Part shown: positions 1-61,500 of the stretch, one piece after another
How the letters are laid out: each line of letters starts with the position of its first letter
Position numbering within the stretch: position 1 is the first letter of the stretch
Assembly (NCBI RefSeq): GCF_902143375.2
Contig: NZ_CABFVA020000014.1
Coordinates: forward strand, 1 to 61,500
DNA length: 61,500 nt
Direction of reading: 5' to 3'
Source of the DNA: Methylacidimicrobium tartarophylax
GTDB lineage: Bacteria; Verrucomicrobiota; Verrucomicrobiia; Methylacidiphilales; Methylacidiphilaceae
Position numbers and translations under genes: made by a program
Notes under the pieces: model-generated
The model's database searches: none
The model's input: the letters and a program-made list of their open reading frames with translations, nothing else
What the model was told of the DNA's origin: nothing

Positions 1-220
1 GGAGGGCCGCCGGGGCCAGGTTGATCGTGGTGCGGCCCGTCGGAGCACGAAAGCCCGCATTTTGAAGCGCCGTAGAGACGCGGTGGAGGCTTTCCCGCAC
101 CGCGGCGTCGGGCAGTCCGACGACCCGTGTCAAAAAAGCTCCCGGGGAATTGTCGACCTCGACTTCGACACGCAGGGCCTCCACTCCCCAAAGAGCGGCG
201 GAAAAAATGCGGGCGAGCAT
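1..220 (-). CDS. ComM/YifB family Mg-chelatase-like AAA ATPase, N-terminal fragment (cut by window edge)
   Basis: Partial gene read leftward off the window; only about the first 73 codons are visible. The translation begins MLARIFSAALWGVEA, followed by VEVEVDNSPG, VGLPDAAVRES and TTINLAPAAL. These match the N-terminal ParE-S5-like domain of the YifB/ComM family, whose members act as helicases aiding branch migration during natural transformation. ATG at 220 is chosen; an in-frame ATG at 232 would add four residues. The AAA ATPase and C-terminal domains lie outside the window, so integrity of the gene cannot be judged. Confidence 0.75.
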   Translation of the reverse strand, partial: MLARIFSAALWGVEALRVEVEVDNSPGAFLTRVVGLPDAAVRESLHRVSTALQNAGFRAPTGRTTINLAPAAL

Positions 221-302
221 GCGGGCGCGCATTCTGCCACTTTTTTGGCGAACCGGAAAGGTTCGGCCTTCTCTTGTCCCAAAAGCAACTTATGATAGCC
301 TC

Positions 303-683
303 ATGCGTACAAAGCTTTTTCGTCTCTTTTCCTGCACGGGTTGGATCGCTCTGTTTTTCTGTGGAACGCCCCCTCCCGCCAATGCCGCGGAATCCTCTGC
401 TTCGCCCCCATCCGCCGAAGCTCCGGCGGAGCCGCCTCCCCCGGGCTCAACCAAGTACACGGTGAAGCAGGGAGATTCCCTCTGGAAGATCAGCCGGAAG
501 TTCAAAATTTCGGTTGAGGCGCTTCGCAAGGCCAACGGGTTGAAAAACGATCGGCTGCAGATCGGCCAGGAACTCATCGTTCCTCCTCCGGCAGCAAAGG
601 GAAAGAAGGAGGAGGCTGACTTGCCCGGCGGCACTCCTCCGCCCCCCTCGACACCGAATCCGCCGGCCGGAAAGCAGCCATAG
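303..683 (+). CDS. Secreted LysM-domain protein
   Basis: A 126-residue protein. The start at ATG 303 is preferred because it opens a signal peptide (MRTKLFRLF, then a hydrophobic stretch ending near ANAAES); the longer frame from 150 overlaps the opposite ComM gene. A proline/alanine-rich linker (about residues 30-50) leads to one LysM module with YTVKQGDSLWKISRKF and LQIGQELIVPP, a fold that binds peptidoglycan glycan chains. The tail is rich in lysine, then proline and glycine. There is no catalytic domain, so it may be a wall-binding adaptor. Transcribed divergently from the ComM gene. Confidence 0.8.
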   Translation: MRTKLFRLFSCTGWIALFFCGTPPPANAAESSASPPSAEAPAEPPPPGSTKYTVKQGDSLWKISRKFKISVEALRKANGLKNDRLQIGQELIVPPPAAKGKKEEADLPGGTPPPPSTPNPPAGKQP

Positions 684-881
684 AAGATCGCAAGGCCGTC
701 GGCGGGTCAACTCCTTCGGCGCAAGTAGCGAAAAGCGGTTTTGAGAGGCCGCTTGGCGTGCCGCCGAGATGGGGTTCCTGTTCAACAAGCGGCGAGCGGG
801 TTTGAAAATCGGTCTGGGCCCTGCAGTGCCCGATTGGGGCGATCGAGTGAATCCGTTGCATCCGGAGTATCGAGATGAGTC
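684..881. other. Intergenic stretch before the SBP56 gene
   Basis: About 200 bases between the LysM gene and the promoter of the SBP56-family gene. A small open frame of 54 codons begins with ATG at 769 and ends at 933, running through the predicted promoter and the SBP56 start. It resembles no family I know, so I do not call it a gene. No clear terminator hairpin with a T-run follows the LysM gene. Confidence 0.4.
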
Positions 882-910
882 TTGGGCTTGTGCGACAATG
901 AGTGTAAAAT
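882..910 (+). promoter_or_regulatory. Predicted sigma-70-like promoter of the SBP56 gene
   Basis: TTGGGC at 882-887 and TAAAAT at 905-910 are separated by exactly 17 bases. The -10 box matches the consensus at five of six positions, the -35 at three. Transcription would begin near 917, giving a short leader before ATG 930. This also argues against the upstream TTG at 882 as start codon, because it would lie inside the promoter. Prediction by eye only. Confidence 0.4.
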
Positions 911-929
911 ATACATCAAGAGCGAAAGC

Positions 930-2333
930 ATGAAATTTACTGCTCCCGATCCCACGTTCTATCCTTCTGCCCGCCTTGCGATGGAGGGTCCGCGCGAAAA
1001 GTTGGGTTATGTTGTCGCTCTTGCGGCGGATGGGGGTAGCGCCAGTGGGAATCCCGATGCACTCGCGGTGATCGATCTCAATCCCGATTCGCCCGAATAC
1101 GGGAGGATCATCCACTGGCTTGCGGTTCCCGCGATCGGGGATGAATTGCACCATTTCGGCTGGAATGCCTGCAGTTCCGCTCTCTGCCCGTATGCTCCCC
1201 ATCCTCACTTGGAGCGGCGTTACCTGGTCATTCCAGGGATCCGCTCGTCCCGGATCTACATTGTCGATACGAAGGCGAATCCGCGCCGGCCCGAAATCGT
1301 AAAGCAGATCGAGCCCGAGGAACTCGTTCGGAAAACGGGATACACTCGGCCCCACACGGTTCACTGCGGACCGGATGGCATTTATGTCAGCGCCTTGGGA
1401 AACGAAAAAGGAGAAGGTCCCGGCGGCATCTTTATCCTGGACCATTTCTCGTTCGAGCCGCTGGGACGCTGGGAAATGGATCGGGGACCGCAGGTTTTCG
1501 CCTACGACTTCTGGTGGCATATCAATCAGGACATCCTGATCAGCAGCGAATGGGGAGCTCCCTGGATGCTCGAAGACGGTCTCTTGCCCGAGCAACTCAT
1601 GAAGGGCGCCTACGGACGCGCCCTCCACGTGTGGGATCTCCGGAAGCGCCGCCACCTCCAGACGCTCGACGTCGGGGAAAAGCAGCAGATGGTCTTGGAG
1701 GTCCGTCCCGCCCATGACCCGCGAAAGTCCTATGGCTTTACCGGCGTGGTGATCTCTCTGGAGGATCTATCGAGTTCCGTCTGGTTGTGGTACCGGGATG
1801 GTGACAATTGGGCGATCCGGAAAATAATCGAAATTCCGGCGGAGCCTGCGAAAGAAGAAGAGCTTCCTCCGCTCCTGAAAAGCTTCCGAGCCGTGCCGCC
1901 TGTCCTCACCGATATCGACCTTTCCCTGGACGATCGTTTTCTCTACCTATCGTGCTGGGGGACGGGTGAGCTCCTCCAGTATGATGTGACCGATCCTTTC
2001 CATCCGAAGCGGATCAGCAGCCTTCATCTAGGCGGGATTACGCGGAGGGAAGCCCACCCCCGGCTGCCGCAAAAGCCCCTCAATGGTGGCTGTCAAATGG
2101 TGGAAATTAGCCGGGACGGGAAGCGGGTGTATCTGACGAACTCCCTCTATCGCGCATGGGATGAGCAGTTCTATCCGGAAGGCATCCGGGGTTGGATGGC
2201 TCTGGCCCATGCCGGAGACGATGGACTTCATTGGGACGAAAGGTTTTTGGTGGAGTTTCCGCTGACCCATCGCGCGCATCAAATTCGTCTCCAAGGAGGA
2301 GACTGCTCGACAGACTCCTTCTGCTTCCCGTGA
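930..2333 (+). CDS. Selenium-binding protein 56 family / putative methanethiol oxidase
   Basis: A 467-residue protein matching SBP56 (human SELENBP1 and bacterial methanethiol oxidase, MTO) along its whole length. Conserved blocks include DELHHFGWNACSS (the family's conserved cysteine), SSRIYIVD, RPHTVHCGPDG, GYDFWW-like AYDFWWHINQ, LLISSEWGAP-like ILISSEWGAP, DIDLSLDDRFLYLSCWGTG, AWDEQFYPEG and C-terminal QGGDC. MTO oxidises methanethiol to formaldehyde, H2S and H2O2 in sulfur-metabolising and methylotrophic bacteria; copper-liganding histidines appear retained. No signal peptide is seen at ATG 930, so a cytoplasmic location is predicted, unlike exported MTOs. The alternative is an SBP56 protein of other thiol function. 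The next gene overlaps its stop by three bases. Confidence 0.88.
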   Translation: MKFTAPDPTFYPSARLAMEGPREKLGYVVALAADGGSASGNPDALAVIDLNPDSPEYGRIIHWLAVPAIGDELHHFGWNACSSALCPYAPHPHLERRYLVIPGIRSSRIYIVDTKANPRRPEIVKQIEPEELVRKTGYTRPHTVHCGPDGIYVSALGNEKGEGPGGIFILDHFSFEPLGRWEMDRGPQVFAYDFWWHINQDILISSEWGAPWMLEDGLLPEQLMKGAYGRALHVWDLRKRRHLQTLDVGEKQQMVLEVRPAHDPRKSYGFTGVVISLEDLSSSVWLWYRDGDNWAIRKIIEIPAEPAKEEELPPLLKSFRAVPPVLTDIDLSLDDRFLYLSCWGTGELLQYDVTDPFHPKRISSLHLGGITRREAHPRLPQKPLNGGCQMVEISRDGKRVYLTNSLYRAWDEQFYPEGIRGWMALAHAGDDGLHWDERFLVEFPLTHRAHQIRLQGGDCSTDSFCFP

Positions 2334-2962
2334 CCCGATTCCTCCCCTGGGCCGTGGCGCTGGGGCTGGGTGCCTTTCACGGTCTGAATCCGGCCATGGG
2401 CTGGCTGTTTGCCGTGGCGCTCGGTTATCAGGAGGGCCGAAAGAGAGCGATCGTTCAAGCCGTGGGCGCCCTCGTCGTCGGCCACTGTCTTGCCGTGGGC
2501 GCCGCCGTCATGCTCTTTTGGGTGGCCGGTATTTGGCTTCCTTGGCATGGGATCGCCGTGGGTGCTGCTGTTCTCTTGGCAGGTTTTGGGTTCTATTGGC
2601 TTCTGCGGGCCCGGCATCCGCGCTGGGTTGGGATGCGCGTCGGTTTCCGGGATCTGGTCTTCTGGGCATTCCTCATGGCCACTGCTCATGGAGCTGGGCT
2701 CATGCTTTTGCCGGTGCTCGGCACTGCAGGCCTTTGTGGCCAAGGAGCCGGGTGGCTCCCCTTGGGAGAGGCTCTCGGAGTGGCGGTCGTTCACTCGGTC
2801 GGATACTGGGCGGTAGCTCTGGGAATCTCCCTTTTCGTTTTCGAGAAAATTGGTCTCTCTTTTCTGAGAAAGGCCTGGTGGAATTTGGACCTGCTTTGGG
2901 GGACCGCGTTGCTCCTTGCCGCCGGCACCTTGTTGCTCTTTCCGCAGCAGGCCGGACATTGA
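2330..2962 (+). CDS. Polytopic membrane protein coupled to the SBP56 gene
   Basis: About 210 residues with roughly six hydrophobic segments. A GTG at 2330 overlaps the SBP56 stop (GTGA), but no good ribosome site lies at the right distance, so the start is uncertain; the AAGGAGGA at 2293-2300 is too far upstream and is part of the SBP56 coding motif. The first segment carries GAFHGLNPAMGWLFAVALG; a second histidine occurs in MATAHGAGL, and a third in VVHSVGYW. Histidines inside helices beside NP/GW turns recall small-ion or metal permeases, but I cannot name the family. The tight linkage suggests it serves the SBP56 enzyme, for example in metal supply or product export (inference). Confidence 0.7.
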   Translation: MTRFLPWAVALGLGAFHGLNPAMGWLFAVALGYQEGRKRAIVQAVGALVVGHCLAVGAAVMLFWVAGIWLPWHGIAVGAAVLLAGFGFYWLLRARHPRWVGMRVGFRDLVFWAFLMATAHGAGLMLLPVLGTAGLCGQGAGWLPLGEALGVAVVHSVGYWAVALGISLFVFEKIGLSFLRKAWWNLDLLWGTALLLAAGTLLLFPQQAGH

Positions 2963-3175
2963 GGCTTTCGCCTTCCTCGGTGCGTAAGGCTTTGAGGCTC
3001 CGCGACGGCAATAAAATAACGCAGTGGAAATCTTCCTATTCCTTTTCCCGATCGGAAATAAGAGGAATAGCTTTGCCTCCGGCGCACGAAGAGACTAGAG
3101 ACCTTTATCCGTAAGCGGGGTTCGGCATGAGCCGAGCGGACGTCGGCGGATCAAAGCCCGGAAAAGGAAAAAACC

Positions 3176-3802
3176 ATGCGAAAGTATGTAGGCGAAATGA
3201 TTGGAACCTTCTTCCTCATGCTCACCGTGGGCTGCTGCGTGATTGCTGCGGCGTCCGGGGTGATTGCGCCGCTGGCGATTGGATCGGCTCTCATGGTCAT
3301 GGTCTACGCCGGTGGCCATCTTTCGGGCGGTCATTACAATCCCGCAGTGACGCTGGGGGTCTGGCTGCGTGGACGCTGCTCCCTGCAAGACGTCCTCCCC
3401 TATTTTATCGCCCAGGGAGTCGGGGCCATTCTCGGATCCATCGCGGCGCAGGCAATCAAGGGAAACGGTCCGATTGCTCGGATGGTCCTCTCCACCGGCC
3501 CAGCCTTCGCTGCGGAAGTCCTCTTCACATTTGCCCTGGTCTACGTGGTCTTGAACACGGCAACGGCCAAGCCAACCGCCGGGAATTCCTTCTACGGGCT
3601 TGCGATCGGCATCACGGTGATGGTGGGCGCTTTCGCCGTCGGCTCGGTCTCCGGCGCGGTCTTTAATCCCGCGGTTGCGGTCGGGCTCGGCTGGATTGGG
3701 CTGATCGCATGGCCGAGCGTTGCGCTCTATTGGATCGCGGAGTTTCTTGGCGGAGCCTCTGCCGCGTGGATCTTCCTCAGCCTCAACCCGGAGGATCGCT
3801 GA
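3176..3802 (+). CDS. Aquaporin / MIP-family channel with atypical selectivity filter
   Basis: A 208-residue, six-helix MIP protein. Both pore half-helix motifs are present: NPA at residues 55-57 (in GGHYNPAVTLG) and 164-166 (in SGAVFNPAVAVG). In AqpZ and GlpF the second motif is followed by arginine (NPAR), part of the ar/R filter; here it is valine. The histidine that lies 13 residues before the second NPA in AqpZ aligns with glycine. A wide, uncharged constriction is therefore inferred, perhaps passing CO2, ammonia, H2O2 or small neutral organics rather than acting as a strict water channel. ATG 3176 is preceded by GGAAAAGGAAAAA. It converges tightly with gltB. Confidence 0.9.
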   Translation: MRKYVGEMIGTFFLMLTVGCCVIAAASGVIAPLAIGSALMVMVYAGGHLSGGHYNPAVTLGVWLRGRCSLQDVLPYFIAQGVGAILGSIAAQAIKGNGPIARMVLSTGPAFAAEVLFTFALVYVVLNTATAKPTAGNSFYGLAIGITVMVGAFAVGSVSGAVFNPAVAVGLGWIGLIAWPSVALYWIAEFLGGASAAWIFLSLNPEDR

Positions 3803-3808
3803 TCGCGA

Positions 3809-6800
3809 TCAACCGCGCGGCTCGGCCGCGCTGGCGGGGACCTGCTTTCGTTCCGGCTTCGGAGCCTCCGCAGGTCCAGGCGAAGGCGGCAGCGGCACAA
3901 CCTTCCAAAAGAGCGGCTGAAACCGTTCCCACTCCTGGAGAATTCGTCCGGCAGGCGAGCTCCCGGTTCGCTCCAGGTGGCGATAGAGAAGCTCTTGGAG
4001 TTGTTTCTGATCTTCTGGTTGCGAGACCCGCTCCAAGTGCACCATCTCCGCGTTGTAGCGTTCCTCGAAGCATCCTTCCTCGTCGAAAACGTACGCCAGC
4101 CCGCCCGACATGCCGGCTCCGAAATTCTTTCCCGTCGGACCCAAAACGACCACGACCCCGCCGGTCATATACTCGCAGCCATGATCTCCAATGCCTTCGA
4201 CGACCGCAACCGACCCGCTGTTGCGAACGGCGAAGCGTTCGCCGGCTTTCCCTCGCACGAAGAGGGAACCACCGGTAGCGCCGTAAAGAACGGTGTTGCC
4301 GCAGATGACGCTCTCCTCCGGCCGGTAGTGGCATCCGGTAGGCGGAGCGAGGATGATCTCTCCCCCGGACATTCCCTTTCCGACGTAATCGTTCGCCTCT
4401 CCCTCCAAGAAGATGCTGATTCCGTTGACGAGGAAGGCTCCCAGGCTTTGACCGGCGGTTCCGGTGAGCCGAAGCCGGATCGTCCCCTCGGGGAGACCCT
4501 CGTCACCGAAATGATAGGCGATTTCTCCGGAGAGCCCGGCTCCGATGGAGCGATGCACGTTCCGGACTCGGTGCCTCAACTCGATTGGTTCCTTGGAATG
4601 GATGGCGGTCTTCGCTTCCTGGAGCAGGATGTCGTCCAGGGGGCGATCGCCCTGCGGGTCGTTTCTCTCCCACGTGTGATAGCGGGGTTCGGTTTCTCCC
4701 ACACCGGGAAAGGAGAGGAGAGATTGGAGGTGGATCAAATTGGCCTTGTCATGGTTGGGAATCTCTTTGGGCTCCAGGAGCTCGGCTCGTCCAATGATCT
4801 CGTTGAAGGTCCGGACGCCGAGGCTGGCGAGGATTTCCCTTACTTCCTGGCTCACCGCGTCGAAATAGGCGATCAAGCCCGCAGCGGTGCCCCGGAATTT
4901 GCCCCGCAGCCGTTCGTCTTGCGTCGCGATTCCTGTGGGACAGGTATTCAGGTGACACTGCCGAACGTAAACGCAGCCCAGCGCGATCAGGGCCATAGTT
5001 CCGAAGTTGAACTCTTCCGCGCCCAGGAGGCCGCCAACGACGATATCGCGACCGGTGCGCATCCCGCCGTCGGTGCGGAGAGTTACCCGGCTTCGCAAGC
5101 CATTGGCGAGCAGCACCTGCTGGGTGTCCGCCAGTCCGATTTCCCATGGACTACCCGCATATTTGATCGACGAGAGCGGAGACGCCCCTGTGCCCCCGTC
5201 ATGGCCGCTGATCAGAATCACATCGGCGTGGGCTTTAGCGACCCCCGCCGCGATCGCTCCCACTCCAGCCTCCGAAACCAGCTTCACGCAGATTCGTGCG
5301 CGCGGATTGACCTGCTTTAGGTCGTAGATGAGCTGCGCGAGGTCTTCAATGCTGTAAATGTCATGATGGGGAGGGGGCGAAATGAGCCTGATCCCGGGAG
5401 TACTCCTCCGCAAACGAGCGATCAAGGCCGTGACCTTGTGTCCTGGGAGCTGCCCTCCTTCTCCCGGCTTTGATCCCTGCGCCATCTTGATTTCGATTTC
5501 CGAAGCGCTCGCCAGGTATTCGGCCGTCACTCCGAAGCGGCCGGATGCCACTTGCTTAATGGCGCTGCTCAAAGAGTCTCCGTTGGGCAGGCGGACGAAC
5601 CGGGTCCGATCTTCCCCTCCTTCTCCGGTGTTCGACTTTCCCCCGATCCGGTTTAAGGCCAACGCCAAGGTCTCATGGGCTTCCGGAGAAAGGGCTCCCA
5701 GGGACATTCCTGCCGTCGTGAAGCGGCGCCGGATCTCTTCGACGGGCTCGACTTCCGAAAGCGGAATCGCTTCCTCCTTGCGAAAGCAGAGACAATCGCG
5801 GAGCGCAAGGGGCTGATTCGTCGAGATCGCTTCCCCGATCTTCCGGTAATCCTCATTCCGGCCGGCCTTCTCCTGCCCCTTGAGGCCGACGAAGGTGTGA
5901 ATGCTTTGGATGAGAGGGGGTGTGATCGCGTGCCGCTCCCCTTCCCGCCGAAATCGGTAGTGACCGCGATCGGCGAGTTTCGTATCCGGGGCGAAGGCGG
6001 CGGCATGTCGGCTGAGCGTCTCTTGGGCCAACTCAGGATATCCGACGCCTCCCAGATGGGAGACGACGCCTTCGAAACATTCTTGAATCACCTGCGGACC
6101 AAGGCCCATCGCCTCGAAGACCTGGGCACCGTGGTAACTCCACAGGGTGGAAATGCCCATTTTCGAGATGATCTTCAGAAGCCCCTTTTCGATGGCCTTC
6201 TGATAGTTTTGTTCGACGACCGCCGGATCAGCGGTCTTGAGTTCGTTGCGGCAGGCGAGATCGGCATAGAGCGAAAGGGCGAGATAGGGATTGACGGCTG
6301 CCGCGCCGAACCCGATCAGGCAGGCGAACTGGTGGACGTCGCGACAGTCCCCGGTTTCGCAGAGGATCGTGGCGTGCATCCGGCTCCCGGCGCGAATGAG
6401 GTGGTGATGGACCGCCCCAACGGCAAGGAGCATCGGAATGGCCGCTTCCGTCGGTGAAACGCCCTTGTCGCTCAGCACCAGAATCGAGGCTCCGCTCTCC
6501 ACAGCGGCCTCGGCCTCTTGACGAATCTCGGACAGCCGCCGCAGGAAGCCCTCTTGGGATTCTCCGGTCGGGAAGAGACACGAGATCGTCTGGCTCCGCA
6601 GACTTGGCTCGTGTCGGTTGCGGATCTCGGAGAGTCGGGCATCCGTCAGAAAAGGGGTGGCGAGCCGGATGGCGTCTCCTTCGGGGAGCTGGTGCACCAG
6701 CAAATTGGGCCGGCGGCCCACCCACATTTCCAGAGACATGACCAAGCGTTCCCGCAATGGATCGATGGGAGGATTGGTGACCTGGGCAAAAAGCTGCCGG

Positions 6801-8515
6801 AAATACCAGTAGAGGATTCTCGGCTCACGGGAGAGAATAGCAGGCGGAGCATCGTCGCCCATCGATCCGATCGATTCTTCTCCTCTTTCCGCCATTGGCT
6901 TGAGGATCTGCTTGATCTCCTCGTCGTCGTAACCAAAGGCCAGCAGTTGCGCGGCCAGGCCGGAGGGAGGAGGCGGCGTTGAGGCGACAGTCCCTGAGGT
7001 GAGGCGGTGGCAGTGGCGGGTCAACCATTGGGAATAGGCGAGCTTTCCGGTGAAGCGCTTCTTGATTTCCGGACTGCGAATGAGGCGCCGGGAAACGGCG
7101 TCCACCGCGAAGATCTCTCCTGGTCCCAATCGTCCTTTTTCAACGACCGTCTTCTCATCCAGGCTTCCGATGCCGACCTCCGACCCGAGAACAACGGTCC
7201 CATCCTCCGTGATTTTATACCGGATCGGTCGCAGCCCATTGCGATCCAAACAGGCGCCGACGGTTCTCCCGTCAGAGAAGATCAGCGCGGCTGGTCCGTC
7301 CCAGGGCTCGCTCAGGAGCTCGTGGTACTCATAGAATGCGCGCTCATCGGGCGAGAGCCGAGGTTCCGCTTGCCACGCGGCCGGTACCAGCATGAGCATG
7401 GCGTGGAGTAGGTCGTAACCGGAGTGCAAAAGAAGTTCGACCGCATTGTCGAGATTGGCCGAATCGCTCGCCGCGGGAAGAAGCACCGGCGACAGGTGGC
7501 TGGCCTCCTTCCCCCATTGGGACTCCGCGAAATCCCTTTGCCGCGCCCGCATCCAGAGCCGGTTTCCTAAAATGGTATTAATCTCTCCGTTGTGGCCGAG
7601 CACACGAAAGGGTTGAGCGAGCGGCCAGGCAGGGAAGGTGTTGGTGCTATAGCGCTGGTGGTAGACCGCCAGTGCCGTCTCGAAGGAGGGATCCTGCAAA
7701 TCGCGATAAAATTTCGAGAGCTGAGGGGAGACGAAGAGCCCTTTGTAGACGATCGTGCGGCTTGAGAAAGAGGGGAGATGAAACTCCGTCACCCCATCCT
7801 GGGCGATTCGCTGTTCGATCTTTTTGCGGCAGAGATAGAGCGTTCGCTCGTATTCAAGGGAGGAAAGTGAGCGATCTTCCGGCTTGCCGACCAGGACTTG
7901 CTCCAGTTCCGGACAGGTGCGCGCGGCCTTGTCGCCGAGTGCATCCATGCGCACCGGTACCTTCCTCCAGCCGAAGACAAAGAGCCCGTGTTCGGCAAGG
8001 GATTCCTGAATGATTTTTCGACAATGCGCTTGCTCGTAGGCATCTCCCGATGGGAGAAAGCAGAAGCCGACCGCCAAGTCATCGTCCCGGTAAAGCTTTG
8101 CGCCCCACTTCTCGATATCCTTGCGGAAGAGTCGCGCCGGAATTTGAGTCATGACCCCGGCTCCGTCTCCGGTCTTCATGTCGGCGTCGACCGCGCCTCG
8201 ATGGGAAAGGGCGCAGACACAGGAAAGCGCGGTTTCCAGGATCTTATGCGAAGGCGCTCCCGTTAGAGTGGAGACAAAGCCCACGCCGCAACTGGCCCGC
8301 TCCCTGCTGGAGTGCCACAGGGATGTTGGGACCGGATGGTTCGGTTTCGAGTGGTTCCCCACGTACATTCGGGTAAACGTACGGAAATCTTGCTCTCGAG
8401 GCAAGGCTTCCGCTCGTAAATGATCGAAGGAAACTCCTGCGGAGGTTTCGGCGTTCCCACGGAAGGGAAAATGCTGGAGCAGCGGATCCAGAAGAAGTAG
8501 CTTGCGAAGCGTCAT
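3809..8515 (-). CDS. gltB: Glutamate synthase, large subunit (GOGAT)
   Basis: A 1568-residue protein. Domains in order: class II glutamine amidotransferase whose nucleophile is Cys76 (RASCGVGFVSTLTG), central domain, FMN-binding synthase domain (SKPGEGGQLPGHKV; SGHDGGTGASPLSSIK), the 3Fe-4S cysteines (CVYVRQCHLNTCPTG), and a C-terminal GXGXG beta-helix (ending near YVFDEEG). The reaction is glutamine + 2-oxoglutarate to two glutamates. About 75 residues precede the nucleophile, longer than a usual propeptide; ATG 8515 follows a purine-rich AAGAAAGAG, while an internal ATG at 8368 lacks one. No gltD small subunit is adjacent, so the electron donor (NADPH via GltD elsewhere, or ferredoxin) is not evident. 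Confidence 0.96.
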   Translation of the reverse strand: MTLRKLLLLDPLLQHFPFRGNAETSAGVSFDHLRAEALPREQDFRTFTRMYVGNHSKPNHPVPTSLWHSSRERASCGVGFVSTLTGAPSHKILETALSCVCALSHRGAVDADMKTGDGAGVMTQIPARLFRKDIEKWGAKLYRDDDLAVGFCFLPSGDAYEQAHCRKIIQESLAEHGLFVFGWRKVPVRMDALGDKAARTCPELEQVLVGKPEDRSLSSLEYERTLYLCRKKIEQRIAQDGVTEFHLPSFSSRTIVYKGLFVSPQLSKFYRDLQDPSFETALAVYHQRYSTNTFPAWPLAQPFRVLGHNGEINTILGNRLWMRARQRDFAESQWGKEASHLSPVLLPAASDSANLDNAVELLLHSGYDLLHAMLMLVPAAWQAEPRLSPDERAFYEYHELLSEPWDGPAALIFSDGRTVGACLDRNGLRPIRYKITEDGTVVLGSEVGIGSLDEKTVVEKGRLGPGEIFAVDAVSRRLIRSPEIKKRFTGKLAYSQWLTRHCHRLTSGTVASTPPPPSGLAAQLLAFGYDDEEIKQILKPMAERGEESIGSMGDDAPPAILSREPRILYWYFRQLFAQVTNPPIDPLRERLVMSLEMWVGRRPNLLVHQLPEGDAIRLATPFLTDARLSEIRNRHEPSLRSQTISCLFPTGESQEGFLRRLSEIRQEAEAAVESGASILVLSDKGVSPTEAAIPMLLAVGAVHHHLIRAGSRMHATILCETGDCRDVHQFACLIGFGAAAVNPYLALSLYADLACRNELKTADPAVVEQNYQKAIEKGLLKIISKMGISTLWSYHGAQVFEAMGLGPQVIQECFEGVVSHLGGVGYPELAQETLSRHAAAFAPDTKLADRGHYRFRREGERHAITPPLIQSIHTFVGLKGQEKAGRNEDYRKIGEAISTNQPLALRDCLCFRKEEAIPLSEVEPVEEIRRRFTTAGMSLGALSPEAHETLALALNRIGGKSNTGEGGEDRTRFVRLPNGDSLSSAIKQVASGRFGVTAEYLASASEIEIKMAQGSKPGEGGQLPGHKVTALIARLRRSTPGIRLISPPPHHDIYSIEDLAQLIYDLKQVNPRARICVKLVSEAGVGAIAAGVAKAHADVILISGHDGGTGASPLSSIKYAGSPWEIGLADTQQVLLANGLRSRVTLRTDGGMRTGRDIVVGGLLGAEEFNFGTMALIALGCVYVRQCHLNTCPTGIATQDERLRGKFRGTAAGLIAYFDAVSQEVREILASLGVRTFNEIIGRAELLEPKEIPNHDKANLIHLQSLLSFPGVGETEPRYHTWERNDPQGDRPLDDILLQEAKTAIHSKEPIELRHRVRNVHRSIGAGLSGEIAYHFGDEGLPEGTIRLRLTGTAGQSLGAFLVNGISIFLEGEANDYVGKGMSGGEIILAPPTGCHYRPEESVICGNTVLYGATGGSLFVRGKAGERFAVRNSGSVAVVEGIGDHGCEYMTGGVVVVLGPTGKNFGAGMSGGLAYVFDEEGCFEERYNAEMVHLERVSQPEDQKQLQELLYRHLERTGSSPAGRILQEWERFQPLFWKVVPLPPSPGPAEAPKPERKQVPASAAEPRG

Positions 8516-8599
8516 TCACTCTTTCTTTTCTGGATGGGAGCGGAATGGTAGATTCTGGCATTTTTAGAAGCTCATGGTGCAAGCAGCAGGAAACCGCGT

Positions 8600-9478
8600 G
8601 TGAGCAGTCGGATCGCGGAGAAGTTTAGCTCCCTCTCCCTTGCGGGAAGGCGGGCGTTTGTCCCTTACATCACGGCGGGGGATCCCACTCTTTCCGCCAC
8701 GCGCGATCTAGTTTTCGCTCTGGAACGCGCCGGGGCGGATCTGATCGAGCTGGGGGTTCCCTTTTCGGATCCTCTCGCCGACGGGGAAGTGAATCAGGCG
8801 GCGGCCTTTCGAGCCCTTCAGGCGGGCGCTTCGGTGGAGGGCGTCCTGGAGACCATCGCGGAGATCCGAAAGATTTCGGAGATTCCGCTCGTTCTGTTCA
8901 GCTACCTCAATCCTCTGCTTCAGTTCGGCCTCGCGCGGTTCGCTACGGAAGCGAGCCGAGCCGGCGTTGACGGAGTGCTGCTGGTCGATCTGCCGCTCGA
9001 GGAGCGGCTTCCCGGGTTGCAAGTTTTGGAGAGCTTGCTCGCGCGGATTCACCTGGTGGCTCCAACGACCGAGATCCCGCGACGGCAAGCCATCGGGAAA
9101 GCGGCGGAAGGGTTTCTCTACTGCGTAGCCCGTCTCGGCACGACGGGCGTTCGCGAACAAGCGCCCGCCGAAGCCGAGGGTCTCGTTCGCTCCATGAGAA
9201 CGTTTTGTACCGTGCCGGCCTGCGTTGGCTTCGGAATCTCCACTCCTGAGCAGGCCGTGTCCGTGGCGGCATACGCCGATGGGGTGGTCGTCGGCAGCGC
9301 CCTTGTCGAGCGGATCGGTGCCTGGGGATCGGAACCGGACCTGTGCGAGAGGATCGAGCGGTTCGCACGACCCCTGGCCGAGGGTGTCCATCGTGCGTCG
9401 GGAAAGGGGGGTGCACGTGGAGCCCACCCCCGTGAGCTCAAAGGAGAAAGAGGGACAGTTGGGAATTCTTGCGCTTGA
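8600..9478 (+). CDS. trpA: Tryptophan synthase alpha chain
   Basis: A 292-residue TIM-barrel enzyme that cleaves indole-3-glycerol phosphate to indole and glyceraldehyde-3-phosphate. The catalytic glutamate and aspartate sit in LIELGVPFSDPLADG (family Glu49/Asp60). The residues after DG are EVNQ where most homologues have P-[TV]-IQ. The phosphate-binding region is VGFGISTPEQA. Start is GTG 8600. The C-terminal 25 or so residues exceed the usual length and overlap the ruvX start by about 60 bases, so they may be a run-through extension. It is transcribed divergently from gltB; trpB and trpF are not in the window. Confidence 0.94.
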   Translation: MSSRIAEKFSSLSLAGRRAFVPYITAGDPTLSATRDLVFALERAGADLIELGVPFSDPLADGEVNQAAAFRALQAGASVEGVLETIAEIRKISEIPLVLFSYLNPLLQFGLARFATEASRAGVDGVLLVDLPLEERLPGLQVLESLLARIHLVAPTTEIPRRQAIGKAAEGFLYCVARLGTTGVREQAPAEAEGLVRSMRTFCTVPACVGFGISTPEQAVSVAAYADGVVVGSALVERIGAWGSEPDLCERIERFARPLAEGVHRASGKGGARGAHPRELKGERGTVGNSCA

Positions 9479-9911
9479 TCATGGAAGCAAGCGAATCGGC
9501 GTCGCCGTCAACGACCCGACGTGCACCCTGGCTTTGCCGTTGGGATATCTCCCAGCGGAGCCGTTCGCGGAATTTGTCCGGCAGCTCAAGGAGTTCATTC
9601 GCCGCTACGAGGTGAGCCTTCTCTTGGTTGGACTCCCTCGGAACATGGACGGATCCTATGGACCGGCGGCTGAGCGCGTCCGGGAGTTCACTCAGAAGTG
9701 CAAGCAGTTGGTGCCGATTCCCGTGGAACTGCGGGACGAGCGGCTCACCACGAAGTTGGCCGCACGCTACCTCCGGGAAGCGGGGCGGAAGGAGAAAGAG
9801 AGTCGGCAGAAGATCGATGGAGTCGCCGCCGCCATCCTTCTGCAGTCATATCTCGATGAGTTGTCGTTTCGGGCAGACATGAGCGGGCAATGCAACCCTG
9901 GAGGATCGTAA
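9417..9911 (+). CDS. ruvX: RuvX/YqgF family putative Holliday-junction resolvase / pre-16S rRNA nuclease
   Basis: About 164 residues with an RNase H-like fold. Family motifs are ILALDHGSKRIGVAV (first acidic residue), LLVGLPRNMDGS, ELRDERLTT and KIDGVAAAILLQSYLD (last acidic residue). In E. coli YqgF matures the 16S rRNA 5' end. GTG 9417 is chosen because it lies about nine bases after GGAAAGG; GTG 9411 is possible but too close to the ribosome site. The gene overlaps the trpA 3' end in another frame, suggesting co-transcription. Confidence 0.87.
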   Translation: MEPTPVSSKEKEGQLGILALDHGSKRIGVAVNDPTCTLALPLGYLPAEPFAEFVRQLKEFIRRYEVSLLLVGLPRNMDGSYGPAAERVREFTQKCKQLVPIPVELRDERLTTKLAARYLREAGRKEKESRQKIDGVAAAILLQSYLDELSFRADMSGQCNPGGS

Positions 9912-9966
9912 AAAAAAGAAAAAGGCTGGCGGGTAGGGCATTGCGGCTGTTAAGCAGAATAGACAG

Positions 9967-10674
9967 ATGAGGAGGACGTTAGTTGCGACCCTGGCTCTGG
10001 GCCTTCTGGTGGGTTCGTGGAGTGCCCGTGCCGCCGTCTCCTACCCGGCGCCGGCCGCGCCCGCAAGCCTCGAGACCAAGGGCGGCGGGGCCAAGGAGGG
10101 GGTTGCCCTGGACACCGAAAGCATTCCCGAGTTGGCTCTCTATCGGGAGGGCACGAACGAAATTCAGGTCATGTCCGGCGCGCTCTTTTCCCTGGGAAGT
10201 GGAAACGGCAGGTATACGTTCGACGAGGCTCCGACCATCCTGAGCTGGGGCTGGATGCTGACGACCCCGAAGGGAAACGGGTTCTTCCGGGGCAACGTGG
10301 AGGTGCTCGTCGATCTCTACGCAAGCGCCATCTTCGCGGGTCCCATGAGCGGCAACGTCGTGTTGGGTCCCAACGTCTTCGTCCGGTACAACTTCGTCCA
10401 GCCCAACTGGCGCATCGTTCCGTACGTCGAGGGCGGGGTTGGATTTGTCTACACGGATGCCTACACGGTGCCCAACCAGTCGGTGGTGGGTCAAGCGATC
10501 GAGTTCACCCCACAGGCCGGCGCCGGATTTCGCTACATGCTTTCGAAGCACTGGTCGGTCAATGCCGAAGCTCTCTTTCATCACATGTCCAACGCCGATA
10601 TGGCCATGCGCAATATCGGCGTGAACGAAGTGGGCGGGCTGGTCGGATTTTCGTACTTGCTCGGATCGGATTAG
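9967..10674 (+). CDS. Lipid A 3-O-deacylase (PagL-like) outer-membrane beta-barrel protein
   Basis: A 235-residue protein with a signal peptide (MRRTLVATLALGLLVG, cleavage near ARA/A). After a 40-residue linker come alternating amphipathic strands (VEVLVDLYAS; VVLGPNVFVRYNF; IVPYVEGGVGFVY) ending in a short C-terminal strand. The segment ALFHHMSNADMAMRN and the following NEVG fit the PagL catalytic triad: His206-x-Ser208 and Glu221, the spacing of P. aeruginosa PagL to within one residue. PagL removes the 3-O-acyl chain of lipid A in the outer leaflet. The alternative is a non-catalytic OmpW/OprF-like barrel, less likely given the HxSN motif. It stands alone between ruvX and truA. Confidence 0.75.
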   Translation: MRRTLVATLALGLLVGSWSARAAVSYPAPAAPASLETKGGGAKEGVALDTESIPELALYREGTNEIQVMSGALFSLGSGNGRYTFDEAPTILSWGWMLTTPKGNGFFRGNVEVLVDLYASAIFAGPMSGNVVLGPNVFVRYNFVQPNWRIVPYVEGGVGFVYTDAYTVPNQSVVGQAIEFTPQAGAGFRYMLSKHWSVNAEALFHHMSNADMAMRNIGVNEVGGLVGFSYLLGSD

Positions 10675-10763
10675 GAGCATCGAGCGTTGGGGCTTAGTTT
10701 TCTCGAAACGTTTCCACTGGCACGCATCGAAATAACCAGCGATTAAGTGGGAACGGTCAGGAA

Positions 10764-11657
10764 ATGTCTGTTCGGAAGGCCGTGGAAACGATCGCAAGGG
10801 GGAGTTGCTCTAGAAGTCGCCTTGCCAAACCTCCGTTCGCCGGGCACAGGATCGAGCTCTCCTACGTAGGCACGGAGTTTTCCGGCTGGCAGCGCCAAAG
10901 GGGAAAGCCGTCGGTCCAAGAAGCTCTCGAGTCTGCCGTCGAGCGGATCTGGGGTGAGCCGATTCCGGTGGTCGGGGCGAGCCGAACGGATGCCGGCGTG
11001 CATGCCGTGCGACAGGCGGCCTCCTTCGCCGCCCCGCAGAAGCTGGCGGCCGAAGAGTTGGTGAGAGCCCTCAATTACTATTTGCCGGCTTCGATTCGCA
11101 TTTGCCGCGTAAAGCTCGTGGATCCGCGCTTTCATGCGCGGTTTGGTGCGCAAGCCAAGACCTACGAATACCGGGTGTGGAATCACCCCGTGCTGGACCC
11201 CTTTCTTGCCGACCGTGTCTGGCACGTTCCCAGCCCCTTGGCGGAAGGGTCCATGCGGGAGGCGGGAGGATTCTTGGTCGGGACGAGGGATTTTTCGGCC
11301 TTTGCGACCAATCCTGGGCGTGCTTATTCTACGACGGTCCGCACCATTTCCGATCTGACGATTTCTCGGCAAGGGCCTTCGGTGCGCATTCGGGTGACAG
11401 GCGATGGCTTCCTTTATCACATGGTCCGGAATATTGTGGGAGCGCTGGTCCGCGTGGGCAAGGGGCGGCTCTCCCTCGCGGACTTTCAGGAGATCCTGGA
11501 AAGCCGGGAGCGAAAGCGCGCACCCGCCTCAGCACCTCCGTGGGGGCTCTATCTTCTCCGGGTTTATTACGCCTCTAAGCAAAAGAAGCATGGCAAAGGA
11601 TCCTCGGGGAAGGACGGGACCTCCCTCCTGACAATCCCAAGAGCAAGATGCGAGTGA
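10764..11657 (+). CDS. truA: tRNA pseudouridine(38-40) synthase
   Basis: A 297-residue synthase with the catalytic aspartate at residue 76 in GASRTDAGVHA. Other family blocks are FSGWQRQ, NYYLPASIRI, AKTYEYR, TTVRTI and FLYHMVRNIVGALV. It isomerises uridines 38-40 of the anticodon stem. An N-terminal basic extension of about 25 residues precedes the barrel. ATG 10764 follows AGGAA. The end overlaps trmL by 10 bases, placing truA, trmL and hisF in one transcript. Confidence 0.95.
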   Translation: MSVRKAVETIARGSCSRSRLAKPPFAGHRIELSYVGTEFSGWQRQRGKPSVQEALESAVERIWGEPIPVVGASRTDAGVHAVRQAASFAAPQKLAAEELVRALNYYLPASIRICRVKLVDPRFHARFGAQAKTYEYRVWNHPVLDPFLADRVWHVPSPLAEGSMREAGGFLVGTRDFSAFATNPGRAYSTTVRTISDLTISRQGPSVRIRVTGDGFLYHMVRNIVGALVRVGKGRLSLADFQEILESRERKRAPASAPPWGLYLLRVYYASKQKKHGKGSSGKDGTSLLTIPRARCE

Positions 11658-12166
11658 GTGGCAGGGCTCTTTTAGAGGTTGGGCTGATCGCGCCCCAGAT
11701 CCCGCCCAATACGGGAAACATTGCCCGTCTCTGCGCGGCAACCCGGTCGACTCTCCATCTGATCGGGCCGGTTCCCTTCTCGCTGAACGATCGGGTGGTG
11801 CGGCGGGCCGGGCTCGACTATTGGCCGGAGGTCGCCCTCCGGCAGTGGGAAGGCTGGGAGGAGTTTCGAGCGGCGTCGGCGGACCGAAGGCTTCTCTTTT
11901 TTGAGACGGGCCCCTATCGCGAGTATACGCAGGCGCTTTATCGAGGTGGCGACATCCTTCTTTTCGGCCAGGAGAGCCGGGGACTGCCGCAAAGGCTCCT
12001 GGCGGAATATGAAAGGACTGTTTTCACGATCCCGATCTACAACCCGAAGGTGCGCAGCCTGAACCTTGCGAACGCCGTGTCGATCGTGCTCTACGAGGCG
12101 CTTCGCCAGATCGAAACGCGAGAACGGGAGCAAGAGGGAGGGAAGGAGGGTGCCGGTGCTTGCTAA
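11648..12166 (+). CDS. trmL: tRNA (cytidine(34)-2'-O)-methyltransferase (SPOUT family)
   Basis: A 172-residue SPOUT methyltransferase that methylates the wobble 2'-hydroxyl of tRNA-Leu using S-adenosylmethionine. Motifs: PQIPPNTGNIARLCAAT near the N-terminus, RRAGLDYW, LLFGQESRGLP (the SAM-knot region) and IPIYNPKVRSLNLANAVSI. The length is typical of TrmL/YibK. It overlaps truA by 10 bases and hisF by 11. Confidence 0.93.
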   Translation: MRVSGRALLEVGLIAPQIPPNTGNIARLCAATRSTLHLIGPVPFSLNDRVVRRAGLDYWPEVALRQWEGWEEFRAASADRRLLFFETGPYREYTQALYRGGDILLFGQESRGLPQRLLAEYERTVFTIPIYNPKVRSLNLANAVSIVLYEALRQIETREREQEGGKEGAGAC

Positions 12167-12929
12167 GCGCATCATCCCCTGCCTGGATGTGCATGCGGGG
12201 CGCGTGACTCGCGGAGAGCAGTTCGGGAGGGCGGAAGACGGAGGCCTGCGCGACGTGGGAGATCCTGTAGGCTTGGCGGCTCGTTATGATGAGGAAGGAG
12301 CGGATGAGCTCGTCTTTTACGACATCACGGCGAGTGTCGAGGGACGGAAGACGCTTCTCGACGTCTTACGCGCGGTTTCGGATCGCTGCTTCCTTCCTCT
12401 GACCGCGGGCGGCGGGGTCCGAACAGCGGAGGATATTCGGGGAATGCTGCTTGCCGGCGCGGACAAGGTCAGCGTGAATACCGCAGCTCTGGCGGATCCC
12501 GACTTGATTCGCGCGGGAGCGGAACGCTTCGGCTCTCAATGCATCGTCCTTTCGATCGACGTCCGGCAAACAGGTCCCGAATCTTGGCGCGTCTTCAGCC
12601 ACGGCGGCAGGCGTCCGACGGAGTGGGAAGTCTTGGACTGGGCTCGGAAAGGGGTCGAGCTGGGAGCCGGGGAAGTCGTTTGCAACAGCATCGACTGCGA
12701 TGGGATGAAAGGCGGATACGATGGATCGCTGATTCGTCTTCTGGCCGATGCGCTTCCCGTGCCTGTCGTGGCGAGCGGAGGTGCGGGAAAAATTCAGGAT
12801 TTCGGCGAGGTCTTTCTGTCGGGTCATGCCGATGCGGCTCTCGCCGCCGGAATCCTTCATTCGGGGGAGGTTGTGATTCCCGAGATCAAAGCCTACCTGC
12901 GGACCCAGGGTATTCCTGTCCGCCTTTGA
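12156..12929 (+). CDS. hisF: Imidazole glycerol phosphate synthase, cyclase subunit
   Basis: A 257-residue TIM barrel that uses ammonia from HisH to form imidazole glycerol phosphate and AICAR. The catalytic aspartates are in IIPCLDV and LSIDV; phosphate-binding motifs are LTAGGGVRTAEDI and VVASGGAGK. GTG 12156 gives the family's usual beginning (LAKRIIPCLDV) and lies seven bases after GGAAGGAG, better than GTG 12150. hisH and hisA are not nearby. The stop codon abuts repeat copy R1. Confidence 0.95.
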   Translation: MLAKRIIPCLDVHAGRVTRGEQFGRAEDGGLRDVGDPVGLAARYDEEGADELVFYDITASVEGRKTLLDVLRAVSDRCFLPLTAGGGVRTAEDIRGMLLAGADKVSVNTAALADPDLIRAGAERFGSQCIVLSIDVRQTGPESWRVFSHGGRRPTEWEVLDWARKGVELGAGEVVCNSIDCDGMKGGYDGSLIRLLADALPVPVVASGGAGKIQDFGEVFLSGHADAALAAGILHSGEVVIPEIKAYLRTQGIPVRL

Positions 12930-13108
12930 CCGCCATTTCTCCCAAGCTTTCTCCTGCGGCTTGCAGAATGGGCTTGTCTGCTTTGTTGGGCTTGGTTTTC
13001 CATCCTTGCAGGATGTCCTCATACAGCTCCGGTGGAAAACCGGCGCCGCGCCTCGCATCCAGGCCCATTTGCGGCGCCTCGGTTACGAAATTTGTGAGAA
13101 ATGGCGGT
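12929..13108 (+). repeat. Dispersed palindromic repeat, copy R1 (type B ends)
   Basis: About 180 bp starting at the last base of the hisF stop. The ends form an inverted repeat: CCGCCATTTCTC at the left against GAGAAATGGCGG at the right. Inner arms also pair: GAATGGGCTTG with CAGGCCCATT (one G-U), and GGTTTTCCA with TGGAAAACC around an apex near 13010. The body matches R6 closely and R4/R5 less closely. It lies between hisF and the retropepsin-like gene. Confidence 0.9.
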
Positions 13109-13117
13109 TGACGTCGT

Positions 13118-14425
13118 ATGGGTTGGCTTAACGGGCGGGAAGTGGCTCTGCGCCTGATCGGCCTGATTTTCCTGCTCGCCTCTGCCGGCGGGACCGCCGC
13201 CTCTCGGACCGCAATCGCCGGGGAGCCGCTCGACGAAGCACGCCTGTGCCTGGCGGAAGGAAACCTCGAGGAGGCCGCGCGGCTGGCCCGGAAAGCGGCC
13301 GCGCTCCGTCCGTCCGACGGAGCCGCGTGGAGGCTGCTCGGCGCAATGGAGCTCCAGCAGGGTCAGATGGTGCGAGCCGAGAGGGCGCTGGAGCGCGCGT
13401 TGCGCGCGGACGACCCGGACCCGGAAGCAGCGGCTCTCATGGCGATACTCTGGAGGCGGGAGGGAAGGTTCGTCGACGCGGCCGATCTTTTGCGCAAGTT
13501 GGGCGGCGCAGCGGAAGCGGAGCAGTTGGCCGGTTTCCGAGGTGCATCGCCCTTTCTGCAAACCGGACCCGACGAAGTCCGGCTTGACTGGGTGGGGTCG
13601 GAGCGGCGACCCGTCGTGCGCGTTCTGGTGGCGCGGAGGCAGTCGGCCAACTTCCTGGTCGACACGGGGGCGTCCTGCGTCGTTCTGGATCGGCGTTTGG
13701 CCGAGGAGATTCGTCTTCCTCCGGTGGGATCCGCCCAACTTCTTGGAGCTGGAGCGAGAAAGACGCATGGAAAGCTGGGACGACTCGATTCGCTGCAGTT
13801 GGGCGCTACGGAAGTCCGCAACATCCCGGTCGCCATCATCGATCTTCATCGGTCGGAGCAGAGGAGCGAACCGTTCGATGGAATTCTTGGGTCGGAATTT
13901 CTGCGGCGGTTCGTCGTAACGCTGGATTATCCGAAGCGGCGGCTTTTGCTCCGGAAAGCGGGGACGCATGGGATCGCCGAGGAGTCCTCGGCTCTCGCCG
14001 ATCGTCGAATCGCCGACGTTCCACTGCGTCTGACTCCGGGTGGGCTCGTGGTGGTCCCGGTGGAGGTCGCGTCGCGGGAAAAGCTTCTGGTCTTTCTCGA
14101 TACCGGTGCGGCGGAGACGGCGCTGGCGTTGAGCCGCCGGGCGGCGATTCGGCTGGGGCTCACCGCACTCGGTGGCGGGGATCCCTATTCGGGCGTCGGC
14201 GGTCGTTATCTCGCTCCACCCATCCTTCTTCCCGAGGTGCGATTCGCAGGCTTTTCCGCGCATCATGTCCTCGGGGCCATTGTGCCGTTTCCCTCCCGCA
14301 TCGAGCGGGGAGAAGGGTTGCCTTTGGGGGGCTTTCTAGGGAGTGGGTTTTGTCGTCCCTTCCGCGTGATGATCGATTTCCCCCGCATGCGCCTCCGCCT
14401 GACCCTTCCGCAGAAGGAGACTTAA
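13118..14425 (+). CDS. Exported TPR protein with two retropepsin-like aspartyl protease domains
   Basis: A 435-residue protein. An N-terminal hydrophobic segment (VALRLIGLIFLLASAGG) suggests export. Two or three TPR-like helical repeats follow (about residues 40-125: LDEARLCLAEGNLEEAARLA, GAAWRLLGAMELQQG). Two protease-like halves come next, each with a D-T-G-A site: FLVDTGASCVVLD with downstream FDGILGSEFL (about 180-275), and FLDTGAAETALA with downstream GGFLGSGFC (about 325-410). Retropepsins normally dimerise with one DTG per chain, so both halves on one chain could form a complete active site. ATG 13118 is used; GTG 13142 after GGGCGGGAA is an alternative. Substrate unknown. Confidence 0.78.
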   Translation: MGWLNGREVALRLIGLIFLLASAGGTAASRTAIAGEPLDEARLCLAEGNLEEAARLARKAAALRPSDGAAWRLLGAMELQQGQMVRAERALERALRADDPDPEAAALMAILWRREGRFVDAADLLRKLGGAAEAEQLAGFRGASPFLQTGPDEVRLDWVGSERRPVVRVLVARRQSANFLVDTGASCVVLDRRLAEEIRLPPVGSAQLLGAGARKTHGKLGRLDSLQLGATEVRNIPVAIIDLHRSEQRSEPFDGILGSEFLRRFVVTLDYPKRRLLLRKAGTHGIAEESSALADRRIADVPLRLTPGGLVVVPVEVASREKLLVFLDTGAAETALALSRRAAIRLGLTALGGGDPYSGVGGRYLAPPILLPEVRFAGFSAHHVLGAIVPFPSRIERGEGLPLGGFLGSGFCRPFRVMIDFPRMRLRLTLPQKET

Positions 14426-14460
14426 CCTCCGTCCGAAGCTGCCCGGCGAGGGAACAGCAG

Positions 14461-15624
14461 TCAGCCGCTCTCCCTGCCCGAAGCGGAGCGTGCGGTTCCC
14501 GGATCAACGGCAGGAAGCGGGTAAATACAGCGGAAGGCGAGATATCCGAGGTAGATCAGCACGAGGAGCGGTTGGAACCAGAGATTGGTCCAGCCATGGA
14601 TGGGTCCGTAGCTCGACGAACCAAAACCAAGGGTAACTGCCATGAGCGCCGCAGCGCTTCCGCGTCTGCCGATCGAGAGTTCCCAGAGAGCAAAGAGGGC
14701 CGTCGACGGGGCGAGAAGAATGTAGGAGTTCGCCTCCGTTCGCGGATTGAAAAGCATCAGGTAGGCGGCGGCGAGACCCACCAAGGTGAGAGCAGCATGG
14801 GCGCGATCGCGGCGAAGCGCGATCTCCGCGAGCAGCAGGGTCAATAGCGCGGCGAGCGCGCGGCAAGCGAAGAGCCAGGCGGGAGCGAGGGAAATCCGTA
14901 ACGCATCCAAAAGCCCCGAGAGATCCGAAAAGCTCGGCTCCTGCGGTTGGCCGGAAAGAAGAAACTTCTGCCAGAAGAGCTGATACTGGTCGCGAGCAAA
15001 TGCGGCCGGAGCAAAAAGCCAGGGCATGGCCAGAAGGAGGATGGTGCCGGAAAGCAACGACCAGCGGAGTCGTGGGTAGAGAACGCCCGCCAACAAGTAG
15101 GGGACAATCGCGATGGGCTTGTAGACCAGGCCCAGGAGAAGCCAAAGGGTTGCTCGGTTCCATCGCATGTTCGAGGCTTCGAGGAACCCATGGATCATTG
15201 CTCCCGCCAGCGGAAGGTTGGTTTGGCCGTTGCGGGCGGAGGCGAGGGAGGCGGGGATCGTCAGGAGGCTCAAGAGAACGAAGGATCGGGAGGGCCGGGG
15301 CAGGAAGCAGGCTAGGCGCGCCAGCGCGCTGGCCACGAGGGCGAGATTCACCGCCCGCCAGAGAATCTCCCTCGGCACGGGAGGCAGCAGAGCGAAGGGC
15401 GCATAGAGGATCGCCGATTGTGGCAGATAGAGAAATCCGTGCACGCTTTGGAGGTCGTACAGGTTGCGATGCTGCCACCAGGCTTGGCTCGCCCTGGCAT
15501 AGGTCGGTGTCACCGCGTGCTCGGGAGCGTGAGCAACGACCAGGGAGAGGAGGAGGAGATAACCCAGCCAGAGGATCACTCCCGTAGGGGAGAGAGGGCT
15601 TTCCGCCTGAGCCTCCCGCTTCAT
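14461..15624 (-). CDS. GT87-like polytopic membrane glycosyltransferase
   Basis: A 387-residue membrane protein with about ten hydrophobic helices. It resembles the GT87 (DUF2029) polyprenyl-phosphate-sugar-dependent mannosyltransferases: YDLQSVHGFLYLPQSAILYAPF, the conserved ARNGQTN, LVYKPIAIVPYL and LFNPRTEANSYI are typical positions. Start is ATG 15624, overlapping the preceding deacetylase stop (ATGA); the open frame upstream of it is not used. It is likely the last gene of a GT2-deacetylase-GT87 operon assembling a glycolipid or cell-surface glycan. Confidence 0.75.
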   Translation of the reverse strand: MKREAQAESPLSPTGVILWLGYLLLLSLVVAHAPEHAVTPTYARASQAWWQHRNLYDLQSVHGFLYLPQSAILYAPFALLPPVPREILWRAVNLALVASALARLACFLPRPSRSFVLLSLLTIPASLASARNGQTNLPLAGAMIHGFLEASNMRWNRATLWLLLGLVYKPIAIVPYLLAGVLYPRLRWSLLSGTILLLAMPWLFAPAAFARDQYQLFWQKFLLSGQPQEPSFSDLSGLLDALRISLAPAWLFACRALAALLTLLLAEIALRRDRAHAALTLVGLAAAYLMLFNPRTEANSYILLAPSTALFALWELSIGRRGSAAALMAVTLGFGSSSYGPIHGWTNLWFQPLLVLIYLGYLAFRCIYPLPAVDPGTARSASGRESG

Positions 15625-16403
15625 CGCGCTAAAAATGCCTCGGAGAAGTCGGCAAGAGTAGTAAAGCGTGCTCGTGCGCCGAGCCAGTCGAGAAAGGAAG
15701 CGAGTTCTTCCAGCAACTCTTGCCCACATGGGGAAGAGATCCACCGAGGCAGATTGTAATCCTTGAGATCGGCAAACTCCCAAGGATGGAAGACGAGATG
15801 GAGATACCCCCCCTCAGCAAGGGTCCAGGCGGCCACCGCTCGAAACAGAGGGGGCGGGGTGTTCTTGAAAGCCAGCCAGAAGCAAGGAAAGCGAACCAAG
15901 GGAGAGACAGAGACCGGGATCCGAAGCAGATCACCCTTCCGGTATGCTTTGCGTGGAGAAAAGAGGCGGCAATAGCGTCCCGGCAAGAAGGTCGGGTTCT
16001 CGGAAGAGTTATAGGTATAACCCGCGTTCCGGAGGAGCTGGTCCGCTATGGGCCGAAAGCGGGGATTTCGGTATCCGAAAACGCGCTTGCCCGTGATCTC
16101 CTCCAGCACCTTCTTCGAACGGTCGGGATCGGATGCCGAAAAGCCCGTATGCGCATAGCCGTGGGAGGCGATCTCATGGATTTGCCCCAGATTTCGGACT
16201 GCTTCCGGGGCATTCAACGCCAATACGGCTGTGGAGAAGAACGTGGAGATAATCTTTCGGTCGGCCAAAAGGGCGGTCAGCCTCTGGAGACCCGCGAGCG
16301 TGACTTCGATCTGCTCGGGTTTGGGAATCGCCCGTCGGAATTCGTTGGGGATATCAAACTCCTCGAGATCGAAACTAAGGAGTGCGAGTGCGTCCCTCGT
16401 CAT
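15621..16403 (-). CDS. Polysaccharide deacetylase family protein (NodB-like)
   Basis: A 260-residue protein of the polysaccharide deacetylase superfamily. The first motif is LSFDLEEFD (metal/catalytic aspartates) and the second EIASHGYAH (the H-x3-H zinc histidines, here SHGYAH). FGYRNPRFRP and HLVFHPWEF follow as the usual later motifs. No signal peptide is seen, so it may act on a lipid-linked sugar at the cytoplasmic face. It overlaps the upstream GT2 gene by 29 bases and the GT87 gene by four. Confidence 0.85.
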   Translation of the reverse strand: MTRDALALLSFDLEEFDIPNEFRRAIPKPEQIEVTLAGLQRLTALLADRKIISTFFSTAVLALNAPEAVRNLGQIHEIASHGYAHTGFSASDPDRSKKVLEEITGKRVFGYRNPRFRPIADQLLRNAGYTYNSSENPTFLPGRYCRLFSPRKAYRKGDLLRIPVSVSPLVRFPCFWLAFKNTPPPLFRAVAAWTLAEGGYLHLVFHPWEFADLKDYNLPRWISSPCGQELLEELASFLDWLGARARFTTLADFSEAFLAR

Positions 16404-17127
16404 AAAGCCCCAGCCAATCTCGTGCGCGAATCCGGCACAGGTCGGCCAGCATCGCTGCGGAGTCTCGCAGGAGCTTCACCTTTCCTGTCTTGTAAGAGTG
16501 TTCGTTCGTCGGCTGAACGGGTATTTCTCGTATGCGGCACCCTAGCTTCTTTGCCAAAAAAAGGAGTTCGACGTCAAAGGAGAAGCCGGTCGAATGGAGG
16601 AGAGGAAAGAGCCGTTCCGCCGATTCCCGTCGGAGTCCTTTCAAACCGGCTTGCGTATCTGCATGGGTCAGCCCCAAAAGAAATCGGACGAGACGATTGT
16701 AGCCGATGCCGAGAAACCGGCGGCGGAGGTTGGGAGCTCCTTGGGAGGCTCGGCAGGGACTGCGGGAGCCGATCACGACATCACATTCCTTGAGCTCCGC
16801 CGCAATCCGGTCCAGGTAGTCGAGGGGATAGGCCAGATCGCCATCGGTGAAACAGACGAATGTTCCGCGTGATCGTTGGAATCCGAAGAGAATGGCATGT
16901 CCTTTTCCACGATTGGGAGCGTAGTGGAAAAGGGAAACATTGGGCATACGCTTCTTCGTGAGGATTTCGGACAGAATGGTTGCGGTATCGTCGACGGAAC
17001 CATCGTCGACCAGAAGAAACTCGTAGTCGGGATGGCTTTCGGCAAAGCTCGTGACCCGGGTGGCGACCTCCGCGGCAATTCCCGCCTCATTAAAAACAGG
17101 CAGCACGATGCTTAAGGAAGGATGCAC
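16375..17127 (-). CDS. Family 2 glycosyltransferase (dolichyl/polyprenyl-phosphate sugar synthase-like)
   Basis: About 250 residues of GT-A fold: LSIVLPVFNEA (nucleotide site), FLLVDDGSVDDTA, APNRGKGHAILFGFQ, FTDGDLAYPLDYL (DxD-type metal site), VIGSRS and DTQAGLKGLRR. It resembles DPM1/Alg5 enzymes that charge a polyprenyl phosphate with a sugar, a fitting donor route for the downstream GT87 enzyme. GTG 17127 is chosen because the family motif begins three residues on; the frame runs back to TTG 17259 without a stop, and neither start has a clear ribosome site. Confidence 0.85.
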   Translation of the reverse strand: MHPSLSIVLPVFNEAGIAAEVATRVTSFAESHPDYEFLLVDDGSVDDTATILSEILTKKRMPNVSLFHYAPNRGKGHAILFGFQRSRGTFVCFTDGDLAYPLDYLDRIAAELKECDVVIGSRSPCRASQGAPNLRRRFLGIGYNRLVRFLLGLTHADTQAGLKGLRRESAERLFPLLHSTGFSFDVELLFLAKKLGCRIREIPVQPTNEHSYKTGKVKLLRDSAAMLADLCRIRARDWLGLYDEGRTRTP

Positions 17128-17317
17128 AGTAAGCGAAAAGGCTTGAGTTCCACGCTGGTCGGCCAATCCCCATCCCGTCGGCGGACGGTGGTCTGTGCCG
17201 CCTACCCGAGGCTCGCGGATTAGATTAATATGAAACGGACGATGCAGGCCCTCTGGCAAGCCGCAACTACAGAAAGAAGCTTCCCCGAAATCGCAGCGCG
17301 GCTTTGGACACCGCGGG

Positions 17318-17926
17318 TCATATTACCTTTCGCACGACCGCAACCAGCACTCCCTGAATCGTCAGATCGCGCACGGGCCGCAGATCCGCGAAGGCCGGAT
17401 TCTCCGATCGAAGAACGAACCCATCTGCAGGGTCGAGAACCAGCCTTTTGAGCGTGCATTCTCCATCAATCAGCGCGGCAACGATCTGCCCCTCCTGAAA
17501 AGGCCGCTTTTCGATCAGCGCAAGATCACCGTCGAGAATCCCCGCCCCGACCATGCTCGATCCGCGCACCCGAACGGCAAAGCAGGCAGACCGATCGGCG
17601 ATGCCCAGGGATTCTGGAGTCAGTCGCACGCTGCCGGCATCCGGCTCCTGCATCAGGATCGGGGGACCGGCAGGAATGGCGGGGAAAAACGGGATGGGGA
17701 ATCCTTCCTCGACCTGTTTTTGCAGAAGGATCCCTCGCGAATTCTTCTGACGGGAAATCGATCCCATTGCCTCGAGACGTTCGAGTTGATAGGAGACGGC
17801 TCGAGGGCTCCGGAAACCGCAGCCGTGTTGAATTTCTCGAACGGTCGGCGGCCGGCGGTGGCGTTGTAGATAGGATTCGATGAAGTGGAGGATGCGCATG
17901 CGCGATCCTCGCTTATCCACGAGCAT
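17318..17926 (-). CDS. lexA: LexA repressor
   Basis: A 202-residue SOS repressor. The N-terminal winged helix (RILHFIESYLQRH, PTVREIQ, SPRAVSYQLERL) is followed by the self-cleavage site Ala86-Gly87 (AIPAGPP) and the Ser124/Lys160 dyad (RGSSM; ECTLKRL). RecA-stimulated autocleavage relieves repression. ATG 17926 is assumed; an internal ATG at 17899 begins directly at the first helix and is also possible. Its own operator would lie at 17927-18000, where I could not recognise an operator with confidence. Confidence 0.93.
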   Translation of the reverse strand: MLVDKRGSRMRILHFIESYLQRHRRPPTVREIQHGCGFRSPRAVSYQLERLEAMGSISRQKNSRGILLQKQVEEGFPIPFFPAIPAGPPILMQEPDAGSVRLTPESLGIADRSACFAVRVRGSSMVGAGILDGDLALIEKRPFQEGQIVAALIDGECTLKRLVLDPADGFVLRSENPAFADLRPVRDLTIQGVLVAVVRKVI

Positions 17927-18112
17927 AAGACATCAGTGAGAGCATGAGGAAAACTTGTCAAATGTTTTCCCGAAGGGAGAGCTGCTTCGCACAGGGCGAC
18001 GCGTGGCTTGCAAGGGATGCCGGATCGGATGTTTCCTCTTTGCGCGGGCTCGGGAGTGCCTCAGATTGCTTGGGGACCAACGTTGTGAGGCAGGCAGGTG
18101 AGAGGCAGAGAG

Positions 18113-18517
18113 ATGGGAGTCATCTACTTCGATGGGGTCTGCGGCCTTTGCAACCGCTTTGTCGAGTTTGTGTTGCGTCACGATCTCGAGCATGTTTTCC
18201 GTTTCGCGCCCCTCCAGGGAAAAGGATTCCGCCGTTATGCGGAGGGGAAGGAAGAGCTTTCGCGCTCCGACTCCTTGGTGGTCGTCTGGGAGACGGGGGA
18301 AAGCGGAGAGGAAATGTTTGTACGCGGGCAAGCCGTTCTCGAGGTCTTGCGGCGGTTGCCGGGGTATCGGTGCCTGGCGATTTTGCTCGGGCTTCTCCCC
18401 TTGCGCTGGCTGAACCGGCTCTATGATCTGTTGGCGGCCAATCGGTATCGTCTTTTCGGGAAGAGCATGAGCTGTCGAAAGCCGTCCGGGGAAGAGCAGC
18501 GATATTTTCTCGATTGA
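18113..18517 (+). CDS. DUF393 / DCC-family thiol-disulfide oxidoreductase-like protein
   Basis: A 134-residue protein beginning VIYFDGVCGLCNRFVEFVL, the DxxCxxC signature of the DCC (DUF393) family, which has a thioredoxin-like fold. SDSLVVVWETG, LRRLPGYR and LFGKSMSCRKPS are further conserved parts. ATG 18113 lies seven bases after GAGAGG and is preferred to GTG 18098. The substrate is unknown. It is the first gene of a probable transcript leading to trmB and pheT. Confidence 0.85.
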   Translation: MGVIYFDGVCGLCNRFVEFVLRHDLEHVFRFAPLQGKGFRRYAEGKEELSRSDSLVVVWETGESGEEMFVRGQAVLEVLRRLPGYRCLAILLGLLPLRWLNRLYDLLAANRYRLFGKSMSCRKPSGEEQRYFLD

Positions 18518-18605
18518 AACGGCGGCGGAGTGTTTCTTTGCTCTTCGGTTACCGCGCTTCCGCTTTAGGAAGGGGAGCAAGCAGGAAGAGAAGAATGGGG
18601 GAAAG

Positions 18606-18986
18606 GTGAACAACTCGGACAAGCTCGAGGCGATTTTTGCTCTACAGGAAAGCCTGAATCGCCAACTGGGAATCGAAACGGCCTCGCTCGATGACGAGGG
18701 AAAGGAACGCTGGCTGCTCAACTATGCGCGAGCCATGAGTCAAGAAATTGCCGAGTTGACGGACAGCGTGCCTTGGAAATGGTGGGCGCGTTATCAGAAG
18801 CGCGATTTTCAGAATGCCCGCGTGGAGCTCGTCGATCTCTTCCATTTCTTGGTCTCCGCGGTTCAAGTGCTCGGCATGAGTGCCGACGATCTCTTCCTGG
18901 CCTATCAAAAGAAGCATCAAGTCAACCGGGAGAGGATTGCCGATGGCTATCGCCAGAAGGACCCGGACGACTGCCGGCATGTGTGA
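18606..18986 (+). CDS. dUTPase-like all-alpha NTP pyrophosphatase
   Basis: A 126-residue all-helical protein. YARAMSQEIAELTDSVPWKWW and ARVELVDLFHFLVSAVQ carry the E-x2-E and E-x2-D metal motifs of the MazG-like superfamily, closest in pattern to the dimeric dUTP diphosphatases. The C-terminal YQKKHQVNRERIADGY helix is also typical. It probably hydrolyses dUTP or a related nucleotide to limit uracil in DNA. The start GTG 18606 follows GGGGGAAAG. It overlaps trmB by eight bases. Confidence 0.85.
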   Translation: MNNSDKLEAIFALQESLNRQLGIETASLDDEGKERWLLNYARAMSQEIAELTDSVPWKWWARYQKRDFQNARVELVDLFHFLVSAVQVLGMSADDLFLAYQKKHQVNRERIADGYRQKDPDDCRHV

Positions 18987-19632
18987 GCCAGCGGAGATGT
19001 CGCCGCCCGAGCTCCGGAAGCGTGAGGTGGGCGAGAGCAATCCCCTCGTTGGTCTGGAATGTTGGCCGAGGATGTTTTTACGTCCGGCTCCGATCGTCTG
19101 CGATCTGGGAGCCGGCAACGGCCGCTTTGCGGCGACCTACGCGGAACTCCATCCGGAATGGAATGTCTTGGCAGTGGAACGCAGGCTCCCAAGGGTCCGG
19201 AAAATCCGGCGCGCCCAGGAGCTTCGTCGGCTTTCCAATCTCAGAGTTCTCTGGTTGGGATGGGATGATCTGCTGCTCTTTTGGTCGCAACCGGAGTCCT
19301 GTAGGGAGATCCATGTGCTCTTTCCGGACCCGTGGCCGAAGCGACGTCATCAGATTCGTCGGACGCTGAGCATGAGGGTCCTGACCGCCATCTTTCGGGT
19401 GCTGGAGCCGGGCGGCTTTTTCCGTCTTCTGACGGATGATTCCGGCTATTACGCGACCGTCGAGCAAGCGGCTGCTGCTCTGCCTGGGTTCGGACGGTCA
19501 GAAGACCCCGGGGCATTCCCCGAGAGTCAGTTCGAGACAATCTTTCGGAGCAGAGGCTGTCCTCTCCACGGTGCCATTTGGAGGAAATCGGAGGGGAACG
19601 GAACAGAGAGGAAGAAGCGAGGTGCGGCATGA
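18979..19632 (+). CDS. trmB: tRNA (guanine(46)-N7)-methyltransferase
   Basis: A Rossmann-fold methyltransferase of about 217 residues. The SAM-binding loop is VCDLGAGNGRF and the catalytic/tRNA-binding motif is LFPDPWPKRRH, both diagnostic of TrmB, which makes m7G46 in the tRNA variable loop. ATG 18979 overlaps the dUTPase-like gene; ATG 18997 is a possible later start. The stop overlaps pheT as ATGA. Confidence 0.93.
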   Translation: MCEPAEMSPPELRKREVGESNPLVGLECWPRMFLRPAPIVCDLGAGNGRFAATYAELHPEWNVLAVERRLPRVRKIRRAQELRRLSNLRVLWLGWDDLLLFWSQPESCREIHVLFPDPWPKRRHQIRRTLSMRVLTAIFRVLEPGGFFRLLTDDSGYYATVEQAAAALPGFGRSEDPGAFPESQFETIFRSRGCPLHGAIWRKSEGNGTERKKRGAA

Positions 19633-21929
19633 GAATTTCCTGGGAATGGTTGAATCAATATTGCGAATGCACGGTGCCCGTGGAGGAGGCTGTCGATCGC
19701 CTGACGATGAGTGGCCTGGAGGTCACGCACTGGAGGAGACGAGGAGCGGAAGATCCGAGAATCGTGGTTGCCGAGGTGATCGATTGGCGGCCTCATCCCG
19801 GCGCCGATCGGCTCCGGCTCGTTCGAGTCCGGATTCCGGAGCAGGAACTGGATCTGGTCTGCGGCGCCACGAATTTCGACCGGGGGGATCGAGTCGCTCT
19901 TGCCCTCGTGGGAGCCGTGCTCCCGGGAGGATTGGAAATCGCTCGGAGACGGATTCGGGGGGAGGAGTCCGAGGGGATGCTCTGCTCGGCAGAGGAGTTG
20001 GGGCTGGAGGAGAGGAGAGCAGAAGGAATCCTTCTTCTACCGGCCGACGCCGAGCTCGGGGTACCCGTTGGGTCGATTCTCCCGACGGACGTGGAGTGGA
20101 TCGTCGAGGTCACACCCAATCGACCGGATCTTCTCTCCTACCGGGGATTGGCGCGGGAACTGGCCGCTTTGGGTTGCGGCCGGCTGATCCCCTTTCCCCA
20201 TCCAGATCTCTCCTCCGTTACGGCTCCTTTTCCCGGAACGGTTGTACTGGCTGCTCCCGACGGGGCGCCTTGGTATGCCGCAAGCCTGATCGAGGGAATC
20301 GAGATAAAGCCGAGCCCGCCGTGGCTTCAAGAGCGGCTGCGCAGTTCGGGCATGCGACCCGTGAATGTAGTCGTCGATGTCACCAACTTCGTGCTCTTGG
20401 AACTGGGAGAGCCTCTCCACGCGTTTGATGCGGATGCTTTCGCGGAGAATGAGGTCACGGTCAGGCGCGCCAGGGAGGGAGAGCGTCTGGTCACCCTGGG
20501 CGACGAGGAGATTGCTCTGGAGCCGGCAGACCTGGTGATTGCCAGCAGGCAGGGACCGGAGGCCTTAGCGGGAGTGATTGGGGGCAGACGTTCGGCCGTG
20601 AGCGAGAAGACCAGCCGCGTCCTCTTGGAGTGCGCTTGGTTTCGGCCGAACGGGATTCGAGCAACAAGCCGGCGGCATTCGCTTTCGACCGAAGCCTCCT
20701 ATCGATTTGAGAGAAGGGTGGATCCCGGCATCGTCTGGCTTGCGAGGGACAGGGCGATGGAACTGCTCCTTCAGTGGGCGGGCGGCCGACTCGTCGGGAC
20801 ATCCCCCTTTGGCGCACTCCCGTTGGAAGCGACGCCGATCTGGCTCCAAGCGAGAACCGTGGAGCGGCTTTGCGGTGAGCTGCCGCCACCCGGGGAGGTG
20901 GAGGGGATTCTGGGCCGGCTGGGGCTCCAGCTCGTTGAGAAGAAGGAGAATGGCTGGCTCTGGAACATCCCGAGTCATCGGGCTGATCTGGAAGGAGAAG
21001 CCGACTTGGTGGAAGAGGTCATTCGGATGCGCGGACTGGCCGAGGTGCCTCCTCGGGTTTCCGTCGGATGGTCGGAGAAGAGTCGAGACGACCGCCGCTG
21101 GGACCGACGGGAAGCGGTGCGAAGCGCGCTTAGCGCGCGGGGATGGCAGGAGTGCATTAGCCTACCCTTCACCGCTCTCGATCCTGGGGAAGTCGGAATC
21201 GAGCTGTCGAATCCGGCGAGCGCCGATTTGCGTTTCCTACGCGCCGAGCTCGGAACGGGCCTGATCGAGATCGCCCGCACCAATTGGGCGAAAGGGAATC
21301 GGAGCCTGCGGCTCTTCGAATCGGGCCGAGTGGTTCATCGGCGCCGGGGACAGGTGGTGGAGCGGGAGCGGCTGGCGGTTCTCGCCGCCGGAGGCGCGGA
21401 GGAACCTCATTGGCTGACCGGAGAGCGCTCGCTCGACTTTTACGACCTGAAGGGGCTCGCCGACTTCCTGGAGAAGTCTTTTGCCTTTCCGAAAGAGGCT
21501 CGCCTGCGGCTGGAAAGCATTCCTCGCGAGGAGGCAGCCAAGCGAGGAATCGACACGGAGGTCTTTCTCTTGGAGTACGATTTGGAGCCGTGGCTTGCGC
21601 AGGAAGAAACGAAGGTGGCCTTTCGCCCGCTGCCGGTCTACCCGCCTGTTCGGCGGGATATTGCCGTCGTCGTCGACGAGACGGTGACCCACTCGGAAAT
21701 CTGCCGCGTTGTCGAAGCGAGCCGGCTGCCATGCTTGGAGGGATTGCAGTTGTTCGACTTGTTTCGGGATCCCACGGGAGCGCGCTTGCCGGTCGGGAAG
21801 AAGTCGCTGGCCTACGCCTTGACTTTCCGGTCCCGCGACCGCACCCTCACGGATAAAGAGGTCAATGGATGGCTTGGCGACGTCCGGGCCGCCCTGCAAT
21901 CTCAAGGCTGGTCGTTGCGGGAAGCGTAG
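19629..21929 (+). CDS. pheT: Phenylalanine--tRNA ligase beta subunit
   Basis: A 766-residue subunit. Domains in order: an N-terminal OB-fold tRNA-binding domain (EVIDWRPHPGADRLRL, LVCGATNFDRGD), the B3/B4 editing domain (EVTPNRPDLLSYRGLAREL), the B5 domain, the catalytic-core-like domain (IELSNPASADLRFLR) and the C-terminal anticodon-binding ferredoxin-like domain (PPVRRDIAVVVDE, FRSRDRTLTD). With PheS it charges tRNA-Phe. pheS is not next to it, which is unusual because the two are commonly adjacent. ATG 19629 overlaps the trmB stop. Confidence 0.95.
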   Translation: MRISWEWLNQYCECTVPVEEAVDRLTMSGLEVTHWRRRGAEDPRIVVAEVIDWRPHPGADRLRLVRVRIPEQELDLVCGATNFDRGDRVALALVGAVLPGGLEIARRRIRGEESEGMLCSAEELGLEERRAEGILLLPADAELGVPVGSILPTDVEWIVEVTPNRPDLLSYRGLARELAALGCGRLIPFPHPDLSSVTAPFPGTVVLAAPDGAPWYAASLIEGIEIKPSPPWLQERLRSSGMRPVNVVVDVTNFVLLELGEPLHAFDADAFAENEVTVRRAREGERLVTLGDEEIALEPADLVIASRQGPEALAGVIGGRRSAVSEKTSRVLLECAWFRPNGIRATSRRHSLSTEASYRFERRVDPGIVWLARDRAMELLLQWAGGRLVGTSPFGALPLEATPIWLQARTVERLCGELPPPGEVEGILGRLGLQLVEKKENGWLWNIPSHRADLEGEADLVEEVIRMRGLAEVPPRVSVGWSEKSRDDRRWDRREAVRSALSARGWQECISLPFTALDPGEVGIELSNPASADLRFLRAELGTGLIEIARTNWAKGNRSLRLFESGRVVHRRRGQVVERERLAVLAAGGAEEPHWLTGERSLDFYDLKGLADFLEKSFAFPKEARLRLESIPREEAAKRGIDTEVFLLEYDLEPWLAQEETKVAFRPLPVYPPVRRDIAVVVDETVTHSEICRVVEASRLPCLEGLQLFDLFRDPTGARLPVGKKSLAYALTFRSRDRTLTDKEVNGWLGDVRAALQSQGWSLREA

Positions 21930-22215
21930 GTGCGGGGACCGGTGAGTTCTTTGACGGAAAACGGGGAATGAGCACGGCCGGCCGGGTTTTATGAAACTTT
22001 TTGTTTATCCAGAGAACGGATGACCAATTTCCCTATGCTGCTCGTGCTTGGGATGCATGCCTTTCCTCCGATAAGTTCGATTACGGGAGCCGGAATTGCT
22101 CGCGCGGCCAACGCCAGGCCTTCACTGGAAGACGGAAGCACGCGGCAAGGTTCCCACTTATTTGCAAAGTGGTCGAAAGGCCCCATTCCCACACGGCAGC
22201 ACGGGGACCTTATCT
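21930..22215. other. Non-coding stretch between pheT and repeat R2
   Basis: About 285 bases downstream of pheT. A GC palindrome (GGCCGGCC near 21977) is followed by GGGTTTT, a weak candidate terminator for pheT. Small open frames exist on both strands (for example plus 22020-22217) but resemble nothing I know and lack convincing ribosome sites. Possibly remnant sequence. Confidence 0.4.
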
Positions 22216-22342
22216 AGCCTGCATAGCTCACAAGCGATCTCCTGCGGCTTGGTTTTCCCTCCGTGCAGTATGTCGTCAACCAGCTCCGGGGGAAAACCTG
22301 CGGCCCGCGCCTCGGATACGAACTTTGTGAGACATGCAGGCT
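22216..22342 (+). repeat. Dispersed palindromic repeat, copy R2 (type A ends, shortened stem)
   Basis: A 127-bp copy with ends AGCCTGCAT and ATGCAGGCT, inside which CTCACAAG faces CTTTGTGAG. Relative to R5 it lacks about 35 bases of the left arm (between GCGGCTTG and GGTTTTCC) and about 23 bases of the right arm (between GCGGCCCGC and GCCTCGG). The missing segments largely pair with each other in full copies, so the remaining element is still a palindrome. It lies between the convergent pheT and ilvD genes. Confidence 0.88.
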
Positions 22343-22429
22343 TTCCTGGTTCTTATTCGTGGCGGTTCCTACGGCTGGTAAAAAACTACGACCCGCAGCT
22401 AGGGGAAGACATCTACGAGAGGTGTGCCG

Positions 22430-24178
22430 TTATCGGCGCTCCCGGCTCAAGCGTTCTCCGTCGGTCACCGCCCCCAGGTGGGCGGAGCCGACCTGAGCGC
22501 GGTATTTGGCGAGGACCCCTCTCTGGTACCGGCTCGCCGGCGGGTTCCAAGCTGACAGCCGGCGAGCGATCTCTTCGTCAGAGAGTTCGAGCCGGATCTC
22601 TTCGGCTTCGGCGTCGATCGTGATTCGATCCCCGTTCTGAACGATGGCCAGCGGGCCTCCGGCTGCTGCTTCCGGGGCGATGTGGCCGACGACAAAGCCA
22701 TGGCTTCCCCCGGAGAAGCGGCCGTCGGTGATCAGGGCGACATCCTTTCCGAGTCCTCGGCCCATGACGGCCGAGGTCGGGGAGAGCATCTCCCTCATTC
22801 CGGGACCTCCTTGGGGACCCTCGTAGCGGATGACGATGACGTCTCCCTTGACGACCGTCCCGTTCAGGATGCTGGACAAGGCCGCTTCCTCCGATTCGAA
22901 GACACGGGCGCTTCCGGTGAAACGGAGGCCTTCCTTTCCGGTCAGCTTGGCCACCGCACCCAGCGGCGCCAGATTCCCGCGGAGGATCACGATATGGCCC
23001 ATCGGCTTGATCGGTCTCTCGAAGGGAAGGATGATTTCTTGGTCGGCGGGATAGTCGGCACTCCCCTCGACATTTTCCGCAAGGGTTCTCCCGCTTACCG
23101 TCAGGCAGTCTCCGTGAAGGAGACCCTTTCCCAGAAGCCTCCGCAAGAGGGGAGGCAGTCCTCCGATCTCCGCCCAGTCGGCGACGGTAAAACGGCCGCT
23201 CGGCTTGAGATCGGCGAGAACGGGCACCCGTTTGCCGATCTGCCGGAAATCGTCCAAGCTCAGCTCGACTTCGATCGCATGAGCGATGGCCAGCAGATGG
23301 AGAACGGCATTGGTCGATCCGCCCAGGGCCATCACGACGGTGATCGCGTTTTCGAAGGCCTTCCGCGTGAGAATGTCGCGGGGCCGAATGCCGCGATCAA
23401 TCAGTTGTGCGGCGGCCTTTCCCGCGGCACGGCAGCCGATCTGCTTCTCCTTGGAAATGGCAAGCTCGGTCGAGCTTCCCGGGAGGCTCATTCCGAGCGC
23501 CTCGATGGCGCAGGCCATCGTGTTGGCCGTGTACATCCCCCCGCAAGCGCCCGGCCCGGGAATCGCGTGGCTTTCGATATCGGCCATCTCCTCGACGGAG
23601 AGATCACCTTTCGCTTGAGAGCCGACCGCCTCGAAAACGGAGACGATGTCGATCTTCTTGCCGTGATGGCAGCCGGGAAGAATGCTCCCTCCGTAGACGA
23701 AGACTCCGGGCCGGTTGAGCCTCGCCAGAGCGATCAGGCAGCCGGGCATATTTTTATCACAGCCGCCGATTGCCACGAGCCCATCCATTCCCTCCGCTGC
23801 CGCGACAGTTTCGACCGAATCGGCGATCACTTCCCGGGAAACCAGGGAGTATTTCATCCCTTCGGTTCCCATCGAGATCCCGTCCGAGACCGTGATCGTG
23901 TTGAAGATGAGGGCCTTGGCACCCGCTTCGTTGACGCCCGCAGCCGCTTCCCGAGCCAACCCGTCGATGTGCATGTTGCACGGGGTCACCTGGCTCCAGG
24001 TCGAGGCGATGCCGATCAGATCCTTCTGGGCGAACTCCTGCTTTTGGAATCCCAGCGGGTAGAGCATCGAACGGTTCGGGGCACGCATCGCTCCGTCGAA
24101 GATTTGGCGGGAGTAGGCTCGGTGGCATCCGGAGGATGGTCTTTGGGAGGGGTCTGGGTTCTCGTTCTTCTTGTCCAT
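22430..24178 (-). CDS. ilvD: Dihydroxy-acid dehydratase
   Basis: A 582-residue IlvD/Edd enzyme converting dihydroxy acids to 2-keto acids in valine and isoleucine synthesis. Iron-sulfur cysteines are in [10 protein letters not shown] and [14 protein letters not shown]; the C-terminal swivelling domain contains [13 protein letters not shown] and [15 protein letters not shown] 24178 is chosen because AAGGAGAG precedes it at ideal distance; the frame is open further upstream only by chance. It follows tatD by 35 bases in the same direction. Confidence 0.96.
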
Positions 24179-24213
24179 GGCTCTCCTTTTCTGGAACGCG
24201 GCGGGACTGGCTG

Positions 24214-25002
24214 TCAATCGGCGAATCGGAAAAACGCGCGAGCGTTGCGCGAGCTCGCGTCGTCGATCGCGGACAAAGGCAACCCGCGCAGGCGGGCCAT
24301 CTCTTCGGCCACAAGACGGACGTGCCAGGGCTCGCACCGCTTGCCTCGATGGGGAACCGGGGCCAAAAAGGGGCAGTCGGTCTCCAGGAAGAATTTATCC
24401 AAGGGAGCAGCCTGGGCGCTCGCGTGCGCCAGAGGGGCGTTGGGGAAGGTGATGAGGCCGGTGAAGGAGACGAAGTGACCGCGCCGGGTCAGTTCCTGGA
24501 GGCGTTCCGGTCCTTCCCCAAAGCAGTGGAAGACGCAGCGCACGGCATTGTCGACTTCGTCGAGCATCGCGAGGGTATCTTCCCAGGCAGATCGCTGATG
24601 GATGACCACCGGGAGACTCTGCTCTCTGGCGAAAGCGAGCTGCGCGCGGAAGGTACTGCGTTGACAATCCTTCTCCGCCTCCGCCGCTTCCGGATCCGAG
24701 GGGAGGCGGTGATAATCGAGCCCGATTTCACCGACGGCGGCCACCTTCTTGTGCGCGGCGATCTCCCCGAGTTCCGAGAGGAAACCGGGTGGTGCGGCAT
24801 GGGCGCTATTCGGATGGATGCCCACGGTGCAGGCTAAGCTCGCATGCTTCTGCGCCAGAGCAAGAGCGGCTCGACTGGAGCCAAGGTCGGTTGCCACGAC
24901 AACGATGCGATCGATGCCCTCTTTTTGCGCTCGGGCGATGACTGCCTCCCGATCCTTGGAAAATTCCGGGAAATACAAGTGAGCATGGGTGTCCGTCAAC
25001 AT
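24214..25002 (-). CDS. tatD: TatD-family metal-dependent hydrolase / DNase
   Basis: A 262-residue TIM-barrel hydrolase. Metal-binding motifs: [38 protein letters not shown] and [10 protein letters not shown], all in family order. TatD proteins are 3'-5' DNases acting in repair and quality control. The gene starts two bases after the stop of the MBL-fold gene, so both are co-transcribed, probably with ilvD. Confidence 0.92.
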
Positions 25003-25004
25003 GG

Positions 25005-25805
25005 CTAATCCAAAGCGATTTTCAGACCGTCGAAAGCCACGGCGATCCCGGCCGGAAGATCGGCTTCGCGGTCTCGATGGCTTTTATGGTGGGTTAGATG
25101 GGTCAGGTAAGTCTGTCGGGCGTCGGCTCGCCGAGCGACCTTGACTGCTTGTTGGGTGGTCAAGTGCGTAGGATGGGGCTCGTCGCGCAGGCCGTCGATA
25201 ATCAGGACTTCGACCGACCGGATGGCCGAGAGAATCTCTTCCGGCACGGCCTGGCAATCACTCAGATAGGCGAGAAGCTTCCGCCCATCCCGTTCGAGAA
25301 GATAGCCGAAGGTGGTGACTTGACCATGGGGGACGGGTAAGGGAGTCACGGTCAGCTTGCCGAGGGGAAAGGCATTTTCCACGGGGTAAGGTAAGAGGCG
25401 AACGTAGGCTGCTGCTTGCGCCTTGGCATCGAACGCGTAGGGGAACATGCGGGCGAGAATCTCGAGCGTCATGGCGGGACCATAAATGGGGAGACGTTCT
25501 TGGCGAAGCTCGCAGAAGCGGCGCAAATCGTCGAGACCGAGAATGTGATCGGCGTGATGATGAGTATATAGGACAGCGCCAACGTCGGTGATGCCCTCTC
25601 GCAGGCATTGAGACCGCAAATCGGTCGCCGTATCGATGAGGAAGGGAAACACTCCATCGTCGACGTAGAGCGAAGCCCTGGTCCGGCGATCCCGAGGGTC
25701 CGGCGAGAGACAGACCGGGCACCGGCAGCCGATCATCGGCACTCCCTGCGAGGTTCCTGACCCGAGCACCAGCCCGCGCAGGAGAGGAGCATTTGTCCGA
25801 CTCAT
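25005..25805 (-). CDS. MBL-fold metallohydrolase, PhnP-like phosphodiesterase
   Basis: A 266-residue metallo-beta-lactamase-fold protein. An early GSGTSQGVPMIGCRCPVC supplies the structural zinc cysteines of PhnP-like enzymes, and YTHHHADHILGLDDLR is the HxHxDH catalytic metal motif. Later ligands are in VPHGQ, LSDCQ and THLTHHKSH. PhnP hydrolyses cyclic ribose phosphates in phosphonate use, but no phn genes are here, so a general cyclic phosphodiesterase role is safer. First gene of the group with tatD and ilvD. Confidence 0.87.
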   Translation of the reverse strand: MSRTNAPLLRGLVLGSGTSQGVPMIGCRCPVCLSPDPRDRRTRASLYVDDGVFPFLIDTATDLRSQCLREGITDVGAVLYTHHHADHILGLDDLRRFCELRQERLPIYGPAMTLEILARMFPYAFDAKAQAAAYVRLLPYPVENAFPLGKLTVTPLPVPHGQVTTFGYLLERDGRKLLAYLSDCQAVPEEILSAIRSVEVLIIDGLRDEPHPTHLTTQQAVKVARRADARQTYLTHLTHHKSHRDREADLPAGIAVAFDGLKIALD

Positions 25806-25958
25806 CGGGGCCTTTTTTTAGCAGGAAAACGAGCGATCGCCGAGGAATTCCTCGCTTCTCCCCTGTGGGTTGAGTAGGCTAAGCGTTTCGACGGAGGGCG
25901 AAAGGAATCGAGGGTAAAGCCAATTTGACTTGCCGCCTGAGTTGCGTAGTGTCTTCGA

Positions 25959-26465
25959 GTGAGAACTGGGATCGTACAAATCGGGAAGCTCCATGCGCTA
26001 CCCTTGATCAAGGTCATCGGAGCGGGCTCTTTCGAGCATTGTTTTTCTCTTCGTCGCTATTGCGATGATCTAATTCAATGCGGAACTGAGAGACTGCTTG
26101 TGGATTTGGCGGAGTGCACCTATCTCGATAGCACCTTTCTTGGTACGCTGGCGGGACCGGCGTTAAAGTTGCGAAAGAAAGGAGGCGTTCTTCAGGTAGC
26201 CGGGAGCAGCCGCCGAGTGTTGGAGTCCATTCGGACTTTGGGGCTGGATCGGCTCTTTGAGTGCGTCGAAAATGTGGCTCCTTACGACGCCGCAGACCTC
26301 CGTCCCTTGGAATCGGGTTCCCACAAGGAAATGACCGGAGAGCTGCTTCTTCAGGCTCATCGATCGCTATTGGAATGCGATCCAAGAAATGCGCCTAAGT
26401 TTCAGGATCTTGTTACCTACCTCGGAGCCGAAGTGGTCCCGGCGGATCGCAGAGAGGCGCATTAA
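25959..26465 (+). CDS. STAS-domain protein, putative anti-sigma factor antagonist
   Basis: A 168-residue protein whose first 110 residues form a STAS domain: an N-terminal strand region, LLVDLAECTYLDSTFLGTLAG (Asp-Ser-Thr, with the phosphorylatable serine in YLDSTFLG) and KKGGVLQVAGSS. About 50 further residues contain ELLLQAHRSLLE, longer than SpoIIAA/RsbV. The GTG 25959 start lies just downstream of a weak TTGACT/TAGTGT pair, leaving almost no leader. It is followed at 47 bases by a SpoIIE-type phosphatase, the usual activating partner. Confidence 0.85.
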   Translation: MRTGIVQIGKLHALPLIKVIGAGSFEHCFSLRRYCDDLIQCGTERLLVDLAECTYLDSTFLGTLAGPALKLRKKGGVLQVAGSSRRVLESIRTLGLDRLFECVENVAPYDAADLRPLESGSHKEMTGELLLQAHRSLLECDPRNAPKFQDLVTYLGAEVVPADRREAH

Positions 26466-26512
26466 ACCCCCATTCTTTCGCTGAGCGGGCTGGCCTCGGC
26501 CGCAGGAAAGGA

Positions 26513-27757
26513 ATGGTTACGTCGCAAGGAGGGAGGCGTGTGGAAACCAATCAAGCCAACCAGTTCCGCCACTCGCGCGAGTCTCTGCTTCTGATTGCGG
26601 AATTAGGCCGTGCGCTCGGGACCGGTGGAGAATCGGAGTCTCTCGTCTATGCTTTGTTAGAAGGCCTGGCGGCGTTACTCCAAGCGTCGAGCATCGCCTT
26701 GCTGTCGCGGGGAGAGGGGGGAGAGGTCGGGGAGATTTGGGGTCGTGGGGAGCCATCGGCAGAGTTGGGGGCGATGGCGAAACGGCGGTGGCAATCGGGG
26801 CGAGAAGGGAGCGGGGGGAAGGAGGTCGAGAGAGAAGGGCCCTGGACCCTTCTGCCGCTGAGCGGGAGTGGCTTTCCCTTCAGCCTTCTTGCGATCTGTC
26901 TTGAGCCAAGCGTAGCTCTCTGTCCTGCCGAGCGCGGTGCGGCTCAAGCGGTCGGGGAAGCCGCGCTGCTCCTGGCGAAGCAGCCGGCTTTCCGAAGCAA
27001 TAGTCGGAAAGCACGCCATCTGGCGGCGGAATTGTTCTCCGCCCACCTCTTTCAGAAGTCACTTTTCCCTCGAATGGCTCCGGCGATCCCCGGGTTCCGC
27101 GTGGCTGCCGCCCACTCGGCGGCCGGAGAATTGAGCGGAGACTTTTACGATCTCCTGCCGATCGATGCACATACGTGCGGCATCCTGGTCGGCGATGTGG
27201 CGGGAAAAGGAATCGCAGCCGCCCTGGTCGGAGGAATGTGTCGCGTCGCGGTGCGTTGCCAAGCCGCTTGCTCGCGCTCTCCCGCAGGGGTGTTGCGTCG
27301 GGTCAACCGCCTGCTGCACGATGATCTTGCCGAGCGTACTCTCGTGGCTATGCTTTACGCAGTCATCGATACGGAAAGTCACGAGATTCGGCTGGCTCGA
27401 GCCGGACAAGAGGAACCCCTGCTTCGGCGGGCTTCCGGAGTCGTCCAGGTTGGGACACCGGGGATGTGTCTGGGGATTGATTCCGGTGAAACCTTCGATG
27501 CGGTTCTGGAGGATGTTTCCCTTTTCTTGGAGCCGGGTGAACTCCTGCTTTTCTACACCGACGGGATGACGGATGTTGTCGGGCCGGGCGGAACCCCGCT
27601 CGACAAGGAAAGACTCGCCGAAATGCTGGACAGGACGGGACCGCGAGGCGCGCAAGCCTCACTAGAGACTCTTTTCCAAGAGTTGGATCTGCTCCGCTCC
27701 CCGGGCGAGCTAGAGGACGACGTGACGCTTGTTGCGCTGGAGCGAGTCGGAAGTTAA
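26513..27757 (+). CDS. PP2C/SpoIIE-type serine phosphatase (RsbU-like) with degenerate GAF-like N-terminus
   Basis: A 414-residue protein. Residues about 25-160 have the size and pattern of a GAF sensor (LLLIAELGRALG, LLEGLAALLQASSIALL). The C-terminal half is a PPM phosphatase domain with metal motifs GELSGDFYDLLP, LVGDVAGKGIAAAL, YTDGMTDV and LEDDVTLVAL. Such proteins dephosphorylate STAS antagonists in partner-switching control of sigma factors. ATG 26513 follows AGGAAAGGA; GTG 26540 after AAGGAGGGAGG is equally good. It is directly upstream of grpE-dnaJ. Confidence 0.9.
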   Translation: MVTSQGGRRVETNQANQFRHSRESLLLIAELGRALGTGGESESLVYALLEGLAALLQASSIALLSRGEGGEVGEIWGRGEPSAELGAMAKRRWQSGREGSGGKEVEREGPWTLLPLSGSGFPFSLLAICLEPSVALCPAERGAAQAVGEAALLLAKQPAFRSNSRKARHLAAELFSAHLFQKSLFPRMAPAIPGFRVAAAHSAAGELSGDFYDLLPIDAHTCGILVGDVAGKGIAAALVGGMCRVAVRCQAACSRSPAGVLRRVNRLLHDDLAERTLVAMLYAVIDTESHEIRLARAGQEEPLLRRASGVVQVGTPGMCLGIDSGETFDAVLEDVSLFLEPGELLLFYTDGMTDVVGPGGTPLDKERLAEMLDRTGPRGAQASLETLFQELDLLRSPGELEDDVTLVALERVGS

Positions 27758-27772
27758 GGTGAGAATTTCTTT

Positions 27773-28366
27773 ATGACATCAGGATTAGGAGAAACCCCGA
27801 TCGTCGAACAGCCCGCGGAGGATCCGCCCGCCTTTTCGGTGGTGAGTCGCGAGCGGATCGATCAGTGGCAGCAGAGATCCCGCGACGCGGACGAGCTGCG
27901 GGACCGACTGCTGCGAACGCTGGCCGAATGGGAGAATGCTCGAAAAAGAATGGCTAAGGAGAAAGAGGATGCCATCCGGTTGGCGAATACGTCTCTTCTC
28001 CACGCTCTTCTTCCCGTGGTCGATAACTTTCTTCTTGGAATGGAAGCGGCGAAGAACGCCACCGATGGCCAGTCGATTGCGAAGGGCATGGAAATGGTCC
28101 TCTCGCAGTTTCAATCGCTGCTTCGAGAGGAAGGGGTAGAGAGGATCGATGCGGTCGGTAAGCTCTTCGATCCTCATCAGCACGAGGCGGCCGGCTTCGT
28201 GGATACGGAGGAGTTCGAGGAGGGAATCGTCGCGACGCAGCAGCGATGTGGTTATCTTTATAAAGGCCGTCTGTTGCGGCCTGCCTTGGTCTATGTCAGC
28301 CGGAAGCCGACCAAGAGCACAGAAGGGCAGCAAGAACGAGAAGAAGCTCATTCGCCGGAATCATGA
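27773..28366 (+). CDS. grpE: Nucleotide exchange factor GrpE
   Basis: A 197-residue DnaK co-chaperone. A long N-terminal coiled coil ([20 protein letters not shown]) precedes the beta-domain that contacts DnaK, with [36 protein letters not shown] and [18 protein letters not shown]. It starts 15 bases after the phosphatase gene and overlaps dnaJ by four bases. No hrcA or dnaK is adjacent and I see no CIRCE element. Confidence 0.95.
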
Positions 28367-29520
28367 TCTCCCAGCGCGATTACTATGAGATTCTCGGCGT
28401 GGCAAAAGGGGCCAGCGCCGAGGAGATTAAAAAGGCCTACCGCAAGCAGGCATTGAAATATCATCCTGACCGAAATGCGGGGGATCGTGCGGCGGAGGAA
28501 AAATTTAAGGAGTTGAGTAAGGCCTACGATGTGCTCAGCGACTCCGAAAAGCGCGCGGCCTACGACCGTTACGGCCATGCGGCCTTCGAAGCGCAGGGGG
28601 GAGCGACGGCGGCGGGCTTCCACGATCCATTCGAAGTCTTCAAGGAGGTGTTCGGCGGCTCCGGCCTTTTTGGCGAAGGGCTTTTCGGGAGCCTATTCGA
28701 AGAAGCCTTTGGCACCGGGGGAAACAAGCGCTCTCGGCAGGAGAGGGGGGGCGATCTCCGTTGCGATCTGGAAATCGATTTCGAGGAGGCCGCTTTGGGC
28801 TGCGAAAAGCATATTGCCTTTCCCAAGCTCGAGAGCTGTTCGGTCTGTGGAGGCAGCGGAGTCGCCTCCGGCTCCTCCCGCAAGGTCTGTCCGACTTGTC
28901 ACGGTCAGGGCCAAGTCCGGGTGACACGTGGTTTCTTGACCGTCGCCCAGACCTGTCCGCGGTGCCACGGGACCGGGGCCGTCATCGATCGGCCTTGCGC
29001 CTCGTGCCGGGGAGAAGGAAGAGTCAAGCAGACGGCGGAGATGAACATCAAGATTCCCGCCGGCATTGACGATGGTTATCGCCTTCGTCTGGCGGGTTAC
29101 GGAGAAAGCGGCACGGCCGGCGGACCCGGCGGCGATCTCTACGTGGTGGTGCATGTGCGGCGGCACGAGGTTTTCGAACGACAAGGGAACGATCTCTATT
29201 ACGAGATGCCGATCAACTTCGTCCAGGCTGCGCTCGGTGGGGAGGTGACCGTGCCCTGTCTGGTGGGAAAGGTCACTCTCAAGATTCCCGCAGGAACGCA
29301 GAGCGGGCAGATCTTCCGCCTGCGCGGGCGCGGGATCGCCGATGTGCACGGCCGGGGTATTGGTGATCTGCTGGTTCGGGTGGCGATCGAAGTTCCCACG
29401 CGCCTCAATGCGGAGCAGAGGCAAAAACTTGAGGCCTTTGCAGCGAGTTGCAATGCCGATACCCATCCGCAGCAGGAAGGATTCTTGCAACGGGCCAAGC
29501 GGTTTTTCGGGGCGGAATAG
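28363..29520 (+). CDS. dnaJ: Chaperone protein DnaJ
   Basis: A 385-residue type I J-protein. The J domain occupies residues 1-72 with the HPD motif at 34-36. A glycine/phenylalanine-rich linker (about 80-120) is followed by four CxxCxGxG zinc repeats between residues 159 and 219 and two C-terminal substrate-binding domains. It stimulates DnaK ATPase and delivers unfolded clients. The start overlaps the grpE stop (ATGA). Confidence 0.97.
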
Positions 29521-29536
29521 CCCGACCCATTCGGGA

Positions 29537-30292
29537 TCAGCTCAGGGGAAGAGGGATTCCCCGCTGCTGAAGAAAGACGCTAAGGTCGGAAGGAAACGGG
29601 GAGGCAATATTCACCTCCCTCCCTTGCCAGCGGAAAGAGAGGCGTGAGGCATGCAGCGCGTGGCGGGCGAGACAGAGCTGCTCCGCGAGTTCGGGACTCC
29701 AGCCCTGGGCGGCAAACTGAAGGAAAAACTTCGGGTCGGGTCCATAGATCTTGTCGCCGACGATCGGATGGCGAATGGCGGAGAGATGCACCCGGATCTG
29801 GTGAAGACGTCCGGTTTTCGGAAAAGCGCGGAGCAGGCTGATCTCTTCCCCGGAGAAGACAGAGCGCACGACCGTGATCGCCGGCGTCCCCTCCTGACGT
29901 ATCCCTTGGCGAATGGCAACCGGATTCTCCTCGGAAATTCCGATATAACCCAACGGGGCGTCGATCTGAAGAAATTCGCAAGCCAGCTTTCCCCAGACAA
30001 TCGCCAGATACTCCTTTTCGATCAGCCTTCTTTCCATCAGCCGGCCGAACGAGGAGGCCGCCGCCGCATCTTTGCCAACGAGTACTAAGCCGCTGGTTTC
30101 TCGATCGAGCCGGTTGGCCAGAAAGAACGAGGATCCTCTCCTTTCCTTGGCAAGCCAGCTGAGCAGGCTCGGGCGGTCATTCCGACGCGTCGGATGAGAG
30201 AGCAGGAAAGGAGGCTTGTCGACGACGAGGAAGTCATCGCTCTCAAAAACGATGCGCGGTTCGTAAGGAGGTTCCAAGATTCCTGGCTGCAT
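29537..30292 (-). CDS. RluA/RluD-family pseudouridine synthase
   Basis: A 251-residue RluA-family synthase. The catalytic aspartate is in ANRLDRETSGLVLVGK; other motifs are FLVVDKPPFLLSHP, KEYLAIVWG, PKTGRLHQIRVHLSA, HPIVGDKIYG and ARHALHASRL. There is no N-terminal S4 domain, so rRNA position and target (rRNA or tRNA) cannot be assigned. ATG 30292 is used; the longer frame overlaps dinG. It follows dinG by 26 bases and converges on dnaJ. Confidence 0.9.
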   Translation of the reverse strand: MQPGILEPPYEPRIVFESDDFLVVDKPPFLLSHPTRRNDRPSLLSWLAKERRGSSFFLANRLDRETSGLVLVGKDAAAASSFGRLMERRLIEKEYLAIVWGKLACEFLQIDAPLGYIGISEENPVAIRQGIRQEGTPAITVVRSVFSGEEISLLRAFPKTGRLHQIRVHLSAIRHPIVGDKIYGPDPKFFLQFAAQGWSPELAEQLCLARHALHASRLSFRWQGREVNIASPFPSDLSVFLQQRGIPLPLS

Positions 30293-30318
30293 GCTGCGGT
30301 CCGGGCGAGATCCTGAAC

Positions 30319-32357
30319 TTAGCCGATCGGGGGATCCCGGTCGAGAATCTCTACCGGGCAATCGGGAAGAACGCCGAAGAAAGAGCGACCATACCTCTTG
30401 GTCAGGATGCGGGAATCGAGGATCGCGATCGTACCCCGGTCTTCCCGGCTCCGGATCAGCCGACCGATTCCTTGACGAAATTTCAGGAGCGCTTCCGGGA
30501 GAAAATAGGAGAGGAACGGGTCGCTCCCCGCAGCCTGCAACCGTTCCGCCCTCGCCCGGGCCAGTGGATGGTCCGGTGTTCCAAAGGGGAGTCGAGTGAG
30601 GATCACGCACGAAAGGGCTTCTCCCGGGACATCCACCCCTTGCCAGAAGCTGTCCGTCCCAAAGAGGACTGCTCCGGGAGAGGATCGAAAGCGCTCCAAG
30701 AGGCTGTGCCGGTCGACGATCCCGTCGTGGACGAGAAGCGGGAAGCCCTTCTCCTCAAAGAACGGCGCAAGCCGGGAGGCAAGGCTGAGCAGCGTTCTTC
30801 GATTCGTAAAGAGGACGAAAGCCGATCCGCGGCTTTGAGTGGTGAAATAGCGGATCCACGCTTCCAGGGCCGCTTCATAGCCGGCGGTCTCCGAGGGGTC
30901 GGGGATCCCGCTGGGGACGCAGACTTTCATCTGCCGCACGTAGTCGAAGGAGGAGTCGAGAACGAGAGTGCGCGGCTCGCGGAGGCCGAGTCTCTTTTGG
31001 AAGTAGTGAAAGCTTCCTCCGATGGTAAGCGTTGCGCTGGTGAAGACGAGCGAGCGTTCTCCTTGGTAGAGCAGTCGTTCGAGCAGCGGGGCGACCGACA
31101 GGGGCACAGCGGCCAGACGGGTTCCTTCCGGAGAGTCGCCATCCTGGACCTCGACCCAGTAGACGTGATCGGGAAGGGACTGGTCGAGGAAAGCGGCGAA
31201 AGCGGCTCGCAGGCTGACGGTCTTCCGAGCGTGATCCTCAATCTCGCGCTTGAGATCGCGATCGGTAGCCTCTGCGGCTGCGTCCTGAATCGCCTCGGCG
31301 AGCTCTGCCAAGGGTGCATCCAGGACGTTCGGCACCAGACCGTCCCGGAGGATGCGGACTTCTCGACTCTTGGAGTCGCTCACCGCGGCGCGCAAGCGCT
31401 CGAAGAGCGAGGTGAGAACGGTGAGAGCCTCCTTGGTCTTTTGGATCGAATCGCTCGCCCGCAGCAAGGGGAGAAGTCCCCGCCCGGTTCGAGGATGGTA
31501 GAGTCTTTGCAAGAGAGATCTCGTCTGTCCTTCCGAGAGGGAGAGGCCGAGATGCCGGGCTGCGACGGTCTCGACTTGGTGGGCTTCGTCGAAAATGACA
31601 AAATCCTTGGCGAAAGAGAGATCTTCGCTTGGATCGGAACCGAGTCCGCCGGCCAAGAGAGAGAAGAAGAGCGCATGGTTGACGATCGTAAGGTCGGCCT
31701 CGGCACTCTGGTCTCGGAGCCGTTGATAGAAGCAGCGCGGATTGTCCTGGCAGCTCCTCGCGGTGCAGAGTTGCGGCTCGGAGCAGAGCCGACTCCAAAG
31801 GCGAGGCTCCGGAGGAGGATCGAGTTCTTCCCAGCAGCCGGTCGTGGTCTCGAAGGACCAGCGGGCGATCCGGCTGATCTCCTCGGTTTCTCGTAAAGCA
31901 AAAAGATCTCCCCCATAGCGGAGCGCCTGGTCGATCCGTCGAGGACAAAAGTAGTTCCTCCTCCCTTTGAGAAGAACCACGCTGAACGAGTCGGACAGGG
32001 TGCGGAGGAGGAGAGGCAGATCCCGGCCAAAGAGCTGCGCTTGAAGGTTGAGCGTATGGGTGGAGATGACGCCGTGCTGACCCAAGTTGCGTGCACAGCG
32101 AAGAGCGGGGAAAAGATAGGCGAGGCTCTTGCCTGTCCCCGTACCCGCTTCGACCGCTAAAACCGTCTTCTCCGAGAGCGCTTCGGCCACCGCGCGCGCC
32201 ATCTGCGCCTGCTGGGGTCGGAATTCGAAGTGACGTGCGGAGGAAAGAGGGCCGCGAGGAGAGAAGAACTCCTCCGCCTCATCGGCAGGGGAGAGGTGCG
32301 AATCGGCTGGGGATCGGGAGCAGCGGCCGTTCCTTTCCGAGCCGGAGGAGGAAGGTT

Positions 32358-32367
<10 letters not shown>
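30319..32367 (-). CDS. dinG: DinG/XPD-family ATP-dependent DNA helicase
   Basis: A 682-residue superfamily 2 helicase. The Walker A motif is AGTGTGKSLAY (residues 74-84) and the DEAH box IFDEAHQ is near 260. Cysteines 141, 201, 206 and 212 lie in the expected iron-sulfur domain between them. C-terminal motifs include LVFTSATL, FGTDSFWQGVDVPG and RQGIGRLIRS. It unwinds damaged DNA or R-loops. The start overlaps the dapL stop by ten bases, so dapL, dinG and the pseudouridine synthase form one unit. Confidence 0.92.
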
Positions 32368-33599
<1,232 letters not shown>

Positions 33600-33689
33600 A
33601 GGCTTCTGGTATCTGTATCTTCGTCCTTCTTTTTACGGGGCGGGCGAGGTAAAGGCAATCGCCGCGCGCATTCCTACCCCGCCTGTCTG

Positions 33690-33844
33690 GCCTGCATATC
33701 TCACAAGCGATCTCCTGCGGCTTGCGAAATGGACCTGCTTGCTTCGTTGCGCCTTGCATCCAGGCCCATCCGCCGCGCCTCGGGTACGAACTTTGTGAGA
33801 CAGGCAGGCTGGCAAGCCGCAGGAGAAAGGTTGTGGGAAATGGC
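33690..33844 (+). repeat. Dispersed palindromic repeat, composite copy R3
   Basis: Two joined pieces. Positions 33690-33809 are a type A copy (ends GCCTGCATATCTCACAAG and CTTTGTGAGACAGGCAGGC) that has lost the apex: after GCTTCGTTG the sequence jumps to CGCCTTGCATCCAGG, omitting the GGTTTTCC...AAAACC hairpin. Positions 33811-33844 are the left end of a type B copy in inverse orientation (GCAAGCCGCAGGAGAAAG, ending in GGGAAATGGC). It lies between divergent genes, upstream of the secreted paralogue pair. Confidence 0.85.
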
Positions 33845-33905
33845 GGCTGGATCTGCTGGTTGGGATTCTCGGGCTTGGTCTGCTACGCTCTGCGGCGGAA
33901 GATTC

Positions 33906-34673
33906 ATGTCGACCGTCACCCTGCTTTCCCGCCGGCTGCGAGCCTCTCGTCACCGGCTTTTTGCGCCGGTGGCACTCGTCTTGTTCCTTGCCGCTTTTGC
34001 TCTAAGCCCCCCGGCCCGCGCCCAGGAGTTGCCGATCCAGATCGTTTGGGTCCGTCAATATTACACGCTCTTTCTCGCGAAGTCGCGCTCCGGAGGGGGG
34101 CCTCTCCAACCCTATGTTCGCTGCCTGGTCTATCTCCAATTCCGGAATTGGGGACCTCCGCAGCGAGTGCCCATGGGGCATGGCGAGAGGCCCGACTACC
34201 CGAATATCCGATTTCGGGTTTGGCGGAATCAGGTGCCGATTCCTTTCCAAAGACACGTGATTCCCCGCTTGGGAGCGCAGGATTTGTACGAAGTCAACTT
34301 TGCCGCGGGGGAGAGCGTTCGCGTCACCTACGACTATGTCGAGCAGGTCTTGAGCCACAATCCGGAGGAGAAGGTCGATGTGTTCGAGGATACCTGGGGG
34401 TTCGAAGGGTATCGGCCGCCCCTGGAGGATTGGTGGATCGTGGTCGAGCTGGGAAAGATGTATACGCAGTATCAAGCATCTCCCGGTTTCGGGCAGAGTC
34501 CTGCGACACCGGCGCTTCCGTATCAGACCTTTTTCAACCGGATCTTCCGGGTTTCCCCGCATGGTTACCAGAGCCGGGGAACCGAGATCTGGTGGCGCTT
34601 TCAGGATGTGGGAGAGGAGAGGATGCATTCGTTCCCGAAGTTGCGGGTCGAGTGGCAGGCCTGGTACCGCTAG
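33906..34673 (+). CDS. Uncharacterised secreted protein, first of a tandem paralogue pair
   Basis: A 255-residue protein with a signal peptide (basic start, then LFAPVALVLFLAAFALS, cleavage near ARA/QELP). I do not recognise the family. Strongly shared with the next gene: FRVWRN, YVEQVL, DVFEDTWGF, RPPLE, RIFRV and EWQAWYR at the C-terminus. The two proteins align end to end without large gaps. Many Trp, Tyr and Pro residues and no cysteine in the mature part suggest a beta-rich extracytoplasmic domain. ATG 33906 opens the signal peptide. The gene lies about 60 bases after repeat R3. Confidence 0.75.
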   Translation: MSTVTLLSRRLRASRHRLFAPVALVLFLAAFALSPPARAQELPIQIVWVRQYYTLFLAKSRSGGGPLQPYVRCLVYLQFRNWGPPQRVPMGHGERPDYPNIRFRVWRNQVPIPFQRHVIPRLGAQDLYEVNFAAGESVRVTYDYVEQVLSHNPEEKVDVFEDTWGFEGYRPPLEDWWIVVELGKMYTQYQASPGFGQSPATPALPYQTFFNRIFRVSPHGYQSRGTEIWWRFQDVGEERMHSFPKLRVEWQAWYR

Positions 34674-34693
34674 CGCGGAGGAACGCCGAGGCC

Positions 34694-35440
34694 ATGGTTT
34701 CGGGAATCCGCGGAGGGAGCAGGCTTCGTTCCCCCCCAATTTCTCCTGCGCTGATCCCTTTGGCGCTGCTCTGTTTCCTATGGTGCGGAGGACGAACGGC
34801 GCCCGCTCAGGGCAGGTGGGTTCAGTTGGTTTGGGCGCTTCAATCCTATACCGTCTTCCTTCGGGAAGTTCAATCCGGTGACGATCCGTGGCGGCCTGCG
34901 GTACGGTGCCTAGTCTCTCTTCAGCTGTACAACTGGGGCCCCGATCAATCCTTCACGATGAGCCACGCCGAGGTTCCGCAATATCCGACCATGGCATTTC
35001 GCGTCTGGCGCAATCACCGGCCCATTCCCTCCCGAAAGCTGGGATCGGACGACTACTTCACCGTTTCTGCCTCTTCCGGCGAGAAGGTGAGGATCTCCTA
35101 CGAGTATGTCGAGCAGGTCCTTCCGGCCGATCCGGCGGCGAAGATCGACGTTTTCGAGGATACCTGGGGTTTTACCGGTTTCCGTCCGCCTCTCGAAGAG
35201 TTGCAGGTAGCCGTCGATCTCGGCCCGATGTACGCGGACTACCGGGCGTTCCCCGCCTTTGGACGGAATCCCGCAATTCCGGCTTATTCCTACGAGGAGT
35301 TTTTTCTCCGGATCTTTCGCGTCTTCCCGCCGGGTTATCGGATGCGCGGGAGGGAAGTCTGGTGGCGCATTCACAATGGAGCTCCTCATCTCACCTCGGC
35401 CTCGCGCCTTCGCATCGAGTGGCGGGCTTGGTATCGGTAG
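34694..35440 (+). CDS. Uncharacterised secreted protein, second of a tandem paralogue pair
   Basis: A 248-residue paralogue of the upstream protein, 20 bases away in the same direction. A signal peptide (SPALIPLALLCFLWCGG) precedes a mature start near APAQGRW. Shared blocks: RCLVSLQLYNWGPDQS, FRVWRN, YEYVEQVLPADP, DVFEDTWGFTGFRPPLEE, FFLRIFRVFPPGY, EVWWRI and RIEWRAWYR. No catalytic signature is evident. Co-expression of the pair suggests a heteromeric or functionally split exported complex (inference). The function is unknown. Confidence 0.75.
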   Translation: MVSGIRGGSRLRSPPISPALIPLALLCFLWCGGRTAPAQGRWVQLVWALQSYTVFLREVQSGDDPWRPAVRCLVSLQLYNWGPDQSFTMSHAEVPQYPTMAFRVWRNHRPIPSRKLGSDDYFTVSASSGEKVRISYEYVEQVLPADPAAKIDVFEDTWGFTGFRPPLEELQVAVDLGPMYADYRAFPAFGRNPAIPAYSYEEFFLRIFRVFPPGYRMRGREVWWRIHNGAPHLTSASRLRIEWRAWYR

Positions 35441-35468
35441 GGAGGGGACTCCGACCATCTGTCGTCGG

Positions 35469-35819
35469 TCAGCGCCAAAGCCGGTAAGCGGCGTAGAGAA
35501 GAAAAACCGCGAAAGCCCGTTTGGCGTAGACCGCCGGGATCGCTTGAATGAAGAGGGAGCCGAGGGCGGCGCCCGCCGCCCCGGAGAGGGCGATCACCGC
35601 AAAGAGGTTCCAGTCGATCTGCTTGAGGGTAAAATTTGTGAGGCTGCCTGCCAGGGCGATCGGCAGGATGAGGGCGAGCGAAGTTCCGACCGCGGTATGA
35701 TAGGGTACCGCAAAGGAGAGGATCAGGATCGGGACGAGGATCGAGCCTCCGCCGATTCCGAAGCAGCCGCTGGCAAAACCGGCAACCAGGCCCAGCAGGG
35801 CGAGAGCGAGCAAGTGCAT
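35469..35819 (-). CDS. Half-size TauE/SafE (DUF81) family membrane protein
   Basis: A 116-residue membrane protein with about four helices. It begins MHLLALALLGLVAGFASGC and continues FGIGGGSILVPIL and HTAVGTSLALILPIALAGS, the motif set of one TauE/SafE repeat. Full family members have two inverted repeats (about 250 residues) and export sulfite or sulfoacetate-type anions; a single repeat would need to dimerise. The start codon overlaps the divergent miaA GTG by six bases. Confidence 0.8.
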   Translation of the reverse strand: MHLLALALLGLVAGFASGCFGIGGGSILVPILILSFAVPYHTAVGTSLALILPIALAGSLTNFTLKQIDWNLFAVIALSGAAGAALGSLFIQAIPAVYAKRAFAVFLLYAAYRLWR

Positions 35820-36740
35820 GGTCAAGAGATAGGAGGCTGGATCGCCCGGGTCGAGCCCGGCGAGCCGCTTTTTATCGTCGGCTCGACGGGTGTGGGAAAA
35901 ACGGATCTGGCGCATGCGGTCGCTGAGAGGTCTGCGGCGTGGATCCTCTCCATGGATTCGATGCAGGTCTACCGGGGACTCGATCGAGGGACGGCAAAAC
36001 CCTCCCGGGAGGAGCGGGTTCGCTTTTCCTATGGAGGGGTGGATCTCGTGGATTGGCGCGAGCCCTTTTCCGTCGCGCAATATCGGGAACACGCCCATGC
36101 TTTCTTGAAAGCCTGCACGAGCCAGGGGCGCCCGATCATTGTGGTGGGAGGGACCGGCCTCTACTACCGCAGCATGGTGCAAGGTCTCTGCCAGGCGCCT
36201 CCGGGAAATGCCCTTCTTCGACAGGAACTGGAGGCGCTCTCCACCGCCGAGCTTGGGGGGCGGCTTCAGGCGATCGATCCGGGAGCGGCCGCCCGCATCG
36301 ACCTGTGCAACCCCAGGCGCCTGATTCGAGCGATCGAGGTCAAGGAAACGACGGGCATCTCTCTCTTGGATTGGCAGAAAGAGACGACACGACCCTTGCT
36401 GGCGCGCCATCGCACGCTTTGGGTGGAGCGGCCGCTTGCAGCGTTGCGCGAGCGGATCGCCGCGCGGGTCCGTAAAATGCTGGCCTCCGGGTGGATCGAG
36501 GAGGTGGCGGACCGTCTGCGCGAGGGGGGGGCGGCAACCCTTTCCCGCTGCCCGGCCATCGGTTATGCCTCGATCGCGCAATTCCTGGTTCAGGGAGGGA
36601 GCCGGACGACACTCGAGGAAACGATTGCTCGGGACACCTTCCGGTACGCACGGAAGCAGTTGACTTGGTTTCGGAAAGAGGCTACGGTCAGTCAACATGT
36701 GATATTTGAAGAGCATGGTCCTCTTCCCCGAGTTCTCTAG
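35814..36740 (+). CDS. miaA: tRNA dimethylallyltransferase
   Basis: A 308-residue enzyme adding a dimethylallyl group to N6 of A37 in tRNAs reading U-starting codons. The P-loop is GSTGVGKT (residues 23-30), then LSMDSMQVYRGLDRGTAKP, IIVVGGTGLYYRSMVQG, RRLIRAIEV and RKQLTWFRK. GTG 35814 is the only plausible in-frame start close to the domain but has no clear ribosome site and overlaps the divergent TauE start. The gene leads a miaA-hflX-radC-lpxA series. Confidence 0.92.
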   Translation: MHGQEIGGWIARVEPGEPLFIVGSTGVGKTDLAHAVAERSAAWILSMDSMQVYRGLDRGTAKPSREERVRFSYGGVDLVDWREPFSVAQYREHAHAFLKACTSQGRPIIVVGGTGLYYRSMVQGLCQAPPGNALLRQELEALSTAELGGRLQAIDPGAAARIDLCNPRRLIRAIEVKETTGISLLDWQKETTRPLLARHRTLWVERPLAALRERIAARVRKMLASGWIEEVADRLREGGAATLSRCPAIGYASIAQFLVQGGSRTTLEETIARDTFRYARKQLTWFRKEATVSQHVIFEEHGPLPRVL

Positions 36741-36782
36741 TACGAATCATCCCTCCCTTGGCAAGATCGTTACTCTTGCTGG

Positions 36783-38168
36783 ATGAGAACTCTAGGCCAT
36801 CCCGCAGAGAAAGCGCTCCTTGTCGGGATCGAGCTGCCGAACCAGCAGGAGCCGGGAGTCACAGAGTCGCTCGAGGAACTGGGCGAACTCGCCCGGAGCG
36901 CGGGAGCGGCGGTCGCCTCTCATGCCGTTCAACGGCTTCAGACACCGACTGCGCCATTCTATATCGGGCGCGGCAAGGCGGAGGAGCTCTCCGAGCGGTG
37001 CCAGGAAGGCGGGATCCACTCGGTCATTTTCGACGACGAGTTGACTCCGGCCCAAAGCCGCAATTTATCGAACGTCTTTTCTCGGAAGGTCTTGGATCGG
37101 ACGCAGCTGATTCTCGACATTTTTGCGCAGCGAGCCAAGACCCGGGAGGGCAAGATTCAAATCGAGCTTGCTCAACTTCTCTACTTGCTCCCGAGGCTCA
37201 CCAGGCTTTGGAGCCACCTTTCACGGCAAACGGGGGGCATCGGCACCCGGGGTCCCGGAGAAACCCAGTTGGAGGTCGACAGGCGACGAGTCCAGCAGCG
37301 GATCGCGCGTTTACACCGCGATCTGGAGGCTGTCCGACGCTCCCGGGCGGTGCAGCGGGAAGGAAGACACCGATGTTCGTGGCCGACCCTCTGCTTGGTC
37401 GGATACACCAATTCCGGGAAATCGACCCTGTTCAATCGCCTGACCCAGTCCGAAGTATTGGTGGAGGACAAGCTCTTCGCCACGCTCGACCCGACGATCC
37501 GGCTTTTGCAACTAGGGGGAAAGCAGCGGGCGTTTTTGGCCGACACGGTCGGCTTTATCCGAAAGCTGCCGCACGACCTGATCGATTCCTTCCGAGCCAC
37601 GTTGGAAGAGGTAAAGGAGGCCGACCTTCTCATTCATCTGGTGGACGTTTCCGATCCGAAGGTGGAGGAACGGATTGCGGACGTGCGGCGGGTCTTGGAG
37701 GAACTCGACGTGCTTGGCAAGCCTTCACTCCTCGTGTGGAACAAGATCGATCGTTTGCATGGTCCCGCGCTGCTTCATCGGCTGTTGCAGCGGTATCCGG
37801 GAAGCATCGGAATTTCGGCCTGGGATGGGTCCGGGATCGAGGAGCTTCTGTCGCGGATCGGAAGCTGGTCGCGGGGGAGGGCGCTCCTTTTTCGCTTGCG
37901 CTTGCCGGTCGAGCGCGGCGATCTGCTGGCGCGTCTCCATCGCGAGGGCGAGCCCGTAGAGGTTCGCTACCGCCCCGACGGGATCTACGTGCACGCTTGG
38001 ATTCCCGCTTTCTTGCAAGCGTCTCTTGCTCCCTTTATCCTCCCCGAGCGTGGCTCGGCGGATTCGCGAGATGCTTCCGGCGGAACGACCGCTGGAGAGG
38101 ATGGCGGCGAACGGCCCGAATGGGCTGAAGGATTCGGAGCTGCTGGCGATTCTTCTCGGAATCGGTAG
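36783..38168 (+). CDS. hflX: Ribosome-associated GTPase HflX
   Basis: A 461-residue GTPase that splits stalled or stressed ribosomes. The N-terminal domain contains FYIGRGKAEEL and the signature TRGPGETQLE (155-164); the G domain has GYTNSGKST (207-215), FATLDPT, ADTVGFI and NKID. Roughly the last 35 residues (from about ADSRDASGG) are rich in Gly, Glu and Asp, unlike HflX, and are read from the sequence that encodes the radC N-terminus in another frame. The natural stop seems to have been lost, or a recent frameshift extended the reading frame. Confidence 0.94.
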   Translation: MRTLGHPAEKALLVGIELPNQQEPGVTESLEELGELARSAGAAVASHAVQRLQTPTAPFYIGRGKAEELSERCQEGGIHSVIFDDELTPAQSRNLSNVFSRKVLDRTQLILDIFAQRAKTREGKIQIELAQLLYLLPRLTRLWSHLSRQTGGIGTRGPGETQLEVDRRRVQQRIARLHRDLEAVRRSRAVQREGRHRCSWPTLCLVGYTNSGKSTLFNRLTQSEVLVEDKLFATLDPTIRLLQLGGKQRAFLADTVGFIRKLPHDLIDSFRATLEEVKEADLLIHLVDVSDPKVEERIADVRRVLEELDVLGKPSLLVWNKIDRLHGPALLHRLLQRYPGSIGISAWDGSGIEELLSRIGSWSRGRALLFRLRLPVERGDLLARLHREGEPVEVRYRPDGIYVHAWIPAFLQASLAPFILPERGSADSRDASGGTTAGEDGGERPEWAEGFGAAGDSSRNR

Positions 38169-38742
38169 GAGCGGCCTTTCAGCCGTCGGGCTGGGAGAGG
38201 AGCTCATCACGATGTTCGGCAGCCTGCAAGCATTGGGGAGGGCTTCGGTGGCTGAGCTTGCCCAGTGCAAGGGCGTCGGACCAACCAAAGCCGCGCGCCT
38301 CGTAGCCGCCTTCACGTTAGGTATCCGCTCGGCTCAAGAAGATCTCCTGGGAAAGCAGATCGCGTCTCCGAAGGATGCGGTCGAGTTCCTGGGACCGAGG
38401 ATGCGTCTGTCGCCGGTCGAGATGTTGTTGGCGGTCCTGCTGGATGCGAAAGGACGGGTTCTTGCGGTCGAGGAAATTACCCGAGGGACTCTCAATGAGA
38501 GCCTTTATCATCCCCGTGAGGCTTTCCGCGCCGCGATCGCGCACAAAGCCCATTCGGTCCTTTTTGCCCACAACCATCCTTCCGGAGACCCCACGCCGTC
38601 GGCGGAGGACATAACCATCAGCCGCGAAATGAAGCGGGCCGGGGAAATCCTTGGGATCGAGGTGGTCGACCACGTGATTCTCGGGGGATCGCGCAAGGGA
38701 GATCTGCTCTATTACAGCTTTCGGGAACGAGGGAAAGGATGA
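38050..38742 (+). CDS. radC: RadC family (JAB/MPN-domain) protein
   Basis: About 230 residues. An N-terminal helix-hairpin-helix region (IREMLPAERPLERM, LKDSELLAILLGIGR, CKGVGPTKAARL) precedes a JAB1/MPN domain with the metal motif FAHNHPSGDPTPSAED. Despite the name, the repair role of RadC proteins is not established. The N-terminal consensus requires residues before MLPAERP, so GTG 38050 is used; TTG 38026 is possible and ATG 38071 would truncate the domain. It overlaps hflX by about 119 bases and lpxA by four. Confidence 0.9.
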   Translation: MARRIREMLPAERPLERMAANGPNGLKDSELLAILLGIGRSGLSAVGLGEELITMFGSLQALGRASVAELAQCKGVGPTKAARLVAAFTLGIRSAQEDLLGKQIASPKDAVEFLGPRMRLSPVEMLLAVLLDAKGRVLAVEEITRGTLNESLYHPREAFRAAIAHKAHSVLFAHNHPSGDPTPSAEDITISREMKRAGEILGIEVVDHVILGGSRKGDLLYYSFRERGKG

Positions 38743-39566
38743 TTCATTCGACAGCGATGGTTAGCCCCAAAGCCGAACTCGGACGGGAGGTGCGGGTAGG
38801 GCCCGGAGCGATGATCGAGGCGGAGGCGATTGTCGGAGATCGCTGCGAGATTCGGGCTCATGCGGTGATTGCCGCGGGAACACAGATCGGACCGGGAAAC
38901 CAGATCGGTTACGGGGCGATCATTGGAGCCGAACCGCAGGATCTATCCTGGAATGGAGCCCCTTCCCGCGTGGTGATCGGAGAGGGGAACGTGATCCGGG
39001 AGCAAGTCACCATCCATCGGGGGGCCAAGCCGGAGAGCGAGACGCGGATCGGAGACGGCAACTACCTGATGGTAGGGTGTCACGTCGGGCACAACTGCCT
39101 TGTGGGGAACCGGACGATCATCGTCAACCACGTGTTGCTGGCCGGTTATGTCCAGGTTGGAGATCGCGCCTTTTTGGGGGGTGCTTCGGTCTTCCATCAG
39201 CATGTACGCATCGGAGAGTTGGCGATGGTGCGGGGCGGGATCCGGATCGGCATGGATATTCCACCCTTTCTGATGGCCGTCGACGAAAACGAGGTCGCCG
39301 GCGTCAACCGGGTCGGCTTGCGCAGAGCAGGATTTTCCGAAGCGACCCGTCGGCAGATCGAGGCCGCCTACGGCATCCTCTACGAAAGCGGACGCAACGT
39401 CTCGCAGGCCCTGGAGGAGATGGAAAGGCGCTGGCCGAGCGGAGAAGTGCGCCGGATGAGCGATTTCATTCGGGCTTCCCGCCGGGGCATCTGCACTCCG
39501 AACCGCATGCGAAGAAGGCCGGAGCGGGCGGCAAGAGCCAGAGAGCAGCGCGCATCCGCGGGCTAG
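38739..39566 (+). CDS. lpxA: Acyl-[ACP]--UDP-N-acetylglucosamine O-acyltransferase
   Basis: A 275-residue left-handed beta-helix built from hexapeptide repeats (IGPGNQIGYGAIIG, VVIGEGNVIREQVTIH). The catalytic histidine is in MVGCHVGHNC, and AEPQDLSWNG plus GVNRVGLRR are specific to LpxA. It carries out the first step of lipid A synthesis, acylating UDP-GlcNAc. The C-terminus is longer than usual and highly basic (SRRGICTPNRMRRRPERAAR). lpxA overlaps radC as ATGA and is not linked here to lpxB, lpxD or fabZ. Confidence 0.94.
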   Translation: MIHSTAMVSPKAELGREVRVGPGAMIEAEAIVGDRCEIRAHAVIAAGTQIGPGNQIGYGAIIGAEPQDLSWNGAPSRVVIGEGNVIREQVTIHRGAKPESETRIGDGNYLMVGCHVGHNCLVGNRTIIVNHVLLAGYVQVGDRAFLGGASVFHQHVRIGELAMVRGGIRIGMDIPPFLMAVDENEVAGVNRVGLRRAGFSEATRRQIEAAYGILYESGRNVSQALEEMERRWPSGEVRRMSDFIRASRRGICTPNRMRRRPERAARAREQRASAG

Positions 39567-39754
39567 CCAAACTTCCCCACCATGTTGAGGGCCGTTTCGA
39601 TATCGGAGTTGCTTGCGCAACCAGCGTAGGGCGAGGTTGCGAATAAGATGTGAACAAGGGGTGAAAATCCCGTGAAAAGCCGTAGGCTCCCAAAGCGCCC
39701 GCGGAGCAGTGCGTTCATCCTCTCGCGCGCTTCACACGGCAGCGGGAGCGTCAT
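39563..39754 (-). CDS. Possible small protein at the end of the 42.8-39.8 kb operon
   Basis: A 63-codon frame starting at ATG 39754, eight bases after AAGGGGGG, and placed directly after the stop of the preceding minus-strand gene. The protein includes a basic N-terminal half and ends SDIETALNMVGKFG. It resembles no family I know and overlaps the lpxA stop by four bases. It could be a genuine short gene, a decayed remnant or chance; the good ribosome site is the only positive evidence. Confidence 0.25.
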   Translation of the reverse strand: MTLPLPCEARERMNALLRGRFGSLRLFTGFSPLVHILFATSPYAGCASNSDIETALNMVGKFG

Positions 39755-39768
39755 TGCCCGACCCCCCT

Positions 39769-40773
39769 TCAATTACCCGAATTTCCCGGGAAGCCCGCCG
39801 CAGCGTAGATCCGCCCGCTAAGCGTGTAGACGGCATCGATCATTTTCCGATCGTGCAGGGCCCGGGCAATATCGTTGAGCGCACGGAGCACCTGACTTTG
39901 CTGGGAACCGGCGATAGCGATCGGCTGGACTGGAGGGAAAATGGCAATGGCGTAGTTGAGATTGGGCCCTTTGGCAAATTCGGCGATCTCTTCCCAAAAC
40001 CAGCTTGGCATCGCGGAAAGCTTCCAGGGAAGTTTTCCGGAAACCGGCAAAAGTTCACCACCTTCTGACGCCCAAATGTTTCGTAAAGCCTGGAGGAATT
40101 CCTTTGCCGACCATCTGTCTTCCAGGACCTGATGGAACTTCTCCGGCCCCCAGCGGGTGAAGAGCTCGTAATATTCCCTGACTACCCTGGCATTCTCCTC
40201 GGCGTATTGGCTTTCGGGCAGCCGGTTGCCACGAATCGCTTGCGCGTACTCCAAATCCTGAAGCTCATAAGTAGCCTCCCGCTGCTCCGGAGTCAGATGC
40301 GCCAGCCACCAGGCGTCCCACACGGCGTCCTGGGTGTCGAGAATCTGTTCCCGTTCTTCGTCAGGGAGGTCGGAAAATTGCGGAGGCGAAAGGGTTCCTC
40401 TGAGCCTCAAGAGCGAGTCGAGGATCGGAATGGGAAGCGTAGCTAGCTTCCGCTCCAGTATGAGAACCTCGGTTCGGACGACGAATTTCCCCTCTCTGGT
40501 ATGCCTATCGGTGTGCGGAGTCGACCAGCGGTAGGCCAGATCCATTGCCCAGTGTCCTTCGGGAGTCCGAACGGTTTCGGCAAGGAGCTTCGGGTCGGCC
40601 GTCTGGAGGAACGAAAGGGTTTCGGGCATCCGGAGGGTGGCAAGCCTTTGGATCAGGGCTTGGGCCTCGGGAGAAAGGGGGAGCGAGGGCTTGTCCTGGG
40701 CCAGGGCCACGGCGGCAGTCAACCAGAGGGAAAGAACTCCGCCAAGGCATTGGTGACCAAAAATGGTGTTCAT
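39769..40773 (-). CDS. Uncharacterised exported protein
   Basis: A 334-residue protein with a signal peptide (HQCLGGVLSLWLTAAVALA/QDK). The mature part is largely helical and charged, rich in Glu, Leu and Trp (LPDEEREQILDTQDAVWDAWW, LTPEQREATYELQDLEY), with no recognised motif. The start ATG 40773 has a strong AAGGAG site. It follows the GExH protein by 20 bases and is therefore probably expressed with it. Function unknown. Confidence 0.7.
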   Translation of the reverse strand: MNTIFGHQCLGGVLSLWLTAAVALAQDKPSLPLSPEAQALIQRLATLRMPETLSFLQTADPKLLAETVRTPEGHWAMDLAYRWSTPHTDRHTREGKFVVRTEVLILERKLATLPIPILDSLLRLRGTLSPPQFSDLPDEEREQILDTQDAVWDAWWLAHLTPEQREATYELQDLEYAQAIRGNRLPESQYAEENARVVREYYELFTRWGPEKFHQVLEDRWSAKEFLQALRNIWASEGGELLPVSGKLPWKLSAMPSWFWEEIAEFAKGPNLNYAIAIFPPVQPIAIAGSQQSQVLRALNDIARALHDRKMIDAVYTLSGRIYAAAGFPGNSGN

Positions 40774-40793
40774 GGATTTTTCTCCTTGTCTTG

Positions 40794-42329
40794 CTATGGA
40801 CCTTGCGGCACCGAGCTTTGCCTGCGATTGACCGCGTCGGAAAGAGAGTGGTGGATCGGTTTTCCCGACAAGGGGTCGTAGGGTGCGCGACTCGGATCGA
40901 GCGCAATGTTCGCGGCTGCTTGCTGGTTGAATTGCGCGAGCTTCACCGGTTTCGAAAAATAGCCCGAGCCCAGTTCAGCCAAATAGCCTTGGCGGCTGAT
41001 TCCACTCTGTACAATGGCAACCGAAGGTATGTGGTAAATGTTCTCCCAGATATAGTTGAGCCCCGGATAGGTTGCGTTCGGCTTGCTCGTTGTCGACATC
41101 CGCTCATTGGGGCGGAATCCCGTGTGATAGGCTCCCCCGATCGAGATGGTTCGGGCGTTCGGCCGGGTCACGTTGGCCGCGATAGCGGCAATGCTCTCGT
41201 TTCGCTCCCTCATTCCGTCTGGGGACTTCAAAAAGTCCATCGATTCCTTTGGAGTGATTTGCCGGCTAGGGGAATTCACAATCAGGTTTCCATTCTGGTC
41301 GAGTCCGGCATTCCGGTCGAGGTCCCCTGCGATTACCTGGTATCCCGTGTTGTGGGCGTGGCGCCAGAGGTAAAACATTTGCATGCGTCCTTGGAGAGCA
41401 TCGACTAGCGCTGGACTGTTGCCGCTCGCTATCGCGGTCGCTTTCAGCATCCTGGGGGTTTGTGAGTCTATGGTTTGAAACGCTGCCGCCATGATCTTTA
41501 CGTCCTTGCTGTGTTGTTGTTGAGTCGGACTGTCTGGGCCGAACCCAAGGTCCACTTCGGCCATATTCTGGTAGCTGGGATTCTTGAGAAACGCATCGAG
41601 CTCTTTCTGCTTGGCGGTGGGATACTCGAGGATCAGGTTTCGGAACCCATGAGCGTAGGCCGATTGGAGGAACTTCGCTTCTGCATCCATCATTGCGGGA
41701 TCGAAATGATGTTCCCCAATGGTAATGATCTGGACGCCTGCCTTGTCGATGGCCGCCCAATTGCGCTGATCGGCAACCGTGATCGGGTTTGGTTGAGAAG
41801 GTGGGAACTGGCGGCTGGCAGGAACGGGGGTCAGTCCCGGACCTCGCCGAGAGCTTTGGAGAGCGGTCGCCGCGGCGGCAGCCGCAGCCGCTGCGCCCAT
41901 GTTTGCGCCTACCGCAGCTCCTGCCGCAGCGGTGCCCTCAGCCGCCTGCGCCGTCGAGAGTTGAGCGGCAGCGGCCGGGAAGACCGAATTCGGAAGCGGA
42001 GGACAGCAGCCATTGCCTGCTGGGGGAGCGGTTGATCCATCCTGGGCTGCCCCACTGGCGGCTCCGCCGGAATCGGCTGCGGCGGGCGCGGCCGCATCGG
42101 TCGGGGCCGTGGGAGCTGGTGTGGAGGCTCCATCCGGCATGACCGCGGTATTGACGAGCCCGGCTCCGCCGGAAGAGTCGGATTCCGGGGACGGACTTTG
42201 GGAAGCGTCGGCACCCTCGGCGGGAGGCGCGATCGAAACCTGCCCGTAGCTCTTCAGGCTCCCCTCGGGAGCCAGGAGGAAGGTCACCCAAAGCAAGAGC
42301 CAAAAAGTCCAAAGGCCCTGCGATCTCAT
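40794..42329 (-). CDS. Exported protein with Ala-rich linker and ChaN/TIKI-like GExH domain
   Basis: A 511-residue protein. A signal peptide (GLWTFWLLLWVTFLLAPEG) is followed by about 130 residues of Ala/Pro/Gly/Ser-rich low complexity, including runs of alanine. The globular part (about 175-420) begins IITIGEHHFDPAMMDAEAKF and LILEYPTAKQKELDAFL, and later has ISIGGAYHTGF. A GExH near the start, an LEY strand and a late H-containing strand recall the EreA/ChaN/TraB-TIKI superfamily of haem-binding or metallopeptidase-like proteins; this is pattern-level similarity only. The C-terminal 90 residues are unrecognised. It sits between two other unknown genes in one operon. Confidence 0.65.
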   Translation of the reverse strand: MRSQGLWTFWLLLWVTFLLAPEGSLKSYGQVSIAPPAEGADASQSPSPESDSSGGAGLVNTAVMPDGASTPAPTAPTDAAAPAAADSGGAASGAAQDGSTAPPAGNGCCPPLPNSVFPAAAAQLSTAQAAEGTAAAGAAVGANMGAAAAAAAAATALQSSRRGPGLTPVPASRQFPPSQPNPITVADQRNWAAIDKAGVQIITIGEHHFDPAMMDAEAKFLQSAYAHGFRNLILEYPTAKQKELDAFLKNPSYQNMAEVDLGFGPDSPTQQQHSKDVKIMAAAFQTIDSQTPRMLKATAIASGNSPALVDALQGRMQMFYLWRHAHNTGYQVIAGDLDRNAGLDQNGNLIVNSPSRQITPKESMDFLKSPDGMRERNESIAAIAANVTRPNARTISIGGAYHTGFRPNERMSTTSKPNATYPGLNYIWENIYHIPSVAIVQSGISRQGYLAELGSGYFSKPVKLAQFNQQAAANIALDPSRAPYDPLSGKPIHHSLSDAVNRRQSSVPQGP

Positions 42330-42368
42330 GGCCGGCTTGCTCCCCGGGAGGTTTTGGGATCGGGCGAT

Positions 42369-42812
42369 TTATCGATGCAACCGACTCTTGCCCTTCTGCT
42401 CCTCGATCTGCGCCCTTTGGAGGACAAAGGAATCAATCCACCGGTTGCGTTCTTGGGCGAGCTCCCGGTAGTAGGCCACGAAGCAGGATTCGGCGTCTTG
42501 CGGTTGGAGCGCCCGGAGGGGGGCAAGGATCGGCCCGGCCCAGTCGGTCCGGGGAGCGGCAGCCGGAGGCGCCGGCTGCTTCTGCTCCTTCCACCACGAG
42601 AGGACGGAGAGGGAGAAGAGGGCCAAAAGGGAGAGGGCCACGGCAAAGGCGGGCAGGCCGGCCTCGATGGGTCTCCCGGGCGCACCCCTGCCGCTGGGCG
42701 GCCGGATTGCCCTGGAGGTGCCCTCCCCCTTTGCCGGCTGGATCATCGGCTGGAGATTCGATCTCTCGGAAAACTCCCCCTCCTTCCGCTCCGGAAAAAC
42801 GACCGCGCGCAT
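42369..42812 (-). CDS. Uncharacterised single-pass membrane protein
   Basis: About 147 residues: a charged N-terminus, one transmembrane helix (LPAFAVALSLLALFSLSVLSWW), a proline-rich linker and a helical tail (FVAYYRELAQERNRWIDSFV) rich in charged residues. Position and topology recall a small anchor. ATG 42812 lies five bases after AGGGAGG; ATG 42833 and GTG 42854 are earlier in-frame options. It is the first gene of the operon with the GExH protein and the exported 39769-40773 product. Function unknown. Confidence 0.6.
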   Translation of the reverse strand: MRAVVFPERKEGEFSERSNLQPMIQPAKGEGTSRAIRPPSGRGAPGRPIEAGLPAFAVALSLLALFSLSVLSWWKEQKQPAPPAAAPRTDWAGPILAPLRALQPQDAESCFVAYYRELAQERNRWIDSFVLQRAQIEEQKGKSRLHR

Positions 42813-43024
42813 GACTCCCTCCCTGGTTGCCATCGGCCTTCCCCCTGCCCGCACGGAGCACCCGCGACCGTTGCGGCAGAGATTGTGGACCGCTTACCGG
42901 AAAGGAGATTACCGAAGCCGGACGGAGGTCGGGCAAGCGGTTTCTCTGTTACATTTTTGTGACAGTTCCGTGAACTTTCGGTGACAAAAGGACCCTGCTT
43001 CGCGCAAAGAAAACTTAACCTGCA

Positions 43025-45007
43025 TTAATCGGCAGCTTGTCCGACTTCTTTGGAAAGGGCGGTGACGGCAGCGGGATCTTCCAGGGTCGTCGTGTCGCCC
43101 TCGATTTGACCGTTACGAACCAGTTCCTTGAGAAGGCGTCGGAGGATCTTGCCGCTGCGGGTCTTCGGCAGGGTAGCGGTGAAGAGAATCTCCTTGGGGC
43201 GTGCGATGGCGCCGATCTCCTCTGCCACATGAAGACGTAGTTCGTTTTTGAGCTCCTCCGACGCTGCTTCTCCCTGCCGGAGGGTGACAAAAGCGACGAG
43301 CGCCTCGCCTTTTTCCGAATCGGGCTCGCCGACCACCGCCGCTTCCGCGACGCTGGGATGGCTCACCAGTGCGCTCTCGATCTCGGCGGTGCCGATGCGA
43401 TGCCCGGCGATATTGAGAACGTCGTCGGTCCGGCCCGTGATCCAGAAATAACCGTCTTCGTCCTGGCGGGCGCCGTCTCCGGTGAGATAGACGCCGGGAA
43501 TCTGACTCCAATAGGTGCTTCGAAGCGCCTCCGGGCTGCCGTAAATGTCCCGGAGCATCGAGGGCCAGGGGCGGCGAATCACCAACCTCCCGTGGGTGCC
43601 GGAAGGAACGGGATTCCCCTGATCATCAACGACTGCGGGATCGACGCCGAAGAAGGGAAGGGTTGCCGAACCCGGCTTGCCGGGGGTCGCTCCGGGAAAG
43701 GGAGCGATCATCGCCGATCCCGTTTCGGTTTGCCACCATGTATCGACGATCGGGCAGCGCCCTCGCCCAATCTTCTGATGATACCAGAGCCAAGCCTCCG
43801 GGTTGATCGGCTCGCCGACCGAGCCCAGAAGGCGGAGCGAGGAGAGATCCCAGGGTTTTACCCAACCTTCGCCCATACGCATGAAGGCTCGGATGGCGGT
43901 CGGAGCGGTGTAAAGGATGTTGATTCGGTGGCGCTCGATCATGCGCCAGAAGCGATCCGGCTGGGGAAAATCGGGCGAGCCTTCGTAGAGGAAGACCGAA
44001 GCCCCGAGAGCCAGGGGGCCGTAGACCACGTAGCTATGACCCGTCACCCAACCGACATCGGCCGTGCACCAGAAGAGATCCTCTTCTTTGAGATCGAAGA
44101 GGTATTTGGTGGTCAGCGCACAACCCAGCAGATAGCCGCCGGTCGTGTGAAGGATCCCCTTCGGCTTTCCGGTCGTTCCGCTGGTGTAGAGGATGTAGAG
44201 AGGATGCTCGCTGTCCACGGGCTTCGCTTCCGAGCGGGCGTCGACCTCTTTGAGCTCTTCTTCGATCCAGCGATCGCGGCCCGCCAGCATCGGAACGGGC
44301 TCCGCCGTCCTTCGGACGACCAGGACCCGTTTCACCATTGGGACATCCTTCAAGGCGTCGTCGACCCGCTTCTTGAGCGGAACGATCTTCCCCCTCCGGT
44401 AGCCACCATCGGCGGTGATGACGATCTTCGCTCCGCAATCGAGGATCCGATCTCGAATCGACTTCCCGCTGAAGCCGCCAAAGACGACACTATGCACCGC
44501 GCCAAGGCGCGCGCAGGCGAGCATGGCGATCACCGCTTCCGGAATCAGCGGCAGATAGATCACGACCCGGTCTCCGGAGCCCACTCCGCTTCGGGAGAGC
44601 AGGTTGGCCCAGCGACAGACTTCCCAGTGGAGCTGCCGGTAGGTGAGGGTACGTACTTCTCCGGGCTCTCCTTCCCAGACGATGGCTGCCTTGTTGCACC
44701 GGGGTCCGGCCAGATGACGATCGAGGCAGTTGTAGCTGGCATTGAGCTTTCCGCCCACAAACCAGCGTGCATGCGGCAGGTCCCAACTCAAAAGCTGCTG
44801 CCAGGGCTCCGCCCAGTCGAGCTCGGCAGACATCCGCCCCCAAAACGTTACGGGAGAGTCGAGCGACTCCCGATAGAGCCGGCGGTACTCCTCCAAGCTT
44901 CCAATGTGCGCCCGGGCCGAAAATTCGTTGGACGGGGGAAAAACCGGCACCAGTTCCGCGGACGGGGTCGATTTCCGGGAGTCGATGCCAGCGGTCGTTT
45001 CTTCCAT
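43025..45007 (-). CDS. acs: Acetyl-CoA synthetase (AMP-forming)
   Basis: A 660-residue adenylate-forming enzyme converting acetate, ATP and CoA to acetyl-CoA. Motifs: [17 protein letters not shown] (P-loop), [32 protein letters not shown] (hinge), and [12 protein letters not shown] with the catalytic and acetylatable lysine. Length and order match Acs closely. A promoter-like pair lies 50-80 bases upstream. It could support acetate scavenging or C2 assimilation. Confidence 0.96.
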
Positions 45008-45060
45008 GGTTTGCCCGATTGCCCAGCGCCAGGTTCCGCCCGGCCGCGAAAAGTAGTGAC

Positions 45061-45089
45061 AGAATAGGGCCTGACCAGTCCCAAAGCAA
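45061..45089 (-). promoter_or_regulatory. Predicted promoter of acs
   Basis: On the minus strand TTGCTT and TATTCT are separated by 17 bases, with the -10 box matching four of six consensus positions. The start of transcription would fall near 45054, about 45 bases before the acs ATG. This suggests that acs can be transcribed separately from rpiB. Prediction by eye only. Confidence 0.3.
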
Positions 45090-45142
45090 ACCAGGACCTC
45101 CCAGCGGACCGGCCCGGCGGGAAGAGCTGGGCCTAGCGGGGC

Positions 45143-45583
45143 CTACACAAGCTCGCCGGCCATCATCTTGCGAATGCGCGGGATGTGGCGCCCGCCTTCG
45201 AAGGGAGTGTCGAGGAAGATCCGAACGATCTTGAGGGCGGTCTCCTCCGGAATGAGGCGCTCCCCGATCGAAATGACATTGGCATCGTTGTGCGCGCGGC
45301 CGAGGCGAACCGACTCCTCGTTGAAACAGTAGGCGCAGCGGACGCCCCGGACTTTGTTGGCGACCATGGCCTCTCCGTTTCCCGAACCTCCCAGAACGAT
45401 CCCGCGATCCGCTTTCCCCTCCGCAACGAGCACGGCCGGCGGGCGAACGTAGTCGGGATAATCGACGGGCTCGGGTGATCCCGTGCCGCAGTCGATCACC
45501 TCGTGGCCGAGGCTCTTCAGGAACCCCTTGATCTTTTCCTTGTAGGCAAAGCCGGCGTGGTCCGATCCGATGGCGATTTTCAT
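45143..45583 (-). CDS. rpiB: Ribose-5-phosphate isomerase B
   Basis: A 146-residue RpiB/LacAB-family isomerase of ribose-5-phosphate and ribulose-5-phosphate. It begins MKIAIGSDHAGFAYKEKIK. In E. coli RpiB the catalytic base is a cysteine in the GILLCGTGIG loop; here that loop is GIVLGGSGNGEAM, so the likely base is Glu71, as in the mycobacterial type. HNDANVISIGERL and the FEGGRHIPRI tail are typical. It lies 49 bases after the McsA-like gene. Confidence 0.94.
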   Translation of the reverse strand: MKIAIGSDHAGFAYKEKIKGFLKSLGHEVIDCGTGSPEPVDYPDYVRPPAVLVAEGKADRGIVLGGSGNGEAMVANKVRGVRCAYCFNEESVRLGRAHNDANVISIGERLIPEETALKIVRIFLDTPFEGGRHIPRIRKMMAGELV

Positions 45584-45632
45584 GAAGATGATTGTCTCTC
45601 TGTTTGTAGAACAGGCGTTGGCTTGCGCCGTG

Positions 45633-46121
45633 TCAGCCGTTTAGCTGGGTTTCAAGTTGGGAGATCTCGTCGCGAAGCAGCGCGGCTTCCTCGTAACGCT
45701 CCTCCGTGACTGCTTTTCGCAGGCTCTCCTGCAAATCTTCCAATCGCCTCTGGTAAAATTGGTGGCGCAAAAACTTGGCAGGCATCTTGCCCTTATGAAG
45801 AACACCCTTGTGCATATCGCGAAGCATGGAATCGACGATTTCCGAAAACACTTCGTAGCAGTGAGGACAGCCGAGTCGCCCGGTCTTTTTGAAATCCGAT
45901 TGCGTAAAGCCGCACTGAGGACACGTTGGCTCATTTTTGGAGAGAAGCTGTGTTTCGTCCCGTGAGTCGCCCAAGAGCAAGTCAGCGAGCGAAAAGACGG
46001 AGGGATCGGACACGCCCTTTTCCTTGGCACAGTTTTCGCAAAGATGCACTTTCTGAACCTTGCCTCCGACGATCTGCGTCAGATGCACGGTTGCCGGTTC
46101 TTCGCAGAAGTGGCACTTCAT
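45633..46121 (-). CDS. McsA-like zinc-finger protein with UVR motif
   Basis: A 162-residue protein with four CxxC pairs (CHFC, CENC, CPQC, CPHC) in two zinc ribbons and a C-terminal UvrB/UvrC (UVR) helical motif (LRKAVTEERYEEAALLRDEI). In Bacillus, McsA activates the arginine kinase McsB in the CtsR/ClpC system. No mcsB, ctsR or clpC is adjacent here, so its partner is unknown. The start overlaps the ilvE stop (ATGA), indicating coupling. Confidence 0.88.
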   Translation of the reverse strand: MKCHFCEEPATVHLTQIVGGKVQKVHLCENCAKEKGVSDPSVFSLADLLLGDSRDETQLLSKNEPTCPQCGFTQSDFKKTGRLGCPHCYEVFSEIVDSMLRDMHKGVLHKGKMPAKFLRHQFYQRRLEDLQESLRKAVTEERYEEAALLRDEISQLETQLNG

Positions 46122-47053
46122 TGCTGCTGCGCGGCCTCGGTCTCCGCAGGCCTCCCTGAACTATAAATAAGCGGGCCGGTGCTTCGGGTCAATGCACGAA
46201 AGCGCAGCAAGAGCTTTTGCGTTAGAGAACCCGGCTTTCCCGTAGCCACCGTTCTTCCGTCGATCTCGACCACGGGGACGATTTCCGCCGCCGTGCCGGT
46301 TAGGAATACCTCATCCGCGACGAAGAGGTCGTACCGGGTCATATTCCGCTCGACCGCAGGGATTCCCTCTTCCCGTGCAAGCCGGAGAATCTCCCGTCGC
46401 GTGATGCCCGGAAGCACACCAGCCGAAACGGGAGGGGTCGCGAGCTCCCCATGCTTGAAGACAAAGATATTGTCACCGGTGCATTCCGCCACGCAACCCT
46501 GCTCGTTGAGAAGGAGCGACTCATCGGAGCCGGAGGCACTCGCTTCCATCTTGGCCAAAATGTTGTTGAGGTAATTGAGAGATTTGATTGCCGGCTCCAG
46601 GGCTTCGGAGGAGACCCGCCTGACCGCTGCGGTATGAAGCCGGAGCCCCCGTTCGTAGACGGAGGGGGGATAGAGGCGAATGGCGTCCGCGATGATGAAA
46701 AGAGTCGGCTTGGGACAGGAGGCCGGGTTTAACCCGAGATCGCCCTTGCCGCGGGTGACCACGAGGCGAATATAACCATCCCAGAGGGAATTGGTCCGGC
46801 AGCACTCCAAGACGGCGTTCGTGAGTTCTTCAAGACTCAGCGGAATGGTCAGGCGAATCGCCTTGGCCGAATCGAAGAGGCGCTCCAGGTGTTCTTCGAG
46901 GCGGAAGACGCGGCCGCCGTAGGCTCGAATCCCCTCGAAAACCCCATCTCCGTAAAGCAGGCCGTGATCAAATACGGACACCTTGGCGTCGGCTTCGTTG
47001 ACGAATTGGCCATCCAAAAAAATCTTTTTCTCTCGTTGTTCCTTCATCGACAT
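46118..47053 (-). CDS. ilvE: Branched-chain amino acid aminotransferase (class IV)
   Basis: A 311-residue fold-type IV PLP enzyme. FDHGLLYGDGVFEGIRAYGG, RLVVTRGKGDLG, the PLP lysine in EPAIKSLNYLNNILAKMEA, and GCVAECTGDNIFV with VLPGITRREIL are the IlvE pattern. It makes valine, leucine and isoleucine from the keto acids, complementing ilvD at 22-24 kb. D-alanine aminotransferase activity is a less likely alternative. ATG 47053 follows GAGGA; ATG 47047 is a second choice. Repeat R4 lies just upstream. Confidence 0.92.
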   Translation of the reverse strand: MSMKEQREKKIFLDGQFVNEADAKVSVFDHGLLYGDGVFEGIRAYGGRVFRLEEHLERLFDSAKAIRLTIPLSLEELTNAVLECCRTNSLWDGYIRLVVTRGKGDLGLNPASCPKPTLFIIADAIRLYPPSVYERGLRLHTAAVRRVSSEALEPAIKSLNYLNNILAKMEASASGSDESLLLNEQGCVAECTGDNIFVFKHGELATPPVSAGVLPGITRREILRLAREEGIPAVERNMTRYDLFVADEVFLTGTAAEIVPVVEIDGRTVATGKPGSLTQKLLLRFRALTRSTGPLIYSSGRPAETEAAQQQ

Positions 47054-47145
47054 TCCTCGCCCCACGTTCCGTCTCGCGCCCAACGGGGCGCGAAAGCTTC
47101 TTTCCCGATCCAGCCCAGGGAAGCAAGCTCTGATTCTCACACGAT

Positions 47146-47330
47146 TAGCCTGCATGTCTCACAAAGTTCGTATCCGAGGGGCGGCGACTGGGCCTGGATG
47201 CAAGGCGGGGCGCAGGTTTTTCCCCGGAGCTGTATGACGACATACTGCACGGAGGAAAAACCAAGACCCAACGAAGCAGACAGGTCCATTGCGCAAGCCG
47301 CAGGAGAACGCTTGTGAGACATGCAGGCTA
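47146..47330 (-). repeat. Dispersed palindromic repeat, copy R4 (type A ends, inverse orientation)
   Basis: A 185-bp full copy with nearly perfect ends: TAGCCTGCATGTCTCACAA at the left and TTGTGAGACATGCAGGCTA at the right. The apical stem is GGTTTTTCC against GGAAAAACC, one T-A pair longer than in the other copies, a paired change. The last three bases are the stop codon (TAG) of lolD. It lies between ilvE and lolD, upstream of ilvE. Confidence 0.92.
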
Positions 47331-48119
47331 GGAGGATGGCTTGGATTCCGGCTCGAGCCGCGACTCCGAGGAGGCTTTCGGAGATCCGGGCACCGAGGAC
47401 AAGACGACGGAGGAACGCTCGAGGGTCTCGAGCTTTCCTCCGCTCAAGACCAACTGCCGATCTCCTCTCTGCGCCAACCGTGGATCGTGTGTTGCCAGAA
47501 TCAAGGTCTTGCCTCGGCTCTTCTGGAGACCCAAGAGGAGATCAATGACCTCCATGCCGGTTTCCTCGTCCAAGTTTCCTGTCGGCTCGTCTGCGATCAG
47601 GATTTCCGGATCGTTCCGGAGCGCGCGTGCGATAGCCACGCGCTGCTGCTCACCCCCCGAAAGCTCCGAGGGGCGATGGTGCGATCGATGGATCATGCCG
47701 ACGGCTTTCAAAAGTTCCCATCCTGGTTTTGCATCCCGCTGTCCGAAGAGCATGGCTGGAAGATTCACGTTTTCCAAAGCCGTGAGTTCGGGCAGGAGAT
47801 GGTAGGCTTGGAAAACCAGGCCGATTGCCCGTCCTCGCCATGCGGCAAGCCGCTTACGGGAGAAGCGGGAGATATCCTGATGCCGGTAGAGAACCTGCCC
47901 GGAATCCGGATCTTCGAGTCCCGCGAGGAGATGGAGCAGCGTCGTCTTCCCCGATCCGGAGACCCCCTGAATGGTGTAGCAGAGCCCTTCGCGGAAGATC
48001 ATGCTCACCCCGGTCAGCACCGGAACGGTCGCGGATCCTGCGCGAAAGCTCTTCTGGAGGGTTTCCGTCGCGAGGACAGCAGCGCGTTCCGTCTTCTCGC
48101 GGGATTCGGTCTCATTCAT
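47328..48119 (-). CDS. lolD: Lipoprotein-releasing/MacB-like ABC transporter ATP-binding protein
   Basis: A 263-residue ABC ATPase of the LolD/MacB/FtsE group. Walker A is QGVSGSGKTTLLHLL, the signature LSGGEQQRVAIARAL, Walker B ILIADEPTGNLD, H-loop ATHD. With the adjoining LolC/E-type permease it would extract lipoproteins from the inner membrane. Its last 30 residues (after GGKLETLE) are Ser/Pro-rich and end at a TAG inside repeat R4, suggesting that insertion of the repeat set the present stop. ATG 48119 overlaps the permease gene by eight bases. Confidence 0.88.
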   Translation of the reverse strand: MNETESREKTERAAVLATETLQKSFRAGSATVPVLTGVSMIFREGLCYTIQGVSGSGKTTLLHLLAGLEDPDSGQVLYRHQDISRFSRKRLAAWRGRAIGLVFQAYHLLPELTALENVNLPAMLFGQRDAKPGWELLKAVGMIHRSHHRPSELSGGEQQRVAIARALRNDPEILIADEPTGNLDEETGMEVIDLLLGLQKSRGKTLILATHDPRLAQRGDRQLVLSGGKLETLERSSVVLSSVPGSPKASSESRLEPESKPSS

Positions 48120-49404
48120 AGCGCAAGGCGTTCGCCGGCAGCAGCCTGGCCGCATTCCACGCGGGAATCCATGCCGCGCAGATGCAGAGGAGGACCGCAC
48201 TGACGGCGATCCCGGCGATCTGTGGCGGATCGATGACCACCGGAATCGTGGCAAAGTGGTAGACGTCCGCCGAAAAGAGATCGATTCCCAGCGTCCGTCC
48301 GATGAGTTCGCGCAGCACGTTCAAATAGCGCAGGGCGAGCGCGGCGAGAATCAAGCCGGCTGCCGTGCCCAAGAGCCCGACGATCAGCCCGTGAAAGATA
48401 AAGATCCCGAGCACCTGGCCGTCCGTTGCTCCGAGAGCTTTGAGCAGTCCGATCTCCCGTCGCTTCTGGGCGGTGATCGTGATGAGGGTGCTGCACAGGC
48501 CGAAAGCGGCGACCAGAATGATAAAGAAGAGGATCACCGCCATGGTCACCTTCTCGACGGCGATAGCCGTGAACAAGGGTCGGTTCTGATCCATCCAGGT
48601 AATCGCTTCCATGGGCGGGGGGAAGGAGGTATTGAGCCGGGCCTTGAGGCGATCGGCGGCCATCGGGTTCTGGACGCGCAGGGCGATCCCATGAACGCCA
48701 TGACCGAGGCCGTAGAGATACTGGGCATTCTGGAGAGAGGTCAGAAAAAAGGTGGAGTCATATTCGAAGAGGCCCGTCCGAAAGATTCCGGAAATCTCCA
48801 GCTCCGTCGGAAGGGGAATCGACTGTTTTCCGGAGTGGGCGGAGTCCCGCAGCGCCTGAAGATGGCGAGGGGCATAGATCACGACCTTGTCTCCCACGGT
48901 TGCTCCATTGCGTTTGGCCCACTCATCTCCCACGAGGACGGTATCCGCCTGGAGGTTGTACTTGCCGGCCACAAGATAACGGCGCAACGGAATCACACCG
49001 AGTTCGGCCTGAGGATCGATCCCGCGAAGGATCGGGGTCGTGATCCGATCTGCATACTCGGCGAGCACAGGGCCGCTGACGAAGGGCGCCGCGCCCTTGA
49101 CCCCCGGCTCTTTGAGCAGTCGGGAGACCTCCTGATCGGGATGGTGGAGCACCTCGCCGTTGGAAACGACGAGGTGGGCGTTGAACCCAATGATCTTATC
49201 TTGCAGCTCTCGTTCGAAGCCCGCCATCACCGCCAAAACCACAACCAGCACAAGCACCCCTAGGGTGACGCCAAGCAGCGAAAGGAGAGTGATGACGGAA
49301 ACAAAGCTTCTCCTGGGACGCAGGTAACGGAGCGCCAGGAAGCCGGGGAGGGAACGAGGCATCGTGCCCGTGGGTGCATCCGAAGGAGCGGCGGGACGGT
49401 TCAT
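48112..49404 (-). CDS. LolC/LolE-family lipoprotein-releasing permease
   Basis: A 430-residue ABC permease of the FtsX/MacB_PCD class. One N-terminal helix (VITLLSLLGVTLGVLVLVVVLAV) is followed by a large periplasmic domain (about residues 50-270) and three C-terminal helices, with KRREIGLLKALGATDGQ, the coupling helix contacting the ATPase. FLALRYLRPRR at the start is typical of LolC/E. A single permease with LolD suggests a homodimeric (LolF-like) complex. ATG 49404 overlaps the tyrA stop; ATG 49365 is a possible later start. Confidence 0.88.
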   Translation of the reverse strand: MNRPAAPSDAPTGTMPRSLPGFLALRYLRPRRSFVSVITLLSLLGVTLGVLVLVVVLAVMAGFERELQDKIIGFNAHLVVSNGEVLHHPDQEVSRLLKEPGVKGAAPFVSGPVLAEYADRITTPILRGIDPQAELGVIPLRRYLVAGKYNLQADTVLVGDEWAKRNGATVGDKVVIYAPRHLQALRDSAHSGKQSIPLPTELEISGIFRTGLFEYDSTFFLTSLQNAQYLYGLGHGVHGIALRVQNPMAADRLKARLNTSFPPPMEAITWMDQNRPLFTAIAVEKVTMAVILFFIILVAAFGLCSTLITITAQKRREIGLLKALGATDGQVLGIFIFHGLIVGLLGTAAGLILAALALRYLNVLRELIGRTLGIDLFSADVYHFATIPVVIDPPQIAGIAVSAVLLCICAAWIPAWNAARLLPANALRYE

Positions 49405-50261
49405 GAGGGACGCTGATCGAAGGAGAGCCTCCGTTGCGAGGCCTCCCGTAAAAGGTTTTTCACGGCGGAGGAGGTGCCGTCTCGGAGACTCTCGCTTGCT
49501 TCCTCGAGGCGAGCCAGGAAGGAACGGAGAGCGAGCAGGACGTTCTCGCGATTCGCCAGAAGGATTTCGTTCCACATCTCGGGCGATGCGGCGGCGATAC
49601 GCGTCACATCGCGAAAACCCGGTCCTGCTACCTCTAAAGCCTCGCTGTCCATCGAGCAGACTAGGGCTGCCGCCAACAGGTGGGGCAGGTGGCTCACTGC
49701 GGCAACCCGGCGGTCGTGTTCGGAGGCCGGGAGATGGACGACGCGGCACCCTAAGGCGAGCCAGAACGCTTCGACTAGGGCGAGCGCCTCGCGGTCTGCC
49801 GTTTCGGGAGGAGTGAGAATCGCGACTGCGCCCTCGAAGAGGTTGGATCGGGCAAAGGCGAAGCCCGAACGCTCCCCTCCGCTCATCGGATGGCTGCCCA
49901 CCCAGCGCGCCCGTCCTTCCAGGTTCTCCTGCAGAAGTTGCATCGCCGGAAGCTTGACGCTGGCCGTGTCGGTCACGATGGCTTTGGGCTCCAAAGCGCC
50001 CCGAATGGCGTGAAGGATCGCGCCCATGGCTGCGATGGGCAGCGCCACGACGACAAGCTCCGCCTTTCGGACCGCGTCGGCGGGGTCATCCGTTACGAGG
50101 TCCGCGATTCCCGCCGCCCTCACTGTTTCTTTTTCCGGCTCTCGACTGTAGAGCACGAGCTCTCGGCAGAGGGCGAGCCGCCGCGCCGCAAGGGCTACCG
50201 AGCCGCCGATCAGGCCGGCACCGAGGATGGATAGACGCGAAAGCGGAAAGGGGTGGTTCAT
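49401..50261 (-). CDS. tyrA: Prephenate (or arogenate) dehydrogenase
   Basis: A 286-residue TyrA-type enzyme. The N-terminal Rossmann motif is LSILGAGLIGGSVALAA; the dehydrogenase signatures are VTDTASVK and WVGSHPMSGGERSGF, with the catalytic histidine in GSHPM; VSHLPHLLAAAL follows. It oxidatively decarboxylates prephenate or arogenate for tyrosine. No chorismate mutase or ACT domain is attached. It is coupled by ATGA overlaps to hisC upstream and lolC/E downstream; hisC may supply the final transamination. Confidence 0.93.
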   Translation of the reverse strand: MNHPFPLSRLSILGAGLIGGSVALAARRLALCRELVLYSREPEKETVRAAGIADLVTDDPADAVRKAELVVVALPIAAMGAILHAIRGALEPKAIVTDTASVKLPAMQLLQENLEGRARWVGSHPMSGGERSGFAFARSNLFEGAVAILTPPETADREALALVEAFWLALGCRVVHLPASEHDRRVAAVSHLPHLLAAALVCSMDSEALEVAGPGFRDVTRIAAASPEMWNEILLANRENVLLALRSFLARLEEASESLRDGTSSAVKNLLREASQRRLSFDQRPS

Positions 50262-51388
50262 CGACCCGTCGAATCCGGAGCTGCCGCGGTCTCCCGCAGG
50301 GCGGTCGGAAAGATCTCCAGAAAACGTGTCACCTGCTCCGGGGTGCCGATGCTGATCCGCACCCACTCGGCCAGCCCGTAGCTCCTCAACGGACGGATGA
50401 TCCATCCATGACGAAGCAGGCTGTGAAAGAGGGCATCCCCGTCGCCGACCCGTACCATGACGAAGTTGGCGGAGGAAGGGACAAACGCGAGACCCTGGCG
50501 CGCGAAGGATTCCTCCAGACGAATACGCCCTGCCCGCACGATTTGTCGTGTCTTTTCCCTATGCTCATGGTCTTTCAGCGCGGCGACGGCCGCGGCTTGC
50601 GCCAGCGAGTTCGTGTTGAAGGGCTGGCGAGCGCGCTGCAGCAAGGAAGCGATGGGGGCGGGTGCGAGGGCATAGCCGATGCGGAGGCCCGCCAAACCCT
50701 GCATCTTGGAGAAAGTGCGCAGCAGCACGACATTTTTCCCTTCCCGCACCCATGAGACGCTCGGGGGCGGATCGTCGAGAAAATCGATATAGGCCTCGTC
50801 GAGGGCGACGATGGCATGAGCCGGAGCGGCGCGAACGAACTCCTCGAGCTCCCGATTGGGAATGCGAGTCCCCGTCGGATTGTTCGGGCTCGTCAAAAAG
50901 ATCAACCGGGTGTTCGGGCCGATGGACTTCCTCATGGCCGTCAGGTCGTGGCGGAACTCGGGATCGGGCGTTTCGCGGCAACGGGCGTCAAAGAGTTGGG
51001 CCATCAGCCGATAGACGGCAAAAGCATGGCGGGAGCAGATCGCTTCGTGAGTTCTCGGCAGCACGAAGACGTGGAAGAGGAACTCGATGATCTCATTCGA
51101 CCCGTTGCCCAGAACGACGTTTTCCACCGAGAGGTCGTGGTGTCGTGCAATGGCTTCCCGGAGGAGCCGACCGGCTCCGTCCGGATAGAGGTGGATGTGC
51201 GGCAGGGCCTCTTGGAGTGCCTGGAGGGCCAGGGGAGAGGGGCCGAGGGGATTTTCGTTCGAGGCGAGCTTGCAGATCTGATCCGGCGTAAAGCCTTGCT
51301 CGCGGGCAAGCTCGTCGATCGGCTTGCCGGGTTCATAAGGAGTCAGGGAAAGAATTCCCGGGTTGACGAGGTCTTCGAGGGTAGTCAC
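50258..51388 (-). CDS. hisC: Histidinol-phosphate aminotransferase
   Basis: A 376-residue fold-type I PLP aminotransferase. LASNENPLGPSPLAL, VVLGNGSNEII, FLTSPNNPTGT, VALDEAYIDF and the PLP lysine in RTFSKMQGLAGLRIGYA are the HisC pattern. It makes L-histidinol phosphate, and HisC of the tyrA-linked type often also transaminates aromatic keto acids. Start ATG 51388. The intergenic region upstream contains repeat R5. Confidence 0.92.
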   Translation of the reverse strand: MTTLEDLVNPGILSLTPYEPGKPIDELAREQGFTPDQICKLASNENPLGPSPLALQALQEALPHIHLYPDGAGRLLREAIARHHDLSVENVVLGNGSNEIIEFLFHVFVLPRTHEAICSRHAFAVYRLMAQLFDARCRETPDPEFRHDLTAMRKSIGPNTRLIFLTSPNNPTGTRIPNRELEEFVRAAPAHAIVALDEAYIDFLDDPPPSVSWVREGKNVVLLRTFSKMQGLAGLRIGYALAPAPIASLLQRARQPFNTNSLAQAAAVAALKDHEHREKTRQIVRAGRIRLEESFARQGLAFVPSSANFVMVRVGDGDALFHSLLRHGWIIRPLRSYGLAEWVRISIGTPEQVTRFLEIFPTALRETAAAPDSTGR

Positions 51389-51452
51389 GGATAAGTTGCT
51401 GTCTGGCCCAAGCTAAAGGTTTGCTTGGTGTCAGGCAAGCCGCTCGGTGTTA

Positions 51453-51634
51453 ACCTGCATGTCTCACAAGCGATCTCCTGCGGCTTGCGAAATGGACCCT
51501 GTCTGCTTCGTTGGGCCTTGGTTTTCCCTCCGTGCAGTATGTCGTCAACCAGCTCCGGGGCAAAACCTGCGGCCCGCCTTGCATCCAGGCCCATCCGCCG
51601 CGCCTCGGGTACGAACTTTGTGAGACATGCAGGT
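51453..51634 (+). repeat. Dispersed palindromic repeat, copy R5 (type A ends, full length)
   Basis: A 182-bp full copy. Ends ACCTGCATGTCTCACAA and TTGTGAGACATGCAGGT are a perfect 17-base inverted repeat. Inner arms pair: AATGGACC region against GGCCCAT, and GGTTTTCCC against GGGGCAAAACC with one mismatch. It lies between hisC and the phosphatase gene, both on the minus strand. Used here as the reference copy. Confidence 0.93.
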
Positions 51635-51647
51635 AGGGCCGGTTGCC

Positions 51648-52121
51648 TCACGTCGTCTCCAGGGTCGTTTTCCGCAGGGTTTCTGCGGATTGGTCTCCGG
51701 CAAGCTCTTCCAACAAAAGATGTACGCGGTTCTCGATCTTGGAGAGAGCAACCGCGGCGGGCAGTCGATCGACATCGTCGATATCCCAGAAACTGATTCG
51801 GTCCAGCCACTGGGGGAAGAGGCGGACGATCATCGGTCGGTGTTCCCATTCCTGGAGCGCAATCGCGCGGGTCGCTTGAGCCAGGTCGGCTTCCCGGAGG
51901 CAGAGCGGCGATCGGATCGTGAGGGGGAGCGGGATCCCGAGCTCTTGCAAGCGGGAGCGGGCAAACGGAGAGATCGGAAAGGGAGCGGGACCTACGGCAA
52001 GACCTCGGGAAGAGGCTCGCCATGGCAGATCCCGAGCAGACGAGTAAAAGTTGAAGACGACTTCCGCAAAACGGCTCCGGTAATAATTACCCGTGCAGAT
52101 GAAAAGCAGGTTCGCACACAT
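51648..52121 (-). CDS. Low-molecular-weight protein tyrosine phosphatase family protein
   Basis: A 157-residue protein beginning LLFICTGNYYRSRFAE, the C-x5-R phosphate-binding loop of LMW-PTPs (typical form CxGNxCRSPxAE). The second cysteine of the loop is tyrosine and the proline after RS is arginine. The late acidic loop is DIDDVDRL rather than the usual DPY, so catalysis may be altered. An arsenate-reductase-like or tyrosine-phosphatase role is possible. ATG 52121 follows GAAAGAG. It is divergent from the nuo operon. Confidence 0.72.
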   Translation of the reverse strand: MCANLLFICTGNYYRSRFAEVVFNFYSSARDLPWRASSRGLAVGPAPFPISPFARSRLQELGIPLPLTIRSPLCLREADLAQATRAIALQEWEHRPMIVRLFPQWLDRISFWDIDDVDRLPAAVALSKIENRVHLLLEELAGDQSAETLRKTTLETT

Positions 52122-52233
52122 CGACTCTTTCAAATTCTAGCAGCAAAACGGCCTTTGCGAAATCAAAGAGGCGCAGTGATCGAAGCGGACCTTTTTGCTT
52201 GCTGCCGAGGCTGTCCCCGTTAGATTGACGCGT

Positions 52234-52743
52234 ATGGGGCAGACGCAAGAACTGGGCTACAACTCCAAGGTCGAGGGGGATGTCGTCCTGACGACCGTGG
52301 ATTCCGCCATCAATTGGATGCGGAAAAACTCGATCTGGCCGATGCCGATGGGCTTGGCCTGCTGCGCGATCGAGCTCATGGCCGCCTCCTGCGCGCGTTT
52401 CGATGTCGCCCGCTTCGGAGCCGAGGTGATGCGTTTTTCTCCACGGCAGGCGGATCTGATGGTCGTGGCAGGGACGGTAACGTACAAGATGGCGTATGCG
52501 GTAAAACGAATTTACGATCAAATGCCGGAGCCTAAGTGGGTGATCGCCATGGGCGCCTGTGCTTCGAGCGGGGGGATGTATCGAAGCTATGCGGTGCTCC
52601 AGGGTATTGACCGGCTCCTTCCCGTCGATGTCTACATCTCCGGTTGTCCCCCGCGACCGGAGGCGTTTTTGGACGGGCTCCTGCGGATCCAAGCCAAGAT
52701 CGAGGGAGATCCCTCCCTGCGTCGCCTGAAGCAGGTCGCCTGA
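52234..52743 (+). CDS. nuoB: NADH-quinone oxidoreductase subunit B
   Basis: A 169-residue subunit carrying the N2 tetranuclear cluster, the last iron-sulfur centre before quinone. The vicinal cysteines are in [13 protein letters not shown], with further ligands in MGACASSGG and [12 protein letters not shown] 52234 is used. Only about 110 bases separate it from the divergent phosphatase, leaving no room for nuoA, which normally precedes nuoB. Confidence 0.95.
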
Positions 52744-52803
52744 AGAAGGCTGCGGCACGACTCAAGCGAAGTGGGGCGGGTTACACGGTTCGGAATCCAG
52801 ATC

Positions 52804-53391
52804 ATGACGAATGCAGAAGCGGTAGAGAGGCTTCGGGCGAGCCTGGGGGAGAGGTTTCAAGGAGTAGACGAGTTTCGCGGCGAGACGACCGTGCGGATCG
52901 ATCTTGCCGCCGTGGAGGAGACAGCCAAGCTGCTCAAGGAGATGGGCTATCGGACGCTGGTCGATCTCACGGCGATTGATCACTGGGGAGAAGAGGCCCG
53001 GTTCGAAATGGTCTATCACTTTTTTTCTCCGGATTCCGGGATGCTCCTTCGTCTAAAAGGTCGGGTGGAAGGAGAGGAGCCGCTCGTCCCGTCGCTCGCC
53101 GCAGTGTTTGCCACGGCGAATTGGCAAGAGCGGGAGGCCTTCGACATGATGGGAATCCGGTTTGCCGGACATCCCGATCTCCGCCGCATCCTGATGTGGG
53201 AAGAATATCCCTTTTATCCGCTGCGCAAAGACTTCCCGCTCGAAGGGAAGGCGAGTGATGCCGGAGGGGAGGCTTTCTCCCGTCCCGCTCCGATGGATGG
53301 CGGGCCCTATGTGACGCAACCCGCCAAGGAGAGCGGGAGGCGAGAGCCTCATGCCCATCCGGCGGACGCACTGCAAGAGGAAAATCGATGA
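52804..53391 (+). CDS. nuoC: NADH-quinone oxidoreductase subunit C
   Basis: A 195-residue peripheral-arm subunit. The 30-kDa-subunit signature is EREAFDMMGIRFAGHPDLRR with LMWEEYPFYPLRKDFPLEG. ATG 52804 is chosen; GTG 52771 would add 11 residues, and neither has a strong ribosome site. It is not fused to NuoD, unlike E. coli. The C-terminal 40 residues are a low-complexity extension. It overlaps nuoD as ATGA. Confidence 0.94.
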   Translation: MTNAEAVERLRASLGERFQGVDEFRGETTVRIDLAAVEETAKLLKEMGYRTLVDLTAIDHWGEEARFEMVYHFFSPDSGMLLRLKGRVEGEEPLVPSLAAVFATANWQEREAFDMMGIRFAGHPDLRRILMWEEYPFYPLRKDFPLEGKASDAGGEAFSRPAPMDGGPYVTQPAKESGRREPHAHPADALQEENR

Positions 53392-54623
53392 CGGCACCCA
53401 CCGGACTCCTGGACCAGAGAATCCCGCTTCGCACCGAAGACCTTTCGGATGCCCCCGCCGGGGAACGGCTGATTGTCAATCTGGGGCCGTCCCATCCGAG
53501 CACGCACGGCGTGCTGCAGATCCTTCTCGAGTTGGATGGAGAGACCGTGGTGAAAGCGGATCCGGTGATCGGGTATCTGCATCGCGGCGACGAAAAGATC
53601 GCCGAGAACATGCAATACAATCAGTTCGTCCCTTACACCGACCGCCTCGACTACCTCGCTCCGCTGGCGAACAACGTTGCCTACGCCTGCGCCGTGGAAA
53701 AGTTGATGGGCTGGACGGTTCCGCCCCGTTGTCAGGCGATTCGGGTCATCTGTTGCGAGCTGGCTCGAATTTCCTCCCATCTTCTTGGGGTCGGGGCCTT
53801 TGCCATGGATTGCGGGGCGATTTCGGTCTTTCTCTACATCTTTACCGAACGGGAAAAGATCTACTCGCTGATCGAGGAGTTGACGGGTGCCCGTTTCACC
53901 ACGACCTATACCCGGGTCGGTGGTGTCGCCCGGGATCTGCCCGCCGGTTGGGTGGATCGGGCGATGGCCTTTGTGGATCAATTCGGCGCACGGGTTGACG
54001 AGCTCGACAAGCTGCTCTGCCGAAACCGTATTTTTGTCGACCGGACGAAGGGGATCGGCGTCATCCCACCGGACGATGCGCTCGACTACGGGCTGAGCGG
54101 CCCGAACCTCCGCGCCTCCGGGGTGGAACTCGATCTGCGCAAGAAAACGCCCTACCTCGGCTACGAACAATATGACTTTGACATGGTTCTCGGCAGCACG
54201 GGCGACTGTTATGATCGCTTCGTCGCCCGCATCGAGGAGATGCGCCAGAGCCGGCGGATCCTGCAGCAGGCGCTATCCCGGATCCCGGACGGGCCGGTCT
54301 GCGTGGACGACATTCGGAGCTACGATCCGGCGAAGGCGACCGTCCTCACCAAGATGGAGGAGTTGATTCAACATTTCATGATCGTGACCGAAGGGATCAC
54401 CGCCCCACCGGGAGAGGTCTACTTCGGCGCGGAAAACCCGAAAGGTGAGCTCGGGTTTTATATCCTCAGCAAGGGAGGCGGGGTGCCTTACCGGCTGAAG
54501 ATCCGTGCGCCGAGCTTTATGAGTTTGAGCGTCTTGCCGAAACTGCTTCCCGGACATCTGATTGCGGATGTGGTGGCCATTCTGGGCAGTCTCGATTTCG
54601 TCATGGGCGAGTGCGATCGATAA
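53388..54623 (+). CDS. nuoD: NADH-quinone oxidoreductase subunit D
   Basis: A 411-residue 49-kDa-type subunit forming the quinone-binding cavity with NuoB. NLGPSHPSTHGVLQILLELDGE, GYLHRGDEKIAENM and DRLDYLAPL contain the conserved quinone-site histidine and tyrosine; the C-terminus ends DFVMGECDR as in the family. Coupled to nuoC by a four-base overlap. Confidence 0.96.
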   Translation: MTAPTGLLDQRIPLRTEDLSDAPAGERLIVNLGPSHPSTHGVLQILLELDGETVVKADPVIGYLHRGDEKIAENMQYNQFVPYTDRLDYLAPLANNVAYACAVEKLMGWTVPPRCQAIRVICCELARISSHLLGVGAFAMDCGAISVFLYIFTEREKIYSLIEELTGARFTTTYTRVGGVARDLPAGWVDRAMAFVDQFGARVDELDKLLCRNRIFVDRTKGIGVIPPDDALDYGLSGPNLRASGVELDLRKKTPYLGYEQYDFDMVLGSTGDCYDRFVARIEEMRQSRRILQQALSRIPDGPVCVDDIRSYDPAKATVLTKMEELIQHFMIVTEGITAPPGEVYFGAENPKGELGFYILSKGGGVPYRLKIRAPSFMSLSVLPKLLPGHLIADVVAILGSLDFVMGECDR

Positions 54624-54642
54624 TGCGGGAGGACGAGTTGGC

Positions 54643-55197
54643 ATGGTAGGACCCGAACAACCCCTGCTTCCTGGGACGGAGGCTCCGGGAGCCGAATTCG
54701 AGCGGAAGGCGGACGAAATCATCCGGCAGTATCCGGTTTCTCGACGGAGTGCGGCTCTACCGCTTCTTCACCACTGGCAGCAAGAGTTTGGTTTTGTGAG
54801 CCAAAGAGCGGTCGAATGGATTGCGGAGAAGCTGGCGCTCAAACCGATCCATCTTCTGGAGCTCGTGACCTTTTATCCGATGCTTCGCGTTCGGCCCGCG
54901 GGGAAAATCAATTTCAGGGTCTGTCGTACCCTTTCCTGTGCTCTGGCCGGTAGTCACGATCTCTTCGCTCGGATCCGGGAAAGGTGCGGAGCAACCTCCT
55001 CTGCCGGCCACGGGATGTACGTGAGCCCGGATGGGGCCTATTCGGTGGAGTTCGTCGAGTGCCTCGCCGCCTGCGGAAGTGCCCCGGCGATGATGGTGGA
55101 GGAAGAAGAGTTCGAGCGGGCCACGATCGATACTGTGGAGAGGATCCTGGCCAAGAGCCAAGCGAGCCGCGCAACGGATGGTGTACAGAAAGGTTGA
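54643..55197 (+). CDS. nuoE: NADH-quinone oxidoreductase subunit E
   Basis: A 184-residue thioredoxin-like subunit holding the N1a [2Fe-2S] cluster. Ligands are in VCRTLSCALAG and VECLAACGSAP. The N-terminal helical region (PLLHHWQQEFGFVS) is typical. ATG 54643 lies after GGGAGGACGAG. One base separates it from nuoF. Confidence 0.95.
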   Translation: MVGPEQPLLPGTEAPGAEFERKADEIIRQYPVSRRSAALPLLHHWQQEFGFVSQRAVEWIAEKLALKPIHLLELVTFYPMLRVRPAGKINFRVCRTLSCALAGSHDLFARIRERCGATSSAGHGMYVSPDGAYSVEFVECLAACGSAPAMMVEEEEFERATIDTVERILAKSQASRATDGVQKG

Positions 55198-55198
55198 A

Positions 55199-56584
55199 AT
55201 GGCCGAAATCGGATCAGCGAAAGGCCCGACAGGGGAGCATCGGATCATTCTTCGTTACGCGGATGAGCCGGATTATACCCCGGACATCGACTGCTATCTG
55301 CGGCACGGGGGTTATGAGCAGCTGCGCAAGGCTCTCTCAATGGACCCGGCGGCGATCGTGGCGGAGGTCAAGGCTTCCGGGCTTCGGGGAAGGGGGGGAG
55401 CGGGTTTTCCGACCGGAACGAAGTGGGGCTTCATCGACCATGCGAAGAACCGGAAGCCGGTCTATCTGCTCTGCAACGCCGATGAGTCCGAGCCGGGGAC
55501 CTTCAAAGACCGCCAGATCATCTACAAGGATCCCCATCAGCTTCTGGAAGGAATGATCATCTCTTCCTATGCGAATCACGCACACCTCGCCTACATCTAC
55601 ATCCGGGGCGAGATGGTCCGCGGGGCGCAGATCCTGGAACGCGCCCTTGCCGAGGCGCGCGCCAAGAACCTCTTGGGCGCAAACATCCTTGGCAGCGGAT
55701 ACGATTTGGATATTTTCGTCTTCCGCGGTGCGGGCGCTTACATTTGTGGGGAGGAGACGGGGCTCATCGAATCGCTGGAGGGGAAGCGGGCCTATCCGCG
55801 CATCAAGCCGCCCTATTTCCCCGCCGTGTTGGGGCTCTACCTCTGCCCGACGATCGTCAACAACGTCGAGACCTTGTGCAACGTCAAGCACATCGTAGAG
55901 ATGGGAGGCGAGGCTTACGCGAAGATCGGCACTCGTAACAACACGGGTACGCGAATCTGGTGTGTGAGTGGGGATGTCCGCCGTCCCGGCTATTTTGAAT
56001 ACGACGGAGGAGCAATCACGCTCGGAAAACTCCTCTACGAGGTCTGCGGAGGCATTCGCGACGGAAACCGGCTCAAGGCGGTGATCCCCGGCGGATCGTC
56101 GGCAAAGGTCTTGCGCGCGGGGGAGACCTATCGAATCCGTCGGGCGAACTCCGAGGGCACCATGGAAGAGATCGAGATGACGCTCGAGGATCTTCCCTTG
56201 GACTTCGATACGATCGCGGCCTCCGGCTCCATGTCGGGTTCGGGTGGAATTATCGTCATGGATGAGACTCGGGACATGGTGGAATGCCTGAATAACCTCT
56301 CGGCGTTTTACGCCCACGAGTCGTGCGGCCAGTGCACGCCGTGCCGGGAAGGAGCCCTCTGGATGCATAAGATCCTCGACCGGATGGCCGAAGGGGAGGG
56401 GAGACCGGAGGATCCTCAGCTGCTTCTCGATCTGTCGGGCCAGATTGCCGGCCGAACGATCTGTGCGTTTGGAGAGGCTTGTTCCTGGCCGGTGGAGAGC
56501 TTCGTCGCCAAGTTCCGGGAAGAGTTCGAAGCCAAGGCGGCGCAAGAGCGCAAAGAGCACGAGCGCCTGCAACCCGCCTGTTAA
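55199..56584 (+). CDS. nuoF: NADH-quinone oxidoreductase subunit F
   Basis: A 461-residue NADH-oxidising subunit. The FMN/NADH site comprises GLRGRGGAGFPTGTKW, ADESEPGTFKDR and YICGEETGLIESLEG. Cluster N3 cysteines are in ESCGQCTPCREG and CAFGEAC. ATG 55199, after AGAAAGG, is preferred to ATG 55178, which overlaps nuoE. Its presence with nuoE and nuoG shows a full NADH-dehydrogenase module rather than an Fpo-type complex. Confidence 0.96.
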   Translation: MAEIGSAKGPTGEHRIILRYADEPDYTPDIDCYLRHGGYEQLRKALSMDPAAIVAEVKASGLRGRGGAGFPTGTKWGFIDHAKNRKPVYLLCNADESEPGTFKDRQIIYKDPHQLLEGMIISSYANHAHLAYIYIRGEMVRGAQILERALAEARAKNLLGANILGSGYDLDIFVFRGAGAYICGEETGLIESLEGKRAYPRIKPPYFPAVLGLYLCPTIVNNVETLCNVKHIVEMGGEAYAKIGTRNNTGTRIWCVSGDVRRPGYFEYDGGAITLGKLLYEVCGGIRDGNRLKAVIPGGSSAKVLRAGETYRIRRANSEGTMEEIEMTLEDLPLDFDTIAASGSMSGSGGIIVMDETRDMVECLNNLSAFYAHESCGQCTPCREGALWMHKILDRMAEGEGRPEDPQLLLDLSGQIAGRTICAFGEACSWPVESFVAKFREEFEAKAAQERKEHERLQPAC

Positions 56585-56608
56585 ATCAGCACCGTTACGA
56601 GTCTAGCC

Positions 56609-58294
56609 ATGGCCTTGATCCGAAATCCCTTCGACCATGATTTACCCTCTGCCGATTCCCCGCGGGTCCATGTCCAGTTGGATGGAACGTGGGTGGAAGT
56701 GCCGCTTGGTCTCAATGTGATCGAGGTGGCCCGTCGCTTCGGCAAACTGATTCCCCATTATTGCTATCATCCGAAGCTTTCGATCGCGGGCAACTGCCGG
56801 ATGTGCCTCTTCGAGATGGGCACACCGAAGCGTGGTCCCGATCGGAAACCGATTTTGGACGCCGAGGGACGGCCGGAACTGCAGTGGATGCCCAGGCCGC
56901 AGATTGCGTGCGCGACGACCGCCTTCGAGGGTCTAGGGATTCGGACGGGCTCTCCACTAGCCGAGTCGTGCCAGAAAGGGGTCATGGAGTTCCTGCTGGC
57001 CAACCATCCCTTGGATTGCCCGATCTGCGACCAAGCCGGAGAGTGCAAGCTCCAGGAACATGCCTTTGATTACGGGAAAGGCCGGAGCCGATTCGGAGAG
57101 GAGAAGGTCAAGAAGCCGAAGCGGGTCGATATCGGGCCCCGCATTCTTCTCGACGACGAACGGTGCATCCTCTGCACCCGATGCATTCGCTTTGCGCGGG
57201 AGATCGCGGACGACGACTGCCTAGGCATTACCCAACGGGGAGGCCGTAACCGGCTGTCGATTTATCCGGACAAGCGCTTTGCGAGCAACTATTCGCTCAA
57301 CACGGCGGACATCTGCCCGGTCGGTGCGCTGACGACCAAAGATTTCCGTTTCCGGATGCGTGTCTGGTTTCTTAAGGAGACCAAGAGCATCTGCGTCGAC
57401 TGCGCGACCGGCTGCAACGTGACCATCGGCAGCCGCGAGGGTTTTGTCCATCGATTGACCCCCCGCGTCAACGAGGCGGTCAACTCGCACTGGATGTGTG
57501 ATCAGGGCCGCCTTGGCTTCCATCCCATTCATAGCAAACATCGGGTCCTCGAGCCTGCCAGGCGGGGAGAGGCCGGACTCTTTCCCGGCGAATGGCCGCT
57601 CGTCCTCGGGCAGGTGGCAGAGTCCTTGCGGAAGCTCGAGCCTCCCTCTCTCGCCCTTCTGGTCTCCGCTCGTCTGACCAACGAAGAGCTTTTTCTGGTC
57701 CAGCGTCTGCGGGATCTGCTGCAGGGAGAATCCGAGATCTTCACCGAAGTTGTTCCTCGGAAGGGAGAAGCCGATGGCCTTCTCCGAAGCGACGATCTCA
57801 ATCCGAACAGCCGGGGCTCCCGTATCTTAGGAATCGGGGCCGGTGGCGAGAAGCTTCCCGAGCTCCGGAAAAGAATCGAGGAAGGGAAGGTACGCGCTCT
57901 GTTCTGCCTTCACGAAGACGCGGTCAGCGCCGGAGTGCCGGAGGAGCTGCTCGAGCGCCTCTCCCTTCTCGTCTGGCAAGGGATCCTCGCGGATAAGACC
58001 AGCGAAAAGGCGCACTGGGTGCTTCCGGGCGCTTCGTTTGCAGAGAAGAGCGGGTCGATGGTCAATCGTGCAGGACAGGTCCAGCGGCTCCATCAGGCGA
58101 TCCCGGCACCGGGTCGCGCGAAGGAAGACGTCTGGATTCTTCGAGGGCTGATTCTCGCCTTGGGAGGAGAGGACTTGGGCCAAAGCGGCCCGGAGGTTTT
58201 CTCGAAGATGGCGGCGACGACTCCCGCCTTCCAGGGCTTGACCTGGCCTGGCCTCGGGGATCAGGGGGTATCGCTTCCGGCAGAGGCACGCTAG
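56609..58294 (+). CDS. nuoG: NADH-quinone oxidoreductase subunit G (short form)
   Basis: A 561-residue subunit, much shorter than the roughly 780-910 residues of Thermus or E. coli. The N-terminal iron-sulfur domains are intact: IPHYCYHPKLSIAGNCRMC (N1b), HPLDCPICDQAGEC (N5 region) and DDERCILCTRCIRF (N4). The additional CxxCx3Cx27C motif of cluster N7 is present (CVDCATGC, then C in HWMCDQGR exactly 27 residues on). The molybdopterin-like C-terminal domain is reduced to about 250 poorly conserved residues. Confidence 0.93.
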   Translation: MALIRNPFDHDLPSADSPRVHVQLDGTWVEVPLGLNVIEVARRFGKLIPHYCYHPKLSIAGNCRMCLFEMGTPKRGPDRKPILDAEGRPELQWMPRPQIACATTAFEGLGIRTGSPLAESCQKGVMEFLLANHPLDCPICDQAGECKLQEHAFDYGKGRSRFGEEKVKKPKRVDIGPRILLDDERCILCTRCIRFAREIADDDCLGITQRGGRNRLSIYPDKRFASNYSLNTADICPVGALTTKDFRFRMRVWFLKETKSICVDCATGCNVTIGSREGFVHRLTPRVNEAVNSHWMCDQGRLGFHPIHSKHRVLEPARRGEAGLFPGEWPLVLGQVAESLRKLEPPSLALLVSARLTNEELFLVQRLRDLLQGESEIFTEVVPRKGEADGLLRSDDLNPNSRGSRILGIGAGGEKLPELRKRIEEGKVRALFCLHEDAVSAGVPEELLERLSLLVWQGILADKTSEKAHWVLPGASFAEKSGSMVNRAGQVQRLHQAIPAPGRAKEDVWILRGLILALGGEDLGQSGPEVFSKMAATTPAFQGLTWPGLGDQGVSLPAEAR

Positions 58295-58308
58295 GAGAGA
58301 CGAAATTC

Positions 58309-59439
58309 ATGGTCACGGCACTCACTATTTTTCTTGTCAGTACGCTCATCAAGATCCTTCTGGTCGTCGCAGTCCTCCTCGGACTGGTCGCCTACGCCGT
58401 CTTGGCGGAGAGAAAGGTGAGCGCGGCAATGCAAGATCGCATCGGGCCGAACCGCGTTGGGCTTCCCTTCCTGAAGGCGCGCCTGATGGGGTTGGGTCAG
58501 CCGCTGGCCGATGCCTTCAAGCTGATGCTCAAAGAGCAGTTCGTTCCCGGGAACGTACGCGGCTTCTACTACAATCTGGCTCCGATTCTCTCCTTCCTTC
58601 CGGCCCTCTTGGCCATTTGCGTCATCCCCTTCGCGGGAGTGGATCCCATCCACTTGCCTGGACTCTCCGTTGCGATCCCTCAACCGGGGGTGATCGCCAA
58701 TGTGGGAATCGGTGCCCTTTTTCTCTTTGCGGTGACCTCTCTCGGGGTCTACGGAATCGTCTTGGCGGGATGGTCGTCCAACTCCAAGTACGCGTTCCTC
58801 GGCGGCATCCGATCGAGCGCCCAGATGATCTCCTATGAAGTCGCCATGGGATTCTCAGCCATGCCCATCTTCTTGATTTCCGGAGCGTTGAGCCTACCGC
58901 AGATCGTTGATTTTCAGGTCGAGCGCGGCTGGTTTCTTCTGCCCTTTGTCGGGAAACAGTTCGACTGGCATCTCCTTTTCCTCTGGCCTTCGCTCCTGCT
59001 CTCCTCCGTGATCTTCCTGGTGACCCTGTTTGCGGAGACCAATCGAGCTCCCTTCGATCTTCCGGAAAGCGAGCAGGAGCTCGTGGGAGGCTTCAATACC
59101 GAATATGGAGGCATGCGTTTCGGCATGTTCTTCCTGGGCGAATATGCGGCGCTCATCTCTGCCAGCGGTCTTTTCGTCACCCTCTTTCTCGGAGGTTGGA
59201 GCCTTCCTTTCGGCTGGCTGGCAACGGCGGGTTCCCTCGGAACCTTTCTTCTCCAGGCGCTCGTCTTCTTGGGCAAAGTCTGCCTCCTGGTCTTTTTCTT
59301 CATGTGGATCCGTTGGACGCTTCCCCGATTTCGCTACGATCAAGTCATGACGCTTGGCTGGAAAGTCTTGCTTCCCCTCTCCATGGCCAACATCGTGCTC
59401 GTCGCGATCCTGCTCGCCGTCTTCGGCGGAACGCCTTAG
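58309..59439 (+). CDS. nuoH: NADH-quinone oxidoreductase subunit H
   Basis: A 376-residue membrane subunit linking the peripheral and membrane arms at the quinone entry. Eight or so helices and the signatures AERKVSAAMQDRIGPNRVG, YAFLGGIRSSAQMISYE, FAETNRAPFDLPESEQELVGG and TEYGGMRFGMFFLGEY are present. It is the last nuo gene in the window; nuoI does not follow, and a repeat fragment lies two bases after its stop. Confidence 0.96.
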   Translation: MVTALTIFLVSTLIKILLVVAVLLGLVAYAVLAERKVSAAMQDRIGPNRVGLPFLKARLMGLGQPLADAFKLMLKEQFVPGNVRGFYYNLAPILSFLPALLAICVIPFAGVDPIHLPGLSVAIPQPGVIANVGIGALFLFAVTSLGVYGIVLAGWSSNSKYAFLGGIRSSAQMISYEVAMGFSAMPIFLISGALSLPQIVDFQVERGWFLLPFVGKQFDWHLLFLWPSLLLSSVIFLVTLFAETNRAPFDLPESEQELVGGFNTEYGGMRFGMFFLGEYAALISASGLFVTLFLGGWSLPFGWLATAGSLGTFLLQALVFLGKVCLLVFFFMWIRWTLPRFRYDQVMTLGWKVLLPLSMANIVLVAILLAVFGGTP

Positions 59440-59441
59440 GG

Positions 59442-59480
59442 GCCATTTCCGACAAGCTTTCTGCCGCAGGCTGGAAGACT
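59442..59480 (+). repeat. Fragment of the dispersed repeat, R7 (left end, type B)
   Basis: About 39 bases resembling the left end of R6: GCCATTTC, then ACAAGCTTTCT, then a diverged GCCGCAGGCTGG. No right end is seen, so this is a decayed or truncated copy. It occupies most of the space between nuoH and the convergent L,D-transpeptidase gene. Confidence 0.6.
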
Positions 59481-59488
59481 CGACGGGT

Positions 59489-60301
59489 TCAAGGAGACGA
59501 CGCCAGCCCGATCCTTGTGGGACTAGGCAGCGCCCAAGATTGCCAGAGACGGCGGTAGTCGTTCTCGGTCAGCACGACGAGCTCGGGATCGCCCCTGGGA
59601 TCGAGCCACTGGATCAGGCTCAGGAGGTTCTTCTTTTCGAGAGCCAGGCAGCCGGAGGTGGCTGCCCGTTCCCCATATCGGCCATGGAGGAAAATGGCGC
59701 TGCCTCCTCCCGGGTGGCTTACGGGGTAGTTGTGCTCCACGAAGACCATCCATTCGAGCACCGGGTCCTCGATGTGGAGTCGTTCCCCCTCAAACCAGTC
59801 GGGAAGGTCTGCCCCATTCGAGATGGTCACCAGATGGTTATACTGGGGCAGTTCAGGATTCTCGATCCAGGCATCCTGCGGCGACTTTTGGTGATAGAGC
59901 CGCCATTTGGCGCCCGCCGGGAGGGACGGGGCGATTCCCAGGATCAGACCGAGCCGGAAGCAGCCCGCTGGAGTCCGGCCATCGCCTTCCTCTTTCTGGA
60001 GACCGGACTGCGGCGGATGAAGGCCGGAGCCCCAGGCGACTCCATTGCGGCCGAGGAGGACGGGGATCACCTCTCCGTCCCGCTTCCATCCTCCTCCGGG
60101 GAGAACCCGTTCCCAGCAAGAAAGCCTCCCCTGCCAGGAGTTGGACTGGCTCACGACGACCAGAATGCGCTGCTCCAGGCGGAAGGGCCAGAGGAGAAGG
60201 GACTTCCAGATCCAGAGGAGCGCCAGGAGAAGGCCGGGGAGAATCGCGAGCCAGCTCGGGAAGCGGTTCCCCTTGAGCCAAGCAAGCCACCGATTCCTCA
60301 T
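59489..60301 (-). CDS. L,D-transpeptidase (YkuD) family protein, membrane-anchored
   Basis: About 270 residues. One N-terminal transmembrane helix (LAILPGLLLALLWIWKSLLLW) would anchor the protein facing the periplasm. The YkuD catalytic region is IFLHGRYGERAATSGCLAL, with His and the nucleophilic Cys at the expected spacing (H-x7-9-S-x-G-C). DGRTPAGCFRL earlier is also typical. Such enzymes form 3-3 peptidoglycan crosslinks or attach proteins to the wall. ATG 60301 is preferred, because the earlier in-frame ATG at 60313 lies inside the end of repeat R6. Confidence 0.88.
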   Translation of the reverse strand: MRNRWLAWLKGNRFPSWLAILPGLLLALLWIWKSLLLWPFRLEQRILVVVSQSNSWQGRLSCWERVLPGGGWKRDGEVIPVLLGRNGVAWGSGLHPPQSGLQKEEGDGRTPAGCFRLGLILGIAPSLPAGAKWRLYHQKSPQDAWIENPELPQYNHLVTISNGADLPDWFEGERLHIEDPVLEWMVFVEHNYPVSHPGGGSAIFLHGRYGERAATSGCLALEKKNLLSLIQWLDPRGDPELVVLTENDYRRLWQSWALPSPTRIGLASSP

Positions 60302-60302
60302 C

Positions 60303-60489
60303 TTAGCCGCCATTTCTCACAAGCTTTCTCCTGCGGCTTGCAAAATGGGCTCGTCTGCTTCGTTCTCGCTTGGTTTTCCATCCTTGCAGTATGTCGTCAT
60401 ACAGCTCCGGTGGAAAACCGGCGCCACGCCTCGCATCCAAGCCCATTTGCGGCGCCTCGGCTACGAAATTTGCGAGAAATGGCTGCTAA
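60303..60489 (+). repeat. Dispersed palindromic repeat, copy R6 (type B ends)
   Basis: A 187-bp full copy with ends TTAGCCGCCATTTCTCACAAG and TTTGCGAGAAATGGCTGCTAA, an imperfect inverted repeat. Inner arms GCAAAATGGGCT and AGCCCATTTGCGG pair perfectly over most of their length, as do GGTTTTCCA and TGGAAAACC. It is closest to R1. It lies between the L,D-transpeptidase and BtpA-family genes, covering the region upstream of the transpeptidase. Confidence 0.92.
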
Positions 60490-60503
60490 CCCGATTCCGC
60501 GAA

Positions 60504-61376
60504 TCAGTGCGGGGGGAATTCCGCATGCAGGATGCGCGCCAGCCGTTGGGCCTTTTGCGGATCGACCGCACTCTCGATCCCTTGGGTTTTCACGGAGCTT
60601 CCGACAAGGGCGCCATCGCTTGGAGCAAGATAGCGCATCAGGTTGTCCTCCGTGATCCCGCTTCCCACGAGGATCGGAGTATGCGGTAAAACGCTCCGGA
60701 CGCGATCGATGTCTTCGGGGGAGGCTTCGGTTCCCGTCCTTGGTCCGGTCAGGATGACTCCATCGGCCAGAGCCCGCTCGACCAGATCGAGCGCCTCCTC
60801 TTCCAGCGGGCGAGGGGCCAGAGGCAGCGCGTGCTTGACGCGGAGGTCGGCCAGAATGCGGACTCCCGCGGCAAAACGAGATCTGTCGCGAAGAAGGGAA
60901 GCCGCTTCCCCTTCCAACACCCCTTGGTCGGTGACCGCCGCATTCGCAAGAAGATTGACGCGCAAGAAGCTCCCGCCGCAAGCCACGCAGAGCGCAAGTG
61001 CCGCGCGAGGATCGTTGCGCAGCACATTGAAGCCCAGGGGCATCGACGTCATCCGGCGGATTTCGCTGCCGACCGCCGCCATGCCGGCGACCGTTTCTGC
61101 GGGCACGGCCTGCTTCCAGAAAGGGACATCTCCGTAGTTCTCGATGCAGAGTGCGTCCGCTCCTCCCTCCCGCCAAGCAGAGGCATCCGCAAGAGCGCTC
61201 TCCACCACGGCATCGAACCGGCCGTCATACCTCGGGGCTCCCGGCAGCGGTCGCAGATGCACGAGGCCGATCAGAAGCTTCGGACCGCCGGCGGTCAAGG
61301 GAAGCTCCACGAATCGGGCCACGGAGGAATCTTTACGGAGAGTCGGGCTCGGGACAAGAGTTTCCCTCTCGGACAA
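60504..61376 (-). CDS. BtpA/SgcQ family TIM-barrel protein
   Basis: A 290-residue protein of the BtpA family. Recognisable blocks are LIGLVHLRPLPGAPRY, ADALCIENYGDVPF, GFNVLRNDPRAALALC, FLRVNLL, VTDQGVLEG, ILADLRVKHA and PILVGSGITEDNL. BtpA affects photosystem I stability in cyanobacteria, but homologues such as SgcQ occur in non-phototrophs, where the substrate is unknown; the barrel end with GSGITEDN suggests phosphate binding. The first 20 or so residues are unconserved, so the start could be later. Confidence 0.85.
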   Translation of the reverse strand: MSERETLVPSPTLRKDSSVARFVELPLTAGGPKLLIGLVHLRPLPGAPRYDGRFDAVVESALADASAWREGGADALCIENYGDVPFWKQAVPAETVAGMAAVGSEIRRMTSMPLGFNVLRNDPRAALALCVACGGSFLRVNLLANAAVTDQGVLEGEAASLLRDRSRFAAGVRILADLRVKHALPLAPRPLEEEALDLVERALADGVILTGPRTGTEASPEDIDRVRSVLPHTPILVGSGITEDNLMRYLAPSDGALVGSSVKTQGIESAVDPQKAQRLARILHAEFPPH

Positions 61377-61392
61377 CGCTCTCCTGGGGATG

Positions 61393-61457
61393 GCGAAGTT
61401 CGCACCGGAGGCCGAGTGCGCAAGGAGCGGGAGAACGCTTGCAAGACGGGCAGGTTA
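61393..61457 (-). repeat. Fragment of the dispersed repeat, R8 (type A, inverse, decayed)
   Basis: GAAGTTCGCACCGGAGGCC resembles the inner arm next to the right end of other copies, and AGGAGCGGGAGAACGCTTGC followed by AAGACGGGCAGGTT resembles the inverted left end (compare R4: CAGGAGAACGCTTGTGAGAC). The middle is missing. It lies directly upstream of the BtpA-family gene. Similarity is judged by eye and is partial. Confidence 0.45.
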
Positions 61458-61500
61458 AGACACTGCTCTGCTTCCTGTCCTCCTCCGCCGGAGAAGCCGG

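Follow-up and report, generated by a model that had tools for sequence, protein, structure and literature searches.

Tandem secreted paralogues of Methylacidimicrobium tartarophylax belong to a Methylacidiphilaceae family with a predicted DUF4424-like beta-sandwich

The nearest described counterparts in fold of the two proteins analysed here are DUF4424 domains (PF14415), secreted beta-sandwiches of the Gram-negative envelope represented by Legionella lpg2210 (structure 4g2a). The accessible text of PMC3848476 relates DUF4424 to the N-terminal domain of M1 aminopeptidases, proposes an auxiliary role in large complexes, and describes a pairing with YARHG, which is thought to bind near peptidoglycan. 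What DUF4424-type domains do was raised as a question in the same text in 2013. Similar sandwiches form the N-terminal domain of M1 aminopeptidases and leukotriene A4 hydrolase, where a zinc peptidase domain follows, and occur in ribophorin I/Ost1 of the oligosaccharyltransferase and in the inter-alpha-inhibitor heavy chain, which are eukaryotic, multi-domain proteins of a membrane complex or carrier. Two further sets of described proteins enter the comparison through genomic position: the cytochrome c XoxG and the solute-binding protein XoxJ, and the entry-exclusion proteins TrbK, Eex and TraS. The latter are a different type of protein from those studied here. In the accessible parts of PMC11493245 and PMC11045733, the exclusion factors described are small lipoproteins or membrane proteins.

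We analysed two adjacent genes, A and B, in a window of 61,500 nucleotides from M. tartarophylax (assembly GCF_902143375.2, contig NZ_CABFVA020000014.1), whose features are collected in Table 1. Genomes are denoted G000 for M. tartarophylax itself, a draft assembly, and G001 to G012 for the other Methylacidiphilaceae. The initial annotation had described a tandem pair of secreted paralogues, 255 and 248 residues long, set 20 bases apart and alignable along their whole length. Translation and BLASTP bore this out, with 119/235 residues identical (51%, E 2e-83). Both N-termini carry a basic stretch followed by a hydrophobic helix (residues 19-32 of the A model and 20-31 of the B model) and an AxA site, ARA-Q in A and APA-Q in B, which we read by eye as signal-peptidase sites. 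Hence, the signal peptides proposed for both proteins were supported by inspection and by the models alike.

Table 1. Features of the A/B locus, in positions of the window
Feature	Position	Strand	Description and basis
Gene A	33906-34673	+	255 aa, ortholog group A; translation, orthologues, dN/dS, AF2 model
Gene B	34694-35440	+	248 aa, paralogue, group B; translation, 51% identity to A, AF2 model
Signal peptide of A, residues 1-39	33906-34022	+	Cleavage after ARA, read by eye
Signal peptide of B, residues 1-38	34694-34807	+	Cleavage after APA, read by eye
Mature beta-sandwich domain of A	34023-34670	+	Ends in nearly invariant AWYR; predicted model, DUF4424/M1-N-domain-like fold
Mature beta-sandwich domain of B	34808-35437	+	Predicted model, fold as in A
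R3, dispersed genome repeat upstream of A	33660-33870	none	At least 67 matches in own genome

The shared motifs listed in the initial annotation (FRVWRN, YVEQVL, DVFEDTWGF, RPPLE, RIFRV and a terminal EW-AWYR) are all present in both translations. Its view of a perfectly kept core and an invariant C-terminus held for the AWYR end, which is nearly invariant family-wide, but DVFEDTWGF is limited to the clade formed by A and B. Across 43 family sequences, the kept positions are P99, D158, L182, G196, P218, G220, W230, W250 and W253. The neighbours of the pair are an aminotransferase gene, a half-length TauE gene, miaA and a DinG-like helicase gene, the DinG label coming from sequence reading. The half-length TauE/SafE gene (window 35472-35822, minus strand) encodes 117 residues that match only positions 1-108 of a 237-position model, and near-identical DNA stands behind A in G003.

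AF2 models built from 20 sequences predicted one beta-sandwich after the signal peptide in each protein (A: pLDDT 85.1, pTM 0.77; B: pLDDT 84.5, pTM 0.77). In A, the helix is followed by a low-confidence stretch and the ordered fold begins at residue 44; in B, the ordered fold begins at residue 43. The best solved structure for both predicted models was 4g2a, with Z 15.1, rmsd 3.3 and 179 aligned residues for A, and Z 14.8, rmsd 3.1 and 173 aligned residues for B. Next came Ost1/ribophorin I (Z 12-13), followed by M1 aminopeptidase N-domains (Z 10-11) and the inter-alpha-inhibitor heavy chain (Z about 11, within the same range). We conclude that the beta-sandwich shared by DUF4424, M1 aminopeptidase N-domains and ribophorin is the predicted fold of A and B, and that the prediction is of good confidence.

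Each likeness has limits. A and B lack the YARHG tail of DUF4424. Unlike M1 aminopeptidases, they stop where the sandwich stops, lack a zinc peptidase domain and have no Pfam match. Identity to ribophorin I/Ost1 and the inter-alpha-inhibitor heavy chain is about 5-13%. DUF4424 was not among the seven families matched by the 43 members at E ≤ 10, and PF14415 had no match in the M. tartarophylax genome. Aligning our family alignment (A1) with six DUF4424-like Verrucomicrobia proteins in hhalign gave a probability of 1.4% and E 0.038, both profiles being shallow. We therefore rejected DUF4424 membership by sequence: a structural match lacking sequence support justifies describing these proteins as folding like DUF4424, not as members of it.

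Library searches returned no clear match to a characterised family. For A and B there were no families at E ≤ 10 in Pfam or NCBIfam and none at E ≤ 1 in PHROGs, and a sequence search of the PDB gave no relative. The weak matches across these searches (4lu4, 2rso, Mcp5_PH and others) were scattered and unconvincing. The earlier statement that the pair belongs to no recognised family thus stands with respect to the libraries, but A and B form a single clade within a larger family whose predicted fold is known. The sequence family itself is new, while the fold it is predicted to adopt is not. Word searches of the literature found no description of the family; the lipoprotein in the accessible part of PMC10260701 is a different protein of 139 residues. 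We also rejected a viral origin, because a scan of viral contigs and a tblastn search of plasmids with A both found no relative. The few BFVD matches at E ≤ 0.001 with a telling name were M1- or ITIH-like proteins of giant viruses.

Using a profile of 43 members and taking family positions from HMM hits, we found the family in 11/13 Methylacidiphilaceae genomes (11/60 relatives) and in 0/47 other genomes of the order. By genus, it occurs in 7/7 Methylacidimicrobium genomes, in 4/5 of a second genus, Methylacidiphilum by inference, and in 0/1 of a third. The genomes without a member are G008 and G010, and the 11 positive genomes have 3-10 matches each. Four fragments were dropped before alignment A1. 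Besides A and B, the M. tartarophylax genome encodes three solitary copies, all on other contigs, which makes five members. The check on copy number across Verrucomicrobiota that had been suggested for the pair placed the family only in Methylacidiphilaceae among the genomes searched, with members in 5/387 genomes of a phylum sample in which at most seven candidates per genome were scored. A contig scan with one C-terminal pattern missed the Methylacidiphilum members; its 13 loci belong to Methylacidimicrobium, to strain LP2A or to MAGs labelled Methylacidiphilaceae. Given these search designs, absence elsewhere holds within these searches only.

The history of the two genes differs. Orthologues of A are present in all six other Methylacidimicrobium genomes at 71-87% identity, so that A occurs in 7/7, while B occurs in 2/7 (G000 and G004) and has one intact copy besides our own. 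Pairwise dN/dS is 0.10-0.27 among A orthologues and 0.17 between B and its one orthologue. Together with the orthologues of A, these ratios imply that the genes are real. Purifying selection and the predicted fold agree with the earlier proposal of a defined fold under strong constraint. In a tree of 52 intact copies, which we chose from the profile matches leaving fragments out, B from G000 and G004 branched as the sister group of the A clade with its seven orthologues (support 100/99 for A+B and 94/95 for A). This position implies that the duplication took place before these species diverged and that five of them have lost B. A remnant survives in G003, where the final ten codons and the stop codon of a B-like gene stand some 45 bases downstream of A. 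The initial annotation had held that both versions are needed together. We rejected such an obligate pair, as B is absent from 5/7 genomes holding A despite a duplication predating the species. The ratios and the losses of B indicate constraint on A in every species, with B as an optional addition.

In 7/7 Methylacidimicrobium genomes, a paralogue that we call C100-type closes a co-oriented run of genes in which it follows xoxJ and a cytochrome c gene. The xoxF gene is in view at 6/7 of these loci, the seventh contig starting inside xoxJ. Three XoxF sequences aligned from C100-type operons have Asp before the metal-binding Glu, which the accessible part of PMC8546591 gives as the mark of XoxF1; three second Methylacidimicrobium copies and Methylacidiphilum XoxF, aligned alongside, carry Gly there. 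The order xoxF1-xoxJ-xoxG is given for M. thermophilum AP8 (loci 1700-1702) in the accessible part of PMC7907005. Family members are unrelated in sequence to XoxG and XoxJ. A second member lies directly upstream of xoxF1 in G002, and a C-terminal relic of a member occupies that side in G001 and G005. The conserved fourth gene that closes the XoxF1 operon, from a family unnamed in the libraries searched, makes a concrete candidate for an accessory factor in assembly or electron transfer. Co-orientation with xoxF belongs to the C100-type paralogue; A and B lie outside the operon. XoxF is present in G008 and G010, which have no family member, and no member stands near Methylacidiphilum XoxF. As a separate observation, the XoxJ-like solute-binding protein of the xoxF1 operon is a fusion with some five ankyrin repeats (L033:3872-5482 and L088:5519-7132); a literature search combining xoxF, xoxJ and ankyrin returned no paper.

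Other paralogues are placed at a T4SS-like cluster. The TrbL/VirB6-like and VirB5-like labels used here are our own, from sequence character, and library support exists for the ATPase only (TraG-D_C 35.9 bits against a cut-off of 22, with VirB4_CagE below its cut-off). The ATPase was found in 23 plasmid records, and the TrbL-like and VirB5-like proteins had no matches in plasmids. In G001 and G005, members sit inside the cluster between an AAA gene and a TrbL-like gene. In G007, G011 and G012, a member follows the last gene of the cluster operon by 7-22 bp on the same strand, and in G009 a member lies about 1.8 kb from the end of the operon, also on the same strand. Members overlap or trail (by ≤ 61 bp) a TrbL-like membrane gene in 4/4 member-bearing Methylacidiphilum-type genomes. 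This TrbL-like gene is relocated, and its coupling to members takes the form either of a single member or of a tandem array that includes TrbL copies shortened in frame. In all, paralogues adjoin a VirB6/TrbL-type gene in G001, G005, G007, G009, G011 and G012; A and B do not. Chance linkage to the cluster has P about 3e-4 for 3/9 loci, where we counted the independent loci ourselves and took the cluster to be 35 kb long.

In the G007 array, members differ mostly in two loops and have mean dN 0.089 and dS 0.42, compared with 0.015 and 0.13 for the neighbouring TrbL tails. This implies that it is chiefly the secreted gene that generates or retains diversity. The array spans L036:6380-13703 and L037:33-3983, with most family genes coupled to full or shortened TrbL-like copies. 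In G010 (L117 and L118), the member is missing both at the cluster end and at the TrbL-like gene, and both sets of neighbours are kept. The cluster is present in G003, G004 and G006 with no member within the cluster stretches examined. In the draft assembly of M. tartarophylax, we did not find the VirB4-like, TrbL-like and sigma-like markers of the cluster. A protein with a match to sigma-70 region 2 is encoded inside the cluster (L104:12385-13470) and is kept across two genera.

We interpret the family as lineage-specific, non-catalytic periplasmic docking or accessory proteins whose paralogues are tied to different envelope machines, and we put the probability of this reading at roughly 45%. 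Accessory or adaptor proteins are the simplest explanation for an exported, probably non-catalytic fold of docking type whose copies stand at the ends of operons for different envelope machines. Each member would be exported and fold into one non-catalytic beta-sandwich, a domain that elsewhere acts as an auxiliary part of larger complexes, for docking or for holding a substrate. The family would have spread by duplication, with paralogues becoming attached to different envelope machines: one would serve the XoxF1 methanol-dehydrogenase operon, and others would be linked to the T4SS-like cluster and its polytopic membrane protein. The domain would presumably work by docking, with a periplasmic or envelope-located protein as its client. 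A and B would be adaptors with an unlinked client, B being a dispensable specialised duplicate. The observations behind this reading are the export signal, the predicted fold, the family limits in our searches, the operon positions and the purifying selection, from which we infer all functional steps; docking is suggested by the fold, and a shared fold does not in itself show function. Several observations count against it. The aminotransferase, half-length TauE and miaA genes put no envelope machine beside A and B, some other paralogues have a malic-enzyme-like gene or purK as a neighbour, and members and XoxF are not mutually dependent across the family (G008, G010 and Methylacidiphilum).

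A more detailed proposal assigns one paralogue to the XoxF1 lanthanide methanol dehydrogenase as a component or assembly factor, has others tune the T4SS-like system via the VirB6-like protein, and makes A and B adaptors of an unlinked envelope complex. We regard it as tentative and, taken as a whole, doubtful. The T4SS-linked copies with an A/B-type fold nevertheless offer a small, testable set of paralogues for the role of DUF4424-type domains.

Alternatively, the members could have a general envelope role, binding peptidoglycan or lipid of the outer membrane and keeping the periplasm stable at low pH, their operon positions being incidental. The hosts are acidophiles, and one group per genus lies near a D-Ala-D-Ala carboxypeptidase-like gene (cluster c11, labelled from sequence reading). 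The pairing of DUF4424 with YARHG, as given in the accessible text of PMC3848476, would also fit, but family-library searches found neither YARHG nor another wall-binding domain in the family. Incidental placement would leave unexplained the co-orientation with xoxF1-J-G in 7/7 genomes and with the T4SS-like operon, and G008 and G010 live without the family. This explanation appears unlikely.

It is also rather improbable that members are exclusion or immunity proteins of a chromosomal T4SS-like system, blocking incoming transfer via the donor's VirB6/TrbL-like protein, with arrays providing several specificities and A and B as orphan immunity genes after loss of the system. Such a role would account for the coupling to the TrbL-like gene in all four member-bearing Methylacidiphilum-type genomes and its array in G007, for the placement directly behind the operon in three of the four, with G009 more distant, and for the single cluster interval filled in G001 and G005. 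It would match the five members kept by M. tartarophylax without the three markers. The array members do diverge far more than the TrbL tails, but the loop windows still have dN below dS and give no support for positive selection there. In the T4SS-less species, A shows dN/dS of 0.21-0.27 versus 0.18-0.23 for similarly close pairs, which is purifying selection of ordinary strength and not the relaxed constraint that might follow T4SS loss. Furthermore, the XoxF1-operon copy lacks a T4SS link, G010 has the cluster and no member, the cluster is only putatively conjugative, and the exclusion factors described in the accessible parts of PMC11493245 and PMC11045733 are unlike the family's fold.

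A set of mobile or drifting paralogues that travelled with IS605/TnpB elements and share no role is highly improbable: TnpB-like genes stand by members in G001, G005 and G007, and fragments and stop-bearing copies exist, but four orthologue groups occupy matching places in most or all Methylacidimicrobium species and group A is under purifying selection (0.10-0.27). IS605/TnpB-like genes beside several family loci (L041:10308-11564, L044:9118-10311 and L084:5348-6829) may have been a means of dispersal.

As the initial annotation stated, the pair lies downstream of the repeat R3, a dispersed genome repeat outside the protein system. This stretch of 211 bases contains inverted repeat arms at 33672-33725 and 33812-33865 and is built of two modules, at about query positions 27-97 and 91-151. 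Beyond its matches in M. tartarophylax, R3 has 56 in G003 and 2 in G002, and repeats of the same type also occur in the window at 47147-47331 and 51454-51633.
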